DNA from: Devosia sp. Leaf420 | GTDB taxonomy: Bacteria > Pseudomonadota > Alphaproteobacteria > Rhizobiales > Devosiaceae | Direction of reading: 5' to 3' | Assembly (NCBI RefSeq): GCF_001425445.1 | Contig: NZ_LMQU01000012.1 | Coordinates: 206,278 to 270,277 of the forward strand | Length of the DNA: 64,000 bases | Shown: piece by piece, positions 1-64,000 of the stretch | How the letters are laid out: each line of letters begins with the position of its first letter | How positions within the stretch are numbered: position 1 is the first letter of the stretch | Program-made: the position numbers and the translations under genes | Notes under the pieces: generated by a model | Told to the model about the DNA's origin: nothing | Seen by the model: only the letters and a program-made list of their open reading frames with translations | Databases searched by the model: none

Positions 1-305
1 GACGTTACCTCGAGGAGGAGATTTCCGGCGGTGAAACGCGGCGGATTATATTTCGAGAGTTCGAGGACCTGCGGGGCGCCGTCTTCGGGCGTGTAAGTCA
101 CTTGGCCATCGGCGTCTTGGGTGAGGCTGCCGATATGGGAGGGGCCGGAGGAGAGGATGATGTCGTTGTCGGCGGCGGTGCCGACGGTGACGGTGCCTTC
201 GGCGAGCCAGACGCGGGCGATGATATTGAGCCAGCCATTGGGGGCTTTGAGAGCGGCGAGGCGCTTAGCCTGCCAATCGGCATATTGGGTGAGGTAATCG
301 GTCAT
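1..305 (-). CDS. DUF1684 domain protein (partial, cut by window start)
   Basis: The first 101 codons of a gene that runs off the window. Its ATG overlaps the stop of the upstream ABC ATPase gene (ATGA), so it is translationally coupled as the last visible gene of the transporter operon. The N-terminus (MTDYLTQYADWQAKRLAAL, then WLNIIARVWLAEGTVTVGT and a DNDIILSSGP stretch) matches the opening of DUF1684 proteins: a tryptophan/arginine-rich helix, then a W-L-x-E-G segment and an N-D-I-x-L segment. No function is established for the family that I can state. Recurrence next to a peptide-type importer would suggest action on an imported substrate, but that is inference. The family call is fairly safe; the role is unknown. 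Confidence 0.75.
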   Translation of the reverse strand, partial: MTDYLTQYADWQAKRLAALKAPNGWLNIIARVWLAEGTVTVGTAADNDIILSSGPSHIGSLTQDADGQVTYTPEDGAPQVLELSKYNPPRFTAGNLLLEVT

Positions 306-1063
306 GATGAAATCTCGTTGACGGAGAGGCGCGGCACGCTGGCGAGCAGGCGCTGCGTATAGGGATGCTGGGGGTTTTTGAGGATTTTGGCGGTTTCGCC
401 TTGTTCCACGATCCGGCCTTTTTCGAGGATGACGATGCGGCGGCAGAGGGCGGCGACGACGCCAATATCGTGGGAGACGAAAAGCAGAGTCATCTCCGCG
501 CTGAGGCGCGCGAGCAGATCGACGATGCGGGTGCGGGTGGTGAGATCAAGCGCACTGACGGCTTCATCGGCGAGGAGGAAGGGCGGGCGGGCGACGATGG
601 CACGGGCGATAGCGATGCGCTGGCGCTGGCCACCGGAGAACTGATGCGGATAGCGCGTGGCGGCGTCGCGATCGAGGCCGACGGCTTCTAGGGCCTCGGC
701 AACCATCTGCCGGTGATCGCCGTCGATTTTCAGGGAGCGCAGGGGCTCAGCGATGATCGAAAAAATAGTCTGGCGCGGATCGAGGGAGGAATACGGGTCC
801 TGGAAGACGATCTGCGCCTGGCGCCGGAACTGGCGCATGAAAGCGCGGTTGCCAGTATCGAGGTTTTGGCCGTCGAAAGTGATGCTGCCGCTATCCGGGC
901 GGGCGAGGCCGAGGAGGAGGCGGAGCAAGGTGGTCTTGCCCGAGCCGCTTTCGCCGACGAGACCGACCGTGTCGCCGGGGGCGATTTCGAGGTTGATGTC
1001 GGAAAGAATTTGCCGAGTGGCGCTATAGCCGAAATCAACGTTTTTGACCTGGATAAGGGTCAT
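302..1063 (-). CDS. Opp/Dpp-type ABC transporter ATP-binding protein (second ATPase)
   Basis: Cytoplasmic ATPase of 253 aa that powers a peptide/nickel-family (Opp/Dpp) importer together with the ATPase encoded just upstream. Walker A is GESGSGKTT near residue 38, the signature motif is [14 protein letters not shown], Walker B is LLADEAVSALD and the H-loop is FVSHD. The protein lacks the long C-terminal oligopeptide-transporter tail with cysteines seen in many DppF proteins, so it is a short version. Its ATG overlaps the end of the upstream ATPase gene by 4 bases and its stop overlaps the DUF1684 start. The substrate cannot be told from sequence: peptides are the family default, but sugars and opines also use this transporter class. 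Confidence 0.92.
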   Translation of the reverse strand: MTLIQVKNVDFGYSATRQILSDINLEIAPGDTVGLVGESGSGKTTLLRLLLGLARPDSGSITFDGQNLDTGNRAFMRQFRRQAQIVFQDPYSSLDPRQTIFSIIAEPLRSLKIDGDHRQMVAEALEAVGLDRDAATRYPHQFSGGQRQRIAIARAIVARPPFLLADEAVSALDLTTRTRIVDLLARLSAEMTLLFVSHDIGVVAALCRRIVILEKGRIVEQGETAKILKNPQHPYTQRLLASVPRLSVNEISS

Positions 1064-1869
1064 GGCGTGCCCTCCAAGGCCCGATCAAAGCTGCGCGCGG
1101 CGGCGAGGAGGCTTTTGGTGTAATCGTGCTGGGGATTACCGAAGACGTCGGCGACGGTGCCGGCTTCGACGGCTTCGCCCTGGCGGAGGACGACGACGCG
1201 GCTGACGGTGTTGGCGACGACGGGGAGGTCGTGGCTGATGAAGAGGAGCGCCATGTTGCGCTCTCTGACGAGACGGTCGATCAGGGCGAGGATTTCGGCC
1301 TGGGTGGTGACGTCGAGCGCGGTGGTCGGTTCGTCGGCAATCAAGAGATCAGGCTTGCAGGCGAGGGCCATGGCGATGGCGATGCGCTGGCGCTGGCCAC
1401 CTGAAAGTTCATGCGGATAGGCGCGGGCGATGCGCGGCGGATCGGGGAGGGCGACCTCGGTGAGAAGGGCAAGGACGGCCTCGTCGAGTGCGGTGCCATG
1501 AAGCGGTTTTCCATCGCGTTTGGCGCGGCGGGAGAGGGGTTCGGCAACCTGTTTGCCGACGCGCATGAGCGGATCGAGCGCGGTCAGCGGTTCCTGGAAG
1601 ACGATGGCGGCGGCGGTGCCGCGGAGCGTGTTGAGCTGGCGTTCCGGCGCGCCGATGACTTCTGTGCCGGCGAGAATGGCGGAGCCGCTGGCGCTGAGAC
1701 CGGCGGGGAGGAGACCGGTGGCGGCGAGGGCGGTGAGGGACTTTCCGGAACCGGATTCGCCGATGAGGCCTAGGCGTTCGCCCTTTGCGAGGAAGAAGGA
1801 TAAGCCGTGGATCAGCGTCTTGCCGCCGGTCGAGACCGAGAGATTGTCGAGCGTGAGGAGAGCGGTCAT
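1060..1869 (-). CDS. Opp/Dpp-type ABC transporter ATP-binding protein (first ATPase)
   Basis: DppD-like ATPase, 269 aa, the heterodimer partner of the following ATPase. Visible motifs are Walker [11 protein letters not shown], signature [14 protein letters not shown], Walker [17 protein letters not shown] and H-loop FISHD. It is a little shorter than typical DppD proteins (about 320-330 aa) because the C-terminal extension is nearly absent, as in its partner. The start overlaps the stop of the upstream permease gene (ATGA), and its own stop overlaps the next start, so the whole cassette is tightly coupled. Confidence 0.92.
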
Positions 1870-2711
1870 CGGGCGCGCCTCGTGGGATCGATGAAGTCGC
1901 GGAGGCCGTCGGCGAGAAGGTTGACGCCGATGGCGAGGGAGACGAGCGCGATGCCCGGAGCGATGGCGCCGAGGGGGGCAGTGTAAACCGTGCCTTGGGC
2001 CTCTTGCAGGATGCGGCCCCAGGAGGCGTTGGGCGGCGGGGCGCCTAGGCCGAGATAGGAGAGAGACGCTTCGGCGATCACGGCGAGGCCGAATTGCAGG
2101 GCGAAGTTAACCGCGAGGGTCGGCCAAATATTGGGGAGGATATGGATGGCGACGATTTTAGGCCAGCTGCTACCCGAGGTGCGGGCGGCGGTGATGTAGT
2201 CCATCACCAGCACGCGCTTTGCGAGAATGCGGGTGAGGCGCGCGACGATGGCCGAGAGAGCGATGCCGAGCGCGATGATGGCGGACCACAGATTGGCCGT
2301 GTCGCTGGCAGCGACGACCAGCATGGCGATAAGCAGGGTCGGGAAGGCAATGAGGATATCGAGCGTGGCCGCCAAGGCATCATCGAGCCAGCGGGTAGCG
2401 AAAGCAGACAGAATTCCGAGGGTGACGCCAATGACGGCGCCGATGGCGACGGCGCCGAGCCCGACGGTGAGCGCGATGCGGCTACCGATCATCATCTGCG
2501 TAAAGAGATCGCGGCCGAGCCTGTCGGTGCCGACCCAATGGAGAAGGCTTGGGCCTTCGAGGCGGCCGCCGGCCATGGCAGTCGGGTCATAGGGCAGCCA
2601 GATGAGGCTGAGGAGCCCGGCAAAGACGTGGAGGCCGACGAGGATGAGGCCGGCCCAGAGAATGAGCGGGCGGCGCTGGCGTTGCGGCGCGGTGATGATT
2701 TCGGTGGTCAT
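1866..2711 (-). CDS. Opp/Dpp-type ABC transporter permease (DppC-like)
   Basis: Inner-membrane permease, 281 aa. It has an N-terminal membrane helix after a basic stretch (RQRRPLILWAGLILVGLH), the GTDRLGRDLFTQ motif diagnostic of DppC/OppC proteins before the core domain, and the EAA-type loop around RTSGSSWPKIVAIHILPN. A C-terminal LGLGAPPPNASWG segment is also typical of the subfamily. Five to six transmembrane helices are expected. The ATG overlaps the DppB-like stop by 4 bases. It pairs with the DppB-like permease to form the channel. Confidence 0.93.
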   Translation of the reverse strand: MTTEIITAPQRQRRPLILWAGLILVGLHVFAGLLSLIWLPYDPTAMAGGRLEGPSLLHWVGTDRLGRDLFTQMMIGSRIALTVGLGAVAIGAVIGVTLGILSAFATRWLDDALAATLDILIAFPTLLIAMLVVAASDTANLWSAIIALGIALSAIVARLTRILAKRVLVMDYITAARTSGSSWPKIVAIHILPNIWPTLAVNFALQFGLAVIAEASLSYLGLGAPPPNASWGRILQEAQGTVYTAPLGAIAPGIALVSLAIGVNLLADGLRDFIDPTRRAR

Positions 2712-3670
2712 TCGCGGGCGCTCCCGGTTGAGCGGAGGCGCGGATCGATCAGGCGCTGGGCGATGTCGGCGGCAAAGCCGATGAGGAGGACAAGGAGGGT
2801 CGAAATGAAGAGGACGCCCTGCACATTGGGATAATCGCGCTGCTGGATGGCGAGGAGCAGCATGGAGCCGAGGCCGGGCAGCGAGAAGACGCGCTCGATG
2901 ACGACGGCGCCGAGGAAGGTGCTGGCGAGTTCGATGCCCAGAATGGAAATCACTGGCACGGCGCCGTTGCGGAGGCCGTGGCGGATTAGCGCCTCTGGGA
3001 AACTGGCGCCGAGCGCGCGGGCGGTGCGGAGGTAATCGCTGCCGAGCACGTCAAGCGTCGCGGCACGGACATAGCGCAGGAGCGAGGCGCCCATGACGAG
3101 GCCGATGGTGAGCGCCGGCAGGATCATGCCCGTGATCGCTTCGCCAAAATTGGCCCAGCCTTTGAGCGGAAAGCCGCCGGAGGGGAGCCAGCGCAGATTG
3201 ATGGAAAAGAGCGTCACCAGCAGAATGCCGACCCAGAAGACTGGAATGGCGATGCCGAGCTGGGAGATGACCGAAATGGCCGTGCCGTACCATTTTTCGG
3301 AGCGGACGGCGGCGAGAATGCCCAGCGGAACGGCGAGGATCAGCGCGATAAAGAAGCCCATGAACGTCAGCGGCAGGGTGACCGACATGCGGTTGCCGAT
3401 TTCTTCCAGCACCGAGGCGCGGCTGACGAAGGATGTGCCGAGATCGAGACGCGCGATATTGCCGAGGAAGCTGACGAATTGCACGGCGAGCGGCTGATCG
3501 GAACCGACCTGGGCGCGGGCGGCGGCGATCTGCTGCTCGGTGGCGCCGACGCCAAGGAGAGCATTGGCCGGATCGCCGGGGAGGAGGCGCAAGAGCACAA
3601 AGAGAACCACCGCTGCGACGAAAAGCGAAGCGAGAAGGATCAGCGTGCGGCGGAGGAGGTAGACGAGAAT
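2708..3670 (-). CDS. Opp/Dpp-type ABC transporter permease (DppB-like), probable ATT start
   Basis: Inner-membrane permease of the DppB/OppB type. The body is plain: LLRLLPGDPANALLG after helix 1, then a C-terminal GLGSMLLLAIQQRDYP motif. The start is the problem. The first in-frame GTG (3610) would remove nearly all of the first membrane helix and the conserved YLLRR lead-in. The frame stays open upstream to a TAA near 3700 with no ATG, GTG or TTG. An ATT at 3670 begins ILVYLLRRTLILLASLFVAA and has an AAGGA Shine-Dalgarno-like stretch 8 bases ahead of it, so I place the start there (320 aa, the usual family length). GTG 3610 (300 aa) is the conventional alternative. The 3' end overlaps the DppC-like start. 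Confidence 0.85.
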   Translation of the reverse strand: MLVYLLRRTLILLASLFVAAVVLFVLLRLLPGDPANALLGVGATEQQIAAARAQVGSDQPLAVQFVSFLGNIARLDLGTSFVSRASVLEEIGNRMSVTLPLTFMGFFIALILAVPLGILAAVRSEKWYGTAISVISQLGIAIPVFWVGILLVTLFSINLRWLPSGGFPLKGWANFGEAITGMILPALTIGLVMGASLLRYVRAATLDVLGSDYLRTARALGASFPEALIRHGLRNGAVPVISILGIELASTFLGAVVIERVFSLPGLGSMLLLAIQQRDYPNVQGVLFISTLLVLLIGFAADIAQRLIDPRLRSTGSARE

Positions 3671-3711
3671 GGGGAGATTCCTTGCGCGGTGTCGGGCGCA
3701 ATATTAGCGGG

Positions 3712-3748
3712 GGACTGAAAGCAAAGCCACCGGCTGGTGGGCCGGTGG
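3712..3748 (-). terminator. Hairpin with U-rich tail between binding-protein and permease genes
   Basis: An 8-bp perfect stem (CCACCGGC / GCCGGTGG, 3727-3748) is followed on the minus strand by CTTTGCTTTC. Lying after the binding-protein gene and before the permease, it probably lets part of the transcripts stop, giving more binding protein than membrane parts. It is not a perfect terminator because the U tract is interrupted. Confidence 0.5.
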
Positions 3749-3774
3749 AAGGTGTGTTCAATGGATTCCCAATT

Positions 3775-3854
3775 GCCGTCATCACCGGGCTTGTCCCGGT
3801 GATCCATCGCTCGGCGCGGTATGGATTGCCGGGACAAGCCCGGCAATGACGGCG
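3775..3854. repeat. Twin-palindrome intergenic repeat (GTCAT-type)
   Basis: Two inverted modules, GTCATCACCGGGCTTGTCCCGGTGAT and a diverged inverse ATTGCCGGGACAAGCCCGGCAATGAC, each itself a hairpin, are separated by a short loop. The same architecture recurs at 33396-33486 and, inside-out, at 16951-17060. It lies in the gap between the binding-protein stop (3867) and the permease start. Confidence 0.8.
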
Positions 3855-3866
3855 GCGCGAGGGAGC

Positions 3867-5351
3867 CTATTCGCTCTTCTGAATGTCGTAGGCGTAGAAC
3901 TGGGAGTTCAGGCCGTTGACGGGGTAGCCGGTGACGTTGGTGGCGGAGACGACGATCTGGGGATAGAGGTAGAGCCAGTTGCTGGCGGCGTCTTCGGCGA
4001 TCAGTTTATTGGCTTCGGTCAGCTTTTCGGTCTGTTCGGCTTCCGTGGCGGCGGATTCAGAGTCAGCGATCAGCTTGACGACCTCAGGGTTGTTATAGCC
4101 CCAGTAGAAGTCGGGATTGCCGTAGAAGACGATGTCGCGGTGGTTCACGTGTTCCTGCAGCGTCGCCTGGAAATCGTGGGCCTGGTAGACCTTGGTGTAC
4201 CATTCATTGGCGGTGATGATGTTGATGTTCACCTTGACGCCGATCTTGGCATATTCGGACTGCAGGAACTGCGCGACGATCGGATGCGGATCGTAGTCCG
4301 GGGTGTCGAGGGTGAACTCAAAGCCATCGGGATAGCCGGCTTCGGCGAGGAGGGCCTTGGCGCTGTCGACGTCATAGGCATCGACGCTGGTGAGATCGAC
4401 ATACCAGGGATCGGTCGGCGGCACGAAGGAGCCGATCAGCGTGCCATATTCGCCCCAGATGGAATTGAGCAGGCGGGCCTTATCGGTAGCGCGGGCCAGA
4501 GCCTTGCGGACCTTGACGTTGTCGAACGGGGCGACGCGATCGTTGTAGGCGAGGATTTCCTTGGTGGTGGAAGCGCCTTCGGTGACCGTATAGGGCGAAT
4601 TGCCCTGGAACTGGGCGAGGGAATCCGGGCTCTGGACCGACGTGATGATGTCGACGGCGTTCGTCAGCAGCGCGTTGTTGAGCGCGGTGGCATCGGTGAA
4701 ATAGGTGTAGATCACTTCGCCATTGGTCGGGGCGTCACCCCAATAGGCGTCGTTGCGCTCGAGGGCGAGGGCCGAACCGCGGCGCCATTCGCCCAGCGTA
4801 TACGGGCCGGTGCCGTCTTCGGTGGCCGTGATATCTGTGGCGGCGTCGTTGACGATCCAGACATAGGAGAGGTTGTAGGGCAGCGAGATCGAGCGCGCCG
4901 AGAGCGTGATCACGACGGTCTGGTCATCGGGGGTTTCGATGCCGGTGATGGTCGAGAGGCTCTTCTTGCGCGAGCTCTTCGAGGCTTCGGCGGTGACGCG
5001 CTCGATGGAATATTTCACATCGGCTGCGGTCAGCGGATCGCCGGAGTGGAAGGTGACGCCGGGCTTGAGCTTAAAAGTGTAGGTGAGGCCGTCTTCGCTG
5101 GCTTCATAGCTATCGACGAGCTTGGGCTCGACAGCACCGGCATCGGTCAGCTGGAACAGGGCTTCGTAGACATTGCCATTGAAGGCTTCGTTGATGCCCT
5201 GGCCGGCGCCGGCGGTATTGTCGAGGTTCTGGGGCTCATAGAGCGAGCCGATGCGGATGGAGGCGTCGGGATTGGCCTCCTGCGCGAGGACTGTTGCGGG
5301 CAGGGAAATGCCGGCCAGAAGGGCGGCGAGAAGGAGGGTTTTGGTGGTCAT
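3867..5351 (-). CDS. Opp/Dpp-type ABC transporter substrate-binding protein (SBP family 5)
   Basis: Periplasmic binding protein, 494 aa. The signal peptide is MTTKTLLLAALLAGISLPATVLAQ with cleavage after VLA-Q likely. The family 5 body shows LVDSYEASEDGLTYTFKLKPGVTFHSGDPLTAADVKYS, the classic segment in which the substrate cleft lobe starts, and later KVRKALARATDKARLL. It is first in the operon, with a GGAG ribosome binding site 6 bases before the ATG. The 223 bases upstream, shared with the divergent HNH-like gene, must hold the promoter, but I see no convincing boxes or operator. Ligand unknown; peptides are the default guess. Confidence 0.93.
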   Translation of the reverse strand: MTTKTLLLAALLAGISLPATVLAQEANPDASIRIGSLYEPQNLDNTAGAGQGINEAFNGNVYEALFQLTDAGAVEPKLVDSYEASEDGLTYTFKLKPGVTFHSGDPLTAADVKYSIERVTAEASKSSRKKSLSTITGIETPDDQTVVITLSARSISLPYNLSYVWIVNDAATDITATEDGTGPYTLGEWRRGSALALERNDAYWGDAPTNGEVIYTYFTDATALNNALLTNAVDIITSVQSPDSLAQFQGNSPYTVTEGASTTKEILAYNDRVAPFDNVKVRKALARATDKARLLNSIWGEYGTLIGSFVPPTDPWYVDLTSVDAYDVDSAKALLAEAGYPDGFEFTLDTPDYDPHPIVAQFLQSEYAKIGVKVNINIITANEWYTKVYQAHDFQATLQEHVNHRDIVFYGNPDFYWGYNNPEVVKLIADSESAATEAEQTEKLTEANKLIAEDAASNWLYLYPQIVVSATNVTGYPVNGLNSQFYAYDIQKSE

Positions 5352-5574
5352 GCGACGCTCCGAAAAATGCTGGCCGGGAGCTTATGATCTGGCCAGAAAA
5401 TTCTCTATCTATCCGGTCGACAATCTTGTGCCGGGACTCGTGCCGATAAGGTATTTTCTACTCGGCAAACGCGCCGAAGGAAAATCTCATTTCACAATGT
5501 GATGGGACCCGCCGTGAGAAGGGTTTCCAGTATCGTAAAATCTCCGTAAAATTGACGAGGAATGCGGAGTGGTC

Positions 5575-6027
5575 ATGATCGAGGAAGACGATCAGCGCGG
5601 ATTTAGCGAACAGCCTATGGCGCGGTTCGATGCCGCGACCGATATGGCCGTGGCCTTTTACCGTTTTGCCCTGCAGACTTACCAATATCGCTGCGCGATC
5701 AGTGGCTTGAGTGTTTCGCCTCTAGATGAGAATCTGCATGAAAAGCTTGAGGTGGTGCTGATCCATCCGCGCGAATTCGGTGGGGAATTGGAGATCGGCA
5801 ATGTGCTGGTGCTCGAATCGCGCTTGGCGCAACTTTTTTCCACCGGTGTGGTGAGCGTCGCTGACAACGGAACGCTAACGGTGGCGCGGCCAGATGAGGT
5901 TTCATCTGAGCGTGAGGACGTTATCAGCCCAGGCGCGGCGCTGCTTTTGCCGGAAGATCCATTGCTGCGACCGAGTGCTAAAAACCTGCAGTTTCATCGG
6001 CTTACGATTGCGCGCTACGCGGCTTAG
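5575..6027 (+). CDS. HNH-like domain protein with an incomplete catalytic motif
   Basis: A 150-aa soluble protein. The central part has the layout of HNH_2-type domains: YQYRCAISG (the Cys-containing first strand), then VVLIHPREFGG (first His, normally a-H-I-x-P), then IGNVLVLESRLAQLFSTGV where the family has N-G-L-x-L...LHxLFDxGL. Here the last catalytic His (LHxLFD) is replaced by an SRLAQLF stretch and the Asp by Ser. A nuclease is therefore doubtful; a binding-only or regulatory relic fits better. ATG 5575 is preferred over GTG 5569 because CGGAG sits 5 bases ahead. It is divergent from the ABC operon. The domain call rests on motif reading only. Confidence 0.6.
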   Translation: MIEEDDQRGFSEQPMARFDAATDMAVAFYRFALQTYQYRCAISGLSVSPLDENLHEKLEVVLIHPREFGGELEIGNVLVLESRLAQLFSTGVVSVADNGTLTVARPDEVSSEREDVISPGAALLLPEDPLLRPSAKNLQFHRLTIARYAA

Positions 6028-6110
6028 CTGTGTGAATTGACTGCAGCGACTGGTTTTTTGACTGGCGTGGGTGCAGGCTGGGCTAAACTTCCATACCAGG
6101 ATATTGCACC

Positions 6111-7085
6111 GTGCCCTTTCCCGATCTCACTCACCCGGCGCTTGGCGCCTATCGTAGCAGCGTTGAAATGCCTGGTGATTTCGCCAGCTTCTGGTCGGAC
6201 ACGCTGGCTCAATCGCGCGCGGCGGGCGGCAAGGTCGAGATGGTGCCCGCCGAAACGAGCCTCAAGCTGATCGAAGCTTTTGATGTGACCTTTCCGGGGT
6301 TTGACGGTCAACCGGTCAAGGGTTGGTTGCTTTTGCCGAAGGTGCGCGAAGGTAAACTGCCGCTCATCGTGCAATTCATCGGCTATGGCGGCGGGCGGAG
6401 CTTTCCGCATGAGCTGCTGCATTGGGCGGCTTCAGGCTATGCCTATTTCCGGATGGATACGCGCGGGCAGGGTAGTAGCTGGAGCATGGGCGCGACCTCG
6501 GACCCCGTGGGCACGACGCCCTCCATTCCCGGCATGATGACCAAGGGCGTGCTCGACAAAAACGACTACTATTACCGGCGCCTCTTTACCGATGGCGTGC
6601 GTGCGGTCGACATGCTGCTCGAGCAGGATTTCGTCGATCCCCAGCGCGTTGCCGTTTGTGGCGGTAGCCAGGGTGGCGGCATTGCCCTGGCGGTTGCTGG
6701 CATCGATAGCCGGGTGAAGGCTGTGATGCCGGATGTGCCGTTTCTCTGCGATTACCCCCGTGCGGTGCGGACTGCGGGACGCGATCCCTATCTCGAGATT
6801 GTACGCTTCTTGGCCCAGCATAGGGATAAGTCAGGTCAAGTCTTTGAAACGCTGCGGTATTTCGATGGCGTCAACTTCGCGCGGCAGAGCCAGGCGGCGG
6901 CATTGTTCTCGGTAGCGCTGATGGATGATATCTGCCCGCCGTCGACGGTCTATGGCGCCTATCAGGCCTTTGCCGGCAGCGATAAAACCATTGTGGAATA
7001 TGAGTTTAACAACCACGAGGGCGGCGGGCCATTCCAGGATCGCGAGCAGATGAAATGGCTCGGAAAACGGTTCGGAATGGCGTGA
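6111..7085 (+). CDS. Acetyl esterase of the CE7 type (acetyl xylan esterase / cephalosporin-C deacetylase family)
   Basis: Alpha/beta hydrolase of 324 aa, the usual CE7 length (about 320). Diagnostic segments are the RGQGSS motif (118-123), the nucleophile elbow GGSQGG with Ser186, the acid at MDDICPP (Asp272 or Asp273) and the histidine in NNHEGG (His302). CE7 enzymes remove acetyl groups from acetylated oligosaccharides; there is no signal peptide, so it acts on imported sugars in the cytoplasm. It starts with GTG. It lies 66 bases before the LacI-type regulator gene and is probably part of the same glycan-utilization locus, though it may have its own promoter. Confidence 0.9.
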   Translation: MPFPDLTHPALGAYRSSVEMPGDFASFWSDTLAQSRAAGGKVEMVPAETSLKLIEAFDVTFPGFDGQPVKGWLLLPKVREGKLPLIVQFIGYGGGRSFPHELLHWAASGYAYFRMDTRGQGSSWSMGATSDPVGTTPSIPGMMTKGVLDKNDYYYRRLFTDGVRAVDMLLEQDFVDPQRVAVCGGSQGGGIALAVAGIDSRVKAVMPDVPFLCDYPRAVRTAGRDPYLEIVRFLAQHRDKSGQVFETLRYFDGVNFARQSQAAALFSVALMDDICPPSTVYGAYQAFAGSDKTIVEYEFNNHEGGGPFQDREQMKWLGKRFGMA

Positions 7086-7097
7086 AAAGGGAAAAAC

Positions 7098-7128
7098 TTG
7101 CTTTACTCAAGAAACGCAAATATTGCGT
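7098..7128 (+). promoter_or_regulatory. Promoter and LacI-type operator of the regulator gene
   Basis: A perfect inverted repeat ACGCAA-ATA-TTGCGT (7114-7128) lies 23 bases before the regulator ATG. A plausible sigma-70 promoter overlaps it: TTGCTT (7098-7103), 17 bases, TATTGC (7121-7126). The same half-site is reiterated before the lyase operon (8410-8461), so the regulator very likely represses its own gene through this site. Confidence 0.65.
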
Positions 7129-7151
7129 AATTGAGTGAGGAGGGTCTTTTC

Positions 7152-8156
7152 ATGGCCAGCAAGCGCGCGAACCAAGCCGATATTGCCGAAAAGCTCGGCG
7201 TATCCGTATCGACCGTGTCGCGGGCGCTGGCCAATGAGATCGGGATCAGCGACGCGGTGCGGCGGGATGTGCAGCGCGTCGCGCGGATGCTCGGCTACAA
7301 GAGCAAGCATGTGCCGGCGGTGGCGAGCCTCGACAAGCGCGCCGTCGCCATGGTGCCGCTCAATGGCGCCATGGGGAACCTGACAAGCTTTTATCACGGC
7401 ATTGTCGAAGGCATGCGCGCTCAGGCGGCAGAGCAGGGCATTTTGCTCGATGTGCGTCTCGTCAATGAAGAAACGGTGACGCTCGATTTCATTCAGCGGC
7501 ATATGGCCAAGACCGGCGCCAATGGGCTGGTGCTGGCGGGGATCGATCCCGATGAGGCACTGGCGCAGTGGGCGATCGACGCCGATGTCAGCGTGGTGCT
7601 GGCCAATGGTGTCGACCCGCTGATGCGGCTGAGTTCAGTGTCGCCGGCTAATTTTTTCGGCGCCTATATGGCGACGAAACACCTGCTCGATGCGGGGCAT
7701 CGCCGGATTCTCCACTATACCTATCGGCACCGCCACACGATCATGCAGCGGCGGCGCGGGTTCGAGGCGGCGATGGCGACTGTGCCGGATACAGAAGCGA
7801 CGGTGGTGATTTCCAACGAGCATTCCAGCCACGATCTGCTCGCCAACCTCCTGGCTGCGAAATACGACGTGACAGCGGTTTTTTGCTGGAATGACAGCGT
7901 GGCGGTTTCGATGGTGGATTCGCTGCTCGGGCAGGATTCCCCAATGCCCAAGAGCTTTTCCATGATGGGCTTTGATGATCTGCCGATTGCCGGGATCGCC
8001 AATCCGCGGCTGAGCACGGTGCGGGTTGATCGCGAGGCGATCGGGCGCGGCGTCGTCCGGCTTCTGGCGCAGCAGCTTGAGGGCGAACGCGCGGTGCAGC
8101 ACCTCGAGGTTGGGCTGACGCTGGTCGAGGGCGAGACTGTGCATCGGCTGGATTGA
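7152..8156 (+). CDS. LacI-family transcriptional regulator
   Basis: DNA-binding repressor of 334 aa. The N-terminal helix-turn-helix reads ADIAEKLGVSVSTVSRALAN, followed by the hinge region and a periplasmic-binding-protein-like sensor domain (AVAMVPLNGAMGNLTSFYHGI onward; C-terminal PRLSTVRVDREAIGR is typical). The GAGGAGG at 7137-7143 lies 8 bases before ATG 7152, which rules out the earlier in-frame start at 7131. It precedes the lyase/transport operon in the same direction, and TTGCG palindromes stand before both, so it is the obvious local regulator. The inducer is presumably a sugar or uronide derived from the imported glycan. Confidence 0.93.
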   Translation: MASKRANQADIAEKLGVSVSTVSRALANEIGISDAVRRDVQRVARMLGYKSKHVPAVASLDKRAVAMVPLNGAMGNLTSFYHGIVEGMRAQAAEQGILLDVRLVNEETVTLDFIQRHMAKTGANGLVLAGIDPDEALAQWAIDADVSVVLANGVDPLMRLSSVSPANFFGAYMATKHLLDAGHRRILHYTYRHRHTIMQRRRGFEAAMATVPDTEATVVISNEHSSHDLLANLLAAKYDVTAVFCWNDSVAVSMVDSLLGQDSPMPKSFSMMGFDDLPIAGIANPRLSTVRVDREAIGRGVVRLLAQQLEGERAVQHLEVGLTLVEGETVHRLD

Positions 8157-8190
8157 GGGGGCGTTTTATCTTCTCTTCCCGAGCTTGCCT

Positions 8191-8306
8191 CCACCCCCTC
8201 CCAGCCTCCCCCATCAAGGGGGAGGTGTCGATCGAGTTTGGGGTTAGGTGTGTTCACGACCATCGGACAGCACCTCACCCTTGATGGGGGAGGCTGGGAG
8301 GGCGTG
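8191..8306. repeat. Twin-palindrome intergenic repeat (CTCCCCC-type)
   Basis: Two inverted arms (CCCTCCCAGCCTCCCCC... and ...GGGGGAGGCTGGGAGG) each carry an inner CCCCCATCAAGGGGG-like hairpin. Related copies are at 12431-12554, 34605-34692 and 55048-55160. It sits between the regulator stop and the operator cluster of the lyase operon. Confidence 0.85.
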
Positions 8307-8409
8307 ATCTCCGGCTCCAAACGGATAAAAATATCAGCGCCCTTGTTGAGATCGATGCGCTTTTCGGCGCATCCCATCCCCTATCCATTTCCACCCACAA
8401 CGCAATTCT

Positions 8410-8476
8410 CGCAATATTGCGTAAATTGCGTGAATTGCGCAAAAGTCTTGAATTTGCGCAAGATTGTGCATAGCCT
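8410..8476 (+). promoter_or_regulatory. Cluster of TTGCG operators before the glycan operon
   Basis: Within about 60 bases there are a perfect palindrome CGCAATATTGCG (8410-8421), further direct TTGCGT/TTGCGC units spaced about 10 bases apart, and two perfect TTGCGCAA palindromes (8435-8442 and 8454-8461). They resemble the site before the LacI gene (7114-7128). A tentative promoter, TTGAAT (8448-8453), 17 bases, TAGCCT, overlaps the last operator, which suits repression. The rest of the 8157-8541 gap is the repeat at 8191-8306. Confidence 0.65.
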
Positions 8477-8541
8477 TGCGTTAGGTTCGGCGCCATCCGG
8501 TAGCATTCCGGTAACATCGAGCGCGGCTTAAGGGGGAATTG

Positions 8542-10365
8542 GTGGATCTTCGGCGGTGGAATGTGCGTCAGGTTCGGGAGGTGCTGGAAAGCGCGCCTGA
8601 CTTTGCGCCGTTTCCTCGGGCGAGGTCTGATGAATGGGTTGGCGTGAAGGATCGGCTGGGCGCTGATGTGCTCGCCGGACTGGTGGGCCAGGCGGAAGCA
8701 GATGCTGTTGCCGACGTACCGGCGCTTCCGGCGCGGCTTTATCGTGAGTTTGCCGAGACTGGTCGCCGTGAGGGCTATGAGGATGCGCAGCGGGCGCGGC
8801 GGAGCATGCTTTATCGGCTGGTATTGGCCGAATGGCTGACCGGCGAAGGGCGGTTTGTTGCTGCTATCGAGAATGTGCTTTGGGCGCGGCTCGAGGAGAC
8901 CAATTGGGCCTGGCCGGCGCATGCGCGGGAATTGGATCGGTTTGACCGACCAACGCTCGATCTGGCGGCGGCAATGACGGCGCTTGATCTGGCCGAAGTG
9001 GATTATCTGGTAGGAGATAAGCTCTCGGCCAATCTGCGGGATCGCGTGCGGGTTGAGGTCGAGCGGCGGGTCGTCGGGCCGTTTCTCAATCGGAACGATC
9101 ACTGGTGGCTGCATACGACGCCGCAGAAGCAGGTGAACAATTGGACGGCGGTCTGTGTCGCTGGGGCTGTGGGCGCAGCGCTTTATCTTGAAACGGATAT
9201 GGGGCGGCTGGCGGAGATCGTCACGCGGGGTCTGCATAGTCTCGCGGATTATCTCGAGACGTTCGATCGCGAGGGCGGGTCGTCCGAAGGGCCGGATTAC
9301 TGGACCTATGGGTTCGGCAATTATGCCGTGCTCGCACATCTGCTGCATGAGCGGACGGGTGGGGCGATCGACCTGCTGGACGGCGATTTCATCCGGGACA
9401 TTGCGCAGTTTCCGCTGCGGACCATGCTGACCGAGGGTGTTTGGGTGAGCTTTTCGGACTCGGATCACAATCCGAGTTTTCATCCCGGCCTGTTGTCGCT
9501 GTTGGCAAAGCATCTCGATCTGCCGGGGCTTTTGGGCCTCGGCATGCATAATTACTTTGGCGTCGAGGTATTCAACCAATTCGTCTGGCCGCTTCGGCAG
9601 TTTGCCTGGCCGTTGGCAAAGGCCGAGCCGGCCGTTTTGGGACTGCAAGATTGGTATGACGAGATGGGCTGGATGATCAGCCGGCTTGATCCCAACGACC
9701 CAAATTCGCTGCGGCTGGCCGCCAAAGGCGGGCACAATGACGAGATGCACAACCAGAACGACGTGGGGTCGTTCATGGTGGTTGCGGGCGGCAAGGTGGT
9801 GCTGACCGATCCGGGGCGTGGGCGCTATTCGAAGGCCTATTTTGGGCCCGATCGTTATCAGAACCTTTTTGCGTCTTCGCTGGGTCATTCGGTGCCGGTG
9901 GTGAATGGAGAGGCGCAGGCTGAAGGCAGGGCGCATGCGGCCAAAGTGCTCGAGCATGGGCATGATGGAGCCGAGGATCGGCTGGTGCTGGAGATGGCAG
10001 CGGCCTATCCGGCGGAGGCTGACCTCTCGCAGTTGCAGCGGACGGTGGCGCTGAAGCGCGATGTGCCGGGTGGAGCGGTTCGGCTTGAGGATCGCTATGC
10101 ATTCAAGAGCGCCGAAGGTGAATTTCAGTCCGTATTGGTGACGTCGCTTTCGGCGGGGGCCGAGGGTGACGCTGTGCTCGTCGGCGAGGCTGGGGCGGGG
10201 GCACGCATCGGCTTTGATGCCGGCGCGCTCGAGGTCGCTTTCGATGTTCGGAAAGCCCAGGAAAAACAATATCAGCCAGCGGTCGATCTGACCCGCATCG
10301 TGTTCACGCCCCGGCGGAGGAGCCGGGAAGGACGCGTCGTGCTCGACATCTCGCCGCTCACCTGA
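8542..10365 (+). CDS. Heparinase II/III family polysaccharide lyase-like protein
   Basis: A 607-aa protein with the two-part heparinase II/III plan. The N-terminal alpha/alpha-toroid contains NNWTAV (199-204) and EGPDYWTYG (249-257), which correspond to the catalytic Asn and Tyr regions in PL15/PL17-type lyases. The beta-sandwich entry motif HNDEMHNQNDVGSF lies near 398-411, followed by TDPGRGRY. Such enzymes cleave uronic-acid-containing glycans by beta-elimination. No signal peptide is seen, so it acts on imported oligosaccharides. A TTG (8539) and a GTG (8542) both fit; GGGGG ends 5 bases before the GTG, which I prefer. First gene of the LacI-controlled operon. Substrate not inferable from sequence alone. 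Confidence 0.88.
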   Translation: MDLRRWNVRQVREVLESAPDFAPFPRARSDEWVGVKDRLGADVLAGLVGQAEADAVADVPALPARLYREFAETGRREGYEDAQRARRSMLYRLVLAEWLTGEGRFVAAIENVLWARLEETNWAWPAHARELDRFDRPTLDLAAAMTALDLAEVDYLVGDKLSANLRDRVRVEVERRVVGPFLNRNDHWWLHTTPQKQVNNWTAVCVAGAVGAALYLETDMGRLAEIVTRGLHSLADYLETFDREGGSSEGPDYWTYGFGNYAVLAHLLHERTGGAIDLLDGDFIRDIAQFPLRTMLTEGVWVSFSDSDHNPSFHPGLLSLLAKHLDLPGLLGLGMHNYFGVEVFNQFVWPLRQFAWPLAKAEPAVLGLQDWYDEMGWMISRLDPNDPNSLRLAAKGGHNDEMHNQNDVGSFMVVAGGKVVLTDPGRGRYSKAYFGPDRYQNLFASSLGHSVPVVNGEAQAEGRAHAAKVLEHGHDGAEDRLVLEMAAAYPAEADLSQLQRTVALKRDVPGGAVRLEDRYAFKSAEGEFQSVLVTSLSAGAEGDAVLVGEAGAGARIGFDAGALEVAFDVRKAQEKQYQPAVDLTRIVFTPRRRSREGRVVLDISPLT

Positions 10366-10448
10366 GCGGGAGTTTTTGTGGCTGATCCCGGGAGGATGGG
10401 GCGGCCAAAATCATCTCCGGTCAAAGCACCGGAAAAGGGAGGGATAGT

Positions 10449-12350
10449 ATGAGGAAGACCTATCTTGGTTTGACCGGTGCGGTGGCCATTTCGGCCATGC
10501 TCGCCGCGGCAAGCCCGGTCTGGGCGCAGCAGCAATCGCCAGTGCTCGATGCAGCGGTGGAAAGCGGCGAACTGCCGCCGGTGGCCGAGCGGCTGCCAAG
10601 CAATCCGCTGGTGGTCGATGGCGAGAGTGTCGGCAAATATGGCGGCACCTGGCGCATGGGCATGCGCGGCGGCGGGGACAATGGCATCATCGTCAAGACC
10701 GTGGCCTATGAAGGCCTCGTGCGCTTCGACCATGAGTGGAAGACCGTGCTGCCTAACCTGGCGGAAAGCTGGGAAGTGAGCCCCGATGCCAAGGAATATA
10801 CATTTAAGCTGCGCGACGGGGTGAAGTGGAGCGATGGGACGCCGTTCACCACCGAGGACATCGCCTTTACCGTCGAAATCTACAAGGACCCGAACTACGC
10901 CGCGGGCAGCTGGATCGACAGCACGACCAATCCGCTGACGCTGGACGTCATCGACGAGCTGACCTTCAAGTTCACCTTCGAAAAGCCCAATGGCATGTTC
11001 CTCGAGAACATTGCCGGCACCGACGGGCTCCACATCACTTCGCTGCAGAAGAAATATTGCGGTCAGTTCTACCCCAAATATAACGAGAACGCGGACGCCG
11101 ATGCGCAGGCGGCGGGCTTTACCAATTGGGCGCTTTATCTCCAGGACCGTTGCTCCTGGGGCTTTGAGACGATCCGCTTCTCCAACCCCGACCTGCCGGT
11201 GCTTTATGGCTGGGTCATCGACCAGCCGCTCAACGCCAATGCGGCGCGGCTGACCTGGAAGCGCAATCCCTATTATTGGAAGACCGACAGCGAGGGGAAC
11301 CAGCTTCCCTATATCGACAATCTCGATATGCGCGTCTCGGAAAGTATCGAAGAACTGACGCTGCTGGCGCTCAATGGCGAGATCGATTTCCAGGAGCGGC
11401 ACATTGCGACCACGGTCAACAAGCCGCTCTTCTTTGATGGGCAGGAACAGGGCGACTATCACCTGGGTGAAGTGATACCGTCCTCGTCCAATACGCTCGT
11501 GTTGCAGTTCAACATGAACCACGACGATCCGGTCAAGCGTGAGCTCTACCAGAACAAGGACTTCCGCGTGGGCCTTTCGCACGCGATCGACCGGCAGGAA
11601 ATCATCGACGTGGTCTTTACGGGCCAAGGCGAACCCTTCCAGGTCGCGCCGCGCCCGGAATCCGAGTTTTATGACGAGGAACTGGCCAAGCAATATACCG
11701 AGTTCGATCCCGATCTGGCCGCGCAGCATCTCGATGCGGCGGGCCTGACAGAAATGAACGGCGACGGTATTCGCCTGATGAGCAATGGCCAGCCGGCCAA
11801 GATCACGGTGGACGTCATTTCGGCGCTGCGGCCGGAATGGATCGATATCCTCGAAATCATGCAGTTGCAGTTCCAGGCGGCCGGCATCCAGCTCGAGCTC
11901 AACAATATCGACCGCACGCTGTTTTACGACAAGCGCCCGGGCAATGACTTTGACGCCCAGATTTGGGCCGGTGACGGCGGCATCGAGGCGATCCAGGACC
12001 CGCGCTACTACTTCCCGTTCAGCGACGAGAGCGTTTGGGCCTATAAGTGGGTGCAGTGGTACAATGGCACCAAGCCCGAAATCGCCGAAGAGCCGGTCGA
12101 TTGGGCAAAGGAACAGATGGCGCTTTACGACCAAGTGAAGGCCGAGGCCGATCCGGCCAAGCGTGGTGAGCTATTCCGCCAGGTGCTCGCGATCACCAAG
12201 GAGCAGTTCCCGGTGATCGGAGTGAGCCTGATGCCAAACTCCTATTCGATCATCCGCAACAACCTCCGGAACGCACCCGAGAGCATGTTCAATGCCTGGC
12301 TGTTCCCGACGCCTTCGCCGATGGATCCGGTGACCTGGTACTTCGAATAA
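10449..12350 (+). CDS. Opp-type ABC transporter substrate-binding protein (SBP family 5), probably for oligosaccharides
   Basis: Periplasmic binding protein of 633 aa, longer than peptide-binding DppA (about 535). The signal peptide is MRKTYLGLTGAVAISAMLAA... with cleavage near VWA-QQQ. The hallmark LAESWEVSPDAKEYTFKLRD and the VKWSDGTPF segment place it in family 5; two cysteines lie at KKYCGQF and QDRCSWGF. Placement right after a polysaccharide lyase gene, and before permeases of the same operon, points to an oligosaccharide ligand. Opp-type carriers of glycans are known, for example in Thermotoga. The ligand itself is inference. Confidence 0.9.
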   Translation: MRKTYLGLTGAVAISAMLAAASPVWAQQQSPVLDAAVESGELPPVAERLPSNPLVVDGESVGKYGGTWRMGMRGGGDNGIIVKTVAYEGLVRFDHEWKTVLPNLAESWEVSPDAKEYTFKLRDGVKWSDGTPFTTEDIAFTVEIYKDPNYAAGSWIDSTTNPLTLDVIDELTFKFTFEKPNGMFLENIAGTDGLHITSLQKKYCGQFYPKYNENADADAQAAGFTNWALYLQDRCSWGFETIRFSNPDLPVLYGWVIDQPLNANAARLTWKRNPYYWKTDSEGNQLPYIDNLDMRVSESIEELTLLALNGEIDFQERHIATTVNKPLFFDGQEQGDYHLGEVIPSSSNTLVLQFNMNHDDPVKRELYQNKDFRVGLSHAIDRQEIIDVVFTGQGEPFQVAPRPESEFYDEELAKQYTEFDPDLAAQHLDAAGLTEMNGDGIRLMSNGQPAKITVDVISALRPEWIDILEIMQLQFQAAGIQLELNNIDRTLFYDKRPGNDFDAQIWAGDGGIEAIQDPRYYFPFSDESVWAYKWVQWYNGTKPEIAEEPVDWAKEQMALYDQVKAEADPAKRGELFRQVLAITKEQFPVIGVSLMPNSYSIIRNNLRNAPESMFNAWLFPTPSPMDPVTWYFE

Positions 12351-12377
12351 GCGGGGCTGTCCTCCAATCCGCTCCTG

Positions 12378-12413
12378 CCCCTCGCGGCTCTCCCTGGCTG
12401 CGAGGGGGTTTTT
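12378..12413 (+). terminator. Intrinsic terminator or attenuator after the binding-protein gene
   Basis: CCCCTCGC (12378-12385) pairs with GCGAGGGG (12400-12407), followed by GTTTTT. Between the binding-protein and permease genes it would reduce transcription of the downstream transporter and enzyme genes, as commonly seen in ABC operons. Confidence 0.65.
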
Positions 12414-12430
12414 AGACAAATAGGTTTGGG

Positions 12431-12554
12431 GCTCCCACACCCCGTCCCTTCCTCCTGCATCAGGGGGAGGTGTCAGGGCAGTGGGCTTGGCGAGATGCTG
12501 CCCAACGCTCGATCCGCACCTCCCCCTCGATGGGGGAGGCTGGGAGGGGGTGAA
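12431..12554. repeat. Twin-palindrome intergenic repeat (CTCCCCC-type)
   Basis: Inverted arms CTCCTGCATCAGGGGGAGG and CTCCCCCTCGATGGGGGAGG are separated by about 45 bases. It creates a false 37-codon extension in front of the permease gene. Confidence 0.85.
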
Positions 12555-12591
12555 CCCCCAAAAAAACCGAATCTTCGGAAGGCCCAAGTCC

Positions 12592-13581
12592 ATGGTTCAG
12601 TTCATCATCCGGCGTCTCATCGCCATGATCCTGACGCTGTTCGCCATCTCCATCGTGGCATTCGCCATTATACAATTGCCGCCGGGCGATTATCTGACGA
12701 CCTATATCGCCTCGCTGTCTTCGACCGGCGAGCAGGTCGATCCCCGAGTGATCGCCAATCTGCGCGAGCAATATGGGCTCGGCGAGCCGTTCTATGTCCA
12801 ATATTTCAAGTGGATCGGCGGCATCCTGACCGGCAATTTCGGTCAGAGCTTCGAGTGGAAGCGGCCGGTCACCGAATTGATCTGGGGGCGCCTGGGCAAT
12901 TCGATGCTGCTCGAAGGCATGGCGGTGATCACTATGTGGCTGATCGCGCTGCCGATCGGCATCTATGCGGCGGTGCGAAAATATTCGCTGGGCGATTATC
13001 TCGCGACTGTGGGCGGCTTTCTCGGGCTGGCCGTGCCGAATTTTTTCTTCGCGCTGATCCTGATGTACCTGGCTTACACCTGGTTCGGGGTGACGCTGGG
13101 CGGGTTGTTTTCGCCGGGCTTTGAAAACGCCCGCTGGAGCCTGCCGCGCATCTGGGACTTTTTGAGCCACGCCTGGGCGCCGATCCTGGTTCTGTCGATG
13201 GCGGGGACGGCGGAGCTGATCCGTATCCTGCGCGCGAACCTGCTCGATGAACTGAAGAAGCCCTATGTCGTGACCGCGCGGGCCAAGGGTCTGCCGGAGT
13301 GGCGGGTGATCCTCAAATATCCGGTGCGGCTGGCGATGAACCCGTTGGTGTCGACCATTGGCTGGCTGCTGCCGGCGCTGGTTTCGGGGTCGGTGATCGT
13401 TTCGGTGGTGCTCAACCTGCCGACGGCCGGGCCGATGTTGCTGCGCTCGCTGACGACGCAGGACATGTATCTCGCCGGCGCAATCATTCTGCTCCTCAGC
13501 GTTCTTACGGTCATCGGCACCGTGATTTCCGACATTCTCCTTGCGCTCATCGATCCGCGCATTCGTTACGGAGGCAAATGA
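12592..13581 (+). CDS. Opp-type ABC transporter permease (DppB-like)
   Basis: Inner-membrane permease, 329 aa. It begins MVQFIIRRLIAMILTLFAIS, the standard DppB opening, with GGAAGG 9 bases ahead. The EAA loop is at VVTARAKGLPEWRVILKYPVR and the C-terminus carries the RSLTTQDMYL segment followed by a membrane helix. It forms the channel with the next gene product, whose ATG overlaps its TGA. The frame continues upstream through a repeat element, but family alignment and the ribosome binding site place the start at 12592. Confidence 0.93.
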   Translation: MVQFIIRRLIAMILTLFAISIVAFAIIQLPPGDYLTTYIASLSSTGEQVDPRVIANLREQYGLGEPFYVQYFKWIGGILTGNFGQSFEWKRPVTELIWGRLGNSMLLEGMAVITMWLIALPIGIYAAVRKYSLGDYLATVGGFLGLAVPNFFFALILMYLAYTWFGVTLGGLFSPGFENARWSLPRIWDFLSHAWAPILVLSMAGTAELIRILRANLLDELKKPYVVTARAKGLPEWRVILKYPVRLAMNPLVSTIGWLLPALVSGSVIVSVVLNLPTAGPMLLRSLTTQDMYLAGAIILLLSVLTVIGTVISDILLALIDPRIRYGGK

Positions 13582-14723
13582 TGGCCGTGGATACGATACA
13601 GCCGACCATTCATGCCGATGTGCCCAAGGTCCGCGCCCGACGCGAAAGCCAGCTGGGGCTGATGTGGCGCCGGTTCAAGCGGCACAAGCTGGCGCTGGTG
13701 AGCCTTTGGGTCGTGGTGATTTTTTACCTCGTGGCGCTGCTCGCCGAGTTTCTGGCGCCGACCGATCCCGGCGCCTATAGCGCGCGCTATACCTATGCGC
13801 CGCCGCAGGGGATCAATTTCTTTGCGGTCAACGAGGATGGGGGCTGGGAATTCGGGCCCTATGTGAATGGGTACAAGACCGAGATCGATCCGGTGGCGCT
13901 GCGGCGGACTTTTGTGATCGACGAAGAGGTGCGGCTGCCGGTCAAATTCTTTGCCGAAAGCAAGCCGTATCTGCTGGCCGGGGTCATTCCGATGTCCGTG
14001 AAGTTCATGGGCGTCGAGAACCCGCGCGATCCCTTTTATATTCTCGGGGCCGATCGGCTGGGGCGGGATATGCTGAGCCGGGTCATTCACGGCACGCGCA
14101 TTTCGCTTTCGATCGGGCTGGTCGGCGTGACCATGAGCCTCTTCTTCGGCATCGTGATCGGCGGGTTTGCCGGTTACTACGGCGGCTGGTTCGATAGCGC
14201 GGTGATGCGCGTCGTCGAATTCATCCGCTCGATGCCAACCATTCCGCTGTGGCTGGGGCTCGCCGCGGCATTGCCGAAGGATTGGAGCGCGCTGCAGACC
14301 TATTTTGCGATCACGCTCATTCTCAGTTTAATCGGGTGGACCGAATTGGCGCGCGTGGTGCGGGGGCGGTTCCTATCGTTGCGCACCGAGGATTTCGTGA
14401 CCGCGGCGCAGCTCGATGGGGCGAGCGATTGGCGGATCGTGACGCGGCATATGGTGCCCAGTTTTACGAGCCACATCATTGCGGCGGCGACGCTCGCTAT
14501 TCCGGGGATGATCCTGGCGGAAACGGCTTTGTCGTTCCTCGGGTTGGGGCTGCAGGCGCCGATCGTATCGTGGGGCACGCTGCTGCAGGATGCGCAGAAT
14601 ATCCGGACGCTGGCGACAGCGCCTTGGCTGCTGGCGCCTGGGGTCTGCGTGGTGGTGGTTATTCTGGCGCTCAACTTTTTTGGCGATGGGCTGCGTGATG
14701 CGGCGGATCCTCATGGGCGGTGA
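13578..14723 (+). CDS. Opp-type ABC transporter permease (DppC-like)
   Basis: Inner-membrane permease, 381 aa, longer than the usual 280-300 aa of DppC. The extra is a roughly 100-residue periplasmic insert between helix 1 (LVSLWVVVIFYLVALLAEF) and the GADRLGRDMLSRV motif. This insert (YAPPQGINFFAVNEDGGWEFG onward) is found in the large-substrate branch of these permeases. The EAA loop is around AQLDGASDWRIVTRHMVPSF. Two adjacent ATG codons (13578, 13581) follow GGAGGC; the first overlaps the previous stop. Confidence 0.93.
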   Translation: MMAVDTIQPTIHADVPKVRARRESQLGLMWRRFKRHKLALVSLWVVVIFYLVALLAEFLAPTDPGAYSARYTYAPPQGINFFAVNEDGGWEFGPYVNGYKTEIDPVALRRTFVIDEEVRLPVKFFAESKPYLLAGVIPMSVKFMGVENPRDPFYILGADRLGRDMLSRVIHGTRISLSIGLVGVTMSLFFGIVIGGFAGYYGGWFDSAVMRVVEFIRSMPTIPLWLGLAAALPKDWSALQTYFAITLILSLIGWTELARVVRGRFLSLRTEDFVTAAQLDGASDWRIVTRHMVPSFTSHIIAAATLAIPGMILAETALSFLGLGLQAPIVSWGTLLQDAQNIRTLATAPWLLAPGVCVVVVILALNFFGDGLRDAADPHGR

Positions 14724-14733
14724 TCTTCTCTTT

Positions 14734-14860
14734 ACCTCTCCCTTAGGTGGAGAGGTCGGCGCGCAGCGACGGGTGAGGGGGCCTTTGGTCTCGCGCTCGT
14801 CGACAGGCCCCCTCACCCGACCCAAGAGGGTCGACCTCTCCCCCAAGGGAGAGGTGGCGC
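14734..14860. repeat. Twin-palindrome intergenic repeat (CCCTCACCC-type)
   Basis: Modules CCTCTCCCTTAGGTGGAGAGG and GGGTGAGGGGGCC are mirrored by GGCCCCCTCACCC and CCTCTCCCCCAAGGGAGAGG. Related copies lie at 19968-20094, 25956-26090 and 29727-29843. It fills the gap between the permease and ATPase genes. Confidence 0.85.
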
Positions 14861-14891
14861 TCCGCGCCTTTTCATTCACGGAGGAAAGATC

Positions 14892-15908
14892 ATGACCAAG
14901 CCCCTCCTTTCAATCAACGACATGTCGATCGTCTTCACCTCGCCCGACGAGCCGGACATCGAGGCCGTGCGGCAGGTGGATCTCACACTCACGCCGGGCA
15001 AGACGCTCGCGCTTGTGGGTGAGAGCGGGTGCGGGAAGTCGGTGACGGCGCGGGCGGTTTTGCGGCTGCTCGATAAGAATGCCGATATCCGGACTGGCGA
15101 GATCGTCTACGAGGCCGAGGGCGGGGCGGTGGATGTCGCGCGATTGAAGCCTGACAGTCTCGCGATGCGCTCGATTCGTGGTGCGCAGATTTCCATGATC
15201 TTTCAGGAGCCGATGAGCTCGCTGTCGCCGGTGCATACGATCGGCAACCAGATCGACGAGATCATCGTGCTGCATGAGCGGCTGACGCAGAAGCAGGCGC
15301 GGGAGCGGACGGTTTCGCTTCTCCATCAAGTGGGTATTCCGGGCGCGCGGGAGCGGGCGAATGCCTATCCGTTTGAATTGTCGGGTGGTCTCAGGCAGCG
15401 CGCGATGATTGCGATGGCGCTGGCTTGTACGCCAAAACTGCTGATCGCCGATGAGCCGACGACGGCGCTCGATGTGACGACGCAGGCTCAGATCCTCGAT
15501 CTCCTGCGGCAATTGCAGGACGATTTCGGCATGGCGATGCTGTTCATCACCCATGACCTCGGCGTGGTGGCGGAGGTCGCCGACGATATCGCCGTGATGT
15601 ATCTCGGCGATGTGGTGGAGCAGGGGGATGTGTTCGAGGTCTTCAAGGCGCCGAAGCATCCTTACACCCAGGCGTTGATGAGTTCGGTGCCGCGGTTGCA
15701 GCGGAAATCCGAACGGACACGATTGCAGCCGATCAAGGGCACTGTGCCGTCGCCGAAGGACCGGCCGGTGGGCTGCGCCTTTACCAGCCGCTGCCCGCAT
15801 GCCTTTGCGCCATGCCCGACCATTCGCCCCGACCGGACGCCGGTGAGCGAGGGCCATGTGGCGCGATGCCATCTCCTCACGCATACGAAAGAGGAGGCGC
15901 TCGCATGA
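14892..15908 (+). CDS. Opp-type ABC transporter ATP-binding protein (DppD-like)
   Basis: ATPase of 338 aa with Walker A GESGCGKSVT, signature LSGGLRQRAMIAMA, Walker [17 protein letters not shown] and H-loop FITHDLGVV. The C-terminal oligopeptide-transporter tail is complete, with the cysteine-bearing GCAFTSRCPHAFAPC segment, unlike the short ATPases at 302-1869. GAGGAAAG precedes the ATG. It works as a heterodimer with the next gene product, with a 4-base ATGA overlap. Confidence 0.94.
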   Translation: MTKPLLSINDMSIVFTSPDEPDIEAVRQVDLTLTPGKTLALVGESGCGKSVTARAVLRLLDKNADIRTGEIVYEAEGGAVDVARLKPDSLAMRSIRGAQISMIFQEPMSSLSPVHTIGNQIDEIIVLHERLTQKQARERTVSLLHQVGIPGARERANAYPFELSGGLRQRAMIAMALACTPKLLIADEPTTALDVTTQAQILDLLRQLQDDFGMAMLFITHDLGVVAEVADDIAVMYLGDVVEQGDVFEVFKAPKHPYTQALMSSVPRLQRKSERTRLQPIKGTVPSPKDRPVGCAFTSRCPHAFAPCPTIRPDRTPVSEGHVARCHLLTHTKEEALA

Positions 15909-16981
15909 CGACGCTGCTTTCCGTCGAACATCTTTCCAAGGTTTTTACGCTCGGTGGCGGGCTCTTCAAGCCGGGCCGCGAACTTGTGGCGCTCAACGAT
16001 ATCAACCTGACGGTGGAAGCGGGCGAAACGCTCGCTATCGTGGGGGAGAGCGGCTGCGGCAAGACCACTCTTGGGCGCTGCATCATCAAGGCGCAGCCGG
16101 TCAGCGAGGGGCATGTTTTTTATCATCAGGAGGGTGGGGGGAAGGTCGAACTAACGTCGCTCGACAAGAAGGCCATAAAACCCTATCGGCGCGATATCCG
16201 CATGATTTTTCAGGACCCGATGAGCTCGCTGAACCCCAATATGAGGGTGTTCGACATCGTCGCCGAGCCACTGCGGGTGCACAAGATCTGCAAAGGGCGG
16301 GAGCTTGAGGATCGGGTGATCTCGACGCTCGCCAAGGTCGGGATTCCAGCCGATGCAGTGGGGCGCTATCCGCACGCGTTTTCGGGCGGGCAGCGGCAGC
16401 GCATCGGCATTGCCCGGGCGCTGGTGCTCGACCCGAAGCTGGTGATTGCCGACGAGGCGGTGTCGGCGCTCGATGTGTCGATCCAGGCGCAGGTGCTCAA
16501 CCTCCTTGATGATCTCAAGGAAGAGTTCGGGCTGACCTATATTTTCATCAGCCATGATCTTGGGGTGGTGAACTACATCGCCGACCGGGTGGTGGTGATG
16601 TATCTCGGCCATGTGGTCGAGAATGCGCCGACGGAAATGCTCTTCGAGCGGCCGCGACACCCCTATACCGAGATGCTGCTCGAGGCGCTGCCGATTGCCG
16701 ACCCGACGCGGCGCAAGGGGCGGAACAAGGAACTCAAGGGCGAAATCCCCTATCTCGGCAATCGGCCCAAAGGGTGCCCGTTCCACACGCGCTGCAAATA
16801 TGCCGAGGACAGGTGCCGGACGGAAAAGCCGGTGCTGCGACCGATCCATGGCACCGCCCAAGAGGCCGCCTGCCACTTTGCCGAGACACTCGAACTGAAG
16901 GGCGCTTATGACGCGCCGGGGTTTGTGCCTCCGACGCCGCTGGTGACTGCCGGTGGATTGCCCGGACAGACCGGGCAATGA
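15905..16981 (+). CDS. Opp-type ABC transporter ATP-binding protein (DppF-like) with repeat-derived C-terminus
   Basis: ATPase of 358 aa: Walker A GESGCGKTTLGRC, signature [14 protein letters not shown], Walker B VIADEAVSALDVS, H-loop FISHDLGVV, and the C-terminal tail GCPFHTRCKYAEDRC. The start overlaps the DppD-like stop. The last nine residues (GGLPGQTGQ) and the stop codon are encoded by the left arm of a GTCAT-type repeat beginning near 16951, so the original C-terminus has been replaced or extended by a few residues. This is unlikely to affect the ATPase core. Confidence 0.94.
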   Translation: MTTLLSVEHLSKVFTLGGGLFKPGRELVALNDINLTVEAGETLAIVGESGCGKTTLGRCIIKAQPVSEGHVFYHQEGGGKVELTSLDKKAIKPYRRDIRMIFQDPMSSLNPNMRVFDIVAEPLRVHKICKGRELEDRVISTLAKVGIPADAVGRYPHAFSGGQRQRIGIARALVLDPKLVIADEAVSALDVSIQAQVLNLLDDLKEEFGLTYIFISHDLGVVNYIADRVVVMYLGHVVENAPTEMLFERPRHPYTEMLLEALPIADPTRRKGRNKELKGEIPYLGNRPKGCPFHTRCKYAEDRCRTEKPVLRPIHGTAQEAACHFAETLELKGAYDAPGFVPPTPLVTAGGLPGQTGQ

Positions 16982-17060
16982 CGATGGAGATGAGAATGTT
17001 CAGCAGAGAAACGAAGATCTCGCCGATCGTCACCACCCGGCCTGTCCGGGTGGCCCATGC
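16951..17060. repeat. Twin-palindrome repeat overlapping the end of the ATPase gene
   Basis: Hairpin module ATTGCCCGGACAGACCGGGCAAT followed by GACG, then about 45 bases, then GTCACCACCCGGCCTGTCCGGGTGG. The modules face the opposite way to those at 3775-3854. The left module encodes the last residues and stop of the preceding gene. Confidence 0.7.
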
Positions 17061-17096
17061 CGGACCGTACGGAAGACAACAGGAATTTTCGAACAA

Positions 17097-18950
17097 ATGA
17101 CTTATGATCCGGCCACGGCCAATCCGCTTTTTGGGAATCCGCTGAAGACACGGGACGATGTCGAGAATGGGCTGCGCGATCTGTTTCAGCCGCTGCTGCC
17201 CTACTTTTCGGAAGGTGGGGCGCGGGTGCGGCTTGACGGGGCGGGGGCGCATTTCGATCGGGCGGCGGCTGATCTCGAAGGCTTTGCGCGGCCGCTTTGG
17301 GGGCTGACGCCGCTCGCAGCAGGTGGAGCCGAGTTCGATCATTGGGAGATTTATCGGCAGGGATTGGCCAATGGCACGGACCCGGGGCACCCGGAATATT
17401 GGGGCACGGTGAACGGGACGGATCAGCGGCAGGTGGAGCTTGCGGCGATCGGCTTTACGCTCAAAATGCTGCCGCATCTGGTTTGGGAACCGCTGCCGCA
17501 GAAGGCGAAGGATAATCTCGCGGCTTATCTGAAGCACGCGCGCAAGTTCGAATATGCCGACAACAACTGGAAGTTCTTCCGCATCCTGGTCGATCTTGGG
17601 CTTGAGGAATGCGGGGTCGAATTCGACCGGTCCTATACCGATGCGTATCTCGAAGAGCTTGATGGCTTTTACCTCGATGGTGGCTGGTATCGCGACGGCA
17701 ATGTCCGGCGGATCGACCATTACATTCCCTTTGCAATGCACTTTTACGGGCTGATCTACGCCAAGCTTGCCAAGGGCGATGACAAGCGGGTGGCTGACTA
17801 CAAGTCGCGCGCTAAGGAGTTTGCGCGGGATATTCAGCACTGGTTCGACGAGGATGGCGGGACGCTGGTTTTCGGGCGGTCCCTTACCTATCGCTTTGCC
17901 TGCGGCGGGTTTTGGGGCGCTCTGGCTTTTGCCGATGTCGAGGCGCTGCCCTGGGGCGTGATAAAAGGGCACTTTCTGAGGCACCTGCGCTGGTGGAGCA
18001 AGTTGCCGATTGCGCATGGCAATGGCGTGCTGTCGATCGGCTATGGCTATCCCAACCTCTTTATGTCCGAGAGCTATAATTCGGCGGGCTCGCCCTATTG
18101 GGCGCTGAAGGCGTTTTTGCCGCTGGCGCTGCCGGCCGATCATCCGTTCTGGATGGCAGAAGAGGTCGAAGCGGATTTCGATGAAGCGCCGGTGCCGCTA
18201 AAACATCCGGGCATGGTGAGCTTTCATACGAAGGGCAATGTGGTGGCGCTGTCGAGCGGGCAGCAGAACTGGCAGATGCGGCACGGCGCCGAAAAATATG
18301 CCAAGTTCGTCTATTCGAGCCGCTATGGGTTTTCGGTCGAGGTGGACGAACGGGCGTATCCCTCCGGGGCCTTCGATGGCGCCTTGGCGCTGAGCGACGA
18401 TGGGCGGCACTATCGGGTGCGCGAGACCAATGAGACGGCGCAGATCGCGGGCGACACGCTTCATGCGGTTTGGAAGCCGTGGAGCGATGTGACGGTCGAA
18501 ACCTGGCTCATTCCAGCCAATCCTTGGCACATCCGCGTGCATCGGATCACGACGCCGCGGGCACTGCATGGGACCGAGGGCGGCTTTGCCATCGACCGGG
18601 CGGAGTTCAATGCTGATACTTATATCGACGAAAAGGGCCGGGGGGTTGCCAAGAGCAAGACGGATGTCAGCGCCATTGTTTGCCTCTTAGGCGGTCGCGA
18701 GGGGCGGGCGTTCCGGACTTTGCCCAATAGCAATCTGATATTTTCGAAGGCTATCGTGCCGCAGCTGCGCGGAGACATTCCGGCGGGCACGACTGTGCTG
18801 GTAACGGCGGCGATGGCTCTGCCGACAGGGGCGGAGACCGAGGCGGCATTGAGCGCTGTCCCGGCTGCGCCTGACATTGCCGAACTCGAAGCCCTTTTTG
18901 CCCGCGAGGGCGTTGATGTCAGCGCCATAATGGTGCCGGAGCGGTTCTGA
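17097..18950 (+). CDS. DUF2264 domain protein
   Basis: A 617-aa soluble protein without signal peptide. The N-terminal two thirds matches DUF2264: NPLKTRDDVENGLRDLFQPL, LWGLTPLAAGG, NGTDQRQVELAAIGF, YADNNWKFFRILVDLGL and a DGWYRDG-like stretch (DGGWYRDGNVRRIDHYIPF). The composition and helical repeats suggest an alpha/alpha-barrel glycan-active fold, but no activity is established that I can cite. Its position between the importer and a dehydrogenase in a lyase operon suggests a role on the imported glycan or its lyase products. ATG 17097 is chosen because the frame upstream is repeat sequence. The stop overlaps the next start (TGATG). Confidence 0.85.
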   Translation: MTYDPATANPLFGNPLKTRDDVENGLRDLFQPLLPYFSEGGARVRLDGAGAHFDRAAADLEGFARPLWGLTPLAAGGAEFDHWEIYRQGLANGTDPGHPEYWGTVNGTDQRQVELAAIGFTLKMLPHLVWEPLPQKAKDNLAAYLKHARKFEYADNNWKFFRILVDLGLEECGVEFDRSYTDAYLEELDGFYLDGGWYRDGNVRRIDHYIPFAMHFYGLIYAKLAKGDDKRVADYKSRAKEFARDIQHWFDEDGGTLVFGRSLTYRFACGGFWGALAFADVEALPWGVIKGHFLRHLRWWSKLPIAHGNGVLSIGYGYPNLFMSESYNSAGSPYWALKAFLPLALPADHPFWMAEEVEADFDEAPVPLKHPGMVSFHTKGNVVALSSGQQNWQMRHGAEKYAKFVYSSRYGFSVEVDERAYPSGAFDGALALSDDGRHYRVRETNETAQIAGDTLHAVWKPWSDVTVETWLIPANPWHIRVHRITTPRALHGTEGGFAIDRAEFNADTYIDEKGRGVAKSKTDVSAIVCLLGGREGRAFRTLPNSNLIFSKAIVPQLRGDIPAGTTVLVTAAMALPTGAETEAALSAVPAAPDIAELEALFAREGVDVSAIMVPERF

Positions 18951-19957
18951 TGCCTCCCAAACTTCTCTTCGCCATGGCGGCGGACAAGACGCGGCATGTG
19001 TTCGACGAAGCGAGCCTCGATCGTCTATCGGAAAGCTGCGAACTGCTGCGGCGAACGCCGGTCGATGGGTTCTCTGACCCAGAGGCGCGGCGGCTGCTGG
19101 GCGAGACGGAAATTCTTGTGACCGGGTGGGGCTGTCCAATGATCAGCCCGGAGGTGTTGCGCGCGGCGCCGAACCTCCGGCTGATCGCGCATGCGGCGGG
19201 GACGGTGAAATATACGATCGATCCATCGGCCTACGCCTCGGGCATTCGCGTGACGCATTCGGCGGATGCCAATGCGGTGCCGGTTGCCGAGTTCACGCTG
19301 GCCTCCATTCTCTTTTCGGCCAAGCATATCTTTGCGCTGCGCGATCTTTATCGACAGGATCCGACGCGCCGTTCGAGCTATGCGCTGGGGGATACGGCGA
19401 TCGGGAATTTCCGGCGGACGGTGGGGATCGTCGGTGCGTCGCGGATCGGGCGGAAAGTGATCGAATTTCTGCGCAGCTTTGATTTTTCGGTGCTGCTCTA
19501 TGATCCCTTCGTGCAGGCGGGAGATCCGGATCTGGCTGGGGTCGAGCTGGTGGAGCTCGACGTGCTGATGGCGCGATCGGACGTGGTGTCGATCCATGCG
19601 CCGTCCCTGCCCTCGACGCGGGGGATGATTGGGGCAAGGCAGTTAAAACTGATGCAGGATGGGGCGAGTTTCATCAATACGGCGCGTGGGGCGCTGGTGG
19701 ACGAGGCGGCTCTGGTGGCGGAGATGCAGACGGGGCGTATTTTTGGGGTGATCGATGTGACCGATCCGGAAATTCCGCCGGCGGACTCGCCGCTGTTTAC
19801 GCTGCCTAACGTGTTCTTGACGCCGCATGTTGCGGGGGCGATCGGGACAGAGCGGCTGCGGCTGGGGTTGATGGCGGTGGAGGAGATCGAACGGTTCGTT
19901 CGAGGCGAGCCGATGCTTTATGAGGTGCAGCCGGAATTGTTGGAGAGGCTGGCGTGA
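18950..19957 (+). CDS. D-isomer-specific 2-hydroxyacid dehydrogenase
   Basis: NAD(P)-dependent oxidoreductase of 335 aa. The Rossmann motif [19 protein letters not shown] lies mid-protein (the third Gly of GxGxxG is seen as GASRIG). Catalytic Arg is in [13 protein letters not shown], Glu in [12 protein letters not shown] and His in TPHVAGA. Likely reduces or oxidises a 2-keto/2-hydroxy acid arising from the sugar acid released by the lyase; the actual substrate is unknown. Overlaps both neighbours by TGATG junctions, so it is firmly part of the operon. Confidence 0.9.
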
Positions 19958-21699
19958 TGGACGAGCGTTCACCCTCATCCGGCCCTTCGGGCCACCTTCT
20001 CCCCGAGGGGGAGAAGAATGGACCGGTGGTCGCTTCTGTTCCTCTCCCTCTCGGGGAGAGGGTGGATCGCGCGCAGCGCGAGACGGGTGAAGGGGACTGG
20101 CACCGCACGCGTCTCCAATATCTCACTTGGGATCGAACCCCTGAGGATATCGACAGCCCCGAACACCGGGCGCGACAGGCGGAGCTGGCGTTGCGGGCGG
20201 GGGCGCAGTTTGCGCCGAGTGCCTATGTTGCGGCTGATGCGGCGATTTTTACCACCCGCCTGGTGCTCGGCGAGCAGAGTTGGATCGGTGGGCACGCGCT
20301 GGTGCGGGGCGATGTGGAATTTGGTGCGCATTGCACGGTCAATCCTTATGCGATGATTTCGGGCAGGGTGCGCTGCGGGGATGGGGTGCGGATCGCGAGC
20401 CATGCGTCGCTGGTTGGCTTCAACCATGGTTATGACGATCCCGAAGTGCCAATTTATCTGCAAAAGCATGAGAGCCGGGGCATCACTATCGGTGACGATG
20501 TCTGGGTCGGGGCCAATGCGGTGATTGTCGATGGCGTCACGATCGGGCGCGGCGCGGTGATTGCGGCGGGGGCGGTGGTCAGCAAGGATGTGCCCGAAAT
20601 GGCCATCGTGGGTGGCGTACCAGCCAAGGTGTTGCGGTTTCGCGGGAAGGGGCGGCGGGACGAGACGCGAAAACAGCTTGAGGCGCTGGGCGATCGGGCG
20701 GCGAGGCAATGGCGCGAAGTGCTGGCCGAGAATTTCGATGGCGCGGATTATGTTTCGCGCGAGAACGACAATACGGCGCGGAAGAGCAATCGGCACTTAT
20801 GCGATGCGATTGAGATTGCGGCGGCGTTTGGGGAGGTGCCGCCCGGGCTCGATGTGGCGGGGACACTGGCGCGTTTGCAGGCGGTGCAGGATCCGGTAAC
20901 TGGGCTGTTTCCCGATCCGTTTCAGCCGCCGAAGCTGGGCGTTGCGATGCGCGACGATGGGTTGGCGCTTTATAATGTGCTCTCGACCGGTTACGCGATC
21001 GAGGCGCTGGGCGGGCAGCCGCTGCATCGGGTCGAGGCGGTCGAGATTTCGGCGACGGACTTGCGGCTGTGGCTCGAAGGGCTGACCTGGCGCGAGCGGG
21101 CCTGGGGCGCGGGGGCGGCGGTCGATGCGATTGGCACGGCGCTCTATTTCAATGCGCGATATTTTACGACCGGCACGACGCGCGAGACGCTGTTTGGTTG
21201 GCTGGCCATGAAGCAGGATCGCGGCTCGGGGCTTTGGGGGTCGCCAACGGCGGATGAGGGGCTTTTGCAGCCGGTCAACGGCTTTTATCGGCTCACGCGC
21301 GGGACCTATGCGCAGTTCGGCGTCGCGGTGCCGCGGCCGGAGGCGGCGATCGACTCTGTGCTGCTCAACTATCGAAATTATGGCGGGTTTTCGGGGCGGA
21401 CTTACACGGCGTGTAACCTGCTCGATACCATTCATCCATTGCTGCTGTGTCTCAGCCAGACCGACTACCGACGGGCGGAGGCGGAGCAGCTTGTGCGCCT
21501 GGTGATCGCGCGGGCGGGTGAGCGCTGGATAGAAGGCAGGGGCTTTGCCTTTGCCGATGGGCAGGAGCCTGGGCTGCAGGGGACGGAAATGTGGCTGTCC
21601 GTGGTGCATCTTGCGGCCAAGCTTTTGGGGCTTGAGGATGCATTTGCGTTTGTGCCGCGGGGTGTGCATCGGACGGAAGCGGTGGGGTTAGGACTATGA
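19957..21699 (+). CDS. Hexapeptide-repeat acyltransferase fused to a helical (alpha/alpha-toroid-like) domain
   Basis: A 580-aa two-domain protein. Residues about 85-215 form a left-handed beta-helix acyltransferase (NodL/maltose-acetyltransferase type): hexapeptide repeats such as [19 protein letters not shown], the catalytic-type GFNHGYDDP loop, and [20 protein letters not shown]. From about 270 to 575 is a helical domain with tryptophan- and glycine-rich turns ([38 protein letters not shown]), like toroid-fold sugar enzymes but unassigned. Residues about 4-47 are translated from an inserted CCCTCACCC-type repeat. ATG 19957 overlaps the dehydrogenase stop. May acetylate or otherwise modify a sugar; joint function unknown. 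Confidence 0.8.
19968..20094. repeat. Twin-palindrome repeat read in frame inside the acyltransferase gene
   Basis: Begins TTCACCCTCATCCGGCCCTT and ends AGACGGGTGAAGGGG, with inner hairpins CTTCTCCCCGAGGGGGAGAAG and CCTCTCCCTCTCGGGGAGAGG. The length keeps the reading frame open from the coupled ATG, adding about 42 residues. Confidence 0.85.
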
Positions 21700-22340
21700 C
21701 CAAGAAAGCGCTCGTCGTCTGGGGCGGGATGGAGCTGCATACGCCGGAGCGGGGGGCGCAGGTGGTGCGGGAGCTGCTCGAAGAAGAGGGTTTTGTGGTC
21801 ACGGTGACGCCGGATTACGACGCGCTGGGGGCCGAGGATGTCGGCAGCAATGATCTTGTCGTTCCCGTCATTACCGATGGGACGCTGGCACCGGAGAAGA
21901 TGGCTAATCTGATCGCGGCGATCCGGGCGGGGACAGGGCTGGCCGGGTACCATATGGGGCTGGCGACGACGTTTCGGGCCAGCGTGCCTTTTCGCTATGC
22001 GGCGAGCTGCTATTGGGTGCAGCATCCGGGCAATATCATCACATATACGGTTGATGTGACGCGGAGCGATCATCCAATCATGGCAGGGATAGAGAGTTTT
22101 GAGCACACCTCGGAGCAGTATTACCTCAACTACGATCCGGCGGTTGAGGTGCTGGCGACGACGCGGTTTTCGGGGGAGTTTCATCCCTGGCGCAAGGATG
22201 TGGTGATGCCGGTCGTGTTTACGACAACCCACGATCAGGGGCGGGTGTTTTATTCGTCGCTGGGGCATACGGCGGATGAGCTGGCGCTGGAGCCGGTGCG
22301 GACGATTTTGAGGCGCGGTCTGGTTTGGGCGGCGCGGTAG
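21696..22340 (+). CDS. ThuA-like domain protein
   Basis: A 214-aa protein with a glutamine-amidotransferase-like fold of the ThuA group: [20 protein letters not shown] at the N-terminus, [15 protein letters not shown] where the family has a G-x-H segment, then [19 protein letters not shown] (the common HPI..G...F...DE.Y pattern) and [14 protein letters not shown] (GRVF...LGH). ThuA proteins occur in sugar utilisation loci, and related proteins act on keto-sugars, but the reaction is not settled. It overlaps the preceding gene by ATGA and closes the operon. Confidence 0.88.
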
Positions 22341-22365
22341 GGACGATGGCTGACACAAAACGCTG

Positions 22366-22437
22366 CGTCATCCCCACGAAAGCGGGGATCTTTGTTTAGG
22401 GCAGGCAGGGATTCCCGCTTTCGCGGGAATGACGCCG
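22366..22437. repeat. Twin-palindrome intergenic repeat (CGTCATTCCC-type)
   Basis: CGTCATCCCCACGAAAGCGGGGAT and its inverse GATTCCCGCTTTCGCGGGAATGACG flank about 20 bases. It lies between the convergent ThuA-like and methyltransferase genes and could also act as a bidirectional hairpin terminator. Near-identical copies are at 32306-32373 and 42689-42759. Confidence 0.9.
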
Positions 22438-22456
22438 TGGCGGTGGGGGCCAGGGG

Positions 22457-23167
22457 CTACTGCTGCTCCTGCTCCGCCTGTCGTCGCAACACTTCCGATT
22501 CCGGCAATGCATTCGCATATTGTAGTTCGCGATTGGCTCTGGCCCAGAAGGCGGGGTGGACGCGGTCGAGCAATTCGGGCGGGGTCGGCGTTAATGCAAG
22601 TGAATCGGCGGTGTTTTCGTCGAGCCACAGAATGGCGTTCTGGCGGTACCAGGCGGGGATGGCGTCGTCGGTCCAGATCTTGTCGCGGATGACGTCATAG
22701 GGTTTGAGTCCATGGGCGGCGAAAAGGCCGGCCCAGAAGCTCGGCCATTGTTCGTTGACATGGCCGACGCCGCCCTGGCCGGGAATGGCGGCGGAAAAGA
22801 GCACGGCGGGGGCCATGGCGGCGAGGTCCGCGACGAAGCTCTCGGCGCGGCTGGGGGCCAAGTGCTCAGCGACTTCCAAGGATAGTACCAGGTCGACTTT
22901 GGGCCCGGAAAAGGGCTGTTCGAGGTTGTGGCCGCGAAAGTCTATGCCGGGATCGTCGAGCATTTCGGGGCGCACCCAATCGCCTTCCATGCCGAAGCGA
23001 TAGTGGGCGCCGGAGGCGGCGAGGAAAGTGCCGGTGCCGCAGCCGATATCGGCGACGCGGTCGCGCTTGAGACCCTTCGGAAGGCTGCCGAAAATGCGGC
23101 TCGCGGCATGGGCCGTATGAGTCCGCCGATCGGCGTAAAAATCGGCGGGGTAGAGCGATGTCGGCAT
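22457..23167 (-). CDS. Class I SAM-dependent methyltransferase
   Basis: A 236-aa cytosolic protein. The SAM-binding motif I is VADIGCGTGTFLAA, with the acidic motif II region at FGMEGDWVRPEML and a motif IV-like VDLVLSLEVAEHL. The HVNEQWPSFWAGLFAAHG stretch is frequent in methyltransferases near surface-sugar genes, but target and pathway are unknown. The start is MPTSLYPADF at 23167 with GAGGAG about 10 bases ahead; an upstream in-frame start at 23245 would run into the divergent promoter region. It is transcribed convergently to the glycan operon. Confidence 0.85.
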   Translation of the reverse strand: MPTSLYPADFYADRRTHTAHAASRIFGSLPKGLKRDRVADIGCGTGTFLAASGAHYRFGMEGDWVRPEMLDDPGIDFRGHNLEQPFSGPKVDLVLSLEVAEHLAPSRAESFVADLAAMAPAVLFSAAIPGQGGVGHVNEQWPSFWAGLFAAHGLKPYDVIRDKIWTDDAIPAWYRQNAILWLDENTADSLALTPTPPELLDRVHPAFWARANRELQYANALPESEVLRRQAEQEQQ

Positions 23168-23237
23168 GGGGCAGAATCTCCTCGTGGTCACTCTACGCGG
23201 GATGCGGGTTCCCAGACCAGATCGTGATTTTTGCGGC

Positions 23238-23262
23238 GGAACCACTCACGGGAAGCGCCGTT
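23238..23262 (+). promoter_or_regulatory. EcfG-type general stress promoter
   Basis: GGAAC (23238-23242), 16-base spacer, CGTT (23259-23262) exactly fits the alphaproteobacterial EcfG consensus (GGAAC-N16/17-CGTT). It sits 60 bases before the DUF892 gene, in the correct orientation. Confidence 0.8.
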
Positions 23263-23322
23263 GCAGAGGCAGCGTCATCTCAAACGAATTCTTTAAAGCA
23301 AATTCTTGGAGACGAGCACAAA

Positions 23323-23811
23323 ATGGCTGACAAGCAACTCGACGATCTGTTTCTCGATACTCTTAAAGACATTTATTATGCCGAACGGCAGATCCTCAAA
23401 GCGCTGCCGAAGATGGCAAAGGCGGCAACTTCGCCCGAGTTGAAGGCCGGCTTCGAGCAGCACCACCAGGAAACCGAAGGCCAGGTGGAACGCCTGCAGC
23501 AGGTTTTTGACATTCTAGGCAAGCCGGCCCGCGGCAAGACGTGTGATGCAATCCTTGGCATTCTGGAAGAAGGCAAGGAAATTATGGACGAATATAAGGG
23601 CGCGACGGCGCTCGACGCCGGCCTCGTGGCGGCCGCACAGGCTGTCGAACATTATGAAATCGCGCGCTATGGCACGCTCGTGACTTGGGCCAAGCAGCTC
23701 GGCCACAACGACATCGCCCAACTGCTTTCCGAAACGCTGAAGGAAGAAGAAGCGACCGACAAGAAGCTGAGCCAGGTCGCTCTCGCCTCCGTGAACCAAA
23801 GGGCCGCTTAA
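23323..23811 (+). CDS. DUF892 (YciF-type) ferritin-like protein
   Basis: A 162-aa all-helical protein of the YciE/YciF family (ferritin-like four-helix bundle): LDDLFLDTLKDIYYAERQIL, EQHHQETEGQVERLQQVF, ALDAGLVAAAQAVEHYEIARY and GHNDIAQLLSETLKEEEATD. The repeated Glu/His pairs (AE, QHH..E, EHYE, EEE) are the potential di-metal ligands. The family is tied to general stress responses, and the EcfG promoter upstream agrees. ATG 23323 is preceded by GGAGACGAG. It is followed 17 bases later by the DUF2934 gene, probably co-transcribed. Confidence 0.92.
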   Translation: MADKQLDDLFLDTLKDIYYAERQILKALPKMAKAATSPELKAGFEQHHQETEGQVERLQQVFDILGKPARGKTCDAILGILEEGKEIMDEYKGATALDAGLVAAAQAVEHYEIARYGTLVTWAKQLGHNDIAQLLSETLKEEEATDKKLSQVALASVNQRAA

Positions 23812-23828
23812 CCCTAGCGGGATTGCCG

Positions 23829-24050
23829 ATGCAGAAAAACACTGCCCTTGCCGAGCGGATTCGCCAAACGGCTTACTTCCTGTCGCAACAGGATGGACAT
23901 CCCGAGGGGAGGGCAACGGAGTATTGGCTCAAGGCCAAGGAAATGCATCTGCGTCAACTGGCTTATGACCGCTGGCTTGCCGAAGGCACGCCGGCGGATA
24001 GCTCGGAGCTTTTTTGGTATGAGGCCGAAAAGGAAATCGAGGGGAAATGA
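23829..24050 (+). CDS. DUF2934 domain small protein
   Basis: A 73-aa protein, too short to carry more than the domain. It has two related halves: IRQTAYFLSQQDGHPEGRAT plus EYWLKAKE, then LRQLAYDRWLAEGTPADSSE plus LFWYEAEKE. This matches the DUF2934 pattern (I-R-x-x-A-Y-x-x-W-x-x-x-G-x-P...). Function unknown; such proteins usually sit with stress genes in rhizobia, as here directly after DUF892. An intrinsic terminator follows at 24054. Confidence 0.85.
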   Translation: MQKNTALAERIRQTAYFLSQQDGHPEGRATEYWLKAKEMHLRQLAYDRWLAEGTPADSSELFWYEAEKEIEGK

Positions 24051-24053
24051 AAG

Positions 24054-24078
24054 CGGGCCCGAAAGGGCCCGTTTTTTT
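24054..24078 (+). terminator. Intrinsic terminator of the stress gene pair
   Basis: Perfect 7-bp stem CGGGCCC / GGGCCCG with a GAAA loop and seven T residues. It begins 3 bases after the DUF2934 stop. Confidence 0.92.
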
Positions 24079-24138
24079 GTTCTGCGCACTTGGTAGCGCT
24101 GGGCCCTGCGAGCGTAGCTCTCCGGGCCTGAGCTGCTC

Positions 24139-24161
24139 AAAACTCCCCACCGGGGAGTTTT
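24139..24161 (-). terminator. Hairpin, likely terminator of efp
   Basis: AAAACTCCCC-ACC-GGGGAGTTTT, a 10-bp perfect stem with A and T ends, so it can act in both directions. It lies 25 bases downstream of the efp stop on the minus strand. Confidence 0.7.
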
Positions 24162-24185
24162 GTCGGCGCGGAGCGCCGCCGCAGC

Positions 24186-24755
24186 TCAGTCCTTCGCACG
24201 CTCCACGTACGAATTGTCTTCCGTGAGAATGACGATGCGGGTGCCGGCGCCGATGTGGGGCGGGACCATGACGCGGAGGCCATTGTTGAGGACGGCTGGC
24301 TTATAGGACGAAGAGGCCGTCTGGCCCTTGACCACAGGCTCGGTCTCGACGACTTCGAACGACATGCGTTGCGGCAATTCCATCGAGAGCGGCACGCCTT
24401 CGAAGGTCATGAGGTGAACCTTCATGCCATCGGAGAGGTATGCGGCCTGTTCGCCGATGACGTCATCGGGCGCAACCAGCTGCTCGTAATTGTCCGGGTC
24501 CATGAAATGGTGCCCTTCGCCATCCGAATAGAGATAGTCGTAGATACGGTCGTCGACGTCAGCCTTTTCGACCATTTCCACCGTGCGCCAGCGACCGACG
24601 ACCTTCACGCCATCGGAGATGCGGCGCATGTTGACGTTGGTGATGGAATTGCCCTTGCCGGGATGAACGTTTTCCGCAGTCAGAACGACGTGGAGGTTGC
24701 CATCCTGCTCGACCACATGGCCTTTGCGCAGGGACGAGGCGATGACCTTGACCAT
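24186..24755 (-). CDS. efp: Elongation factor P
   Basis: Translation factor of 189 aa that relieves ribosome stalling at proline runs. The full three-domain form is present: KOW-like N-terminus with the modification loop HPGKG (Lys34), middle OB domain, and C-terminal OB domain ending in the near-invariant [11 protein letters not shown] and [19 protein letters not shown]. Lys34 is the residue beta-lysylated by EpmA in E. coli, and epmA and epmB lie divergently beside it (128 bases), so this EF-P is very likely beta-lysylated. Confidence 0.98.
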
Positions 24756-24882
24756 ATTTCTTCCTTGTTCGTGTCGATGGCGCGTACTAGAGCCTGAGCC
24801 GTCCGCGTGCCGATAAACTGTTGTCGAGCGCCCGATATCCTATTCCGCACCATTTCGCCAGTCCGGCACGGCAAGAAACCGC

Positions 24883-25941
24883 ATGACCGCTTCGATCCCT
24901 CAATCCTCCTCGCCCTGGTGGGCGCCCGAGCGCCACGCCGATCGGCGTCCGGCGCTTCTGGCGCGCAGCCGGTTCGATGCGCGGGTGCGGGGGTGGTTTG
25001 CCGAACGGGATTTTCTCATCGTCGATCCGCCGGGGCTGCAGCGCTCGCCGGGTAACGAGACGCATCTCCATGCCTTTGCGACGACGATGATCGGCAATGA
25101 TGGGGGAGGGCAGGCGATGTATCTTCATACCTCGCCCGAATTCACCATGAAGAAGTTGCTCGCGGCAGGCGAGACGCGGATTACGAGCCTGCAGCATGTC
25201 TGGCGCAATCGCGAGCGCTCGGCACTGCATCATCCTGAGTTCACCATGCTCGAATGGTATCGGGCAGGCGAGGGCTACGATTCCATCATAAACGATACTT
25301 TGGCGATCATCCGGCTCGCGGCGGAAGTGACCGGGATTGCCCAGTTCGAATTTCGCGGACGGGTGTGTGATCCACGGGCCGAGGCGGAGCGGGTCAGTGT
25401 TGCCGATGCGTTTTTGGCGCATGCGGGTGTGGATTTGCTCGCCACGATGGACGCCGAGGGGGTGCCGGACGGCGAAGCGCTGGCGGCGCAGATGATCTCT
25501 GTGGGGCTCGATGTGCCGGAGGATCGCAGTTGGAGCTATCTGTTCAGCCTGATCCTCGTTGAAAAAGTCGAGCCGAAGCTGGGGAATGGACGGGTGACGG
25601 TTCTGGATCGCTATCCGGCCTGCGAGGCGGCGCTGGCGCGGCGGGTGCCGGGCGATCGGCGGGTTTCCGAGCGGTTCGAAGTCTATGCGTGTGGCGTGGA
25701 GCTGGCCAATGGGTTTGGCGAACTGACCGATGCTGCCGAGCAGCGGGTTCGCTTTGTCTCCGAGATGGACGAGAAGGCGCGGATCTATGGCGAGCGTTAT
25801 CCGGTCGACGAGGATTTTCTCGCGGCGCTGGAGCTGATGCCTGAGGCGAGCGGGGTTGCGCTGGGGTTTGATCGATTGGTGATGCTGGCAACGGGTGCGC
25901 AGCGGATTGAGGCGGTGCTTTGGGCGCCGGTGGCGGAATGA
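24883..25941 (+). CDS. epmA: EF-P beta-lysine ligase EpmA (GenX/PoxA)
   Basis: Class II lysyl-tRNA-synthetase-like catalytic domain without the tRNA anticodon-binding domain, 352 aa (E. coli EpmA 325). Motif 2 region: LHTSPEFTMKKLLAAG, HVWRNRE, then HHPEFTMLEWYRA; motif 3 region: GVALGFDRLVML. It attaches (R)-beta-lysine to Lys34 of EF-P. Divergent to efp and overlapping epmB by ATGA, so ligase and aminomutase are made together. Full-length LysRS is excluded by the missing N-terminal OB domain. Confidence 0.95.
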   Translation: MTASIPQSSSPWWAPERHADRRPALLARSRFDARVRGWFAERDFLIVDPPGLQRSPGNETHLHAFATTMIGNDGGGQAMYLHTSPEFTMKKLLAAGETRITSLQHVWRNRERSALHHPEFTMLEWYRAGEGYDSIINDTLAIIRLAAEVTGIAQFEFRGRVCDPRAEAERVSVADAFLAHAGVDLLATMDAEGVPDGEALAAQMISVGLDVPEDRSWSYLFSLILVEKVEPKLGNGRVTVLDRYPACEAALARRVPGDRRVSERFEVYACGVELANGFGELTDAAEQRVRFVSEMDEKARIYGERYPVDEDFLAALELMPEASGVALGFDRLVMLATGAQRIEAVLWAPVAE

Positions 25942-27119
25942 GTTTGGCGAAGAAACCCCTCACCCGTCTCGACCTTCGGTCGATCCACCCTCTCCCACAA
26001 GGGGCGAGGGGGGGCTCCACTCCTGAGGCAAGCAATGAGCCCATTTCTCCCCTTGTGGGAGAAGATGCCCGAAGGGCGGATGAGGGGTCTCGCACCGTTA
26101 AGTCCACTAAAGCCCTGGTTGAAGCTGGGCTGGTGCAGGATGCTGGCGCGCTCGATGCGGTTGCCGAGCGCTATGCAATCGGCATCACGCCGGCCGTCCT
26201 CGAACTCATCGACCCCGCTGACTCCAATGACCCGATCGCGCGCCAGTTTGTGCCGACTGAAGCTGAACTGCTGACTACGCCGGAAGAGCGCGCTGATCCC
26301 ATCGGCGACCTGTCGCATTCGCCCGTCGAGGGGATCGTTCATCGCTATCCCGACCGGGTACTGCTTAAGGCGGTTCATGTCTGTCCGGTCTATTGCCGCT
26401 TCTGTTTCCGCCGCGAGATGGTGGGGCCGCAGGGGCTGGGGACGCTGACCGGGCCGGAACTCGATGCGGCGATGGAGTATATCGCGGCGCATGAGGAAAT
26501 CTGGGAAGTGATCCTCACCGGCGGCGATCCGCTGGTGCTGTCGCCGCGGCGGTTGACTGGGCTGATGCAGCGGCTGGCGCAGATCGAGCACGTTAAAATC
26601 GTGCGGTTTCATACGCGGGTGCCGGTGGTCGAGCCGGAGCTGATCGACGATGCGATGGTCGAGGCGCTGATGGTGAGCGGCAAGACGACGTATCTTGCTG
26701 TCCATGCCAATCATCCGCGCGAGTTTTCGCCGGCCGCGCGGCAGGCGTTCAAGCGGCTGTTCGATGGTGGCGTGGCGCTGCTGAGCCAATCGGTGCTGCT
26801 GCGCGGGGTCAACGATGATGTCGAGACGCTGGCGGCGCTGATGCGGGGTTTTGTCGAGAACCGGATCAAGCCCTATTATCTGCACCATCCGGACCTGGCG
26901 CCGGGGACGAGCCATTTCCGGATCGGCATCGAAGAGGGGCAGGCGCTGGTTGCGGCCTTGCGCGGGCGGATTTCGGGCCTGTGCCAGCCGACCTATGTGC
27001 TCGATATTCCGGGTGGCCATGGCAAGGCGGATATCGGCGCCGCGACGGTTTCGGGCGGCGACGGGTGTTTTACCGTGCGCGATTGGCAGGGCGGCGAGCA
27101 CGCCTATCCGCCGGAATGA
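25938..27119 (+). CDS. epmB: EF-P lysine 2,3-aminomutase EpmB, with in-frame repeat near the N-terminus
   Basis: Radical-SAM enzyme that converts L-lysine to beta-lysine for EF-P modification. The 4Fe-4S motif is CPVYCRFC (Cys149, Cys153, Cys156), preceded by SPVEGIVHRYPDRVLLK and followed by FRREMVGPQG. The VHANHPREFSP and YYLHHPDLAPGTSHFR segments bind PLP/lysine in the KamA group. At 393 aa it is about 50 longer than E. coli EpmB (342): residues about 8-50 are the translation of a CCCTCACCC-type repeat inserted after MSLAKK. The family sequence resumes at TVKSTKALVEAGL. ATG 25938 overlaps the epmA stop; an internal GTG in the repeat (about 26056) is another possible start. Confidence 0.93.
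   Translation: MSLAKKPLTRLDLRSIHPLPQGARGGSTPEASNEPISPLVGEDARRADEGSRTVKSTKALVEAGLVQDAGALDAVAERYAIGITPAVLELIDPADSNDPIARQFVPTEAELLTTPEERADPIGDLSHSPVEGIVHRYPDRVLLKAVHVCPVYCRFCFRREMVGPQGLGTLTGPELDAAMEYIAAHEEIWEVILTGGDPLVLSPRRLTGLMQRLAQIEHVKIVRFHTRVPVVEPELIDDAMVEALMVSGKTTYLAVHANHPREFSPAARQAFKRLFDGGVALLSQSVLLRGVNDDVETLAALMRGFVENRIKPYYLHHPDLAPGTSHFRIGIEEGQALVAALRGRISGLCQPTYVLDIPGGHGKADIGAATVSGGDGCFTVRDWQGGEHAYPPE
25956..26090. repeat. Twin-palindrome repeat read in frame inside epmB
   Basis: Starts CCCCTCACCCGTCTCGACC and ends GGCGGATGAGGGGT, with inner hairpins CCTCTCCCACAAGGGGCGAGG and CTCCCCTTGTGGGAG. It keeps the frame open and adds about 43 residues to EpmB. Confidence 0.88.
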
Positions 27120-27122
27120 AAA

Positions 27123-27140
27123 GGGGCGCCGCGTCGCCCC
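27123..27140 (-). terminator. Terminator between convergent epmB and fabV
   Basis: Stem GGGGCG / CGCCCC; on the minus strand it is followed by TTTTCATT, a good intrinsic terminator for fabV. On the plus strand the tail is A-rich, so it is weaker for epmB. Confidence 0.7.
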
Positions 27141-27147
27141 AAAACTT

Positions 27148-28317
27148 TTATTCGACGACGCGCGGATCGACGTCCTTGGAATAATCGACGCCGCCGACGC
27201 TGAAGCCGAAGAGCTTCAAAAACTCCTCGCGGTATTTTGGCAGGTCAGCGAGGTCGGCCAAGTTTTCCGTGTTGAGGACGGCCCAGCGCTTCTTGAGTTC
27301 GGCCTGCATGGCATTGGACAGTTCCCAATCGTCGACGCGGACGCGGCTGGCGTCGTCGAGGACGATGACGCCCTGGAGCTTGTCGCGGAAAAGGCGATCG
27401 ATCTGCTGAATCGGGCCTTCGCCGAGGCCCATTTCGTCTTCGACCTTGATCAGCAGGGTGCCATAGAGCGGCACGACGGGAATGGCAGAGCTCGCTTGGG
27501 TTACGACGGCCTTGAGCGCGACGACATGAGCCGAATTATCGCCATGGGCGGCGCGGATGGCGGCGGCGGCGCGATCGAGATCGCCCTTGGCCTTGCCCAG
27601 CGTGCCCTTGTGATAGATCGGCCAGGTCAGCTCGGAGCCGAGATAGGTGTAGTTCAGGGTCGTGAAGTCGTCGGCGAGGACGCCGGCTTCCGACAGGGCC
27701 TTGATCCAGAGTTCCCAATCTTCGCCGCCCATGACCTTGACGGTCGCCTGGGCTTCTTCCTCGGTCGCGGGCTCTACGGAGATTTCCGAGACTTCGCCGG
27801 TGCCGGTGTTGAGGGTCTTCGACGTTACCGCGGTGCCATAGGGCTTAATGGCCGAGCGATAGGTGATGCCGTCCTTGGGGTCGGTGCGGACCGGGGAGGC
27901 GAGGGAATAGACGATGAGATCGACCTGACCGAGGGTCGACTTGATGGCTTCGACGGTCTCGGCCTTGACGGCGTCCGAGAATGCGTCGCCTTCGATGGTC
28001 ACGGCTTTGGCGCCGGCGGCGCGAGCGCGATTTTCGAAGGCGCGGTTATTGTACCAACCGGCGGAGGCGGGCTTGGCTTCCCCGGGTTCGCGCTCGAAAG
28101 AAACGCCGACCGTATCGGCGCCAGAGCCGAAGGTGGTGACGATGCGCGAGGCGAGGCCATAGCCTGTCGAGCAGCCGAGCACCAGGACGCGCTTGCGATC
28201 GGAGGGGATCGGGCCCTTGATTACGACGTGATCGATCTGGCGCTGCACATTGGTGGCGCAGCCAGTGGGGTGAGCGGTGGTGCAGATGAAGCCGCGGATC
28301 TTGGGCTCGATGATCAT
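27148..28317 (-). CDS. fabV: Enoyl-ACP reductase FabV (trans-2-enoyl-CoA reductase type)
   Basis: NADH-dependent enoyl reductase of the last step of fatty-acid elongation, 389 aa, the normal FabV length (about 400). N-terminal IIEPKIRGFICTTAHPTGC is the family hallmark, followed by the Rossmann GCSTGYGLASRI. The active-site pair is Tyr235-x8-Lys244 (SELTWPIYHKGTLGKAK), the long spacing that separates FabV from FabI. FabV enzymes are typically triclosan-tolerant. Ends convergently 28 bases from epmB. Confidence 0.97.
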   Translation of the reverse strand: MIIEPKIRGFICTTAHPTGCATNVQRQIDHVVIKGPIPSDRKRVLVLGCSTGYGLASRIVTTFGSGADTVGVSFEREPGEAKPASAGWYNNRAFENRARAAGAKAVTIEGDAFSDAVKAETVEAIKSTLGQVDLIVYSLASPVRTDPKDGITYRSAIKPYGTAVTSKTLNTGTGEVSEISVEPATEEEAQATVKVMGGEDWELWIKALSEAGVLADDFTTLNYTYLGSELTWPIYHKGTLGKAKGDLDRAAAAIRAAHGDNSAHVVALKAVVTQASSAIPVVPLYGTLLIKVEDEMGLGEGPIQQIDRLFRDKLQGVIVLDDASRVRVDDWELSNAMQAELKKRWAVLNTENLADLADLPKYREEFLKLFGFSVGGVDYSKDVDPRVVE

Positions 28318-28563
28318 GGGATTTTCTCCTCGATTTGCTCAAGCCAATAGACCGAATGTGGCGAAAGTGCTAGCCGCCGCTTGGGGTTTTGCCCGGGGCG
28401 ACAACAGGTTTGGCACGACGTTGTTTGCAGTACTTTCGGGCAGAAAGTGTTCGGCTGGCACAGATTTTCCACAATTTGGGTGAAGTCACGGCTGGTTCAC
28501 GCGCGCGTGATCCTATTCATTGCCACGAAATCGGGCCTATCGCTGACACATCAAGAGGCATCC

Positions 28564-29692
28564 ATGTCCCAAGTCGCACTTCCCTTGCCGAGCCGATCGC
28601 TGACGCTGGCGCCAAAACCCTTTGCGGTGCCGGCTGGCTTTCTGTTTACGCTCGTCATCCTCTCCGCAATGGCCATTGGCCTTGCCTGGTGGCAGGGGCC
28701 GGGACTGTTGCGCGACTGGGAAGTGAGCCGCGATCCTGTGGTGCTCGACGATTGGGACATGGTCGATGGCGAGTGCTCCTCGCGCCGCGGGCTAACCGAT
28801 TGCGAAGCCAATGTGACCTATTCCTATGACGGGCAGGATTATCAGAAATATATCACGCTCGCCTTTTTCGACCTGAGCAGCGGCGATTACACGGTTGATC
28901 TCGTGGTCTCGCGGGACAATCCAGACCTCGCAACGCTCAGCCTCGGGCTCGACATGCTGGAACCGTACCATCGTCATGGCGGTCTTCATGTTGCTCTTTG
29001 GCGGTGGCGCCATCGCCATGCTTTTTGCCGGGCTACAGGCAGGACGGGCTAATCGCGCGGTGGCCGGGCCGGGGCGCTTGAACGTCGTGCCGGTCGAGGT
29101 GATCGAGGTCAAGAAGGTGCGCGGCAAGGACGCCGTGACCTATCTCGACAATATCCGCTCGCCTTCCAAGCGGAACATTCGCACCTTCATGGACAAGGGG
29201 CAGGAGCCGCTGATCGGCTATGACGAAGCCGGCAAGCCGGTTGGCCTTGCGGTGTTGCACGAGCAGAGCAAAACGCCGATCCTGCTCGATAGCCGGCTCG
29301 AGCGCATCGAGATGACCGAAGGCGAACGCCAGGCGGCGCTTGCGGCATTTGACGCCGAGCAAGAGCAGCGTGGCGTCGTGCGCGCCGCCAATCCGTCGCC
29401 TACGGTCAAGCGCGGGCCGAATATCCTACGCGGTCTCGCGGCGGGCCTGGGCGTGATCGTGCTGGCGGTCGTCGCGTTCTTCGGCTTCTGGCTCTATTAC
29501 GTGACCTCGGCGCCTGATGCGTTCGATTCCATCGGGATCGAAATCAACAACATCATGCCCGAGCCGCTGAACACCTGGGGCTGCGAGCAGCTCTACAAGC
29601 GCTTCGGCGATGATCGCGCGCCATTTGGCTGTACGGCGGATGATTATCAGAGCTGGAAGGTGGCGCAGCCGACGGGGAAGGTGAAGTCGTAA
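28564..29692 (+). pseudogene. DUF3592-like membrane protein gene with a frameshift
   Basis: One gene split between two frames. The first frame (from ATG 28564, MSQVALPLPSRSLTL) gives TM1 (FLFTLVILSAMAIGLAWW), a VTYSYDGQDYQKY segment and VDLVVSRDNPDLATLSLGLD, typical of DUF3592-type exported domains, then turns to nonsense with a stop near 29052. The second frame, open from before 28895, continues the sense with TM2 (TIVMAVFMLLFGGGAIAML) and reads to 29692 with a third TM (LGVIVLAVVAFFGFWLYYV). The switch lies at about 28955-28975, needing one extra base to be skipped. True mutation, sequencing error or +1 shifting cannot be separated here. Intact product would be about 376 aa. Function unknown. 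Confidence 0.75.
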
Positions 29693-29726
29693 TCGCTCAC
29701 GTGGCGGTGGGTTTTCGGCTCCTGCG

Positions 29727-29843
29727 CCCCCTCTCCCTCTGGGGGAGAGGGTGGGGTGAGGGGGCCTTTTAGAGGCAACGTGGCTTCAGAAGCCCCCCTC
29801 ACCCGGCCCTGCGGGCCGACCTCTCCCCCAGAGGGAGAGGTGA
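29727..29843. repeat. Twin-palindrome intergenic repeat (CCCTCACCC-type)
   Basis: Modules CCCTCTCCCTCTGGGGGAGAGG and GTGAGGGGGCC are mirrored by CCCCCTCACCCGG and CCTCTCCCCCAGAGGGAGAGG. It fills the gap between two convergent genes. Confidence 0.88.
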
Positions 29844-29852
29844 AGAAAGGAG

Positions 29853-30497
29853 CTAGCTCTTCGCTGGCCCTGCGGGGAAAATCCCGGACATTACCGTGAA
29901 CCCCGGTACACGCCGTACCCTATCCGTCCAGCGGCGGAGGGCGGGGTAGTCCTGGCGGCCGATGCCGCCTTCTTCACTCAGCATCACATAGGGGAAGCAG
30001 GCGATGTCGGCGGTGGTCGGATGAGCCGGTGCGCAGAGCCAGTCGCGGCCGGATTTCTCGCCGAACCAGAGATGTTCATCGAGAATGCGGAAGATGCGAT
30101 GCGCGCCCATTTGGCTTTTTTCGATATCGAAGGGATAGCTGTAGCCGAGTGCAAGGCGGGCAGCAGATGAGGTCGCGGTGATATCGTCGGCGACGGCGTG
30201 CCAGCGGAGGATTTCGGCGGTGACAGCCGGATCATCGGGAAACCATTGGCCCGACGTGTCGAACTTCTTGGCGAGATAGACGAGGATGGCGCCGGAGTCG
30301 GAGAGGACAAGATCGTCGTCTTTCAGCACTGGCAATTGGCCGAACGGATTGAGACGCAGGAACCAGTCGGCCTTGTGTTCGCGACCGGGGAAAAAATCAA
30401 CCGGATGAATCGCATAGGGCACGTTGAGAATGTTCATCAGCAACCGCAGCTTGTAGCAGTTGCCCGAGAGCTCGAAGTCGTAAAGCGTTATGATCAT
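29853..30497 (-). CDS. Glutathione S-transferase-like protein, candidate NdmE-type scaffold
   Basis: GST-fold protein of 215 aa. N-terminal thioredoxin-like half: MIITLYDFELSGNCYKLRLL, then PVDFFPGREHKADWFLRLNP, FGQLPVLKDDDLVLSDSGAI. The C-terminal helical half has the usual AHPTTADIACFPYVML. Start 30497 is 3 bases after the stop of the Rieske-reductase gene, so the two are co-translated; an upstream in-frame codon (30557) lies within that gene and is rejected. In the methylxanthine demethylase system a GST-like NdmE, with no known catalysis of its own, holds NdmC and NdmD together; this placement suggests the same. An ordinary GST activity remains possible. Confidence 0.85.
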   Translation of the reverse strand: MIITLYDFELSGNCYKLRLLMNILNVPYAIHPVDFFPGREHKADWFLRLNPFGQLPVLKDDDLVLSDSGAILVYLAKKFDTSGQWFPDDPAVTAEILRWHAVADDITATSSAARLALGYSYPFDIEKSQMGAHRIFRILDEHLWFGEKSGRDWLCAPAHPTTADIACFPYVMLSEEGGIGRQDYPALRRWTDRVRRVPGFTVMSGIFPAGPAKS

Positions 30498-30499
30498 TG

Positions 30500-32209
30500 T
30501 CAGATATCCAGAACCAGGCGGCCGGACTTCGCGCGGCTGACGCAGGTCATCATGCAAGTGTTGGACGCCTTCTCGGTCTTGTTGAGATAGACGTCCTGGT
30601 GATCGACTTCGCCCTCGATGACGCCGGTGAGGCAGGTGCCGCAGGCCCCTTGCTCGCAGGAGGAGGGGACGGTGAGCCCGGCTTCGCGCATGGTCTCGAG
30701 GATGGTGCGGCCGGCCGGGACGTGGAGCGTCATGGCAGAGCGGGCGAGTTCGACATCGAAGGCCGAGGAGGCATCGATGGTCTTGTCGTTCTGGAAATAT
30801 TCGAAATGCACGGCTTCGTCGGGCCAGCCGAGCGCGGTCGCGGTTTCCTGCACCATTTCGAGCATGGCGCCGGGGCCGCAGATATAGACATGGTTGGCGA
30901 ACTGGTATTGGCCAAGCACCTCGGCGACCTTGGCCTTGATGGCTTCGCGCGTGAGGCCGATATGGCGGTCGGCCCGGCCGTGGAGCACGTCGAGCTCGCT
31001 CGAAAAGGCCATGGTTTCGCTGGCGCGGGCGAAATAGTGCAGCTCGTAGTTGAGGCTCGACTTATCGAGGAAGCGCGCCATGGAGAGGAGCGGCGTGATG
31101 CCGATGCCGGCGGCGATGAGCACGGTGCGGGTGGCGTCGCGGCGGAGGGGGAAATTGTTGCGCGGCTCAGAAATGGCGAGCACGTCGCCCTCGCGAACGG
31201 TTTCGACCAAGACCTTCGAGCCGCCCTTGGACGCACTCTCGGCCTTGACGCCGATGGTGTAGCTCATCAGGTCGCCGGGTCCGTTGGTCAGCGAATATTG
31301 GCGCACGAGGCCATTTGGCAGGTGCACGTCTATATGGGCGCCGGGCTGGAAGGTCGGCAGGTGCTTGCCATCGCGGTCGGCAAGTTCGAAGCCGATGACG
31401 CCATCGGCAGACTGCCACTTGCGCTTGACGACGACCGGGAAGGTATTGCCGCGCGGCACGGCAATATCAGGCATGGTCGAGAGTTCGACCGAGACTTTTT
31501 CAAAGACCGGCTGCAGCGGCTCGGGCGCCGGCTTTTTGGCGGCGGCGCGTTCGAGGCTGTCGCGCAGCTTGGTCAATTGCTCGTTGTAATAGCGCAGCGT
31601 CGCGATCTCGTCGGCCGGCTTTTCCGGCAGGATGCCGCGGATGACCGAGCGGGCAGCGTCGACGGGCTGAACGAAGAAATGGGCGCTGCCCAGCGTAACG
31701 GCGCGGCCGGGGATGAACTCGACAGGCTGATCATCGGGCGCTAGGCGGGAGAGGCCGGCGAGGACGTCTTCGGGCGTGGCATTGACCGGTACGGGACGCA
31801 GTGCGAACCAATCGTGGTCCTCAGCGCCGGGGAAGGGGGCAAAGGGCTGGTCATCGTTCGCTGCAGACCAGATGAGCCCGAAGGCTTCTCGGACGGGATA
31901 TTTGCGGTTTTCGATGCGGCGGGCGGGGGCGTCTGCCGGGTGGGCCGGAATATAGGTGCAGCCGGCAGAGCGATTGGCATAGCGCCAGCCATGATACTGG
32001 CACTTCAGCTCCTGGCCCTCGTTGATGCCGATGGAGAGGCGCACGCCGCGATGGAGGCACCGGTTTTCCCAGGCATTTACATTGCCATCGTCAGCCCGCC
32101 AGACGGCCAATTCGCGGCCGAGCAATTGGCCATGATAGACATGGCGAAAGGGCAGGTCCTCGCTCGAGGCGATGGGATACCAGGTGGGGTCGGATAGACT
32201 GAGGGGCAT
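30500..32209 (-). CDS. Rieske domain fused to PDR/VanB-type reductase (NdmD-like)
   Basis: 569 aa with three parts. (1) Residues about 1-110: Rieske [2Fe-2S] domain with C51-x-H53 and C70-x2-H73 (NRCLHRGV ... KCQYHGW). (2) About 250-480: FMN/NADH reductase, with RQYSLTNGPG for flavin, LIAAGIGITPLLSMARFL for NADH and ICGPGAMLEMVQETA. (3) C-terminal plant-type ferredoxin: C518-x4-C523-x2-C526-x29-C556. A usual VanB/PDR reductase is about 320 aa and lacks part 1. The same fusion is known in NdmD of caffeine-degrading Pseudomonas. It would pass electrons from NADH to its own Rieske cluster, then to the cluster-less oxygenase encoded just upstream. Confidence 0.93.
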   Translation of the reverse strand: MPLSLSDPTWYPIASSEDLPFRHVYHGQLLGRELAVWRADDGNVNAWENRCLHRGVRLSIGINEGQELKCQYHGWRYANRSAGCTYIPAHPADAPARRIENRKYPVREAFGLIWSAANDDQPFAPFPGAEDHDWFALRPVPVNATPEDVLAGLSRLAPDDQPVEFIPGRAVTLGSAHFFVQPVDAARSVIRGILPEKPADEIATLRYYNEQLTKLRDSLERAAAKKPAPEPLQPVFEKVSVELSTMPDIAVPRGNTFPVVVKRKWQSADGVIGFELADRDGKHLPTFQPGAHIDVHLPNGLVRQYSLTNGPGDLMSYTIGVKAESASKGGSKVLVETVREGDVLAISEPRNNFPLRRDATRTVLIAAGIGITPLLSMARFLDKSSLNYELHYFARASETMAFSSELDVLHGRADRHIGLTREAIKAKVAEVLGQYQFANHVYICGPGAMLEMVQETATALGWPDEAVHFEYFQNDKTIDASSAFDVELARSAMTLHVPAGRTILETMREAGLTVPSSCEQGACGTCLTGVIEGEVDHQDVYLNKTEKASNTCMMTCVSRAKSGRLVLDI

Positions 32210-32305
32210 TGTCGATCAGATCCAAAGTTTGAGGATCGCGCCACGATCGAATTTTTAGTCACGATTGCCACCCTGGCGTACGGGGTGTCTCGTCTTTTTG
32301 CTCGG

Positions 32306-32373
32306 CGTCATCCCCGCGAGAGCGGGGATCTTACCTTGTGGCGGGGACTCCCGCGTTCGCGGGAATGACGCCG
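32306..32373. repeat. Twin-palindrome intergenic repeat (CGTCATTCCC-type)
   Basis: CGTCATCCCCGCGAGAGCGGGGAT and ACTCCCGCGTTCGCGGGAATGACG face each other over about 18 bases. It lies between the oxygenase and Rieske-reductase genes. Confidence 0.9.
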
Positions 32374-32384
32374 TGGTTTGGCGG

Positions 32385-33281
32385 TCAATTCGCCTGGGGA
32401 ATCACCCCATACGTAATCCCCTTCTGGCTCAGCCATCTCCGATAGGCGATGGCTGACTTATCCGCGCGGATGGGGGTTTCCGAGCGCGGATCGAGCGGTA
32501 GTTTCTTGGGATATTGGTTTTCGAGGATCGGCTTGTCCTGGCCGAAGATGGTCTGCTGGAACCGGCGCAGGTCGGTGATGGTCGAGGTCGAGTCGATCAT
32601 CGATTGCAGGAGATGCGCGCGGCAGGTTTCTTCGGTCATGGGCTGGAGGAAAATGCCGATGACATCGCGGCGGCTTTCGTCCTCGGGGCAGGATTTATAG
32701 AGCACCGAGCAGAAGGGATGCGGCACGCGATAGACGTATTCGACTTCCATGGCCTGGGTCGCGGATTTGGCGGCACGCGGCTGCATAAATTTGCACTTGG
32801 TGGCGAGCACTTCGTCGCGCTCTTCCGAAACTTCCACGTCGTATTCCTTGACCTCGGTATGTGGCTCGGAGCCGAGGATGTCGGTGTGGACATAGGGAAA
32901 GTGGCCCATGTCGAGGAAATTCTCGACGGCACGGGGAGCGGAGACGTGAATGCCGATGGAGCCGCAGCTCATGTTGACGCGGTCGGCTTCGGCAAATTCT
33001 GGAATCGGGAAGAGATCGGCCGATGGTGTGCCGAGGCATGTCCAGGTATAGCCATAGGCGGTTTTCACCGGCAGGCGATCGAGCACCGTTTCCGCGTCGA
33101 TATCCTCGCCGTTTTCTTCATCGGTCGCGAACCAAACCACCGGCTCGCCATCGAGCCCGCGGGTCATGGCGAGGCGGCGATCGAGGAGGAGCGTGGTTTC
33201 GATAAGGCCGATCTTGAGCTCGTCGGTTGCGGCGACGACGTGCCAGAGATCGCGGGTGATGGGGTCTGGGGCTTTGGGCAT
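32385..33281 (-). CDS. Rieske-type oxygenase catalytic subunit lacking the Rieske cluster (NdmC-like)
   Basis: 298 aa. The mononuclear-iron motif is intact: ENFLDMGHFPYVHTDILG (Asn121, Asp124, His127, His132), and the C-terminal TDLRRFQQTIFGQDKPILEN matches VanA-type oxygenase tails (its Asp is the probable third ligand). The N-terminus resembles the opening of Rieske oxygenases (RDLWHVVAATDEL ... TTLLLDRRLAMTR), but no C-x-H...C-x2-H exists, so the protein cannot hold a Rieske cluster. It must receive electrons from the Rieske domain encoded by the next gene, as NdmC does from NdmD. Length fits NdmC (about 280) rather than VanA (about 350). Start 33281; upstream frame is repeat. Likely an O- or N-demethylase; substrate unknown. 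Confidence 0.88.
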   Translation of the reverse strand: MPKAPDPITRDLWHVVAATDELKIGLIETTLLLDRRLAMTRGLDGEPVVWFATDEENGEDIDAETVLDRLPVKTAYGYTWTCLGTPSADLFPIPEFAEADRVNMSCGSIGIHVSAPRAVENFLDMGHFPYVHTDILGSEPHTEVKEYDVEVSEERDEVLATKCKFMQPRAAKSATQAMEVEYVYRVPHPFCSVLYKSCPEDESRRDVIGIFLQPMTEETCRAHLLQSMIDSTSTITDLRRFQQTIFGQDKPILENQYPKKLPLDPRSETPIRADKSAIAYRRWLSQKGITYGVIPQAN

Positions 33282-33395
33282 GGGCGTGCTTTCGAGGTTC
33301 GCAGGAGAATAGCGATGTGGACGGGGCGTGCCAACAAAAAGTGCGGGTGAGGGTGTGCGGTTAAGGTTTGGGCAGTGCATACCGCTTGCCCCGCC

Positions 33396-33486
33396 GCCGT
33401 CATCACCAGGCTCGTCCCGGTGATCCATGGGATACTCCGGAGTGCGCGGAGAGTTGTATTGCCCGAACAAGTCGGGCAATGACGGT
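33396..33486. repeat. Twin-palindrome intergenic repeat (GTCAT-type)
   Basis: GTCATCACCAGGCTCGTCCCGGTGAT and TTGCCCGAACAAGTCGGGCAATGAC, as at 3775-3854. It lies in the divergent region between the oxygenase gene and the Ldh_2 gene, so both promoters must avoid or include it. Confidence 0.85.
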
Positions 33487-33546
33487 GGGGAGGTTTCGGC
33501 TTCCGCCTCGTGGACAGCGTGTCTAGACTGCTCACAGGAGGACACT

Positions 33547-34581
33547 ATGGACAATCAAACCACCCCACGCTTTCCCGAGGCCCTGGTGCGCAGCCAGGTT
33601 GAGGCGCGGTTGGCGGAGGCGGGGGCGAGTGAAGCGTCGCGTGCCGCCGCGATCCGGGCGATGCTGCATGCTTCGCTCGTGGGCGTGGACAGCCATGGCG
33701 TGCGGTTGACCGAGCATTATTGCCGGATGTTGGGCGGTGGGCGGCTCAACCAGAACCCGCAATTGACGGTCGACAAGCGCGGGGCGGGGAGTGCGCTGAT
33801 CCATGCCGATGATGGGCTCGGGCACTATGCGGCGTACAAGGCGGTCGAGGTTGGGATCGAACTGGCGCGCGAAGCCGGTGTTGGGGCGGTGGGCATTCAG
33901 CATTCCTCGCATCTCGGCGCGGCGGGGGCCTATGCGGTGGCGGGGGCGGAGCAGGGTTTTGTGACCTTTGCGACGACCAATACCGATTCCATGGTGGCGC
34001 TGTTCGATGGGGCGCAAAAATTCCACGGCACCAACCCGCTCGCCTTTGCGGCGCCGGTGGCCGAGGGGCGGCCGTGGCTCTTGGATATGGCGACATCGTC
34101 CATCCCGCTCAATCGTGTGCTGCTGCATCGCTCGCTCGACAAGGAGCTGCCGGCGGGTGTCGCGGCGACGCCGGATGGGCAACCGACGACCGATCCGCAT
34201 GAGGCGGATATGCTGCTGCCGTTGGGCGGTGTGGATTATGGCTATAAGGGCGCGGCGCTTGCCGGGGTCGCGACGCTGTTTTCGGCGCTGCTGACCGGGA
34301 CGACACTCGATGGCGATTTCATCCCGATGTATGGCGGGGACGATATCTCGACGCCGCGGAACATGGGGCATTTCGTGCTGGTGATCGATCCGGACAAGTT
34401 CGCTGGGCGCGAGGTGTTTTTGCGCGCGATCGGACGCTATCTCGAGAGCCTGCGGGGATCGCACGTGCGCAAAGGCGGGCGGGTGATGGCGCCGGGGGAT
34501 CGAGAATGGTCGGAGATGGATAAGCGGAAGAAGGAGGGGATTCCGCTGGACCCGGATACGGTGCGGTTTTTGGGGGTGTAA
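33547..34581 (+). CDS. Ldh_2 family NAD(P)-dependent dehydrogenase
   Basis: 344 aa. Family hallmarks: SLVGVDSHGVRLTEHYCRML near residue 45, VGAVGIQHSSHLGAAGAYAV, TNTDSMVALFDG, HGTNPLAFAAP and LDMATSSIPLNRV. The Ldh_2 group (malate/L-sulfolactate/ureidoglycolate dehydrogenase, piperideine-2-carboxylate reductase) has a fold distinct from classic LDH. Members act on 2-oxo or 2-hydroxy acids; ureidoglycolate dehydrogenase is a purine-breakdown member, which is of interest given the NdmC/D/E-like genes next door, but substrate cannot be fixed from sequence. ATG 33547 follows AGGAGG by 5 bases. Confidence 0.88.
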   Translation: MDNQTTPRFPEALVRSQVEARLAEAGASEASRAAAIRAMLHASLVGVDSHGVRLTEHYCRMLGGGRLNQNPQLTVDKRGAGSALIHADDGLGHYAAYKAVEVGIELAREAGVGAVGIQHSSHLGAAGAYAVAGAEQGFVTFATTNTDSMVALFDGAQKFHGTNPLAFAAPVAEGRPWLLDMATSSIPLNRVLLHRSLDKELPAGVAATPDGQPTTDPHEADMLLPLGGVDYGYKGAALAGVATLFSALLTGTTLDGDFIPMYGGDDISTPRNMGHFVLVIDPDKFAGREVFLRAIGRYLESLRGSHVRKGGRVMAPGDREWSEMDKRKKEGIPLDPDTVRFLGV

Positions 34582-34604
34582 GCAGGGCTGTCCACACACA
34601 CGAT

Positions 34605-34692
34605 GGACACCCTCCCCTTTGACGGGGAGGGGTGTTCACACGCTCGAAAATGGTGGCTCCCCTCGCCCCCTCCCCCGTCAAGGGGGAGGTGT
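34605..34692. repeat. Twin-palindrome intergenic repeat (CTCCCCC-type)
   Basis: CCTCCCCTTTGACGGGGAGG and CCCTCCCCCGTCAAGGGGGAGG flank about 30 bases. Between the convergent Ldh_2 and SDR genes; likely also stops transcription from both sides. Confidence 0.85.
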
Positions 34693-34724
34693 GGCGTTGA
34701 GTGTGTGAGAGGCGCGGAGGACCC

Positions 34725-35501
34725 TCAATCTTCCCGATAAATATCAAACGGCCCGATCGCCTGCGTCGTCGCCATCAGTTCGATCTTGTTGACGTTGACA
34801 TGCGCAGGCAGGGTCGTCGCCCAGAAGATGCTTTCGGCGATGTCGTCGGCATTCATGGCCTTGGTCTTGGAATAGGGCGCGGAGGCCTTGCCTTCGTCGC
34901 CCTTGAAGCGGACGAGGGAAAACTCCGTCTCGGTCAGGCCCGGCTCGATATTGGTGACGCGGACCTTCTTGCCCTGCAGGTCTGAGCGGAGGTTGAGGGC
35001 GAATTGTTTTACGAAGGCCTTGGTCGCGCCATAGACCGAGCCGCCGGGATAGGCATATTCGCCGGCTACCGAGCCCAGAGTAACGACATGGCCGCCGCCG
35101 CGGGCGATGAGGCCGGGCAGCAACAGGCGGACGGTGTAGACGAGGCCCGAAATATTGGTGGAGATCATGGTCTCCCAATCTTCGAGATTGGCTTCGGCGG
35201 CAGGCTGCAAACCAAGCGCGAGGCCGGCATTGGCGAGGACGATGTTGACGCCGTCGAAGGGCGCGGGAAGGTCGGCGATCGCCTTTTCCATGGCGGCCCG
35301 ATCCTGCACGTCGAGGGCGATGATGTGGCAATTGTCAGCGCCAAGCTCGGCCTGCAGCTTTTCCAGCCGATCCTGACGCCGACCGGTTGCGATCACCTTG
35401 CCGCCGGCAGCGACATAGCGGCGGGCGGCAGCCTCGCCGAAGCCGGAGGTGGCGCCGGTGATGAAGACGACAAAGCGGCTGGGATCGAGCAGCTGGTACA
35501 T
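34725..35501 (-). CDS. Short-chain dehydrogenase/reductase (YdfG-like)
   Basis: 258 aa, NADP-type Rossmann fold: VFITGATSGFGEAAARRYV, then ATGRRQDRLEKL (the RR favours NADP), NAG at LANAGLAL, catalytic Ser in LGSVAGEYAYPGGSVYGATKAF (Ser-Tyr-x3-Lys). The C-terminal layout, with PAHVNVNKIELMATTQ, resembles YdfG-type 3-hydroxy acid/serine dehydrogenases and malonic semialdehyde reductases. It stands alone on its strand; the divergent neighbour is tamA. Confidence 0.88.
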   Translation of the reverse strand: MYQLLDPSRFVVFITGATSGFGEAAARRYVAAGGKVIATGRRQDRLEKLQAELGADNCHIIALDVQDRAAMEKAIADLPAPFDGVNIVLANAGLALGLQPAAEANLEDWETMISTNISGLVYTVRLLLPGLIARGGGHVVTLGSVAGEYAYPGGSVYGATKAFVKQFALNLRSDLQGKKVRVTNIEPGLTETEFSLVRFKGDEGKASAPYSKTKAMNADDIAESIFWATTLPAHVNVNKIELMATTQAIGPFDIYRED

Positions 35502-35848
35502 TTTTCGGTCCTGGAGGAATGGTCGAAGGGGAGGGTTTCAGGGTGGACCCGCAGGCGCGTTGCCGTCAACAGGCGTGGTGGCTCGCAGCGGCACGATCAG
35601 AATTAACAGCGTTGCCGATCGGCCACGCATCTGCCTTTCGCACCATCAATTTCTTCCCCGGTGCTTGCCCCGCGCTGCAATGCCGACCTACAGTCGCGCC
35701 GAACGCATCGCCCCTCGGGCACGCGGCGGAGGGTTAACCCAATCTTTCCTGCCGTCCCTCTATTCTCAGCTTCCGCCTATTGGTTGAAGCGTAACGGTCG
35801 GGAACTGGTCCACTGCAAAGAGCGCGTTGGGTATCGAGTATTGGCGCC
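35502..35848. other. Intergenic region with no recognised gene
   Basis: The 347 bases between the divergent SDR and tamA starts. No ORF with a plausible product, no palindromic repeat of the families seen elsewhere and no clear promoter boxes. A GGAAC (35801) and CGTT pair is 19 bases apart and is not an EcfG promoter. Confidence 0.5.
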
Positions 35849-37720
35849 TTGTGTTTCGCCGCGGCTGCATTGTCCGCAGCGGTCGGGCCTGCTTATGGTT
35901 TTGAACTCTTTGGCATGAAGTTTTTCGAGGACGAGACCGAAGAGTCCGTCATCGTCGACCCCCAGCCCTATGTGGTTACGTTCACCTCGAGCGAGGGCGG
36001 CGCGGTGGAAACCGCAGCGCGCAATGCCTCCTCGCTGATCGCGGACGAATCAGAGCCCGCCTCAGCCGCTGCCGGGCTGATTGCCAAGGCGCGGGGTGAT
36101 TACCGTCGCATCATCGCGGCGCTTTATAATGAAGGCCATTATGGCGCGGCCGTCAGCATCCGAATCGGTGGGGTCGAAGCGTCCACCCTCGCGCCCGACG
36201 TGAACCTGCCCGATCCGGTTGATGTCACCATTGCTGTGACGGCAGGACCGCTTTTCACCTTCAACAATGTCGCCATCGTCAATCAGGCGCCGCTGACCAG
36301 TGATGCCGGTGACGAAGTCGAACTGCCCGTCATGCGCGGCTATGGCGCGGGACAGATTGCGCGATCTTCCGTCATTCTCGCCGCCGAGCAATTGGCGGTG
36401 CAGGCTTGGCAGCAGCAGGGCTATGCCAAGGCAGAAGTGGTCAATCGCGATGTGATCGCCGACCATGCGCGGCAGACGGTCGATGTCACCATCACAGTCA
36501 ATCCCGGCCGCATCGCGGCATTTGGCGATATCAACGTCACCGGCACCGAGCGCATGAACCCCGAATTCGTGCGGCAGCAGGCCGGGCTTGCCGTGGGTCA
36601 GGAATACGATCCCGACGAGATCGAGCGGGCGCAGAAGCGACTTGATCGACTCGAAGTGTTCCGCGCGGCGCGTTTCCAGGCGGCGCAGGAAATCGGACCC
36701 GACGGGCTCTTGCCCTATCAGTTGATCGTCGAAGAATTACCCGGCCGCCGCTTTGGTGCAGGCGCGAGCTTCTCGACCGTCGATGGGCTCGGCATTGAAG
36801 GCTATCACCTCTGGCGCAATCTCTTTGGCCAGGCCGAGCGGCTTAGGCTCGATGCGCGCGTTGCCAGCATTGCCTGGCCGATCGATACGGCGCAATTCGA
36901 TTATTTCTTCGGTGGCACCTTTACCAAGCCGGGCTTCTTGACGCCGGATACCGATCTTGTCGCCGCCATTTCGGCCGAGCGGACGATCTATCCGACCTAT
37001 ACCGAAACTTCGGCGCTCGGACGGGTCGGCTTGACCCATTATCTTTCCGATGAGCTGACGCTTGAAGGCGGCGCGAGCTATGAGCGCGCCCGCTTCGACG
37101 ACGTCTTTGGCACGCGCGATTTCTCGACGTTGGGCGTTTATGCCGGCGCGACCTTTGATGGCCGCAACAGCACGGTCGATCCGACCGAGGGCATTTATGC
37201 CGCCGGCACGGCAGAGCCTTATTATGACTTTGCCTTCGGCAAGATGGGTCTGCGCGTCACGGCCGAAGCGCGCACCTATTTTGGTTTTTCCGAAAATGAT
37301 CAGTTCGTTCTCGCCGGTCGCATCAAGGGCGGCGCGCTGCTCGGGCCGGGACTCAATGAAATTCCGCCGGACAAACTGTTCTTTTCAGGCGGCGGCGGGT
37401 CCGTACGTGGCTACGGGTTCAAGTCGATCGGCGTCGACAATGGCAATGGGCAGGTGACGGGTGGCCGCTATCTGCTCGAGGCTTCGCTCGAAGCGCGCGC
37501 CAAGGTGACCGAGAGCATCGGCGTGGTCGGTTTCGTCGATGGCGGCTATGTCGCGGCTGATACCTTCCCCGGCCTTGAGGATCTGCGGCTCGGCGCCGGT
37601 GTTGGTGCTCGCTATTATACGGGTCTTGGTCCGCTGCGGCTCGATCTGGCCATTCCGCTCAACAAGCGCGCCGGCGATCCCGATTATGCCATCTACGCTG
37701 GCATAGGGCAGGCATTCTGA
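35849..37720 (+). CDS. tamA: TamA-type outer-membrane assembly protein (BamA/Omp85 family)
   Basis: 623 aa: a signal-like N-terminus ending in AYG-FEL, POTRA domains (about 60-290; VDVTIAVTAGPLFTFNNVAI, then VDVTITVNPGRIAAFGDINV), and a C-terminal beta-barrel with the VRGYGF motif (GGGGSVRGYGFKSIG) and terminal aromatic YAGIGQAF. It works with TamB to insert outer-membrane proteins; tamB overlaps the stop. The start is uncertain: TTG 35849 yields a short uncharged leader, whereas the frame is open back to 35795 and a CTG at 35813 would give a proper basic signal peptide (QRARWVSSIGALCF...). No ATG or GTG is available upstream. Confidence 0.9.
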   Translation: MCFAAAALSAAVGPAYGFELFGMKFFEDETEESVIVDPQPYVVTFTSSEGGAVETAARNASSLIADESEPASAAAGLIAKARGDYRRIIAALYNEGHYGAAVSIRIGGVEASTLAPDVNLPDPVDVTIAVTAGPLFTFNNVAIVNQAPLTSDAGDEVELPVMRGYGAGQIARSSVILAAEQLAVQAWQQQGYAKAEVVNRDVIADHARQTVDVTITVNPGRIAAFGDINVTGTERMNPEFVRQQAGLAVGQEYDPDEIERAQKRLDRLEVFRAARFQAAQEIGPDGLLPYQLIVEELPGRRFGAGASFSTVDGLGIEGYHLWRNLFGQAERLRLDARVASIAWPIDTAQFDYFFGGTFTKPGFLTPDTDLVAAISAERTIYPTYTETSALGRVGLTHYLSDELTLEGGASYERARFDDVFGTRDFSTLGVYAGATFDGRNSTVDPTEGIYAAGTAEPYYDFAFGKMGLRVTAEARTYFGFSENDQFVLAGRIKGGALLGPGLNEIPPDKLFFSGGGGSVRGYGFKSIGVDNGNGQVTGGRYLLEASLEARAKVTESIGVVGFVDGGYVAADTFPGLEDLRLGAGVGARYYTGLGPLRLDLAIPLNKRAGDPDYAIYAGIGQAF

Positions 37721-40700
37721 TGGCTTGGTCTCGCAATCATCGCCGGCTGGCCCTTGTCGGTCTCATTCTTGTGCCCATGACGGCTATTCCCGCGACACTG
37801 ATGGCGCAGGATGGATCGGACCAGGAGCAGAAGGACTGGCTCACGAGTTTCGTGCAGGATCGGCTATCGACGCCTGAACGGCAGATCACCCTTTCCAATA
37901 TCGAGGGTGCGCTTGGTTCGGATGTGACGATCCGTGAGATCACCATTTCCGACCAGCAGGGCGTGTGGCTGCGCGTCAATAATGCCAGCCTCAACTGGAG
38001 CCAAACGGCGCTGTTTACCGGCCGGCTGCAGGTCAATTCGCTGAAAGCGGATTCGATCGAATATCTGCGTAATGCCGTTCCTGCCGAGGGTGTCGACCTG
38101 CCGCCGCCGGAAGCGGGTAGTTTTTCGGTGCCGGAATTTCCGGTGGCGATCGAGCTTGGTGAGCTGTCGATCCCCAAGGTGACGTTCGGCGAAGGCGTGT
38201 TCGGGCTTGGCTCTGAGATTTCGCTGGCGGGCAATCTCAAGCTCGATGGCGGCAATCTCGATACGACGCTCGATATCGTGCGGCTTGATGGCCCGGGCGG
38301 CACGCTCGATCTCGACCTCAAATATGCGCGCGACAGCAACGAGATCAATCTCAACCTCGATCTCAACGAGCCGGAAAATGGCGTCCTCGCCAATCTCCTC
38401 AGCATCGAGGGGCGGCCGGCCATGCAGTTGACGCTGGCGGGGCAGGGGCCGGTTGCCGATCTTCGTGCCGATCTCAATCTCCTCGCCAATGGCCAGACGG
38501 CGCTTTCGGGCGTTTCGACGATCACGCAGAATGCCGACGGATATCTGATTGACGCCAATCTCGGCGGGCCGCTCTCGACCCTGATCGCCGAACAGTATCG
38601 CCCATTCTTCGGCGCCGATACGCGGCTGACGGCCAATGCCCTCCTGCGCAGCGCCGGTGGGTTCGATCTCAACGCCCTCAATATTTCCGGCGGGCAACTG
38701 GCGCTTGAAGCGACGGCCAGCACCACGGCCGACAATTTCCTCTCCCGCCTCGATTTGAAGGCTTCCATCGCCGATCCTCAGGGTGGACTCGTGACGCTGC
38801 CGGCGGCGGGCACGACGCAGGTGCGCGCGGCGCAGTTCGTCATCGATTTTGGCGAAGATGGCTCGGAAGATTGGCGGGCTGATGTCGGTATCGACGGGCT
38901 CGTGACCGATGAGTTTTCGGCCGCGCGGGTGGGCCTTAACGTCAATGGCGTCGCAAGCGCTCTCGCTGATCCCACGAAGCGCATGATCACCTTCAATGGC
39001 GATGGTGCCGTGTCCGGGATTACCGGCGACGAGGCTGTCATCGCCGCGCTTGGGGACAGCGTCGGGCTTGGCCTTGCTGGCCTCTGGAATGCCGGGCAGC
39101 CGATTGAACTGGCGCAGTTGCGCGTCGTCGGCAAGGCGCTGACGGCAGGACTTTCGGGCAATATCGACGGCGGCGGGTTTCGTGGGCGCATTGGTCTTCA
39201 GACCGACAATATCGCGCCGTTCTCGGCGCTGGCCGGGCGCGACCTGACCGGTGCGCTCTCGCTCGATGCCGAGGGATCGCTCGCCTTTATTGGTGGCGGT
39301 TTTGACCTGACCTTTGATGGTTCGGGCAATAATCTCACCATCGACGATCCGACAGCCGATGCCTTGCTCGCGGGCAATGTGGCGCTGTCCGGCCGCCTGG
39401 CGCGCACGCCGGCCGGTCTCGTCGCCGACGACTTTGCGATCACCAATCCGCAGGTGCAGTTCACCGCCGATGGCGTCTATGGCACGGCCGAAGCCAATTT
39501 TGCCATTGGGCTCGATCTCTCCGATCTCGGCCTTCTGAGCGATCAGGCCTCCGGCGCGTTGAATGTGCGTGGCACGGCCAAATCCACCAGCGCCGAGGCG
39601 CCGGTTGTTCTCGCGCTCGACGCCAATGTGGCTGATGGCCGGTTGATCGACCGGACGCTGCGCGATGCGAAGCTCGGGCTCAACCTCGACGTGCTCAGTG
39701 GCAAGATCAGCGGCAGTGTCGATGGCTCGGCCATGCTCGATGGCTATGAGGCAACGCTCTCGTCGCAGATCGCTGTCGATGAAGTGCAGCAGGCGCTCAA
39801 GGACCTGAATTTCGAGATTGCCGGCACGCGGATTTTTGGTTCGGTCAGCCGTGCGGTCGATACCGCTTTGCTGACGGGCCGGCTCGACGTCGTCGCGCCG
39901 GATGTGTCGCTCGCGGCAGCTTTGCTCCTGCAGGACGCTGCCGGCAGCGTCAATGCGGCGCTGGTTCTTGCGCCGGTTGATGGCACGCAGCAGGTGGGGC
40001 TAACGGCCAATGCCAGCGGTTTGACGGTCAACGATATCGTCGTCGGCCGCGCTGATATCACCGGGACGGTCAGCGATCTCTTCGGCGTGCCCGTCGCCAA
40101 TGGCACGATTGCGGCCAGCGATGTGAAGGCGGCCGGCGCCACCATAACGAGCCTCAATGCCCGCGCAGACCAAAGCGGCGACACCACGCGCTTTGATGGC
40201 GAAGCCGCGCTTGCGACCGGTACTCGTATCGATCTTGCTGGTGCTTTGGCGCCGACCGATGGCGGCTATCGTCTCTCTCTCGATCGCGCCAACCTGACGC
40301 AAGGCACGCTGGCCGCACGGCTGGCTTCGCCGACGGAACTGATCGTTCGCGACAATGCCGTGTCGCTTGATGCGCTGCGGTTCGATGTCGGGTCGGGCAG
40401 CATCACGGCGACCGGCACGGCCGGCGAAACGCTCAATATGCGCGTCCAGATTTCGGCGCTGCCGTTGTCTATCGCCAATACGATCGTGCCGAGCCTTGGT
40501 CTGGCCGGGACGCTCGAGGGCACGGCGGTCATTTCCGGTTCGTCGTCCGATCCCCAAGTGCAGTTCCAGGCGCAGGGCAGCGGCATCAATGCGGCCGTCA
40601 TCCAGCCCTTCGGCATTGCGCCGGTGAGCATCACGGCAAGCGGGACCTATGCCAATAATTTAGTGGCGCTTGAGCGGCTGGCGGCCAATGGCTCGGGTGG

Positions 40701-42048
40701 TCTCTCCGTGTCCGGCTCGGGCCGCGTGCCGCTTGCGGGCAATGGGCTGGCCGTGTCTCTAACCGGTTCGGCGCCACTGGCGCTCGCCAATCGCTTCGTC
40801 GCCGATCGCGGCGGGCAGCTTTCCGGCACAGCCAATTTCAACGCCGATGTCTCGGGCAGCATTTCCGCGCCACAGTTTGGTGGCTCGGTTTCCGTCGCGG
40901 GCGCAGGCTATATTGATCCCGAGCTCAACCTGCGTTTGACGGGCATTACGGGCCGGGCAAGCCTTGCAGGCACCCAGGCTCGGATCGAAAATCTTTCGGC
41001 CAACCTTTCGACGGGTGGCTCGGCTTCGGCCTCGGGTACCGTCGGCATTTCGGGTCAATTCCCGGCCGATCTCAGCGTCTCGATCAATTCGGCGCGCTAC
41101 TCGGATGGCGAGATTTTCCTCGCGACCGTTTCGGGCGGGTTGAGGCTGACTGGCAATCTTCTTGGTACGCCGCTGCTTGCCGGCAACGTCACCATCGAAA
41201 ACGCCAATATCACCGTTCCGGAAGGCTTTGGTGGCGGCACGCCGCTGATCGATGTGCGCCACATCAATACCCCGCCTGCCGTCAGCCAGACGCTGCAGCG
41301 CGCGCGGATCGATGCGGCTGGTGCGCCGGTTCCGCAGACGCGGTCGGCTGGTCTCTTGCTCGACGTCAATGTCAATGCGCCGAACCAGATCTTCATTCGC
41401 GGCCGTGGTCTCGATGCCGAGGTCGGCGGTTCGGTGCGGCTTGCCGGGCCGCTCAACAATATCCAGCCGGTCGGTGCCTTCTCGCTCGAACGCGGTCGTC
41501 TTTCCGTGCTTGGCCAGCGGCTTGATTTCGAGACGGGCACTGTGACGCTGGTCGGCGATCTCGATCCGCAGCTTTATTTCGTGGCACGGACCGAGGGCGA
41601 CAACATCACCGTTTTCGTCACCATTTCCGGTCGCGCTTCGGCGCCTGATGTGAGCTTCAGTTCCAACCCCAGCCTGCCGCAGGATGAAGTCCTCAGCCGC
41701 CTGATCTTCAAGCGCTCCATGGGCGAACTGTCGCCGATCCAGTTGGCTCAGCTTGCGGGCGCGGCGGCGGAGCTCGTCGGCGGCGGCGGTGGAGGCGGCC
41801 TCGTCGATGGTCTTCGCGGTGCGGCCGGCCTCGCCGATCTCGACGTCGTCACAGATGCGCAGGGCAATGTTGGCGTGCAGGCCGGGACCTATCTGCAGGA
41901 CAATGTCTATCTTGGCGTCACGGCTGGGGCCAATGGACAGTCGAAAGTGTCGATCAATCTCGATGTGACCGACGATCTCGTCGTGCGCGGCGCTGCGGGG
42001 CAGGATGGGAATTCGAGCGTCGGCGTCTATTACGAGCAGGATTACTGA
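37720..42048 (+). CDS. tamB: TamB-type inner-membrane/periplasm-spanning assembly protein (DUF490)
   Basis: 1442 aa. A signal anchor (ALVGLILVPMTAIPATLMAQ) is followed by a very long beta-taco region of repeated amphipathic strands (AsmA-like; many G-x-L-x-L/D-G repeats) and the C-terminal TamB domain at about 1050-1442 (FGGGTPLIDVRHINTP, FIRGRGLDAEVGG, PDVSFSSNPSLPQDEVLSRL, FKRSMGELSPIQLAQLA), ending in an aromatic (YEQDY). It links the inner membrane to TamA and helps move lipid or protein to the outer membrane. Overlaps tamA and the downstream methyltransferase by 1 base (TGATG). Confidence 0.95.
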   Translation: MAWSRNHRRLALVGLILVPMTAIPATLMAQDGSDQEQKDWLTSFVQDRLSTPERQITLSNIEGALGSDVTIREITISDQQGVWLRVNNASLNWSQTALFTGRLQVNSLKADSIEYLRNAVPAEGVDLPPPEAGSFSVPEFPVAIELGELSIPKVTFGEGVFGLGSEISLAGNLKLDGGNLDTTLDIVRLDGPGGTLDLDLKYARDSNEINLNLDLNEPENGVLANLLSIEGRPAMQLTLAGQGPVADLRADLNLLANGQTALSGVSTITQNADGYLIDANLGGPLSTLIAEQYRPFFGADTRLTANALLRSAGGFDLNALNISGGQLALEATASTTADNFLSRLDLKASIADPQGGLVTLPAAGTTQVRAAQFVIDFGEDGSEDWRADVGIDGLVTDEFSAARVGLNVNGVASALADPTKRMITFNGDGAVSGITGDEAVIAALGDSVGLGLAGLWNAGQPIELAQLRVVGKALTAGLSGNIDGGGFRGRIGLQTDNIAPFSALAGRDLTGALSLDAEGSLAFIGGGFDLTFDGSGNNLTIDDPTADALLAGNVALSGRLARTPAGLVADDFAITNPQVQFTADGVYGTAEANFAIGLDLSDLGLLSDQASGALNVRGTAKSTSAEAPVVLALDANVADGRLIDRTLRDAKLGLNLDVLSGKISGSVDGSAMLDGYEATLSSQIAVDEVQQALKDLNFEIAGTRIFGSVSRAVDTALLTGRLDVVAPDVSLAAALLLQDAAGSVNAALVLAPVDGTQQVGLTANASGLTVNDIVVGRADITGTVSDLFGVPVANGTIAASDVKAAGATITSLNARADQSGDTTRFDGEAALATGTRIDLAGALAPTDGGYRLSLDRANLTQGTLAARLASPTELIVRDNAVSLDALRFDVGSGSITATGTAGETLNMRVQISALPLSIANTIVPSLGLAGTLEGTAVISGSSSDPQVQFQAQGSGINAAVIQPFGIAPVSITASGTYANNLVALERLAANGSGGLSVSGSGRVPLAGNGLAVSLTGSAPLALANRFVADRGGQLSGTANFNADVSGSISAPQFGGSVSVAGAGYIDPELNLRLTGITGRASLAGTQARIENLSANLSTGGSASASGTVGISGQFPADLSVSINSARYSDGEIFLATVSGGLRLTGNLLGTPLLAGNVTIENANITVPEGFGGGTPLIDVRHINTPPAVSQTLQRARIDAAGAPVPQTRSAGLLLDVNVNAPNQIFIRGRGLDAEVGGSVRLAGPLNNIQPVGAFSLERGRLSVLGQRLDFETGTVTLVGDLDPQLYFVARTEGDNITVFVTISGRASAPDVSFSSNPSLPQDEVLSRLIFKRSMGELSPIQLAQLAGAAAELVGGGGGGGLVDGLRGAAGLADLDVVTDAQGNVGVQAGTYLQDNVYLGVTAGANGQSKVSINLDVTDDLVVRGAAGQDGNSSVGVYYEQDY

Positions 42049-42650
42049 TGAGCTATTGGGACGAGCGCTACAGCACGTCCGAGTACCTTTTCGGAGAGGA
42101 GCCCAACGCTTTCCTCGCGCGCCAGGCGCATCTGCTCCCCAAGTCTGGGACGGCTTTGGCCATCGCCGATGGGGAAGGGCGCAACGGGGTCTGGCTCGCC
42201 GAACAGGGGCTGGGCGTCGTGTCTTTTGATGCCTCGCCGGTCGGTATCGAGAAAGCCAGGCGGCTCGCGCAGAAGCGTGGGGTCGCTCTCGATCCACAGC
42301 TCGTCGATATCGCCCTTTATGGTTGGCCGGTTGAGCAGTTCGACGTCGTTGTCGGCATCTTCTTTCAGTTCGCCGGACCTGACCTGCGCGATGCGATCTT
42401 TGCGGGCATGCAACGAACCCTCAAGCCCGGTGGCCTGTTGATCCTGGAAGGCTATGGTCCGCGCCAGCTCGAGTACAAGACCGGTGGGCCGAGCATGATC
42501 GAGAACCTCTATACCGAAGCTTTGCTCGCCGAGAAGTTCGCCGGTCTCGAGATTTTGCAGCTGCAGGACCATGATGTCGAGCTCGCCGAAGGCGCGCGGC
42601 ATGTAGGCCGGTCGCATCTCGTTGATCTTGTGGCGCGTAAGCCCGGATAG
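42048..42650 (+). CDS. Class I SAM-dependent methyltransferase (TehB/TPMT-like)
   Basis: 200 aa. It opens SYWDERYSTSEYLFGEEPNAF, the W-x-x-R-Y...Y-x-x-G-x-x-P-N pattern typical of the TehB-like group. The SAM motif is modified (ALAIADGEGRNGVWLAEQG), with FDASPVGIEKARRLA as motif II and LKPGGLLILEGYGP as motif V. Substrate unknown; possibly a detoxifying methyltransferase. Co-transcribed with tamAB through a TGATG junction, so it may simply ride on that operon. Confidence 0.9.
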   Translation: MSYWDERYSTSEYLFGEEPNAFLARQAHLLPKSGTALAIADGEGRNGVWLAEQGLGVVSFDASPVGIEKARRLAQKRGVALDPQLVDIALYGWPVEQFDVVVGIFFQFAGPDLRDAIFAGMQRTLKPGGLLILEGYGPRQLEYKTGGPSMIENLYTEALLAEKFAGLEILQLQDHDVELAEGARHVGRSHLVDLVARKPG

Positions 42651-42688
42651 CGGGTTGTTCTTCCACCCTCCTTCTTGAACGTCCACCG

Positions 42689-42759
42689 CGTCATTCCCGC
42701 GAAAGCGGGAATCTCTGCGTCGGTGCGATGGGATTCCCGCTTTCGCGGGAATGACGCCG
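42689..42759. repeat. Twin-palindrome intergenic repeat (CGTCATTCCC-type)
   Basis: Almost perfect inverse pair: CGTCATTCCCGCGAAAGCGGGAATC and GATTCCCGCTTTCGCGGGAATGACG with about 20 bases between. Lies between the convergent methyltransferase and yejA-like genes. Confidence 0.92.
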
Positions 42760-42812
42760 CGTTTGTGAAATTGACGGACCGGGACTGTTCCGATCCGCCT
42801 TGGTCAAGCCTA

Positions 42813-44666
42813 CTACCGGCCCGCGCCACCTGTCTTTTCCGCTTTGGCCTCATCCCACCACCAGATGCTCGGGAAGCCGCTGGCGAATTCGGGCAGGGTT
42901 TCAGGACGGCTGAAGCGGTCCCAGCGGGCGGTGCGGGAATAGCGCAGCGCATAGCCGGGGATAACGTAATCGTGGGCGAGAAGGACGCGGTCGAGCGCCT
43001 CGATCACGGCCAACTGCGTATCGCGGTCTGGCGCGGCGACGAGCTTATCGATCAATGTGTCGATGCCCTTGTCGGCGATCCCCGCATAATTGCGCGAGCC
43101 TTCTTCATTGGCGCTGCCTGACCCAAAGAAATCGCGCTGCTCGTTGCCGGGCGAGAAGGACTGCGTCCAGCCGGTATAGATCATGTCATAATCGAAGCTG
43201 CGCAGCCGGTTGATATATTGTGGCGTGTCGACGATGCGCACAGAGACGGCAATGCCGATCTGACCGAGATTGCGCTGCAGATTGGCAGCGATGGCTTCGA
43301 GCGTCGGCTGGTGCATCAGGATTTCGAATGAAAGCTGCTGACCATTGGCATCGACAAGCTGGGTCCCGTTGAGCGTGTAGCCTGCCTCGGTCAAGAGGCC
43401 GAGCGCCTTGCGGAGGTTTTCGCGCAGCTTGGTCGGGTCGCCATTGACCGGATTGGTGTAAGCCTCGGTGAAGACAGCCGGCGGGACTTCGTCCTTCACG
43501 CTATCGAGCACAGCGAGGGTTTCGCCCTGCGGCAGACCCTTGGCGGCGAAGGGGAGGCCAAAGAAGTAGCTGTCGATGCGGGCGTACTGATTATAGAAAA
43601 TCGTGTTGTTCAGCTCTTCGAAATCGAAGGCAAGGTTGATCGCTTCGCGGACGCGCTGATCCTGAAATTTCTCGCGGCGGAGATTGGGAATGAAGGCGGT
43701 CATGTCGCCGCGGCCGTTATAGTCCTGCGGGAATTCTTCGCGGACGACGCGGCCTTCTGTAACGGCTGGGAAATCGAAGCCCGTGGCCCAGCGGCGGGCG
43801 GTATATTCGCTCCAATAATCAAACTGGTCGCCCTTGAACGCCTCGAACCAGACGGATTCATCGAGGAAATATTCGTAGTCGATCACGTCGAAATTGTTGG
43901 TACCGATCTGGGTCGGATGGTCCTTGGCCCAATAATTTTCATCGCGCGTATAGGTGATGGACCGGCCGGCATCGAAACTGGTAATTTTATAGGGGCCCGA
44001 GCCCATGGGCGGCTCGAGCGTCGAGGCACCGATATCGCGCTTCTTGCCATTGGCGTCTGTGCCCTCCCACCAATGCTGCGGCAGCACCATGAGCTGGCCG
44101 AGAATGTGCGGCAGCTCCTTGTTGCCGGTCATGTTGAAGGTGAAGGTGACTTCGCCCGGCGCCGTCACCTCGGCCTTGGTGATGTTGGCGTAATATTGGG
44201 TATACATCGGGCTGAGCTCAGTGAGCTTGTCGAAGGACCAGACGACATCCTCCGCCGTCACCGGCTCGCCATCCTGCCAACGTGCCTTGGGGTCCATGCG
44301 GAAGATGACGGAGCCGAAATCGTCGGCGACCTTCATCGATTCTGCGAGGAAACCGTAGGAAGTGTTCACCTCGTCGAGCGACGAGGTCAGCAGGGTCTCA
44401 TAGACCAAGCTCAAGCCAAGAGGGGCATCGCCCTTGGGCAGGATGGGGTTGAAGGTATCGAACCCGCCACGGGTGCCGAGCCGAACCGTACCGGTCTTGG
44501 GCGCATCGGGATTGACGTAATCGAAATGCGCAAAACCTTCGGGATATTTCGGCGCTTCTGTGAGGCTGTCGGCATAGACCCAGACTCCGGTGGGCGTTTG
44601 CGCCAAAGCGGGCAGAGCAAGGCCAAGGGTCAGAAGTCCGGAAGCAAGGAGTGTCGAAAACTTCAT
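42813..44666 (-). CDS. yejA: Peptide ABC transporter substrate-binding protein (YejA-like)
   Basis: 617 aa, the size of E. coli YejA (604). Signal peptide MKFSTLLASGLLTLGLALPALAQ. Family marks: AEAPKYPEGFAHFDYVNPDA-like opening (EAPKYPEGFAHFDYVNP), GTFDTFNPI-type segment (GGFDTFNPILPKG), KARWQDGEPVTAEDVVWSFD and YGFLAESMKV. YejABEF imports small peptides including microcin C-like compounds. Here yejA is the last gene of the operon, 12 bases after yejF, instead of first. Confidence 0.92.
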   Translation of the reverse strand: MKFSTLLASGLLTLGLALPALAQTPTGVWVYADSLTEAPKYPEGFAHFDYVNPDAPKTGTVRLGTRGGFDTFNPILPKGDAPLGLSLVYETLLTSSLDEVNTSYGFLAESMKVADDFGSVIFRMDPKARWQDGEPVTAEDVVWSFDKLTELSPMYTQYYANITKAEVTAPGEVTFTFNMTGNKELPHILGQLMVLPQHWWEGTDANGKKRDIGASTLEPPMGSGPYKITSFDAGRSITYTRDENYWAKDHPTQIGTNNFDVIDYEYFLDESVWFEAFKGDQFDYWSEYTARRWATGFDFPAVTEGRVVREEFPQDYNGRGDMTAFIPNLRREKFQDQRVREAINLAFDFEELNNTIFYNQYARIDSYFFGLPFAAKGLPQGETLAVLDSVKDEVPPAVFTEAYTNPVNGDPTKLRENLRKALGLLTEAGYTLNGTQLVDANGQQLSFEILMHQPTLEAIAANLQRNLGQIGIAVSVRIVDTPQYINRLRSFDYDMIYTGWTQSFSPGNEQRDFFGSGSANEEGSRNYAGIADKGIDTLIDKLVAAPDRDTQLAVIEALDRVLLAHDYVIPGYALRYSRTARWDRFSRPETLPEFASGFPSIWWWDEAKAEKTGGAGR

Positions 44667-44678
44667 GGGGCGCTCTGT

Positions 44679-46313
44679 CTATGGGGTTGGAGTGTCGTCG
44701 GAGGCTTTTGCCGGCTTGGTGGAGCCGACTGGATCAATATCGAATGCGGCCGCCATCAACTGGCGGGTATAGGGATCGCGCGGCCGCGCAAAGATCGCCG
44801 CGGCCGGGCCGGTTTCGACCACTTTGCCATGGCGCATGACAACGAGCGAGTGGGCAAGGGCTTTGACCACCCGCAGGTCGTGGCTGATGAACAGGTAGGT
44901 GAGATTGCGCTTCTGCTGCACGGCGCGGAGCAGGTCGATGACCTGCGCCTGGATCGAGATGTCGAGCGCGGAGGTCGGCTCGTCGAGGACGAGGAAATCC
45001 GGCTCGATCACCAAGGCCCGGGCGATCGCGATGCGCTGGCGCTGACCGCCTGAGAACTCGTGCGGATAGCGATCGGCCGCTGCGGGATCGAGCCCGACTT
45101 CCTTGAGTGCCGCTTCCACCTTGGCCGAGCGCTCAGTCGACGAGAGGTTCGGCATATGCACGCGCAGACCTTCGCCGATGATCTCGCTGACGGACATGCG
45201 CGGGCTGAGCGAACCGAACGGGTCCTGGAAGACGATCTGCATGTGCCGACGCAAAGGCCGCAAGCCCTTCGATGATTTTTGGCTCACTGTCTCGCCGAGC
45301 ACGACGATTTTGCCGTTCGATGGAATGAGCCGCAGGATGGCGTAGCCCAGCGAGGATTTGCCCGAGCCGCTTTCGCCGACAACGCCCAGCGTCTCGCCAC
45401 GCTTGATCGCGAGATCGACGCCGTCGACAGCCCGGATATGGCCCACGACACGGCGAAGCAGGCCCCGCTTGATCGGGAACCAGACTTTTAGGTCCTTGGT
45501 CTCGACCAGTGTCGGCGCGTGACCATTGGGCAGGTTGGGCGCGCCCTTGGGCGCAGCAGCGAGCAGCTTTTTGGTATAGGCGTGTTGCGGGCGCGCAAAG
45601 ATTTCGGCGGTCGGTCCGCTTTCCACGATCTCGCCCCCGGTCATCACCGCCACACGATCGGCGATCCGGCGCACGATGGTCAGATCGTGTGTGATGAACA
45701 GCATCGCCATGCCATGGCGCTGCTGCAGCGATTTCAGCAGGGCGAGGATCTGCGCTTGGACCGTGACGTCGAGCGCTGTCGTCGGTTCATCGGCAATCAG
45801 CAGTTTCGGGTTGTTGGCCAGCGCCATGGCGATCATGACGCGCTGCCGCTGGCCGCCGGAAAGTTGGTGCGGATAATCGTCGATCCGGCTTTCGGGATCG
45901 GGAATACCGACCTCACCCAGTAACTCGAGCGTCCGCTGCCGCGCCGCGGTCTTGCGCATGCCTTGGTGGACCGCGAGCACCTCGCCGATCTGCTTGCCGA
46001 CGGTGTGGACCGGATTGAGCGAACTCATCGGCTCCTGGAAAATCATCCCGACCTGATTGCCGCGCACACCACGTAGGGCTTGCTCGGATGCAGTGAGCAG
46101 ATCCTGCCCATCGAGCAGCACCTTGCCCTCTAGCTGCGCCGCAGGCGGCAGGAGTTTCAGGACCGAAAGGGCAGTCACCGACTTGCCCGATCCGCTCTCC
46201 CCCACCAGCGCCAGCGTCTCGCCTGGCGCGATAGCGAAATTGACACCCTTAGCCGCCGCAAAGGCGCCGAAGCGGATGGTCAGATCCCGAACGGAGAGGA
46301 GGGGGGCGGTCAC
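44679..46313 (-). CDS. yejF: Fused double ABC ATPase of peptide importer (YejF-like)
   Basis: 544 aa with two full ATPase units in tandem, the YejF layout: Walker [11 protein letters not shown] and [11 protein letters not shown], signatures [14 protein letters not shown] and [14 protein letters not shown], Walker [15 protein letters not shown] and [13 protein letters not shown]. The start is GTG 46313 ([16 protein letters not shown]), overlapping the yejE stop (GTGA); the longer frame upstream belongs to yejE shadow sequence. Drives import of short peptides. Confidence 0.95.
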
Positions 46314-47413
46314 GAGAACGTCTTTCTTGGATCGAAGGCGTCGCGGACGGCTTCGCCGATGAAGACGAGGAGGGTCATCATGATGGCGATGGTGAAAAAG
46401 CCGGTGAGGCCTAGCCAGGGTGCCTGGAGGTTGCGTTTGCCCTGCGCGAGCAGTTCGCCAAGCGAGGGCGAGCCGAGGGGGAGGCCGAAGCCGAGGAAAT
46501 CGAGGGAGGTGAGGGTGGTCACCGAGCCTGAGAGAATGAACGGCATGAAGGTCAGCGTCGCGACCATGGCATTGGGCAGGAGGTGCCGCCACATGATGGT
46601 GAGGTTCGAGACGCCCAAGGCGCGGGCGGCGTTGACATATTCGAAGTTGCGGGCGCGGAGGAATTCGGCGCGGACGATGCCGACCAACGCGACCCAGGAA
46701 AAGAGCAGGAGTATGCCGAGCAGCACCCAGAAGCTGGGGGCAATGACGCTCGAAATGATCAGCAGCAGGTAAAGCGCCGGGACGGACGTCCAGATTTCGA
46801 TGAGGCGTTGCGAGATGAGATCGAGCCAACCACCAAAGTAGCCCTGCACGGCGCCGGCAAAGACGCCGATGACGGACGAGACTACAGTGAGGATCAGGCC
46901 AAAGAGAATGGAAATTCGGAAGCCATAGATGAGGCGGGCGAGGACATCGCGGCCGCGATCATCGGTCCCTAGCCAATGATAATTGCCGAGATGGCAATTG
47001 GGGTCGGCTGTTCCTTGGGGATAGCGCGAGCAGAACTGATCCCAGGTCAGCATCCAACTCGGTGGATTGGTGCCGGAGGAGGGGAGATAACCATCAACCG
47101 TGTCATGGCTGAAGCGCACCGGTGGCCAGATCGACCAGCCATTGGCGGCTATTTCCTCGGCGATGAAGGGCTGCCGATAGTCCGTGGTGGCCAGAAAACC
47201 GCCGAACTTTGCCTCGGGATAGGTAACGAATGCCGGCGCGAGGACCTCGCCCTTGTAAGAGACGAGGACAGGACGATCATTGGTGATGAACTCCGCGCCC
47301 GATGTCAGCACGAAGAGCACGAGAAAAAGCCAGAACGACCACCAGCCGCGGCGGTTTTTCTTGAAATTGGCAAGGCGCCGCTGGTTGAGCGGGGAGAGAG
47401 CCAGCGAACTCAT
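46310..47413 (-). CDS. yejE: Peptide ABC transporter permease (YejE-like)
   Basis: 367 aa. Opening MSSLALSPLNQRRLANFKKN and RRGWWSFWLFLVLFVL are characteristic of YejE, which is longer than DppC because of a periplasmic insert (VTYPEAKFGGFLATTDYRQP ... HWLGTDDRGRDVLARLIYG). The EAA loop is around VNAARALGVSNLTIMWRHLL. Starts overlapping the yejB stop and ends overlapping the yejF GTG. Confidence 0.95.
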   Translation of the reverse strand: MSSLALSPLNQRRLANFKKNRRGWWSFWLFLVLFVLTSGAEFITNDRPVLVSYKGEVLAPAFVTYPEAKFGGFLATTDYRQPFIAEEIAANGWSIWPPVRFSHDTVDGYLPSSGTNPPSWMLTWDQFCSRYPQGTADPNCHLGNYHWLGTDDRGRDVLARLIYGFRISILFGLILTVVSSVIGVFAGAVQGYFGGWLDLISQRLIEIWTSVPALYLLLIISSVIAPSFWVLLGILLLFSWVALVGIVRAEFLRARNFEYVNAARALGVSNLTIMWRHLLPNAMVATLTFMPFILSGSVTTLTSLDFLGFGLPLGSPSLGELLAQGKRNLQAPWLGLTGFFTIAIMMTLLVFIGEAVRDAFDPRKTFS

Positions 47414-48510
47414 GCGTCGCGGCTTTCGAAATCGAGCCGCGGATCGACCCACATATAGGCGAGGTCAGAAATGAGGCTGATGACCAAGCCGAGGAGCGAG
47501 AAGATATAGAGCGTCGCAAAGACCACGGGATAATCCCGCGTCGCGATGGCTTCGAAGCCGAGAAGCCCCAGGCCGTCGAGCGAGAAGATGGTCTCGATCA
47601 GCAAGGAGCCGCCGAAAAAGGCACCGATAAAGGCACCGGGGAAGCTCGCGATGATCAGCATCATCGCGTTGCGAAAGACGTGGCCATAGAGCACCTGATG
47701 CTCGGTCAGTCCCTTGGCGCGGGCCGTTGTCACATATTGCTTGGAGATTTCGTCGATGAACGAGTTCTTGGTGAGCAATGTCGCAGTGGCGAATGCACCA
47801 AGACCCATGGAGATGATCGGCAAGACCAGGTGCCAGAAATAATCGAGAACCTGTCGCCAGATTGGGAAGCTCGAAAAGCCGGGTGACGTGAGCCCGCGCA
47901 GCGGGAAAACCTGCCAGAAACTGCCGCCGGCGAGCAGGACGACCAGCGCAATAGCGACGAGAAAACCGGGTACGGCATAGCCGACGATGACCACGGTCGA
48001 GGTCCAGACATCGAAACGGGACCCATCGCGCCTTGCCTTGGCGATCCCGAGGGGAATCGAAATGCCATAGGCGATCAGGGTCATCCAGAGCCCGAGCGAG
48101 ATCGAAACGGGCATTTTTTCGATGACGAGATCGATGACGGAAATGTCGCGATAATAGCTCTGGCCGAAGTCGAAGCGCAGATAATTCCACAGCATCAGCC
48201 CGAAGCGCTCGAGCGGCGGTTTATCGAAACCAAACTGCTTTTCGATTCGGGCGACCAACTCGGGCGGCAGCCCTTGCCGGCCGCGATATTCGCCAGCCTT
48301 TTGATTGTTTTGCGGGCCGGGCTGGGATTGCACCTCCTCGCCGCCGCCACTCACGCGCTCGCTTAAAGCGACGTTCTGCCCCGACATATTGGCCAGCGCC
48401 TGTTCGACGGGACCGCCGGGGGCAAATTGGGTGATGACGAAAGATACGGCCATGATGCCGAAAATCGTGGGAATCATCAGCAGAAGTCGGCGGATGATGT
48501 AGGCGCCCAT
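47410..48510 (-). CDS. yejB: Peptide ABC transporter permease (YejB-like)
   Basis: 366 aa. Begins MGAYIIRRLLLMIPTIFGIM; has the typical YejB insert after helix 1 (MSGQNVALSERVSGGGEEVQ and the GRQGLPPELVARIEKQFGFD segment). EAA loop TTARAKGLTEHQVLYGHVFRN; C-terminal SLLIETIFSLDGLGLLG. First gene of the operon, so the promoter must lie in 48511-48706, shared with a divergent small gene; no convincing boxes seen. The in-frame start at 48606 lies too far upstream to keep. Confidence 0.95.
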   Translation of the reverse strand: MGAYIIRRLLLMIPTIFGIMAVSFVITQFAPGGPVEQALANMSGQNVALSERVSGGGEEVQSQPGPQNNQKAGEYRGRQGLPPELVARIEKQFGFDKPPLERFGLMLWNYLRFDFGQSYYRDISVIDLVIEKMPVSISLGLWMTLIAYGISIPLGIAKARRDGSRFDVWTSTVVIVGYAVPGFLVAIALVVLLAGGSFWQVFPLRGLTSPGFSSFPIWRQVLDYFWHLVLPIISMGLGAFATATLLTKNSFIDEISKQYVTTARAKGLTEHQVLYGHVFRNAMMLIIASFPGAFIGAFFGGSLLIETIFSLDGLGLLGFEAIATRDYPVVFATLYIFSLLGLVISLISDLAYMWVDPRLDFESRDA

Positions 48511-48706
48511 CGCGGCTCCAGCTCGTTTCCTCGATAATCCTTCTTTCGCGGGCAAATCACCTGCGTTTACGGGACCTTGGCTGCAGTGCATCACCTGTTG
48601 CCACATTTGGCAACATCACAAGCGCGTTGTCTTGTTCACCTGTGCAAGGTTTTCATTGCCTCTACGGCAAAGAGCGGGCCACATTCGGCGCAGAAAGGGA
48701 GTTTTG

Positions 48707-48940
48707 ATGAACTTCATGACCATTGCGCAGGTGCGCGACGACAGTGTGGCCCGGGTCATCCTTGTGGCCCTTCGCGCGCATGGATTTCACCCCATGGAGC
48801 AAGGCGATGGCGGGCTTCCCGGTGTGCCCAATCTCTTCGGGCCGGAAGGGGTCGGCATAAACGTTCCGGAATCAGAGGCCTCCGATGCAACGGTTCTGGT
48901 CGAACAGTTGTTGAAGGACATGGGCCAGAGTGGCACGTAA
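48707..48940 (+). CDS. Small DUF2007-like protein
   Basis: 77 aa: MNFMTIAQVRDDSVARVILV, then ALRAHGFHPMEQGDGGLPGV, then a strand (GVGINVPESEASDATVLVEQ). The pattern of an N-terminal helix (arv-l-L-aaGi), strand, then I-x-V-P-x-x-x-A-x-x-a-L-L-x-x resembles DUF2007 signal-transducing-like domains. AAGGGAG sits 6 bases ahead. Assignment is by pattern only; function unknown. Confidence 0.65.
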   Translation: MNFMTIAQVRDDSVARVILVALRAHGFHPMEQGDGGLPGVPNLFGPEGVGINVPESEASDATVLVEQLLKDMGQSGT

Positions 48941-49060
48941 AAGCGCCATAAACAGAAGCGATGTTTTCTATGCGGGACGGGCGTTGAACCCCAGCGCGGC
49001 TTGCGTTAATAAGCCGCCTAAAGAGTTAATTTCCTTTAAGCCTTCGGGCAGGAGTGACCA

Positions 49061-49684
49061 ATGAAGGTTTGGATGCGCGGATCCGCTTCCGTGGTTGGAT
49101 TGGGCCTCGTCGCGATGACGCTGGCGGCATGTTCGACCACCAGCCAGTCGAACACGGCCAATCTCAATGTCGTACGCCCGGCGCAGCAGTTGCAGCCGGT
49201 TCAGTCCTCGACAGTACAGCAGGGCACGCTGCCCGCTATCGGTGCATCGGGCACGCCAGCGCCCGGTCTTTCGGGTACGCCCGTGCTTGGCGGCGCGCCA
49301 GTTGGCGGCATGGCGCCGATGACCACGGCGTCCGCATCGGGCTCGATGACGACGCCGATGGGCAGCAATAGCTCGATCGTCAATGTCGGCGCTCCGGCTG
49401 CCGGTTTCTCGGCTGGTCCCGAAGGCGTATGGACGGTGACGGCCGGCGCCAGCACATGCCAGCTCAACCTGCCGATGACGGCCAAGACGGGCACGTCCTA
49501 CTATCGTGCGTCCTCGCCGGGCTGCACCGTGGCCCAGATCGCTGGCGTCACAGGTTGGCAGCAGGTGGGCAGCCAGCTCCAGCTTTATGATGATAACGGC
49601 AATATCGCTGCCTTCCTCGCCCCCTCGGGTGGCCGCTATATCGGCACCATGAGCGGCGGTCAGGCGATCTCGATCGCCCGATAA
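49061..49684 (+). CDS. Lipoprotein with Inh/AprI protease-inhibitor-like domain
   Basis: 207 aa. Lipoprotein signal with lipobox LAAC (Cys24), so it is anchored in the outer membrane. A low-complexity linker rich in Gly, Ala, Thr and Ser (about 40-110) leads to a C-terminal eight-stranded barrel domain of the Inh type: GVWTVTAGASTCQLNLPM, SPGCTVAQIAGVTGWQQVG, LQLYDDNGNIAAFLAP, GRYIGTMSGGQAISIAR; its two Cys probably pair. It recalls Brucella Omp19, a protease-inhibiting lipoprotein of the same plan. Inhibition is inferred. Confidence 0.88.
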   Translation: MKVWMRGSASVVGLGLVAMTLAACSTTSQSNTANLNVVRPAQQLQPVQSSTVQQGTLPAIGASGTPAPGLSGTPVLGGAPVGGMAPMTTASASGSMTTPMGSNSSIVNVGAPAAGFSAGPEGVWTVTAGASTCQLNLPMTAKTGTSYYRASSPGCTVAQIAGVTGWQQVGSQLQLYDDNGNIAAFLAPSGGRYIGTMSGGQAISIAR

Positions 49685-49691
49685 GTTTTTG

Positions 49692-49721
49692 GAGCCGGTC
49701 GCGAGACCGGCTCTTTCTTTT
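49692..49721 (+). terminator. Intrinsic terminator after the lipoprotein gene
   Basis: Perfect 9-bp stem GAGCCGGTC / GACCGGCTC with GCGA loop, followed by TTTCTTTT. Begins 8 bases after the stop codon. Confidence 0.92.
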
Positions 49722-49766
49722 GCCTGCTCCGCTGCCATACCGTTTGTGCGGGCTGGCGTGTCGAGT

Positions 49767-51002
49767 ATGGATGGGCCACAAGCGTCGGGTTTCGACCGCT
49801 TTGTCGGGTTGTTGCCCGGGCCTCTTTCCCAGCGGTTCATTCTCTTGTCCCAAAATCAGTTTGCTACCCACCCTGTCGCGAGCCCGGTTCGCAGCGAGTA
49901 TCTCGCATTGGTCGAGCGCGGCGCGCTGACGTCCGACCCGGCACAGCTCGAAGCGGCAACCCATTTCGATCGGCTTTGGCGGGACCTGACCGAACAGCGA
50001 TCCAAGGGCTTTTTGGGGTTTTTCGAGAAGCCGCGGCACATCCGTGGCATTTATCTCGTCGGCGAGGTGGGGCGTGGCAAAACCATGCTCATGGACCTGT
50101 TCTATGGAGCACTGCCGATCAAGCAAAAGCGTCGAGTGCATTTCCATGAATTCATGGATGAGGTGCATGCCGGCATTTCCGCGTTCCGGAAATCACCGCG
50201 GGGCAGGGACGATAATGCCGATCCCATCGATGCCGTCACCAAGCCGATCCTGAAATCGGGCCTGCGCGTGCTTTGTCTCGACGAGTTTCATGTGCATGAC
50301 ATCACCAATGCCATGCTGCTCGATCGGCTTTTTGAAAAGCTCTTTGCCGGCGGCGTCACGCTGGTTGCGACCTCGAATGTCGAGCCGGATCAGCTCTATA
50401 AAGACGGTCTCAACCGCCAGCTCTTCCTGCCATTCATTGCGCGTCTCAAGGCTGAGGCTGAGGTCGTCACGCTCCTTTCCGAGCAGGATTATCGGCGGCT
50501 GAAATTCGCCGGCCAGCAAGTCTACGCCTTTGGTCAACCAGTCGAGGTGAAGCCGGTTATGGACCGTCTGTGGCTGCGGATTACCGGTGGCGAGGCCGGA
50601 CAACCCGGCAGCATCGAGAGCATCGGCCGGCAAATCCCCGTGCCGCTCCAATCCATGGGCGCAGGGCGGTTCGCCTTCGCTGACCTTTGCGAAAAGCCGC
50701 TGGGCACGCGGGATTTCGTTCGTATCGCCCACCATTTCGATTCGCTGATGCTCGACAACGTGCCGCAAATGGACCGCACCAAGTCCGATGCTGCCAAGCG
50801 CTTTATCCTCCTGATCGATAGCCTATACGACCGTGGTGTTAAACTCGCTGCCAGTTTCGAGGTCGGGCTCGAGGCGCTGGGCAAAGACGACAAGACCGCC
50901 TTTGAGTTCCAGCGGACCATCTCGCGCCTCAACGAAATGCAGTCCGAAGAATACCTAGCCAAGGGTCTGCGGGACGCGGCGCCAGTGGAAACAGTAAGCT
51001 AA
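49767..51002 (+). CDS. zapE: Cell division protein ZapE (AFG1-like ATPase)
   Basis: 411 aa. AFG1/ZapE-type P-loop ATPase: VRSEYLALVERGALTSDPAQ opening, Walker A GEVGRGKTMLMDLFY, then HFHEFMDEVHAGI, Walker B VLCLDEFHVHDITNAM, sensor LVATSNVEPDQLYKDGLNRQ. ZapE binds FtsZ and affects the division ring; in alphaproteobacteria it neighbours mdh, as here apart from the brnTA insertion. Start 49767 (ATG) chosen from the family N-terminus; GTG codons further upstream are possible. Confidence 0.93.
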   Translation: MDGPQASGFDRFVGLLPGPLSQRFILLSQNQFATHPVASPVRSEYLALVERGALTSDPAQLEAATHFDRLWRDLTEQRSKGFLGFFEKPRHIRGIYLVGEVGRGKTMLMDLFYGALPIKQKRRVHFHEFMDEVHAGISAFRKSPRGRDDNADPIDAVTKPILKSGLRVLCLDEFHVHDITNAMLLDRLFEKLFAGGVTLVATSNVEPDQLYKDGLNRQLFLPFIARLKAEAEVVTLLSEQDYRRLKFAGQQVYAFGQPVEVKPVMDRLWLRITGGEAGQPGSIESIGRQIPVPLQSMGAGRFAFADLCEKPLGTRDFVRIAHHFDSLMLDNVPQMDRTKSDAAKRFILLIDSLYDRGVKLAASFEVGLEALGKDDKTAFEFQRTISRLNEMQSEEYLAKGLRDAAPVETVS

Positions 51003-51424
51003 AGTCCGACCGACTTCTTAAGCACGTCATTTACCCGGCCCTGCCAGCCTTTGCCAGACGCGCGCAGGCGGGCGAGCACATCGGCGTCGATACGCAGCGT
51101 GACCTGCTGCTTCGGGCTTTCGAGGGGAGGGCGGCCTCGGCTGCGCCGGATGCTTTCCGCCTGTTCAGGAAAGACCTCAGTGAAGGGACGGAATTGCGCG
51201 AGCTCATCGTCGGTGGACGGTCTCTCGATTTCCGGGTCGGGGCCAATTAGCTCGCCGGTGGCGTCATCGACCCACCAGCCATCGTCATCCTGGTGAACGC
51301 CGCCAGCCGCGATCAGCGCCTGCATCTCCTCGTTGTACAGTTCCCAACGCCGCTGCAATTCTGCTTCGCCACCGGGACTATCGTCCAGATCTTTGGTAAC
51401 GAAGGCAGGCCAGTTTTTAGGCAT
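50999..51424 (-). CDS. brnA: BrnA-type antitoxin
   Basis: 141 aa. The C-terminus carries a ribbon-helix-helix DNA-binding domain: KQQVTLRIDADVLARLRASG then KGWQGRVNDVLKKSVGL, the BrnA signature. The N-terminal 100 residues are longer than in many BrnA proteins (about 90-110 aa in total) and contain an acidic WWVDDATGELIGPDP stretch. It overlaps the toxin gene by 8 bases and its stop overlaps the zapE stop. BrnA neutralises BrnT and represses the operon with it. Confidence 0.88.
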   Translation of the reverse strand: MPKNWPAFVTKDLDDSPGGEAELQRRWELYNEEMQALIAAGGVHQDDDGWWVDDATGELIGPDPEIERPSTDDELAQFRPFTEVFPEQAESIRRSRGRPPLESPKQQVTLRIDADVLARLRASGKGWQGRVNDVLKKSVGL

Positions 51425-51671
51425 GAGTTTGCATCCTCTCCTGACGGCTCGCCGGTCGCATCGAAATCACCGAAAGCGCTTCGGAACCAAGCGGGCGAAA
51501 CACCACAACGATCACCTGCACTCCAGACAAGCTCCCTATCGCGAGCAAGCGCCCGTCACGCGATGGCTCGACAAAGGCGGACAGGAAAAACTCAGCGTCG
51601 AGGTCGCGGAAATCCAGGCCATGTTTGGCGAGGTTCGCGAGGCGCTTGGGTTCGTCCCAGGTGATCAGCAT
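51417..51671 (-). CDS. brnT: BrnT-type toxin (type II TA, RelE-like RNase)
   Basis: 84 aa, the normal BrnT size. MLITWDEPKRLANLAKHGLD opens with the K-x-x-x-N-x-x-K-H-G-x-x-F/L-F pattern (first catalytic-region His); then SRDGRLLAIGSLSGVQVIVV where BrnT has E-x-R-x-x-x-G, and SEALSVISMRPASRQER corresponding to the R-I-I-S-x-R-x-A-x-x-x-E-R end. Start 51671 fits the family; an earlier frame start (51707) adds residues without support. Upstream gene of the pair, in the usual toxin-first order. Confidence 0.92.
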   Translation of the reverse strand: MLITWDEPKRLANLAKHGLDFRDLDAEFFLSAFVEPSRDGRLLAIGSLSGVQVIVVVFRPLGSEALSVISMRPASRQERMQTHA

Positions 51672-51861
51672 TGGAATATTTGTAACTCCAATAAATGCGC
51701 GACGCAAGAATTAGTGTCGGTACAGAAATTACTGCATGCCCAACCGGCATTCCCCCATCGCTCATCGGCAAGGCAGATTTGCGCCCTAAGACGAAGGGTT
51801 CACTTGCCCGGTTTGCCCGACAGGGTTAAGACGTGCGCCAATTCAACGCAGTCTGGGATGA

Positions 51862-52830
<969 letters not shown>

Positions 52831-52837
52831 GTTTATG

Positions 52838-52872
52838 AAAAGCCGCTGGCAAGTCCGGCGGCTTCTCCTTTC
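52838..52872 (+). terminator. Weak hairpin after mdh
   Basis: AAGCCGC (52840-52846) pairs with GCGGCTT (52858-52864), followed by CTCCTTTCC. The stem is short and the U run imperfect, so partial read-through into sucC is expected. Confidence 0.5.
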
Positions 52873-52921
52873 CGGTCTCTAGAATCGGCCGGTTATCATC
52901 TGCCCACCCAAGGGGAATCCA

Positions 52922-54115
52922 ATGAACATCCATGAACACCAGGCCAAGGCGCTGCTGAAAGAATATGGCGCGCCCGTTGCTGCCGGCGTCGCCATCTATT
53001 CGGCTGACGAAGCTGAAGCTGCGGCAAAGTCGCTGCCCGGCCCGCTCTATGTGGTCAAGAGCCAGATCCATGCCGGCGGCCGCGGCAAGGGCAAGTTCAA
53101 GGAACTCGGTCCCGATGCCAAGGGCGGCGTTCGCCTCGCCCGCACCATCGAGGACGTCGTGGCATTCTCCAAGGAAATGCTCGGCAACACCCTCGTGACC
53201 GCTCAGACTGGCGATGCCGGCAAGCAGGTCAACCGCCTCTATATCGAAGACGGCGCCGATATCGCCCGCGAACTCTATTGCTCGCTCTTGGTCGATCGTT
53301 CAGTCGGTCAGGTGGCCTTCGTCGTTTCGACCGAGGGCGGCATGGACATCGAAGCTGTCGCCCATGACACGCCCGAAAAAATCCACACCATCGCCATCGA
53401 TCCAGAAGCCGGCGTCACCGCTGCTGATACCGCTAAGATCGTTGCCGCGCTTCAGCTCGACGGCGCTGCCGCCGAAGACGCCAAGACGCTGTTCCCGATC
53501 ATCTACAAGGCGTTCAGCGAGAAGGACATGGCTCTTCTCGAAATCAACCCGCTGATTGTCATGACCGACGGGCACCTCCGCGTCCTCGACGCCAAGGTCT
53601 CGTTCGACGGCAATGCGCTCTTCCGTCACGACGACGTAAAGGCGCTGCGCGACGAAAGCGAAGAAGACAGCAAGGAAATCGAGGCCTCGAAGTGGGACCT
53701 CGCTTACGTTGCGCTCGATGGTAACATCGGCTGCATGGTCAATGGCGCGGGCCTTGCGATGGCGACCATGGACATCATCAAGCTGTACGGCAAGGAGCCG
53801 GCAAACTTCTGCGACGTCGGCGGTGGCGCCGGCAAGGAGAAGGTCGCTGCAGCCTTCAAGATCATCACGGCTGACCCCAAGGTCGAGGGCATCCTCGTCA
53901 ATATCTTTGGTGGCATCATGAAGTGCGACGTCATCGCCGAAGGCGTTGTCGCAGCCGTCAAGGAAGTGGGTCTGAAGGTGCCGCTGGTCGTGCGCCTCGA
54001 AGGCACCAATGTCGACCTGGGCAAGAAGATCCTCAACGAGTCGGGTCTCGCGATCACGGCGGCCGACGATCTCGACGACGCCGCCAAGAAGATCGTCGCG
54101 GCGATCAACGGCTAA
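52922..54115 (+). CDS. sucC: Succinyl-CoA ligase (ADP-forming) subunit beta
   Basis: 397 aa. ATP-grasp enzyme: [20 protein letters not shown], then [40 protein letters not shown] (metal-binding), [20 protein letters not shown] and [17 protein letters not shown]. Forms an alpha2beta2 or alpha-beta enzyme with SucD to make succinate and ATP from succinyl-CoA. SD AAGGGGA is 6 bases ahead; sucD follows after 18 bases. Confidence 0.98.
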
Positions 54116-54133
54116 TTTGAAGGACCTTACCTG

Positions 54134-55036
54134 ATGTCTATTCTCGTCAATAAGAACACCAAGGTCCTCGTTCAGGGCCTGACCGGCAAGACCGGCACCT
54201 TCCACACCGAACAGGCTCTGGCCTATTACGGCACGCAGATGGTCGGCGGTATCCACCCCAAGAAGGGTGGCGAAACCTGGACCGGCGCTGGCGGCGAATC
54301 CCTGCCGATTTTCGCAACCGTTGCCGAAGCCAAGGAACGCACCGGCGCTGACGCCTCGGTCATCTATGTGCCGCCAGCCGGCGCTGCCGATGCCATCATC
54401 GAAGCGATCGACGCGGAAATCCCGTTCATCACCTGCATTACCGAGGGTATCCCGGTAATGGACATGGTGCGCGTCAAGGCTCGCCTCGACCGCTCCAAGT
54501 CGCGTCTCCTCGGCCCGAACTGCCCGGGCGTCCTGACGCCGGAAGAATGCAAGATTGGCATCATGCCGGGCTCGATTTTCCGCAAGGGTTCGGTGGGTAT
54601 CGTCTCGCGCTCCGGCACGCTGACCTATGAAGCCGTGTTCCAGACCTCGAACGAAGGCCTCGGCCAGACCACGGCTGTCGGCATCGGCGGCGATCCGGTC
54701 AAGGGCACCGAATTCATCGACGTGCTCGAGATGTTCCTTGCCGACGAAGCCACCCAGTCGATCATCATGATCGGCGAAATCGGCGGTTCGGCTGAAGAAG
54801 ATGCGGCGCAGTTCTTGATCGACGAAGCCAAGAAGGGCCGCAAGAAGCCAATGGCTGGCTTCATCGCTGGCCGCACTGCGCCGAAGGGCCGCACCATGGG
54901 CCATGCCGGTGCTGTCGTCTCCGGCGGCAAGGGCGATGCGGAATCCAAGATTGCTGCGATGGAAGCCGCGGGTATCCGCGTTTCGCCATCGCCGGCACGT
55001 TTGGGTACGACGCTTGTGGAAGTTCTGCGCGGCTAA
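54134..55036 (+). CDS. sucD: Succinyl-CoA ligase subunit alpha
   Basis: 300 aa. CoA-binding N-terminus [20 protein letters not shown] and GGIHPKKGG; phosphorylated histidine His257 in [40 protein letters not shown] is the usual domain-joining motif. Partner of SucC. Followed by a repeat element and a 378-base gap before sucA. Confidence 0.98.
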
Positions 55037-55047
55037 AGACGGTCGCG

Positions 55048-55160
55048 ACCCCCACCTAACCTCCCCCTGGTAGGGGAGGGACGCATCGAGTTTGGCTCGA
55101 TCTTGGTGGGCCACGGACAGACCCCTCCCCCTACGAGGGGGGAGGCTAGGTGGGGGTCTT
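55048..55160. repeat. Twin-palindrome intergenic repeat (CTCCCCC-type)
   Basis: GACCCCCACCTAACCTCCCC and its inverse GGGGAGGCTAGGTGGGGGTC lie at the two ends, with inner hairpins CCCCTGGTAGGGG and CCCCCTACGAGGGGGG. Sits just after sucD. Confidence 0.88.
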
Positions 55161-55413
55161 CCCACCCACCAAATTTCCCCTCTGCGACCAATGTCGGTCG
55201 CGCTTCGGTCACGGTTTGGTGTTAAGCCGGACGCCGACCGATTTGGTACATATGTTCTAAGTCGCGGCGCCTGCTCAGGGCGCCGCAAGTCTTAACAAGA
55301 TACAAAGGAAAAGCGGTCAATATTCCCCCACTTTGGGTGGCCGCAATTGAGAACCGGCTCTCCGCCGGTTTGTTGAGAAGGATGACAGGACGCAAGGTCC
55401 TGCGCAAAAAGCG
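55161..55413 (+). other. Leader region of sucA, no gene
   Basis: About 250 bases without a coding signal. It should hold the sucA promoter; TTGGTACATATGTTCTAAG near 55240-55261 is AT-richer than its surroundings and could contain a -10 box, but I cannot fix -35/-10 with confidence. AAGGATGACAGGA-like purine stretches occur before the ATG. Confidence 0.35.
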
Positions 55414-58400
55414 ATGACACGACAGGAAAAGAACGACGCGTTCTTACTGACCTCGTTCCTCTATGGGGGGAACGCCGACTACATCGAACAACTCTATTCC
55501 CGCTACAAGACCGATCCGTCGAGTGTCGATGGTACGTGGTCCAGCTTCTTCTCAAGGCTCGACGACAGTGATGCCGAAGCGTTGAAGAACGCCGAAGGCG
55601 CAAGCTGGGGCCGCAAGGATTGGCCGCAGGCGGCGAGTGGCGACCTGATTGCTGCGCTCGACGGCAATTGGGGCGAAGTGGCGGTCAAGGCTGAAAAGGC
55701 GACCTCCAAGAAGGCTGCTGCCGAAGGCAAGCCCGCGCCAAGCGCCACCGATGTGCTGCAGGCGACGCGCGATTCGATCCGCGCCATCATGATGATCCGT
55801 GCCTATCGCATGCGCGGCCATCTGCATGCCGATCTCGATCCGCTGCGTCTCAAGGCCGAAGAACCGGCTCCCGAGCTCGACCCCAAGAGCTATGGCTTCA
55901 CCGAAGCCGACTACAGCCGCAAGATTTTCATTGATAACTATCTGGGGCTCGAATACGCGACGCTCCCGGAAATGCTCGCCATCCTGCTGCGCACCTATTG
56001 CGGCACGGTGGGCATCGAATTCATGCATATCTCGGATCCGGAAGCCAAGCAGTGGATCCAGGAGCGCATCGAGGGCCCCGATAAGGAAATCACCTTCACC
56101 GCCGAAGGCAAGAAGGCGATCCTTTCCAAGCTGATCGAGGCAGAAGGCTTCGAAAAGTTCATCGACGTCAAATATACCGGCACCAAGCGCTTCGGCCTTG
56201 ATGGTAGTGAAGCCGCGATTCCGGCGCTCGAGCAGATCATCAAGCGCGGCGGCGCGCTCGGCATCAAGGACATCGTCTTTGGTATGGCCCACCGCGGCCG
56301 CCTCAATGTCCTGACCCAGGTGCTGCAGAAGCCGCATCGCGCCCTGTTCCATGAGTTCAAGGGCGGCGCTTTCTATCCCGACGACGTCGAAGGTTCGGGC
56401 GACGTGAAGTACCACCTTGGTGCGTCTTCCGATCGCGAATTCGATGGCAACAAGGTTCACCTGTCGCTGACCGCGAACCCCAGCCATCTCGAGATCGTCG
56501 ATCCCGTCGTGCTCGGCAAGTCGCGCGCCAAGCAAGACCAGCACATCGCGCCCGATGGCAAGCTCGTCAACATTGCCGTCGACGGCAAGCCGGACCGGTC
56601 CATGGTCCTGCCGCTGTTGATCCATGGCGATGCGGCCTTTGCCGGCCAGGGCGTCATCGCTGAATGCTTGGGCCTTTCCGGTCTCAAGGGTCACCGCACC
56701 GGCGGCTCGATCCATCTCGTTATCAACAACCAGATCGGCTTTACCACTTCGCCCATCTATTCGCGTTCGTCGCCCTATCCGACCGACGTTGCCAAGATGA
56801 TCGAAGCGCCGGTTCTGCACGTGAACGGCGATGATCCGGAAGCCGTGGTGTTCGCCGCCAAGGTCGCGGTCGAATATCGCCAGAAGTTCGGCAAGCCTGT
56901 CGTCATCGACATGTTCTGCTATCGCCGCTTCGGCCACAACGAAGGCGACGAGCCAAGCTTCACCCAGCCGCTCATGTACTCAAAGATCCGGAGCCATAAG
57001 ACGACGCTTGAAATCTACTCGGAAAAGCTGGCCGCCGAAGGCGTCATCAGCCTTGCCGAAGTCGACAAGCTCAAGGCCGACTGGCGCTCCAAGCTCGAAA
57101 CCGAGTTTGAGGCCGGCCAGGACTACCGCCCGAACAAGGCTGACTGGCTCGATGGCGCCTGGAAGAACTTCAAGCCCGCCGACGAAGAGGGCCCGCGCCG
57201 TGGCGAAACCGGTGTCTCGCTCGACAAGCTCGTCGAGATCGGCACCAAGCTCACCACCGTTCCGGCAGACCTCAACGTCCACCGCACGGTCAAGCGCTTC
57301 ATCGACAACCGCCTCGGCGCGATCGAGTCGGGCGAGGGCATCGATTGGGCCACCGCGGAAGCCCTGGCTTTTGGTACGTTGGTCACCGAAGGCCACCCGG
57401 TCCGTCTCTCCGGCCAGGATTGCGAACGCGGCACGTTCAGCCAGCGCCATTCGGTGCTCAATGACCAGCAGGTCGAGAACAAGAGCTATACCCCGCTCAA
57501 CAATCTCGATCCGGAAAACCAGGCGCGCTACGAAGTCATCAACTCGATGCTTTCGGAAGAAGCCGTGCTCGGTTTCGAATATGGATACTCGCTGGCCGAG
57601 CCGAAGGCGCTGACCCTTTGGGAAGCCCAGTTCGGCGATTTCGTGAACGGTGCGCAGGTCGTCATCGACCAGTTCATCTCCTCGGGCGAGCGCAAGTGGT
57701 TCCGCATGTCGGGCCTCGTTATGCTTCTGCCGCATGGCTATGAAGGGCAGGGGCCGGAGCACTCCTCCGCGCGTCCCGAGCGCTTCCTCCAGCTTTGCGC
57801 CGAAGACAATATGCAGGTCGCCAACTGCACAACGCCGGCCAATTACTACCATGTGCTGCGCCGGCAGCTTAAGCGCGACTTCCGCAAGCCGCTGATCCTC
57901 TTCACGCCAAAGAGCCTGTTGCGTCACAAGCGCGCCGTCTCTGGCCTCGTCGAATTGGGCCCTGATTCCTGCTTCCACCGTCTCCTCTGGGACGATGCCG
58001 AGGCTCCGGGCGTGCCGAAGACGACTACGCGCCTTGTCGGCGACGACAAGATCCGCCGCGTCGTCCTGTGCACCGGCAAGGTCTACTATGATCTCCTCGA
58101 AGATCGCGAGAAGAAGGGCGTCGATGACGTCTACCTTCTCCGCGTCGAGCAGCTCTATCCGTTCCCGGCCAAGGCGCTGGTGGACGAATTGAGCCGCTTC
58201 CCCAATGCCGAGATCGTCTGGTGCCAGGAAGAGCCGCGCAATATGGGCGCTTGGACGTTCATCCAGCCCTATGTGGAATGGGTGTTCGACCAGATCGGCC
58301 GCGAATATCAGCGCGTTCGCTATGTCGGACGCAAGGCTGCCGCCTCGCCGGCAACCGGCCTGATGCGCACCCACCTGGCGCAGCTCCAGGAATTCCTCGA

Positions 58401-58419
58401 CGAAGCGTTTGCCAAGTAA
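55414..58419 (+). CDS. sucA: 2-Oxoglutarate dehydrogenase E1 component
   Basis: 1001 aa, normal alphaproteobacterial length. N-terminal E2-docking helix region [18 protein letters not shown], then [37 protein letters not shown] (signature of OGDH E1), ThDP/Mg region [20 protein letters not shown] and NNQIGFTT, C-terminal [20 protein letters not shown]. Decarboxylates 2-oxoglutarate and passes the succinyl group to SucB lipoate. 22 bases before sucB. Confidence 0.98.
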
Positions 58420-58441
58420 GCACGAGATAAAAGGATCAACA

Positions 58442-59713
58442 ATGTCGACAGAAATCCGTGTGCCGACGCTGGGCGAAAGCGTCACCGAAGCGACCATCGG
58501 CCAGTGGTTCAAGAAGGTTGGCGATACCGTCAACGCTGACGAACCTCTGGTTGAACTCGAAACCGATAAGGTCACCATCGAAGTGCCGGCCCCTTCGGCC
58601 GGCGTGCTCGAAGCCATTGCCGCCAATCCTGGCGACACCGTCGATGTCGGCGCGCTGCTTGGCGCCATCGGCGCTGCCGGTGCCGGGGCTGCTGCCTCTG
58701 CGCCTGCCGCTGTTGCTGCGCCGGCTCCTGCCAAGGCCGAAGTGCCCGCCGCCAATGCTGCCGGCCCCGAGCCGATCCAGCAGGCGGGCGCGACCGACCG
58801 CGCTCCGGCGCCATCGGCTCAGAAGCTGATCAACGAGAATGGCCTTGATGCTAACGCCATCGGCGGTTCGGGCAAATCGGGCCAGGTGCTCAAGGAAGAC
58901 GTGCTCGGCGCTCTCGCCCGCACCTCGACCCCGGCGGCACCCGCTCCGGCTGCCAAGCCAGCCGAAGCCAAGGCGCCTGCCGCGCCGCGTGCACCGACCG
59001 CTGCCGGCGATGCCGAGCGCGAAGAACGCGTCAAGATGACCCGTCTCCGCCAGACCATTGCTCGCCGCCTCAAGGACGCGCAGAACACTGCAGCCATGCT
59101 CACGACGTTCAACGAAGTGGACATGAAGCCGGTCATGGACCTGCGCAATTCCTACAAAGAACTGTTCGAGAAGAAGCATGGCGTCAAGCTTGGCTTCATG
59201 GGCTTCTTTGCCAAGGCCGTGGTTCACGCGCTCAAGGAAATCCCGGCCGTCAATGCCGAGATTGATGGCGATGAGCTGATCTACAAGCAATATGCCCATC
59301 TCGGCGTTGCTGTCGGTACCGATAAGGGTCTCGTCGTTCCGGTCGTGCGCAATGCCGATCAGATGTCGATCGCCCAGATCGAAAAAGAAATCGGTAATCT
59401 CGGCAAGAAGGCTCGCGACGGACAGCTCTCGATGGCCGACATGCAGGGCGGCACCTTCACCATATCCAATGGTGGTGTCTATGGCTCGCTGATGTCGACG
59501 CCTATCCTCAATGCGCCGCAGTCTGGTATTCTTGGCATGCACAAGATCCAGGAGCGCCCGGTCGTCGTCGGGGGCCAGATCGTCATCCGTCCGATGATGT
59601 ATCTCGCGCTGTCCTATGACCACCGGATCGTCGATGGCAAGGAAGCGGTCACCTTCCTCGTTCGCGTCAAGGAAAGCCTTGAGGCGCCCGAGCGTCTGGT
59701 CCTCGATCTCTAA
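58442..59713 (+). CDS. sucB: 2-Oxoglutarate dehydrogenase E2 (dihydrolipoyl succinyltransferase)
   Basis: 423 aa. Lipoyl domain at 1-75 with lipoylated Lys43 ([10 protein letters not shown]); Ala/Pro-rich linker; peripheral-subunit-binding domain near 120-155 ([22 protein letters not shown]); second linker; catalytic domain from about 190 with His394 and Asp398 in [13 protein letters not shown]. Start ATG 58442; an intrinsic terminator follows, so lpd further on needs another promoter. Confidence 0.98.
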
Positions 59714-59744
59714 GGAACGTTTGACGCCAACGACGCGTTACGCG

Positions 59745-59772
59745 AAAGGCCCGCTTCGGCGGGCCTTTTTTC
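59745..59772 (+). terminator. Intrinsic terminator of the suc operon
   Basis: AAGGCCCGC-TTCG-GCGGGCCTT with a TTTTTTCTT tail; UUCG tetraloop and strong stem. About 30 bases after the sucB stop. Confidence 0.95.
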
Positions 59773-59885
59773 TTGGTCTAACCAAACCGTGTTGTTGGCG
59801 GAGCTCGATGTTAACGACCTGTTAGCGGAAGTGGCCCCTATGCATAGCGTAGTCGTTGAACTGTCACACGCCTCGGAGATGTGGG

Positions 59886-60341
59886 TTGCGTTTTTGTCTA
59901 ACCCTGATCGCTCTTCTTCTCGTTCCGGTTATCCCCGCCACAGCACAGGATGATTCCGCCGGCAATCAACAGTTGATCGGCGAGCTGATGGCCTTCCATG
60001 GATCGCAAGCCATCGTCGATGTCATGACCACGCATTGCTACGAAACCACGGGTCTTGATGGCGCCTATAAGGCAGCCGCCGACAATTGGTATCTGCGGAA
60101 TATCGGCTTTCTCGATCTCGCCGATCGCGTCATTGCCCGCCTCGGCGGCGGGGCAGAGGACCAGCGCCGCGCCGCCGAAACCTATGGCGGTTCGCAGATC
60201 ATGACGGCCTATAACCAGGCCTACAACAAAGACAATTTCTGCCGCGCCTTTCTGGCCCAAGTGGAATCAGGCGCGCTCGATATCGATCAGCAATTGCCCG
60301 ATCCGTTGAAGCGGGCGCAGGAAATCTCGGCCTCGTCCTGA
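59886..60341 (+). CDS. Small exported protein of unknown function
   Basis: About 151 aa. Signal peptide MRFCLTLIALLLVPVIPATA with cleavage before QDD. The mature part is helical and holds two Cys (THCYETTG, KDNFCRAF) that could form a disulfide. I know no family for it. TTG 59886 is preferred because GGAGA lies 6 bases upstream and the signal peptide begins there; TTG 59856 in the same frame adds ten residues. Confidence 0.7.
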   Translation: MRFCLTLIALLLVPVIPATAQDDSAGNQQLIGELMAFHGSQAIVDVMTTHCYETTGLDGAYKAAADNWYLRNIGFLDLADRVIARLGGGAEDQRRAAETYGGSQIMTAYNQAYNKDNFCRAFLAQVESGALDIDQQLPDPLKRAQEISASS

Positions 60342-60388
60342 TCCAGCAAACGTCTCGCGCGTTTCAGCTACAGTTGCCGGAGGATTTC

Positions 60389-60778
60389 ATGAGCACCGAA
60401 CTGACTTTACTGATCTGGAGCGCCGCGCTCGCCTTTGCCTATGTCCTCGTGCAATCGACGGCCTACCGGCTCGATTACGGGATCAAATATGCCGGCTCGC
60501 AGCGCGACAATGAGCGGCCACCCAATAAATGGGCCGCCCGCGGCAATCGCGCTCTGCGTAACTTCCTTGAAACCTATGGCATTTTCATCGCGCTTGCCGT
60601 GGCCACCGAACTCTCGGGCCGCTCCGATGGTCTGACGCAGTGGGGCACGCAGATCTGGTTCTGGGCGCGTTGGGTCTATATCCCGGCCTACTTTATCGAC
60701 GTGCCCTTTGTGCGCTCCGGTGTCTGGACGGTGTCGATGATCGGGTTGATCCTCCTCTTTGTGGGCGTTGCCTTTTAG
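60389..60778 (+). CDS. MAPEG family membrane protein
   Basis: 129 aa with four predicted membrane helices (TLLIWSAALAFAYVLVQSTA; FLETYGIFIALAVATELSG; FWARWVYIPAYFIDVPFV; WTVSMIGLILLFVGVAF). The GNRALRNFLETYGIFIALA segment (R-x-x-N-x-x-E) is the MAPEG (glutathione/eicosanoid metabolism) mark. Bacterial members have unsettled roles. CGGAGG lies 6 bases before ATG. Confidence 0.85.
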   Translation: MSTELTLLIWSAALAFAYVLVQSTAYRLDYGIKYAGSQRDNERPPNKWAARGNRALRNFLETYGIFIALAVATELSGRSDGLTQWGTQIWFWARWVYIPAYFIDVPFVRSGVWTVSMIGLILLFVGVAF

Positions 60779-60858
60779 GTGAGGGCCCTTGCCGGGCGGC
60801 GCATTGCCGCTCGGAAGCCAGTGGTGTAACGGTTTGACCGCTATCATTGCGGTGCACC

Positions 60859-61491
60859 ATGACTTTTCCCTGGCTCGAATTCGCCGGCCTTATGCTGGCC
60901 TTTGGCATCAATGCCGTTATTCCTGGCGCCGATTTCGCCATGGTGCTGCGCCAATCGGTGGCCCACGACCGCCGCGCTGCGCTCTTCACCTCCGCCGGTA
61001 TCGCCACATCGATCCTCGTCCACGGCACCTATACGCTGCTCGGCGTCGGCGTGATCGTCGGCCAATCATTGCTTTTGTTCAATGTCTTGAAGTGGTTGGG
61101 CGCAGCCTATCTCGTCTGGCTCGCCATTCAGGCGCTGCGCAGCCCACCGCCGCAGCCGCCGTCCGAACTCGATGCCTCGCAGGCCCGCCGCGGCGATATG
61201 GCAGCCTTTGCGCTGGGGTTTCTCACGAACCTTCTCAACCCCAAGGCCGTGCTATTCTTCCTCGCGTTGTTCACTTCGCTCGTCTCGATCCACACGCCGG
61301 GCGAAGTAAAAGTTATCTACGTGGGCAGCATGAGCCTTATGCTTTTTGCCTGGTTCGCATTGGTGTCGTTTTTCTTTACGACCCCTTCGGTGCGGCAGGG
61401 CTTTTTCCGCGTCGGCCGGTGGTTTAATCGGGTTACCGGCATTACATTCCTGGCGTTGGCCGTTCGCGTCGCGCTGGCACAGCAGCGCTAA
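60859..61491 (+). CDS. LysE family exporter
   Basis: 210 aa, six helices. NAVIPGADFAMVLRQSVAHD with the conserved P-G-P/A-D/N near residue 20 is the LysE/RhtB motif, plus WLGAAYLVWLAIQALR and FALGFLTNLLNPKAVLFFLA. Probably exports an amino acid or related metabolite; which one cannot be told. ATG 60859; lpd follows after 24 bases and may be co-transcribed. Confidence 0.9.
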   Translation: MTFPWLEFAGLMLAFGINAVIPGADFAMVLRQSVAHDRRAALFTSAGIATSILVHGTYTLLGVGVIVGQSLLLFNVLKWLGAAYLVWLAIQALRSPPPQPPSELDASQARRGDMAAFALGFLTNLLNPKAVLFFLALFTSLVSIHTPGEVKVIYVGSMSLMLFAWFALVSFFFTTPSVRQGFFRVGRWFNRVTGITFLALAVRVALAQQR

Positions 61492-61515
61492 ACTTATCTG
61501 AGGCTTAGAAGAACC

Positions 61516-62925
61516 ATGGCAGACCAATTCGACCTCGTAGTAATCGGCTCCGGCCCCGGCGGCTATGTGGGCGCCATCCGCGCCGCGCAGCTCGGGCTCA
61601 AGGTGGCCGTGGTCGAAAAGTGGCCGACGCTCGGCGGCACCTGCCTCAATATCGGTTGCATTCCCTCCAAGGCACTGCTCCACGCCTCCGAGCTTTTCGA
61701 GGAGGCCGGCCACGGCTTCAAGCAGCTCGGCATCGACATTCCAGCGCCGGTTCTCAACCTGCAGCAGATGCTGGCGCACAAGTCCGATGTCGTCGCTTCC
61801 AATGTCGGCGGCGTCGATTATCTCTTCAAGAAGAACAAGATCACCGTCTTCCGCGGCACTGGCTCGATCCCGGCTGCTGGCAAGGTGCTGGTGACGCCGC
61901 AGTCTGGCGCTGCGCAGGAAATCGAAACAAAGAATATCGTCATCGCCACGGGTTCGGTTTCGGCCAATCTCCCGGGCATCGACATTGACGAGAAGACCGT
62001 CGTCACCTCGACGGGCGCGCTGTCGCTCGACAAGGTGCCGGGCCATCTCCTCGTTATCGGCGCCGGTGTCATCGGGCTCGAACTTGGTTCGGTCTGGCTC
62101 CGTCTTGGCGCCAAGGTGACCGTCGTCGAATATCTCGATCGCATCCTGCCCGGCATGGACAGCGAAGTTGCCCGCCAGTTCCAGCGCATGCTGCAAAAGC
62201 AGGGCATGGAATTCAAGCTCTCGAGCAAGGTATCCGGCGTTCAGAAGGATGCAGGCGGCGCGCTCAAGGTGCAGGTCGAGCCAGCCAAGGGTGGCCAGGC
62301 CGAAGTGATCGACGCCGACATCGCGCTCGTCGCTATCGGCCGCAAGCCGTTCACCGAAGGTCTCGGCCTTGAAGGCGCTGGCGTGGCGCTCGACGAGCGC
62401 GGCCGCGTCAAGGTCGATGGGCACTACAAGTCTTCGGTCGATGGCATTTATGCCATTGGCGACGTGATTGCCGGCCCGATGCTGGCACACAAGGCCGAGG
62501 ATGAAGGCATTGCCGTCGCGGAGATCCTGGCTGGTCAGGCCGGCCATGTGAACTATGCCGCGATCCCGTCCGTCGTTTACACCAATCCCGAAGTCGCCTC
62601 GGTCGGCAAGACCGAAGACGAACTCAAGGCCGATGGCGTCAACTACAAGATCGGCAAGTTCCCCTTCACCGCCAATGGCCGCGCCAAGGCGATGCTGGCG
62701 ACACAGGGTTTTGTGAAGATTCTCGCCGATGTGGAAACCGACCGCGTGCTCGGCGCCCATATTGTGGGCAAGAATGCCGGTGAAATGATCCACGAGTTGG
62801 TGACGCTGATGGAATTCTCGGGCGCTGCGGAAGATTTGGCGCGGACGACCCATGCCCATCCGACGCTGTCGGAAGCTGTGCGTGAAGCGGCGCTTGCGCT
62901 GGGCGACGGGGCGATCCATATCTGA
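61516..62925 (+). CDS. lpdA: Dihydrolipoyl dehydrogenase (E3)
   Basis: 469 aa. FAD-binding [20 protein letters not shown]; redox disulfide Cys43/Cys48 in [16 protein letters not shown]-binding [21 protein letters not shown]-terminal His448 in [10 protein letters not shown]. Regenerates oxidised lipoate on SucB. It lies 1.8 kb past sucB, separated by a terminator and three unrelated genes. Confidence 0.97.
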
Positions 62926-62949
62926 CGCAGTCTCCGAGCTCCACCGCTT

Positions 62950-63020
62950 GTCACCCCGGCGAAGGCCGGGGCCCATCCTGACATCTCAAGATGGATCCCC
63001 GCTTGCGCGGGGATGACACG
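62950..63020. repeat. Twin-palindrome intergenic repeat (GTCAT-type, diverged)
   Basis: GTCACCCCGGCGAAGGCCGGGG and GATCCCCGCTTGCGCGGGGATGACAC face each other over about 25 bases. It follows the lpd stop. Confidence 0.85.
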
Positions 63021-63044
63021 CAGTGGTTTGATCGAAGACACATG

Positions 63045-63071
63045 AGGCGCCGCTAATCACGGCGCCTTTTC
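63045..63071 (+). terminator. Intrinsic terminator downstream of lpd
   Basis: AGGCGCCG / CGGCGCCT perfect 8-bp stem with a CTAATCA loop, followed by TTTTCTG. Confidence 0.88.
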
Positions 63072-63089
63072 TGCCTCTCGATAATTCAT

Positions 63090-63114
63090 CATACAAGTTC
63101 AGATTAATTGTATG
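63090..63114 (+). promoter_or_regulatory. Inverted repeat, candidate operator of the TRAP transporter
   Basis: CATACAA (63090-63096) and TTGTATG (63108-63114) with 11 bases between, about 140 bases before the TRAP gene. ATACAA/TTGTAT palindromes are typical of GntR-type (FCD) regulators of uronate and organic-acid TRAP systems; the regulator itself is not in the window. Confidence 0.5.
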
Positions 63115-63256
63115 TTGACTTGTCTTGAAGACTTCCATACCAGTTTGCCCACGGCACCAATTTCCGAGGAGGGGAGGGTGCCCAGCGGCCGGCATAGGCC
63201 GGCCATGCGTCTCGTTCGAGGAAGGGACCTGACGCTGGATTTTTGGGAGGACATCC

Positions 63257-64000
63257 ATGTTTCATCTGCCAAAGATGGCGGCTATGGCCGTCGTCGCGAC
63301 TTCGCTCATGCTTTCGACAGCCAGCGCCCAGACGATGCTGCGCTCGTCCGACACGCATCCCGACGGCTATCCGACCGTCGAAGCGGTCAAGAAATTCGGC
63401 GAACTGCTGAGCGAAAAGACCGATGGCCGCTATTCGGTTGAAGTGTTCCACTCGGCCCAGCTTGGCCAGGAAGCCGACACGATCGAGCAGACACAGTTCG
63501 GCGTCATCGATATGAACCGCATCTCGATCGGCGCCTTTGGTACCCAGGTGCCGGAAGCTACCGTCACCCAGCTGCCGTTTATCTTCCGCTCGGCCGAGCA
63601 CTTCCACAATGTGCTCGACGGTCCGATCGGCGAAGAAATTCTCGCCGCCTTCGATCCCGTCGATGTCGTCGCGCTTGCCTTCTATGACGGCGGCTCGCGC
63701 TCGTTCTACAACAGCGAAAAGCCGATCAACTCTCCAGCCGATATGGCAGGCCTCAAATTCCGCGTCATGCAGTCCGACATCTTCGTCGACATGGTCGGTG
63801 CCCTTGGCGCCAATGCCACGCCCATGCCATATGGCGAAGTCTATTCCGGCATCCAGACGGGCGTTATCGACGGTGCGGAAAACAACTATCCGAGCTATGA
63901 CACGGCCGGTCACGCCGAAGTCGCTAAATACTACTCGCTCGACGAGCACCTGATGGTGCCCGAAGTCCTGGTGGTGTCCAAGGTCGTCTGGGATGGTTTG
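63257..64000 (+). CDS. TRAP transporter substrate-binding protein, DctP family (partial, cut by window end)
   Basis: First 248 codons of a periplasmic DctP-type protein. Signal peptide [20 protein letters not shown] with cleavage after ASA-QTM. Family marks: [40 protein letters not shown], then the central [20 protein letters not shown], whose Arg is the general carboxylate-binding residue, and [19 protein letters not shown]. It feeds a DctQM pair expected just past the window. GGGAGG lies 6 bases ahead of ATG. The ligand is an organic acid, possibly a sugar acid. Confidence 0.93.

Follow-up and report, generated by a model that had tools for sequence, protein, structure and literature searches.

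NdmC, NdmD and NdmE constitute the N7-demethylase of 7-methylxanthine in Pseudomonas putida CBB5 and its relatives. According to parts of an earlier report (PMC4408171), further ndmCDE homologues occur predominantly in Sinorhizobium and Mesorhizobium; the trio in an alphaproteobacterium, which the sequence-only reading of the present locus had taken as new, was thus already in print for rhizobia. The best solved relatives of the oxygenase described here, SxtT and GxtA (SxtDIOX), NdmA and NdmB, whose folds are also close to the front half of its reductase, hold the Rieske cluster and the mononuclear iron in one chain. In Rieske oxygenases, as set out in part of a further paper (PMC12445004), electrons pass between subunits, the cluster of one serving the iron of the next. 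In the open-access literature we found no report that brings together 7-methylguanine, a demethylase and Rieske, and none that joins Devosia, caffeine and xanthine.

Results

A three-gene locus with the parts of NdmC, NdmD and NdmE

The locus lies in a 64-kb stretch of Devosia DNA, called the window here. Three co-directed genes on its minus strand encode a Rieske-less mononuclear-iron oxygenase (NdmC-like, 298 amino acids plus stop, 32385..33281), a Rieske-bearing reductase (NdmD-like, 569 amino acids, 30500..32209) and a GST-like protein (NdmE-like, 214 amino acids, 29853..30497) with GST domains in Pfam. This layout confirms the sequence-only reading, which was right in effect also in placing the GST-like start "3 bases after" the reductase, two bases separating the reductase stop from the GST-like ATG. 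A divergent Ldh_2 dehydrogenase, assigned by Pfam (33547..34581, plus strand), co-occurs with the trio across the genus.

The oxygenase is 43-46% identical to NdmC proteins and 43% identical to the NdmC of a P. putida plasmid set (L139), treated here as an ndm cluster given the 92.6% identity between its NdmA-like protein and the NdmA fragment. Compared with the same set, the GST-like protein is 57% identical to NdmE over 212 residues, and the reductase is 54% and 40% identical to NdmD in two aligned parts. The homology of all three proteins and their domain content, namely a Rieske-less iron oxygenase, a Rieske-fronted reductase of the FNR/plant-ferredoxin type and an adjacent NdmE-homologous GST, bear out the three-part NdmCDE architecture proposed for the locus. 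The oxygenase was found in 32 of 37 Devosia genomes, and in four comparisons with close relatives its dN was 0.015-0.065 against a dS of 0.36-0.99; this recurrence and the low dN relative to dS mark it as a real gene and not an accidental open frame. The resulting dN/dS of ~0.04-0.08 indicates strong purifying selection.

Iron and cluster are on separate chains

The oxygenase contains all four iron-site residues listed beforehand, in the motif N121-x2-D124-x2-H127-x4-H132 (32886..32921, minus strand). From general knowledge of Rieske oxygenases, we take the two His to be iron ligands, the Asp to be bridging, and D249 (codon at 32535..32537, minus strand) to be the third, carboxylate ligand. 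N121, D124, H132 and D249 are invariant in a 71-row alignment and H127 is nearly so; in the Devosia rows the iron ligands are invariant (20/20). Pfam assigned VanA_C, with KshA_C slightly below its cut-off, and the predicted fold matched SxtT/GxtA with Z 30-31. A motif scan confirmed that the oxygenase has no C-x-H...C-x2-H site and found none in the in-frame stretch upstream of its start. In a six-frame scan of the entire window the motif occurs five times, the sole occurrence at the trio locus being the reductase's own, and these scans ruled out a wrong start that masks a Rieske site on the oxygenase. A canonical Rieske oxygenase alpha subunit carries cluster and iron in one chain, whereas here each site has a chain of its own.

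The reductase (all features on the minus strand) begins with a Rieske [2Fe-2S] domain, residues 9-91 (31937..32185), and C51, H53, C70 and H73, which had been placed at its front, are invariant in a 52-row alignment. A putative eroded Rieske-oxygenase catalytic domain without iron ligands follows (residues ~120-230, 31520..31852), then a flavin/NAD(P)H module of the phthalate-dioxygenase-reductase type (residues ~262-477, 30779..31426) and a plant-type [2Fe-2S] ferredoxin domain (residues 488-561, 30527..30748). Pfam reported Rieske, DmmA-like_N, NAD_binding_1 and Fer2. Residues 263-569 match 2pia_A (E 1.3e-65), in agreement with the VanB-type assignment made earlier, and the ferredoxin part matches the NdmD ferredoxin domain 6icm_D (E 2.2e-19). 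The flavin-NAD-ferredoxin back half is therefore shared with phthalate dioxygenase reductase, whereas that protein (321 residues, matching from residue 263) has neither a Rieske domain nor the eroded oxygenase front.

The predicted structure of residues 1-230 aligned over 219 residues with dicamba monooxygenase (3gke_B, Z 19.4, rmsd 2.6, spanning 2-309 of that chain) and with SxtT (6wn3_A, Z 19.1), and Foldseek matched the front half to whole Rieske oxygenases at E 1.7e-15. The tail of this half alone gave a collinear match to the oxygenase profile (E 6e-5, probability 65%), against 0.1-0.4% in six column-shuffled controls. In sequence-only comparisons, alignment between the separate Rieske proteins and Rieske-bearing oxygenases is confined to the Rieske domain, and the tail matches the catalytic domain of Rieske-bearing oxygenases weakly (probability 3.6%). 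The modelled folds suggest that the front ~230 residues may be a shrunken oxygenase chain without its iron ligands. Since this front aligns in fold with whole Rieske oxygenases, the oxygenase would have lost the cluster and its partner the iron, and two eroded copies of one oxygenase appear to complete each other. This view of the reductase front, the single clade and the neighbourhoods of relatives are what the present analysis adds.

The Devosia oxygenase lies outside the NdmC branch

In the trees made here the Rieske-less oxygenases form one clade, in which the Devosia branch is nearer to rhizobial and actinobacterial relatives than to NdmC. The 168-row tree omitted 15 of 19 same-genus loci, repeat loci and rows of fewer than 200 residues; the rows of a 54-row tree were hand-picked for spread. 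An 18-row branch with NdmC excludes the Devosia oxygenase (99/93), and constraining Devosia and NdmC together gave a p-AU of 0.034, for a group named after the first tree had been seen. The oxygenase is therefore not an NdmC ortholog, and the earlier placement inside the NdmC clade does not hold; we kept NdmC as a working model. The closest proteins outside the genus, among the matches listed, belong to the same trio in Sinorhizobium and Mesorhizobium (~59-64% identity).

At the two positions changed in the 'QL' mutant of NdmA, the Devosia oxygenases compared (20/20) and NdmC (5/5) have Gln242 and Phe246. Gln242 says little in favour of a purine substrate, because other kinds of relatives that do bear a Rieske site often have it too (12/20). 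Agreement with NdmC over the 38 tabulated positions says little, since these were mostly picked for conservation and only 242 and 246 are backed by a mutant. As for companions of the NdmA/NdmB kind, which the cluster of NdmC proper has, no Rieske motif besides the reductase's was seen at the locus and no further oxygenase gene with a Rieske site in the 64-kb window, and a search with the oxygenase elsewhere in the genome, which distant NdmA/B could escape, gave one match at E 0.001. The Devosia trio further differs from NdmCDE in its divergent Ldh_2 partner and in belonging to the core genome of a soil genus.

Neighbourhoods of relatives contain purine and formaldehyde genes

Relatives were taken from the best 80 of at least 518 stretches encoding one, comprising 65 non-Devosia and 15 Devosia loci that are not independent; because only these 80 were kept, neighbour counts lean to close relatives. 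Full flanks were available for 34 of the 65 and for 12 Devosia loci. Genes were called with a GC-frame caller, because antisense reading frames had overwhelmed an initial neighbour clustering; some false genes remain.

Within these best 80 stretches, a BMP-type transporter protein is beside 43 of the 65 non-Devosia loci and 0 of the 15 Devosia loci; a count of all ABC transporters was dropped because 10/15 Devosia loci were positive too. A guanine-type deaminase is present at 15/65 (10 at 49-90% identity, five weak), with none in view at the annotated relatives Sinorhizobium K101 and Variovorax. Hydroxymethylglutathione dehydrogenase occurs at 13/65 (58-74% identity) and S-formylglutathione hydrolase at 7/65 (45-52%). 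The transporters, deaminases and formaldehyde-oxidation genes near relatives point to purine N-demethylation. The XdhA/B-like match at 6/65 is strong only in L059 and L076. The serine hydroxymethyltransferase carries a presumptive name given from sequence, as do the queries for adenine deaminase and nucleoside hydrolase taken from other loci; for the Devosia genome's own copies of the latter two, the assignment was checked.

Two Rieske-less oxygenases were found at 24 of the same 65 loci. Many rhizobial loci carry them in tandem, with a GntR gene and a BMP-type transporter next to them, whereas Devosia has one oxygenase and no such transporter. The fused reductase is absent from 8/65 flanks and the GST from 12/65, partly owing to short contigs, and also from 5/34 and 6/34 full-flank loci, respectively (best 80 of at least 518 stretches). 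A 1185-amino-acid molybdenum protein beside the Mesorhizobium trio was not taken for a xanthine dehydrogenase, since its matches in most Devosia genomes cover only residues ~740-1060.

In the Devosia genome, a xanthine breakdown pathway lies ~100 kb from the trio. The genome encodes XdhB (over cut-off), and the same contig holds a membrane-type urate oxidase domain, HIUase, PuuE/OHCU decarboxylase, ureidoglycine aminohydrolase, ureidoglycolate lyase and guanine deaminase. The purine, BMP-transport and formaldehyde genes of the kinds counted were found at 0 of the 12 full-flank Devosia loci among the best 80. The link to purines drawn earlier was right, and the sequence-only interpretation as a whole is partly supported.

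Discussion

From the domains present, the ligands retained or missing, the folds predicted, and from conservation, the tree and gene neighbourhoods, we lean, somewhat, towards reading the trio as an NADH-driven split Rieske oxygenase that would remove an N-methyl group from a methylated purine. The substrate would be 7-methylxanthine or a close relative, its N-methyl group being released as formaldehyde and the xanthine-type product handed to the purine pathway. Electrons would run from NADH through flavin, the plant-type [2Fe-2S] and the Rieske [2Fe-2S] to the mononuclear iron. The two duties would be divided between two relatives that go back to a single ancestral chain and have both eroded, with the iron kept by the oxygenase and the cluster by the reductase front, and the GST-like protein may join both in a complex. 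Against this reading, the purine signal comes from relatives at ~60% identity and from a distant genome site, the oxygenase stands outside the NdmC clade, and Ldh_2, the only partner linked with the trio in Devosia, fits no evident step of such a pathway.

Of the 32 genus genomes with the oxygenase, 28 have Ldh_2 (E 1e-60 or better), against 0/5 of those without it (Fisher p 2.9e-4, the genomes not being independent). In 26 of the 28 its coordinates place it 0.1-1.5 kb from the oxygenase in divergent orientation, and in the other two it is on a different contig; at non-Devosia loci it was found in 0/65 (best 80 of at least 518 stretches). Its scores against two AllD models (206.7 of 356 bits and 197 of 496.2 bits) are under both cut-offs and the genome has a ureidoglycolate lyase; ureidoglycolate dehydrogenase, which the sequence-only reading had named as a member of its family, was on these grounds not accepted as its function. 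This co-occurrence, with the single oxygenase and missing BMP-type transporter of Devosia loci, favours a reading that we find less probable and yet worth keeping in view, in which the same split machine hydroxylates or demethylates a non-purine substrate and passes a 2-hydroxy acid, ureido or cyclic imino compound to Ldh_2. However, the relatives at ~60% identity adjoin BMP transporters and deaminases (best 80 of at least 518 stretches), and Gln242 and Phe246 are as in NdmC, although Gln242 also occurs in Rieske-bearing relatives.

The purine-related surroundings of the relatives would also suit a purine ring hydroxylase instead of a demethylase. HpxD proteins, annotated as molybdenum-cofactor-independent xanthine hydroxylases, are related to the oxygenase at 28-30% identity, but this is a far weaker match than NdmC, the genome has its own XdhB, and the formaldehyde-oxidising genes near relatives among the best 80 fit methyl removal, so that we regard a hydroxylase as improbable. 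Further Rieske-type oxygenases may exist in the genome for the reductase to serve, but a dead or structural oxygenase is highly improbable given its invariant iron ligands and low dN/dS.

Returning to the methylpurine demethylase, a broader picture can be drawn only tentatively, and is rather doubtful as a whole. The Rieske-less oxygenases might be an old and widespread methylpurine demethylase family living on methylated RNA base breakdown, for example of 7-methylguanine, which would be deaminated to 7-methylxanthine and then demethylated, the caffeine NdmCDE being a late recruit. The machine might go back to two copies of a single Rieske oxygenase that eroded in complementary ways, the iron surviving in one and the cluster in the other, and rhizobia might drive two oxygenases of differing regioselectivity (Gln vs Met at 242) from one reductase. 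If true, this would give a natural setting to an enzyme type characterised in caffeine degradation, and would explain the move of the Rieske domain to the reductase, because cluster and iron are already on neighbouring subunits in ordinary enzymes. It would also offer a core-genome model in a soil genus and a two-oxygenase rhizobial version for work on substrate and regioselectivity.

Compared with NdmC, the Devosia oxygenase has Glu254 in place of Ile/Val/Leu, and His141 where NdmC has mostly Leu.

The trio is a conserved locus with its cluster on the reductase

All three genes of the trio proposed by the sequence-only reading were found on the minus strand: an oxygenase (32385-33281, 298 aa, Pfam VanA_C), a reductase bearing the Rieske cluster (30500-32209, 569 aa, Pfam Rieske, DmmA-like_N, NAD_binding_1 and Fer2) and a GST-like protein (29853-30497, 214 aa, Pfam GST domains). 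The claim that the oxygenase lacks a cluster site held, none being present even in the in-frame extension upstream of its start, and the sole Rieske motif at the locus is the reductase's own. The iron ligands and bridging Asp of the oxygenase are conserved in a 71-row alignment and the Rieske ligands of the reductase in 52 rows. Inside the 175-base gap separating the oxygenase gene from the reductase gene lies a REP-like palindrome (32350-32369), 11 bases of which are repeated at 22423, 42690 and 42745.

The oxygenase is present in 32 of 37 genomes of the genus (the one carrying the window is 4.2 Mb), with a dN/dS of ~0.04-0.08 against four relatives. Among the best 80 of 518 genome-scan stretches encoding an oxygenase relative (15 Devosia-type and 65 non-Devosia loci, not independent), it is 80-98% identical to proteins of named Devosia records, and the trio is complete and in the same gene order in 12 of the 15 Devosia-type loci; in loci L037, L038 and L052 the sequence stops before the trio is complete. 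The trio locus is maintained as part of the genus core. Across the phylum, sampled evenly, 27 of 398 genomes matched the oxygenase profile at E 1e-20, 15 of which carry a Rieske-less oxygenase as judged by the Rieske motif.

Of the 32 genus genomes carrying the oxygenase, 28 also have the divergent Ldh_2 dehydrogenase gene (33547-34581, plus strand), as against none of the five that lack the oxygenase (Fisher p 2.9e-4, or 1.2e-3 minus a 62%-complete genome, genomes being treated as unrelated). It is divergent and 0.1-1.5 kb from the trio in 26 of the 28, and on another contig in two; among the best 80 of 518 stretches it accompanies 11/15 Devosia loci versus 0/65 non-Devosia loci. A ureidoglycolate dehydrogenase identity was not borne out, the protein scoring below the AllD cut-offs, and its closest solved relative is 1z2i, labelled malate dehydrogenase. 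In two Devosia loci (L036:4738-7646 and L037:4912-7817) a large protein gene and a gene resembling, by eye, a response regulator are inserted between an SDR gene and Ldh_2.

Relation to NdmC, NdmD and NdmE

As ndm reference set we used P. putida plasmid genes found via a search with an NdmA fragment, to which the NdmA-like protein of the set is 92.6% identical. The Devosia oxygenase is 43% identical to NdmC, the reductase 54% and 40% to NdmD in two aligned parts, and the GST-like protein 57% to NdmE; for a Klebsiella plasmid set the corresponding identities are 46, 35 and 52%. Rows without the Rieske motif formed a single clade (98/98; 48 of 54 rows), also in a larger tree (SH-aLRT 99; 143 of 168 rows). 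Placement of the oxygenase in the NdmC clade was not upheld, since an 18-row branch (99/93) unites NdmC, a rhizobial upstream paralog and sets with the Rieske protein as a separate gene and excludes Devosia, and constraining Devosia and NdmC as a group cost 32.5 log units (p-AU 0.034). Internal branching in the remainder of the Rieske-less clade is poorly resolved in the 54-row tree. Because of the protein identities and this position outside the NdmC branch, the trio is predicted to work as NdmCDE does, but its oxygenase is not an NdmC ortholog. The trio is a real, conserved machine of the NdmCDE kind on its own branch.

PMC4408171 describes NdmCDE as the earliest example in which a Rieske domain was detached and placed on the reductase, and mentions homologous clusters of unknown function in 18 further organisms, naming Janthinobacterium, Klebsiella and Pseudomonas, the others being mostly Sinorhizobium and Mesorhizobium. 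PMC13237722 calls the structure of the NdmCDE complex unsolved, and PMC8055839 restates the structural role of NdmE. The Klebsiella set (L142:9659-16313) and one of Komagataeibacter from kombucha (L141) are ndm-like sets on plasmids amid insertion sequences; in the latter, oxygenase, reductase and Rieske protein are three separate genes.

Proposed complementary erosion of oxygenase and reductase

Reductase residues 92-351 matched no Pfam family, and the flavin reductase proper starts near residue 263. Residues 1-225 form one unit, because a separate Rieske protein of ~220 aa encoded at other loci matches them almost end to end. From residue 120 onward this tail is collinear with a strand and the next helix of the oxygenase catalytic domain (E 6e-5, probability 65%; at most 0.4% in six shuffles). 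Sequence matches to Rieske-bearing oxygenases were weak for the tail (probability 3.6%), and those of the separate Rieske proteins were confined to the Rieske domain. A structure model of residues 1-250 (mean pLDDT 87.9) had SxtT and GxtA as best Foldseek matches (E 1.7e-15) and aligned over 216-223 residues with dicamba monooxygenase, SxtT and guaiacol demethylase (Z about 19), through the catalytic domains of all three. Residues 116-236 contain no iron motif, and neither of their two histidines is among the positions listed as conserved. The oxygenase model (pLDDT 88.6) gave Z 31 against SxtT and Z 25 against NdmA; compared with SxtDIOX, the stretch carrying the cluster loops is missing from the Devosia oxygenase. 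Given the predicted-structure matches, the missing iron motif and the missing cluster segment, oxygenase and reductase front would thus each be a worn Rieske oxygenase, the former keeping the iron and the latter the cluster. Such a split can work because ordinary Rieske oxygenases already pair the cluster of one subunit with the iron of the adjacent one, at a distance of about 12 A (PMC12445004).

A Rieske-bearing oxygenase adjoins a Rieske-less one at some loci, for example L102:6856-7869, L103:6937-7944, L096:9920-10894 and L098:285-2156, and these loci are possible intermediates of the split. A Variovorax paradoxus plasmid (L024:9001-10812) encodes a natural fusion of Rieske-less oxygenase, NAD-binding and ferredoxin domains (604 aa), its Rieske protein being a separate gene; the same 2025 review states that a self-sufficient Rieske oxygenase is not known (PMC12445004).

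Neighbourhoods and the predicted substrate

In the 65 non-Devosia loci among the best 80 of 518 (in brackets, the 34 with full flanks), we found a fused reductase in 57 (29), GST in 53 (28), a BMP-type transporter protein in 43 (27), a guanine-type deaminase in 15 (8; ten at 49-90% identity and five at 29-34%), hydroxymethylglutathione dehydrogenase (58-74%) in 13 (7), S-formylglutathione hydrolase (45-52%) in 7 (5) and an XdhA/B-like protein in 6, two strong (5). Annotated guanine deaminases lie beside trio relatives in Mesorhizobium AR02 and Rhizobium tumorigenes, and an 8-oxoguanine deaminase in Paracoccus; at the annotated Sinorhizobium K101 and Variovorax loci the BMP protein was present and a deaminase was not found. 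With transporter, deaminase and formaldehyde genes beside the relatives, these neighbourhoods favour enzymes that would strip imported purines of methyl groups, released as formaldehyde. The Devosia loci of the same best 80 of 518 (15, of which 12 have full flanks) yielded no BMP, deaminase, formaldehyde or XdhA/B gene.

The trio's own contig carries purine-breakdown genes from about 100 kb away: XdhB (109 kb off, 1290.9 bits versus a cut-off of 849.5), a membrane-type urate oxidase domain, HIUase, PuuE fused to OHCU decarboxylase, ureidoglycine aminohydrolase, ureidoglycolate lyase, guanine deaminase, adenine deaminase and a BMP-type transporter, along with putative XdhA and permeases named by reading the sequence. 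With these genes on the same contig, a breakdown path would be available to any xanthine from the trio. A second BMP-transporter set (L150:8106-18330, contig C11 of the same genome) includes a deaminase 54% identical to the one next to the Mesorhizobium trio, together with an adenine-deaminase-type protein and a nucleoside hydrolase; the former deaminase type (52-56%) occurs in 11 of 37 genus genomes. The Devosia trio is most likely a methylpurine demethylase.

Pocket residue 242 and paired oxygenases

Position 242 of the Devosia oxygenase is one of the two sites differing between wild-type NdmA and its "QL" mutant. Gln occupies it in all 20 Devosia rows, in 5/5 rows of the NdmC clade (three from plasmid sets, two from genomes), in 11/12 of the separate-Rieske group and in 72/81 other relatives; it is not specific to purines, because 12 of 20 Rieske-bearing relatives share it. 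In the rhizobial upstream paralog the residue is Met (24 rows, plus one gap). Two Rieske-less oxygenases accompany one reductase and GST in 24 of the 65 non-Devosia loci (best 80 of 518), mostly rhizobial, including L043-L047, L050, L051, L054-L063, L066 and L070; in these pairs Met242 belongs to the upstream paralog, and the group holding the downstream oxygenase has mostly Gln.
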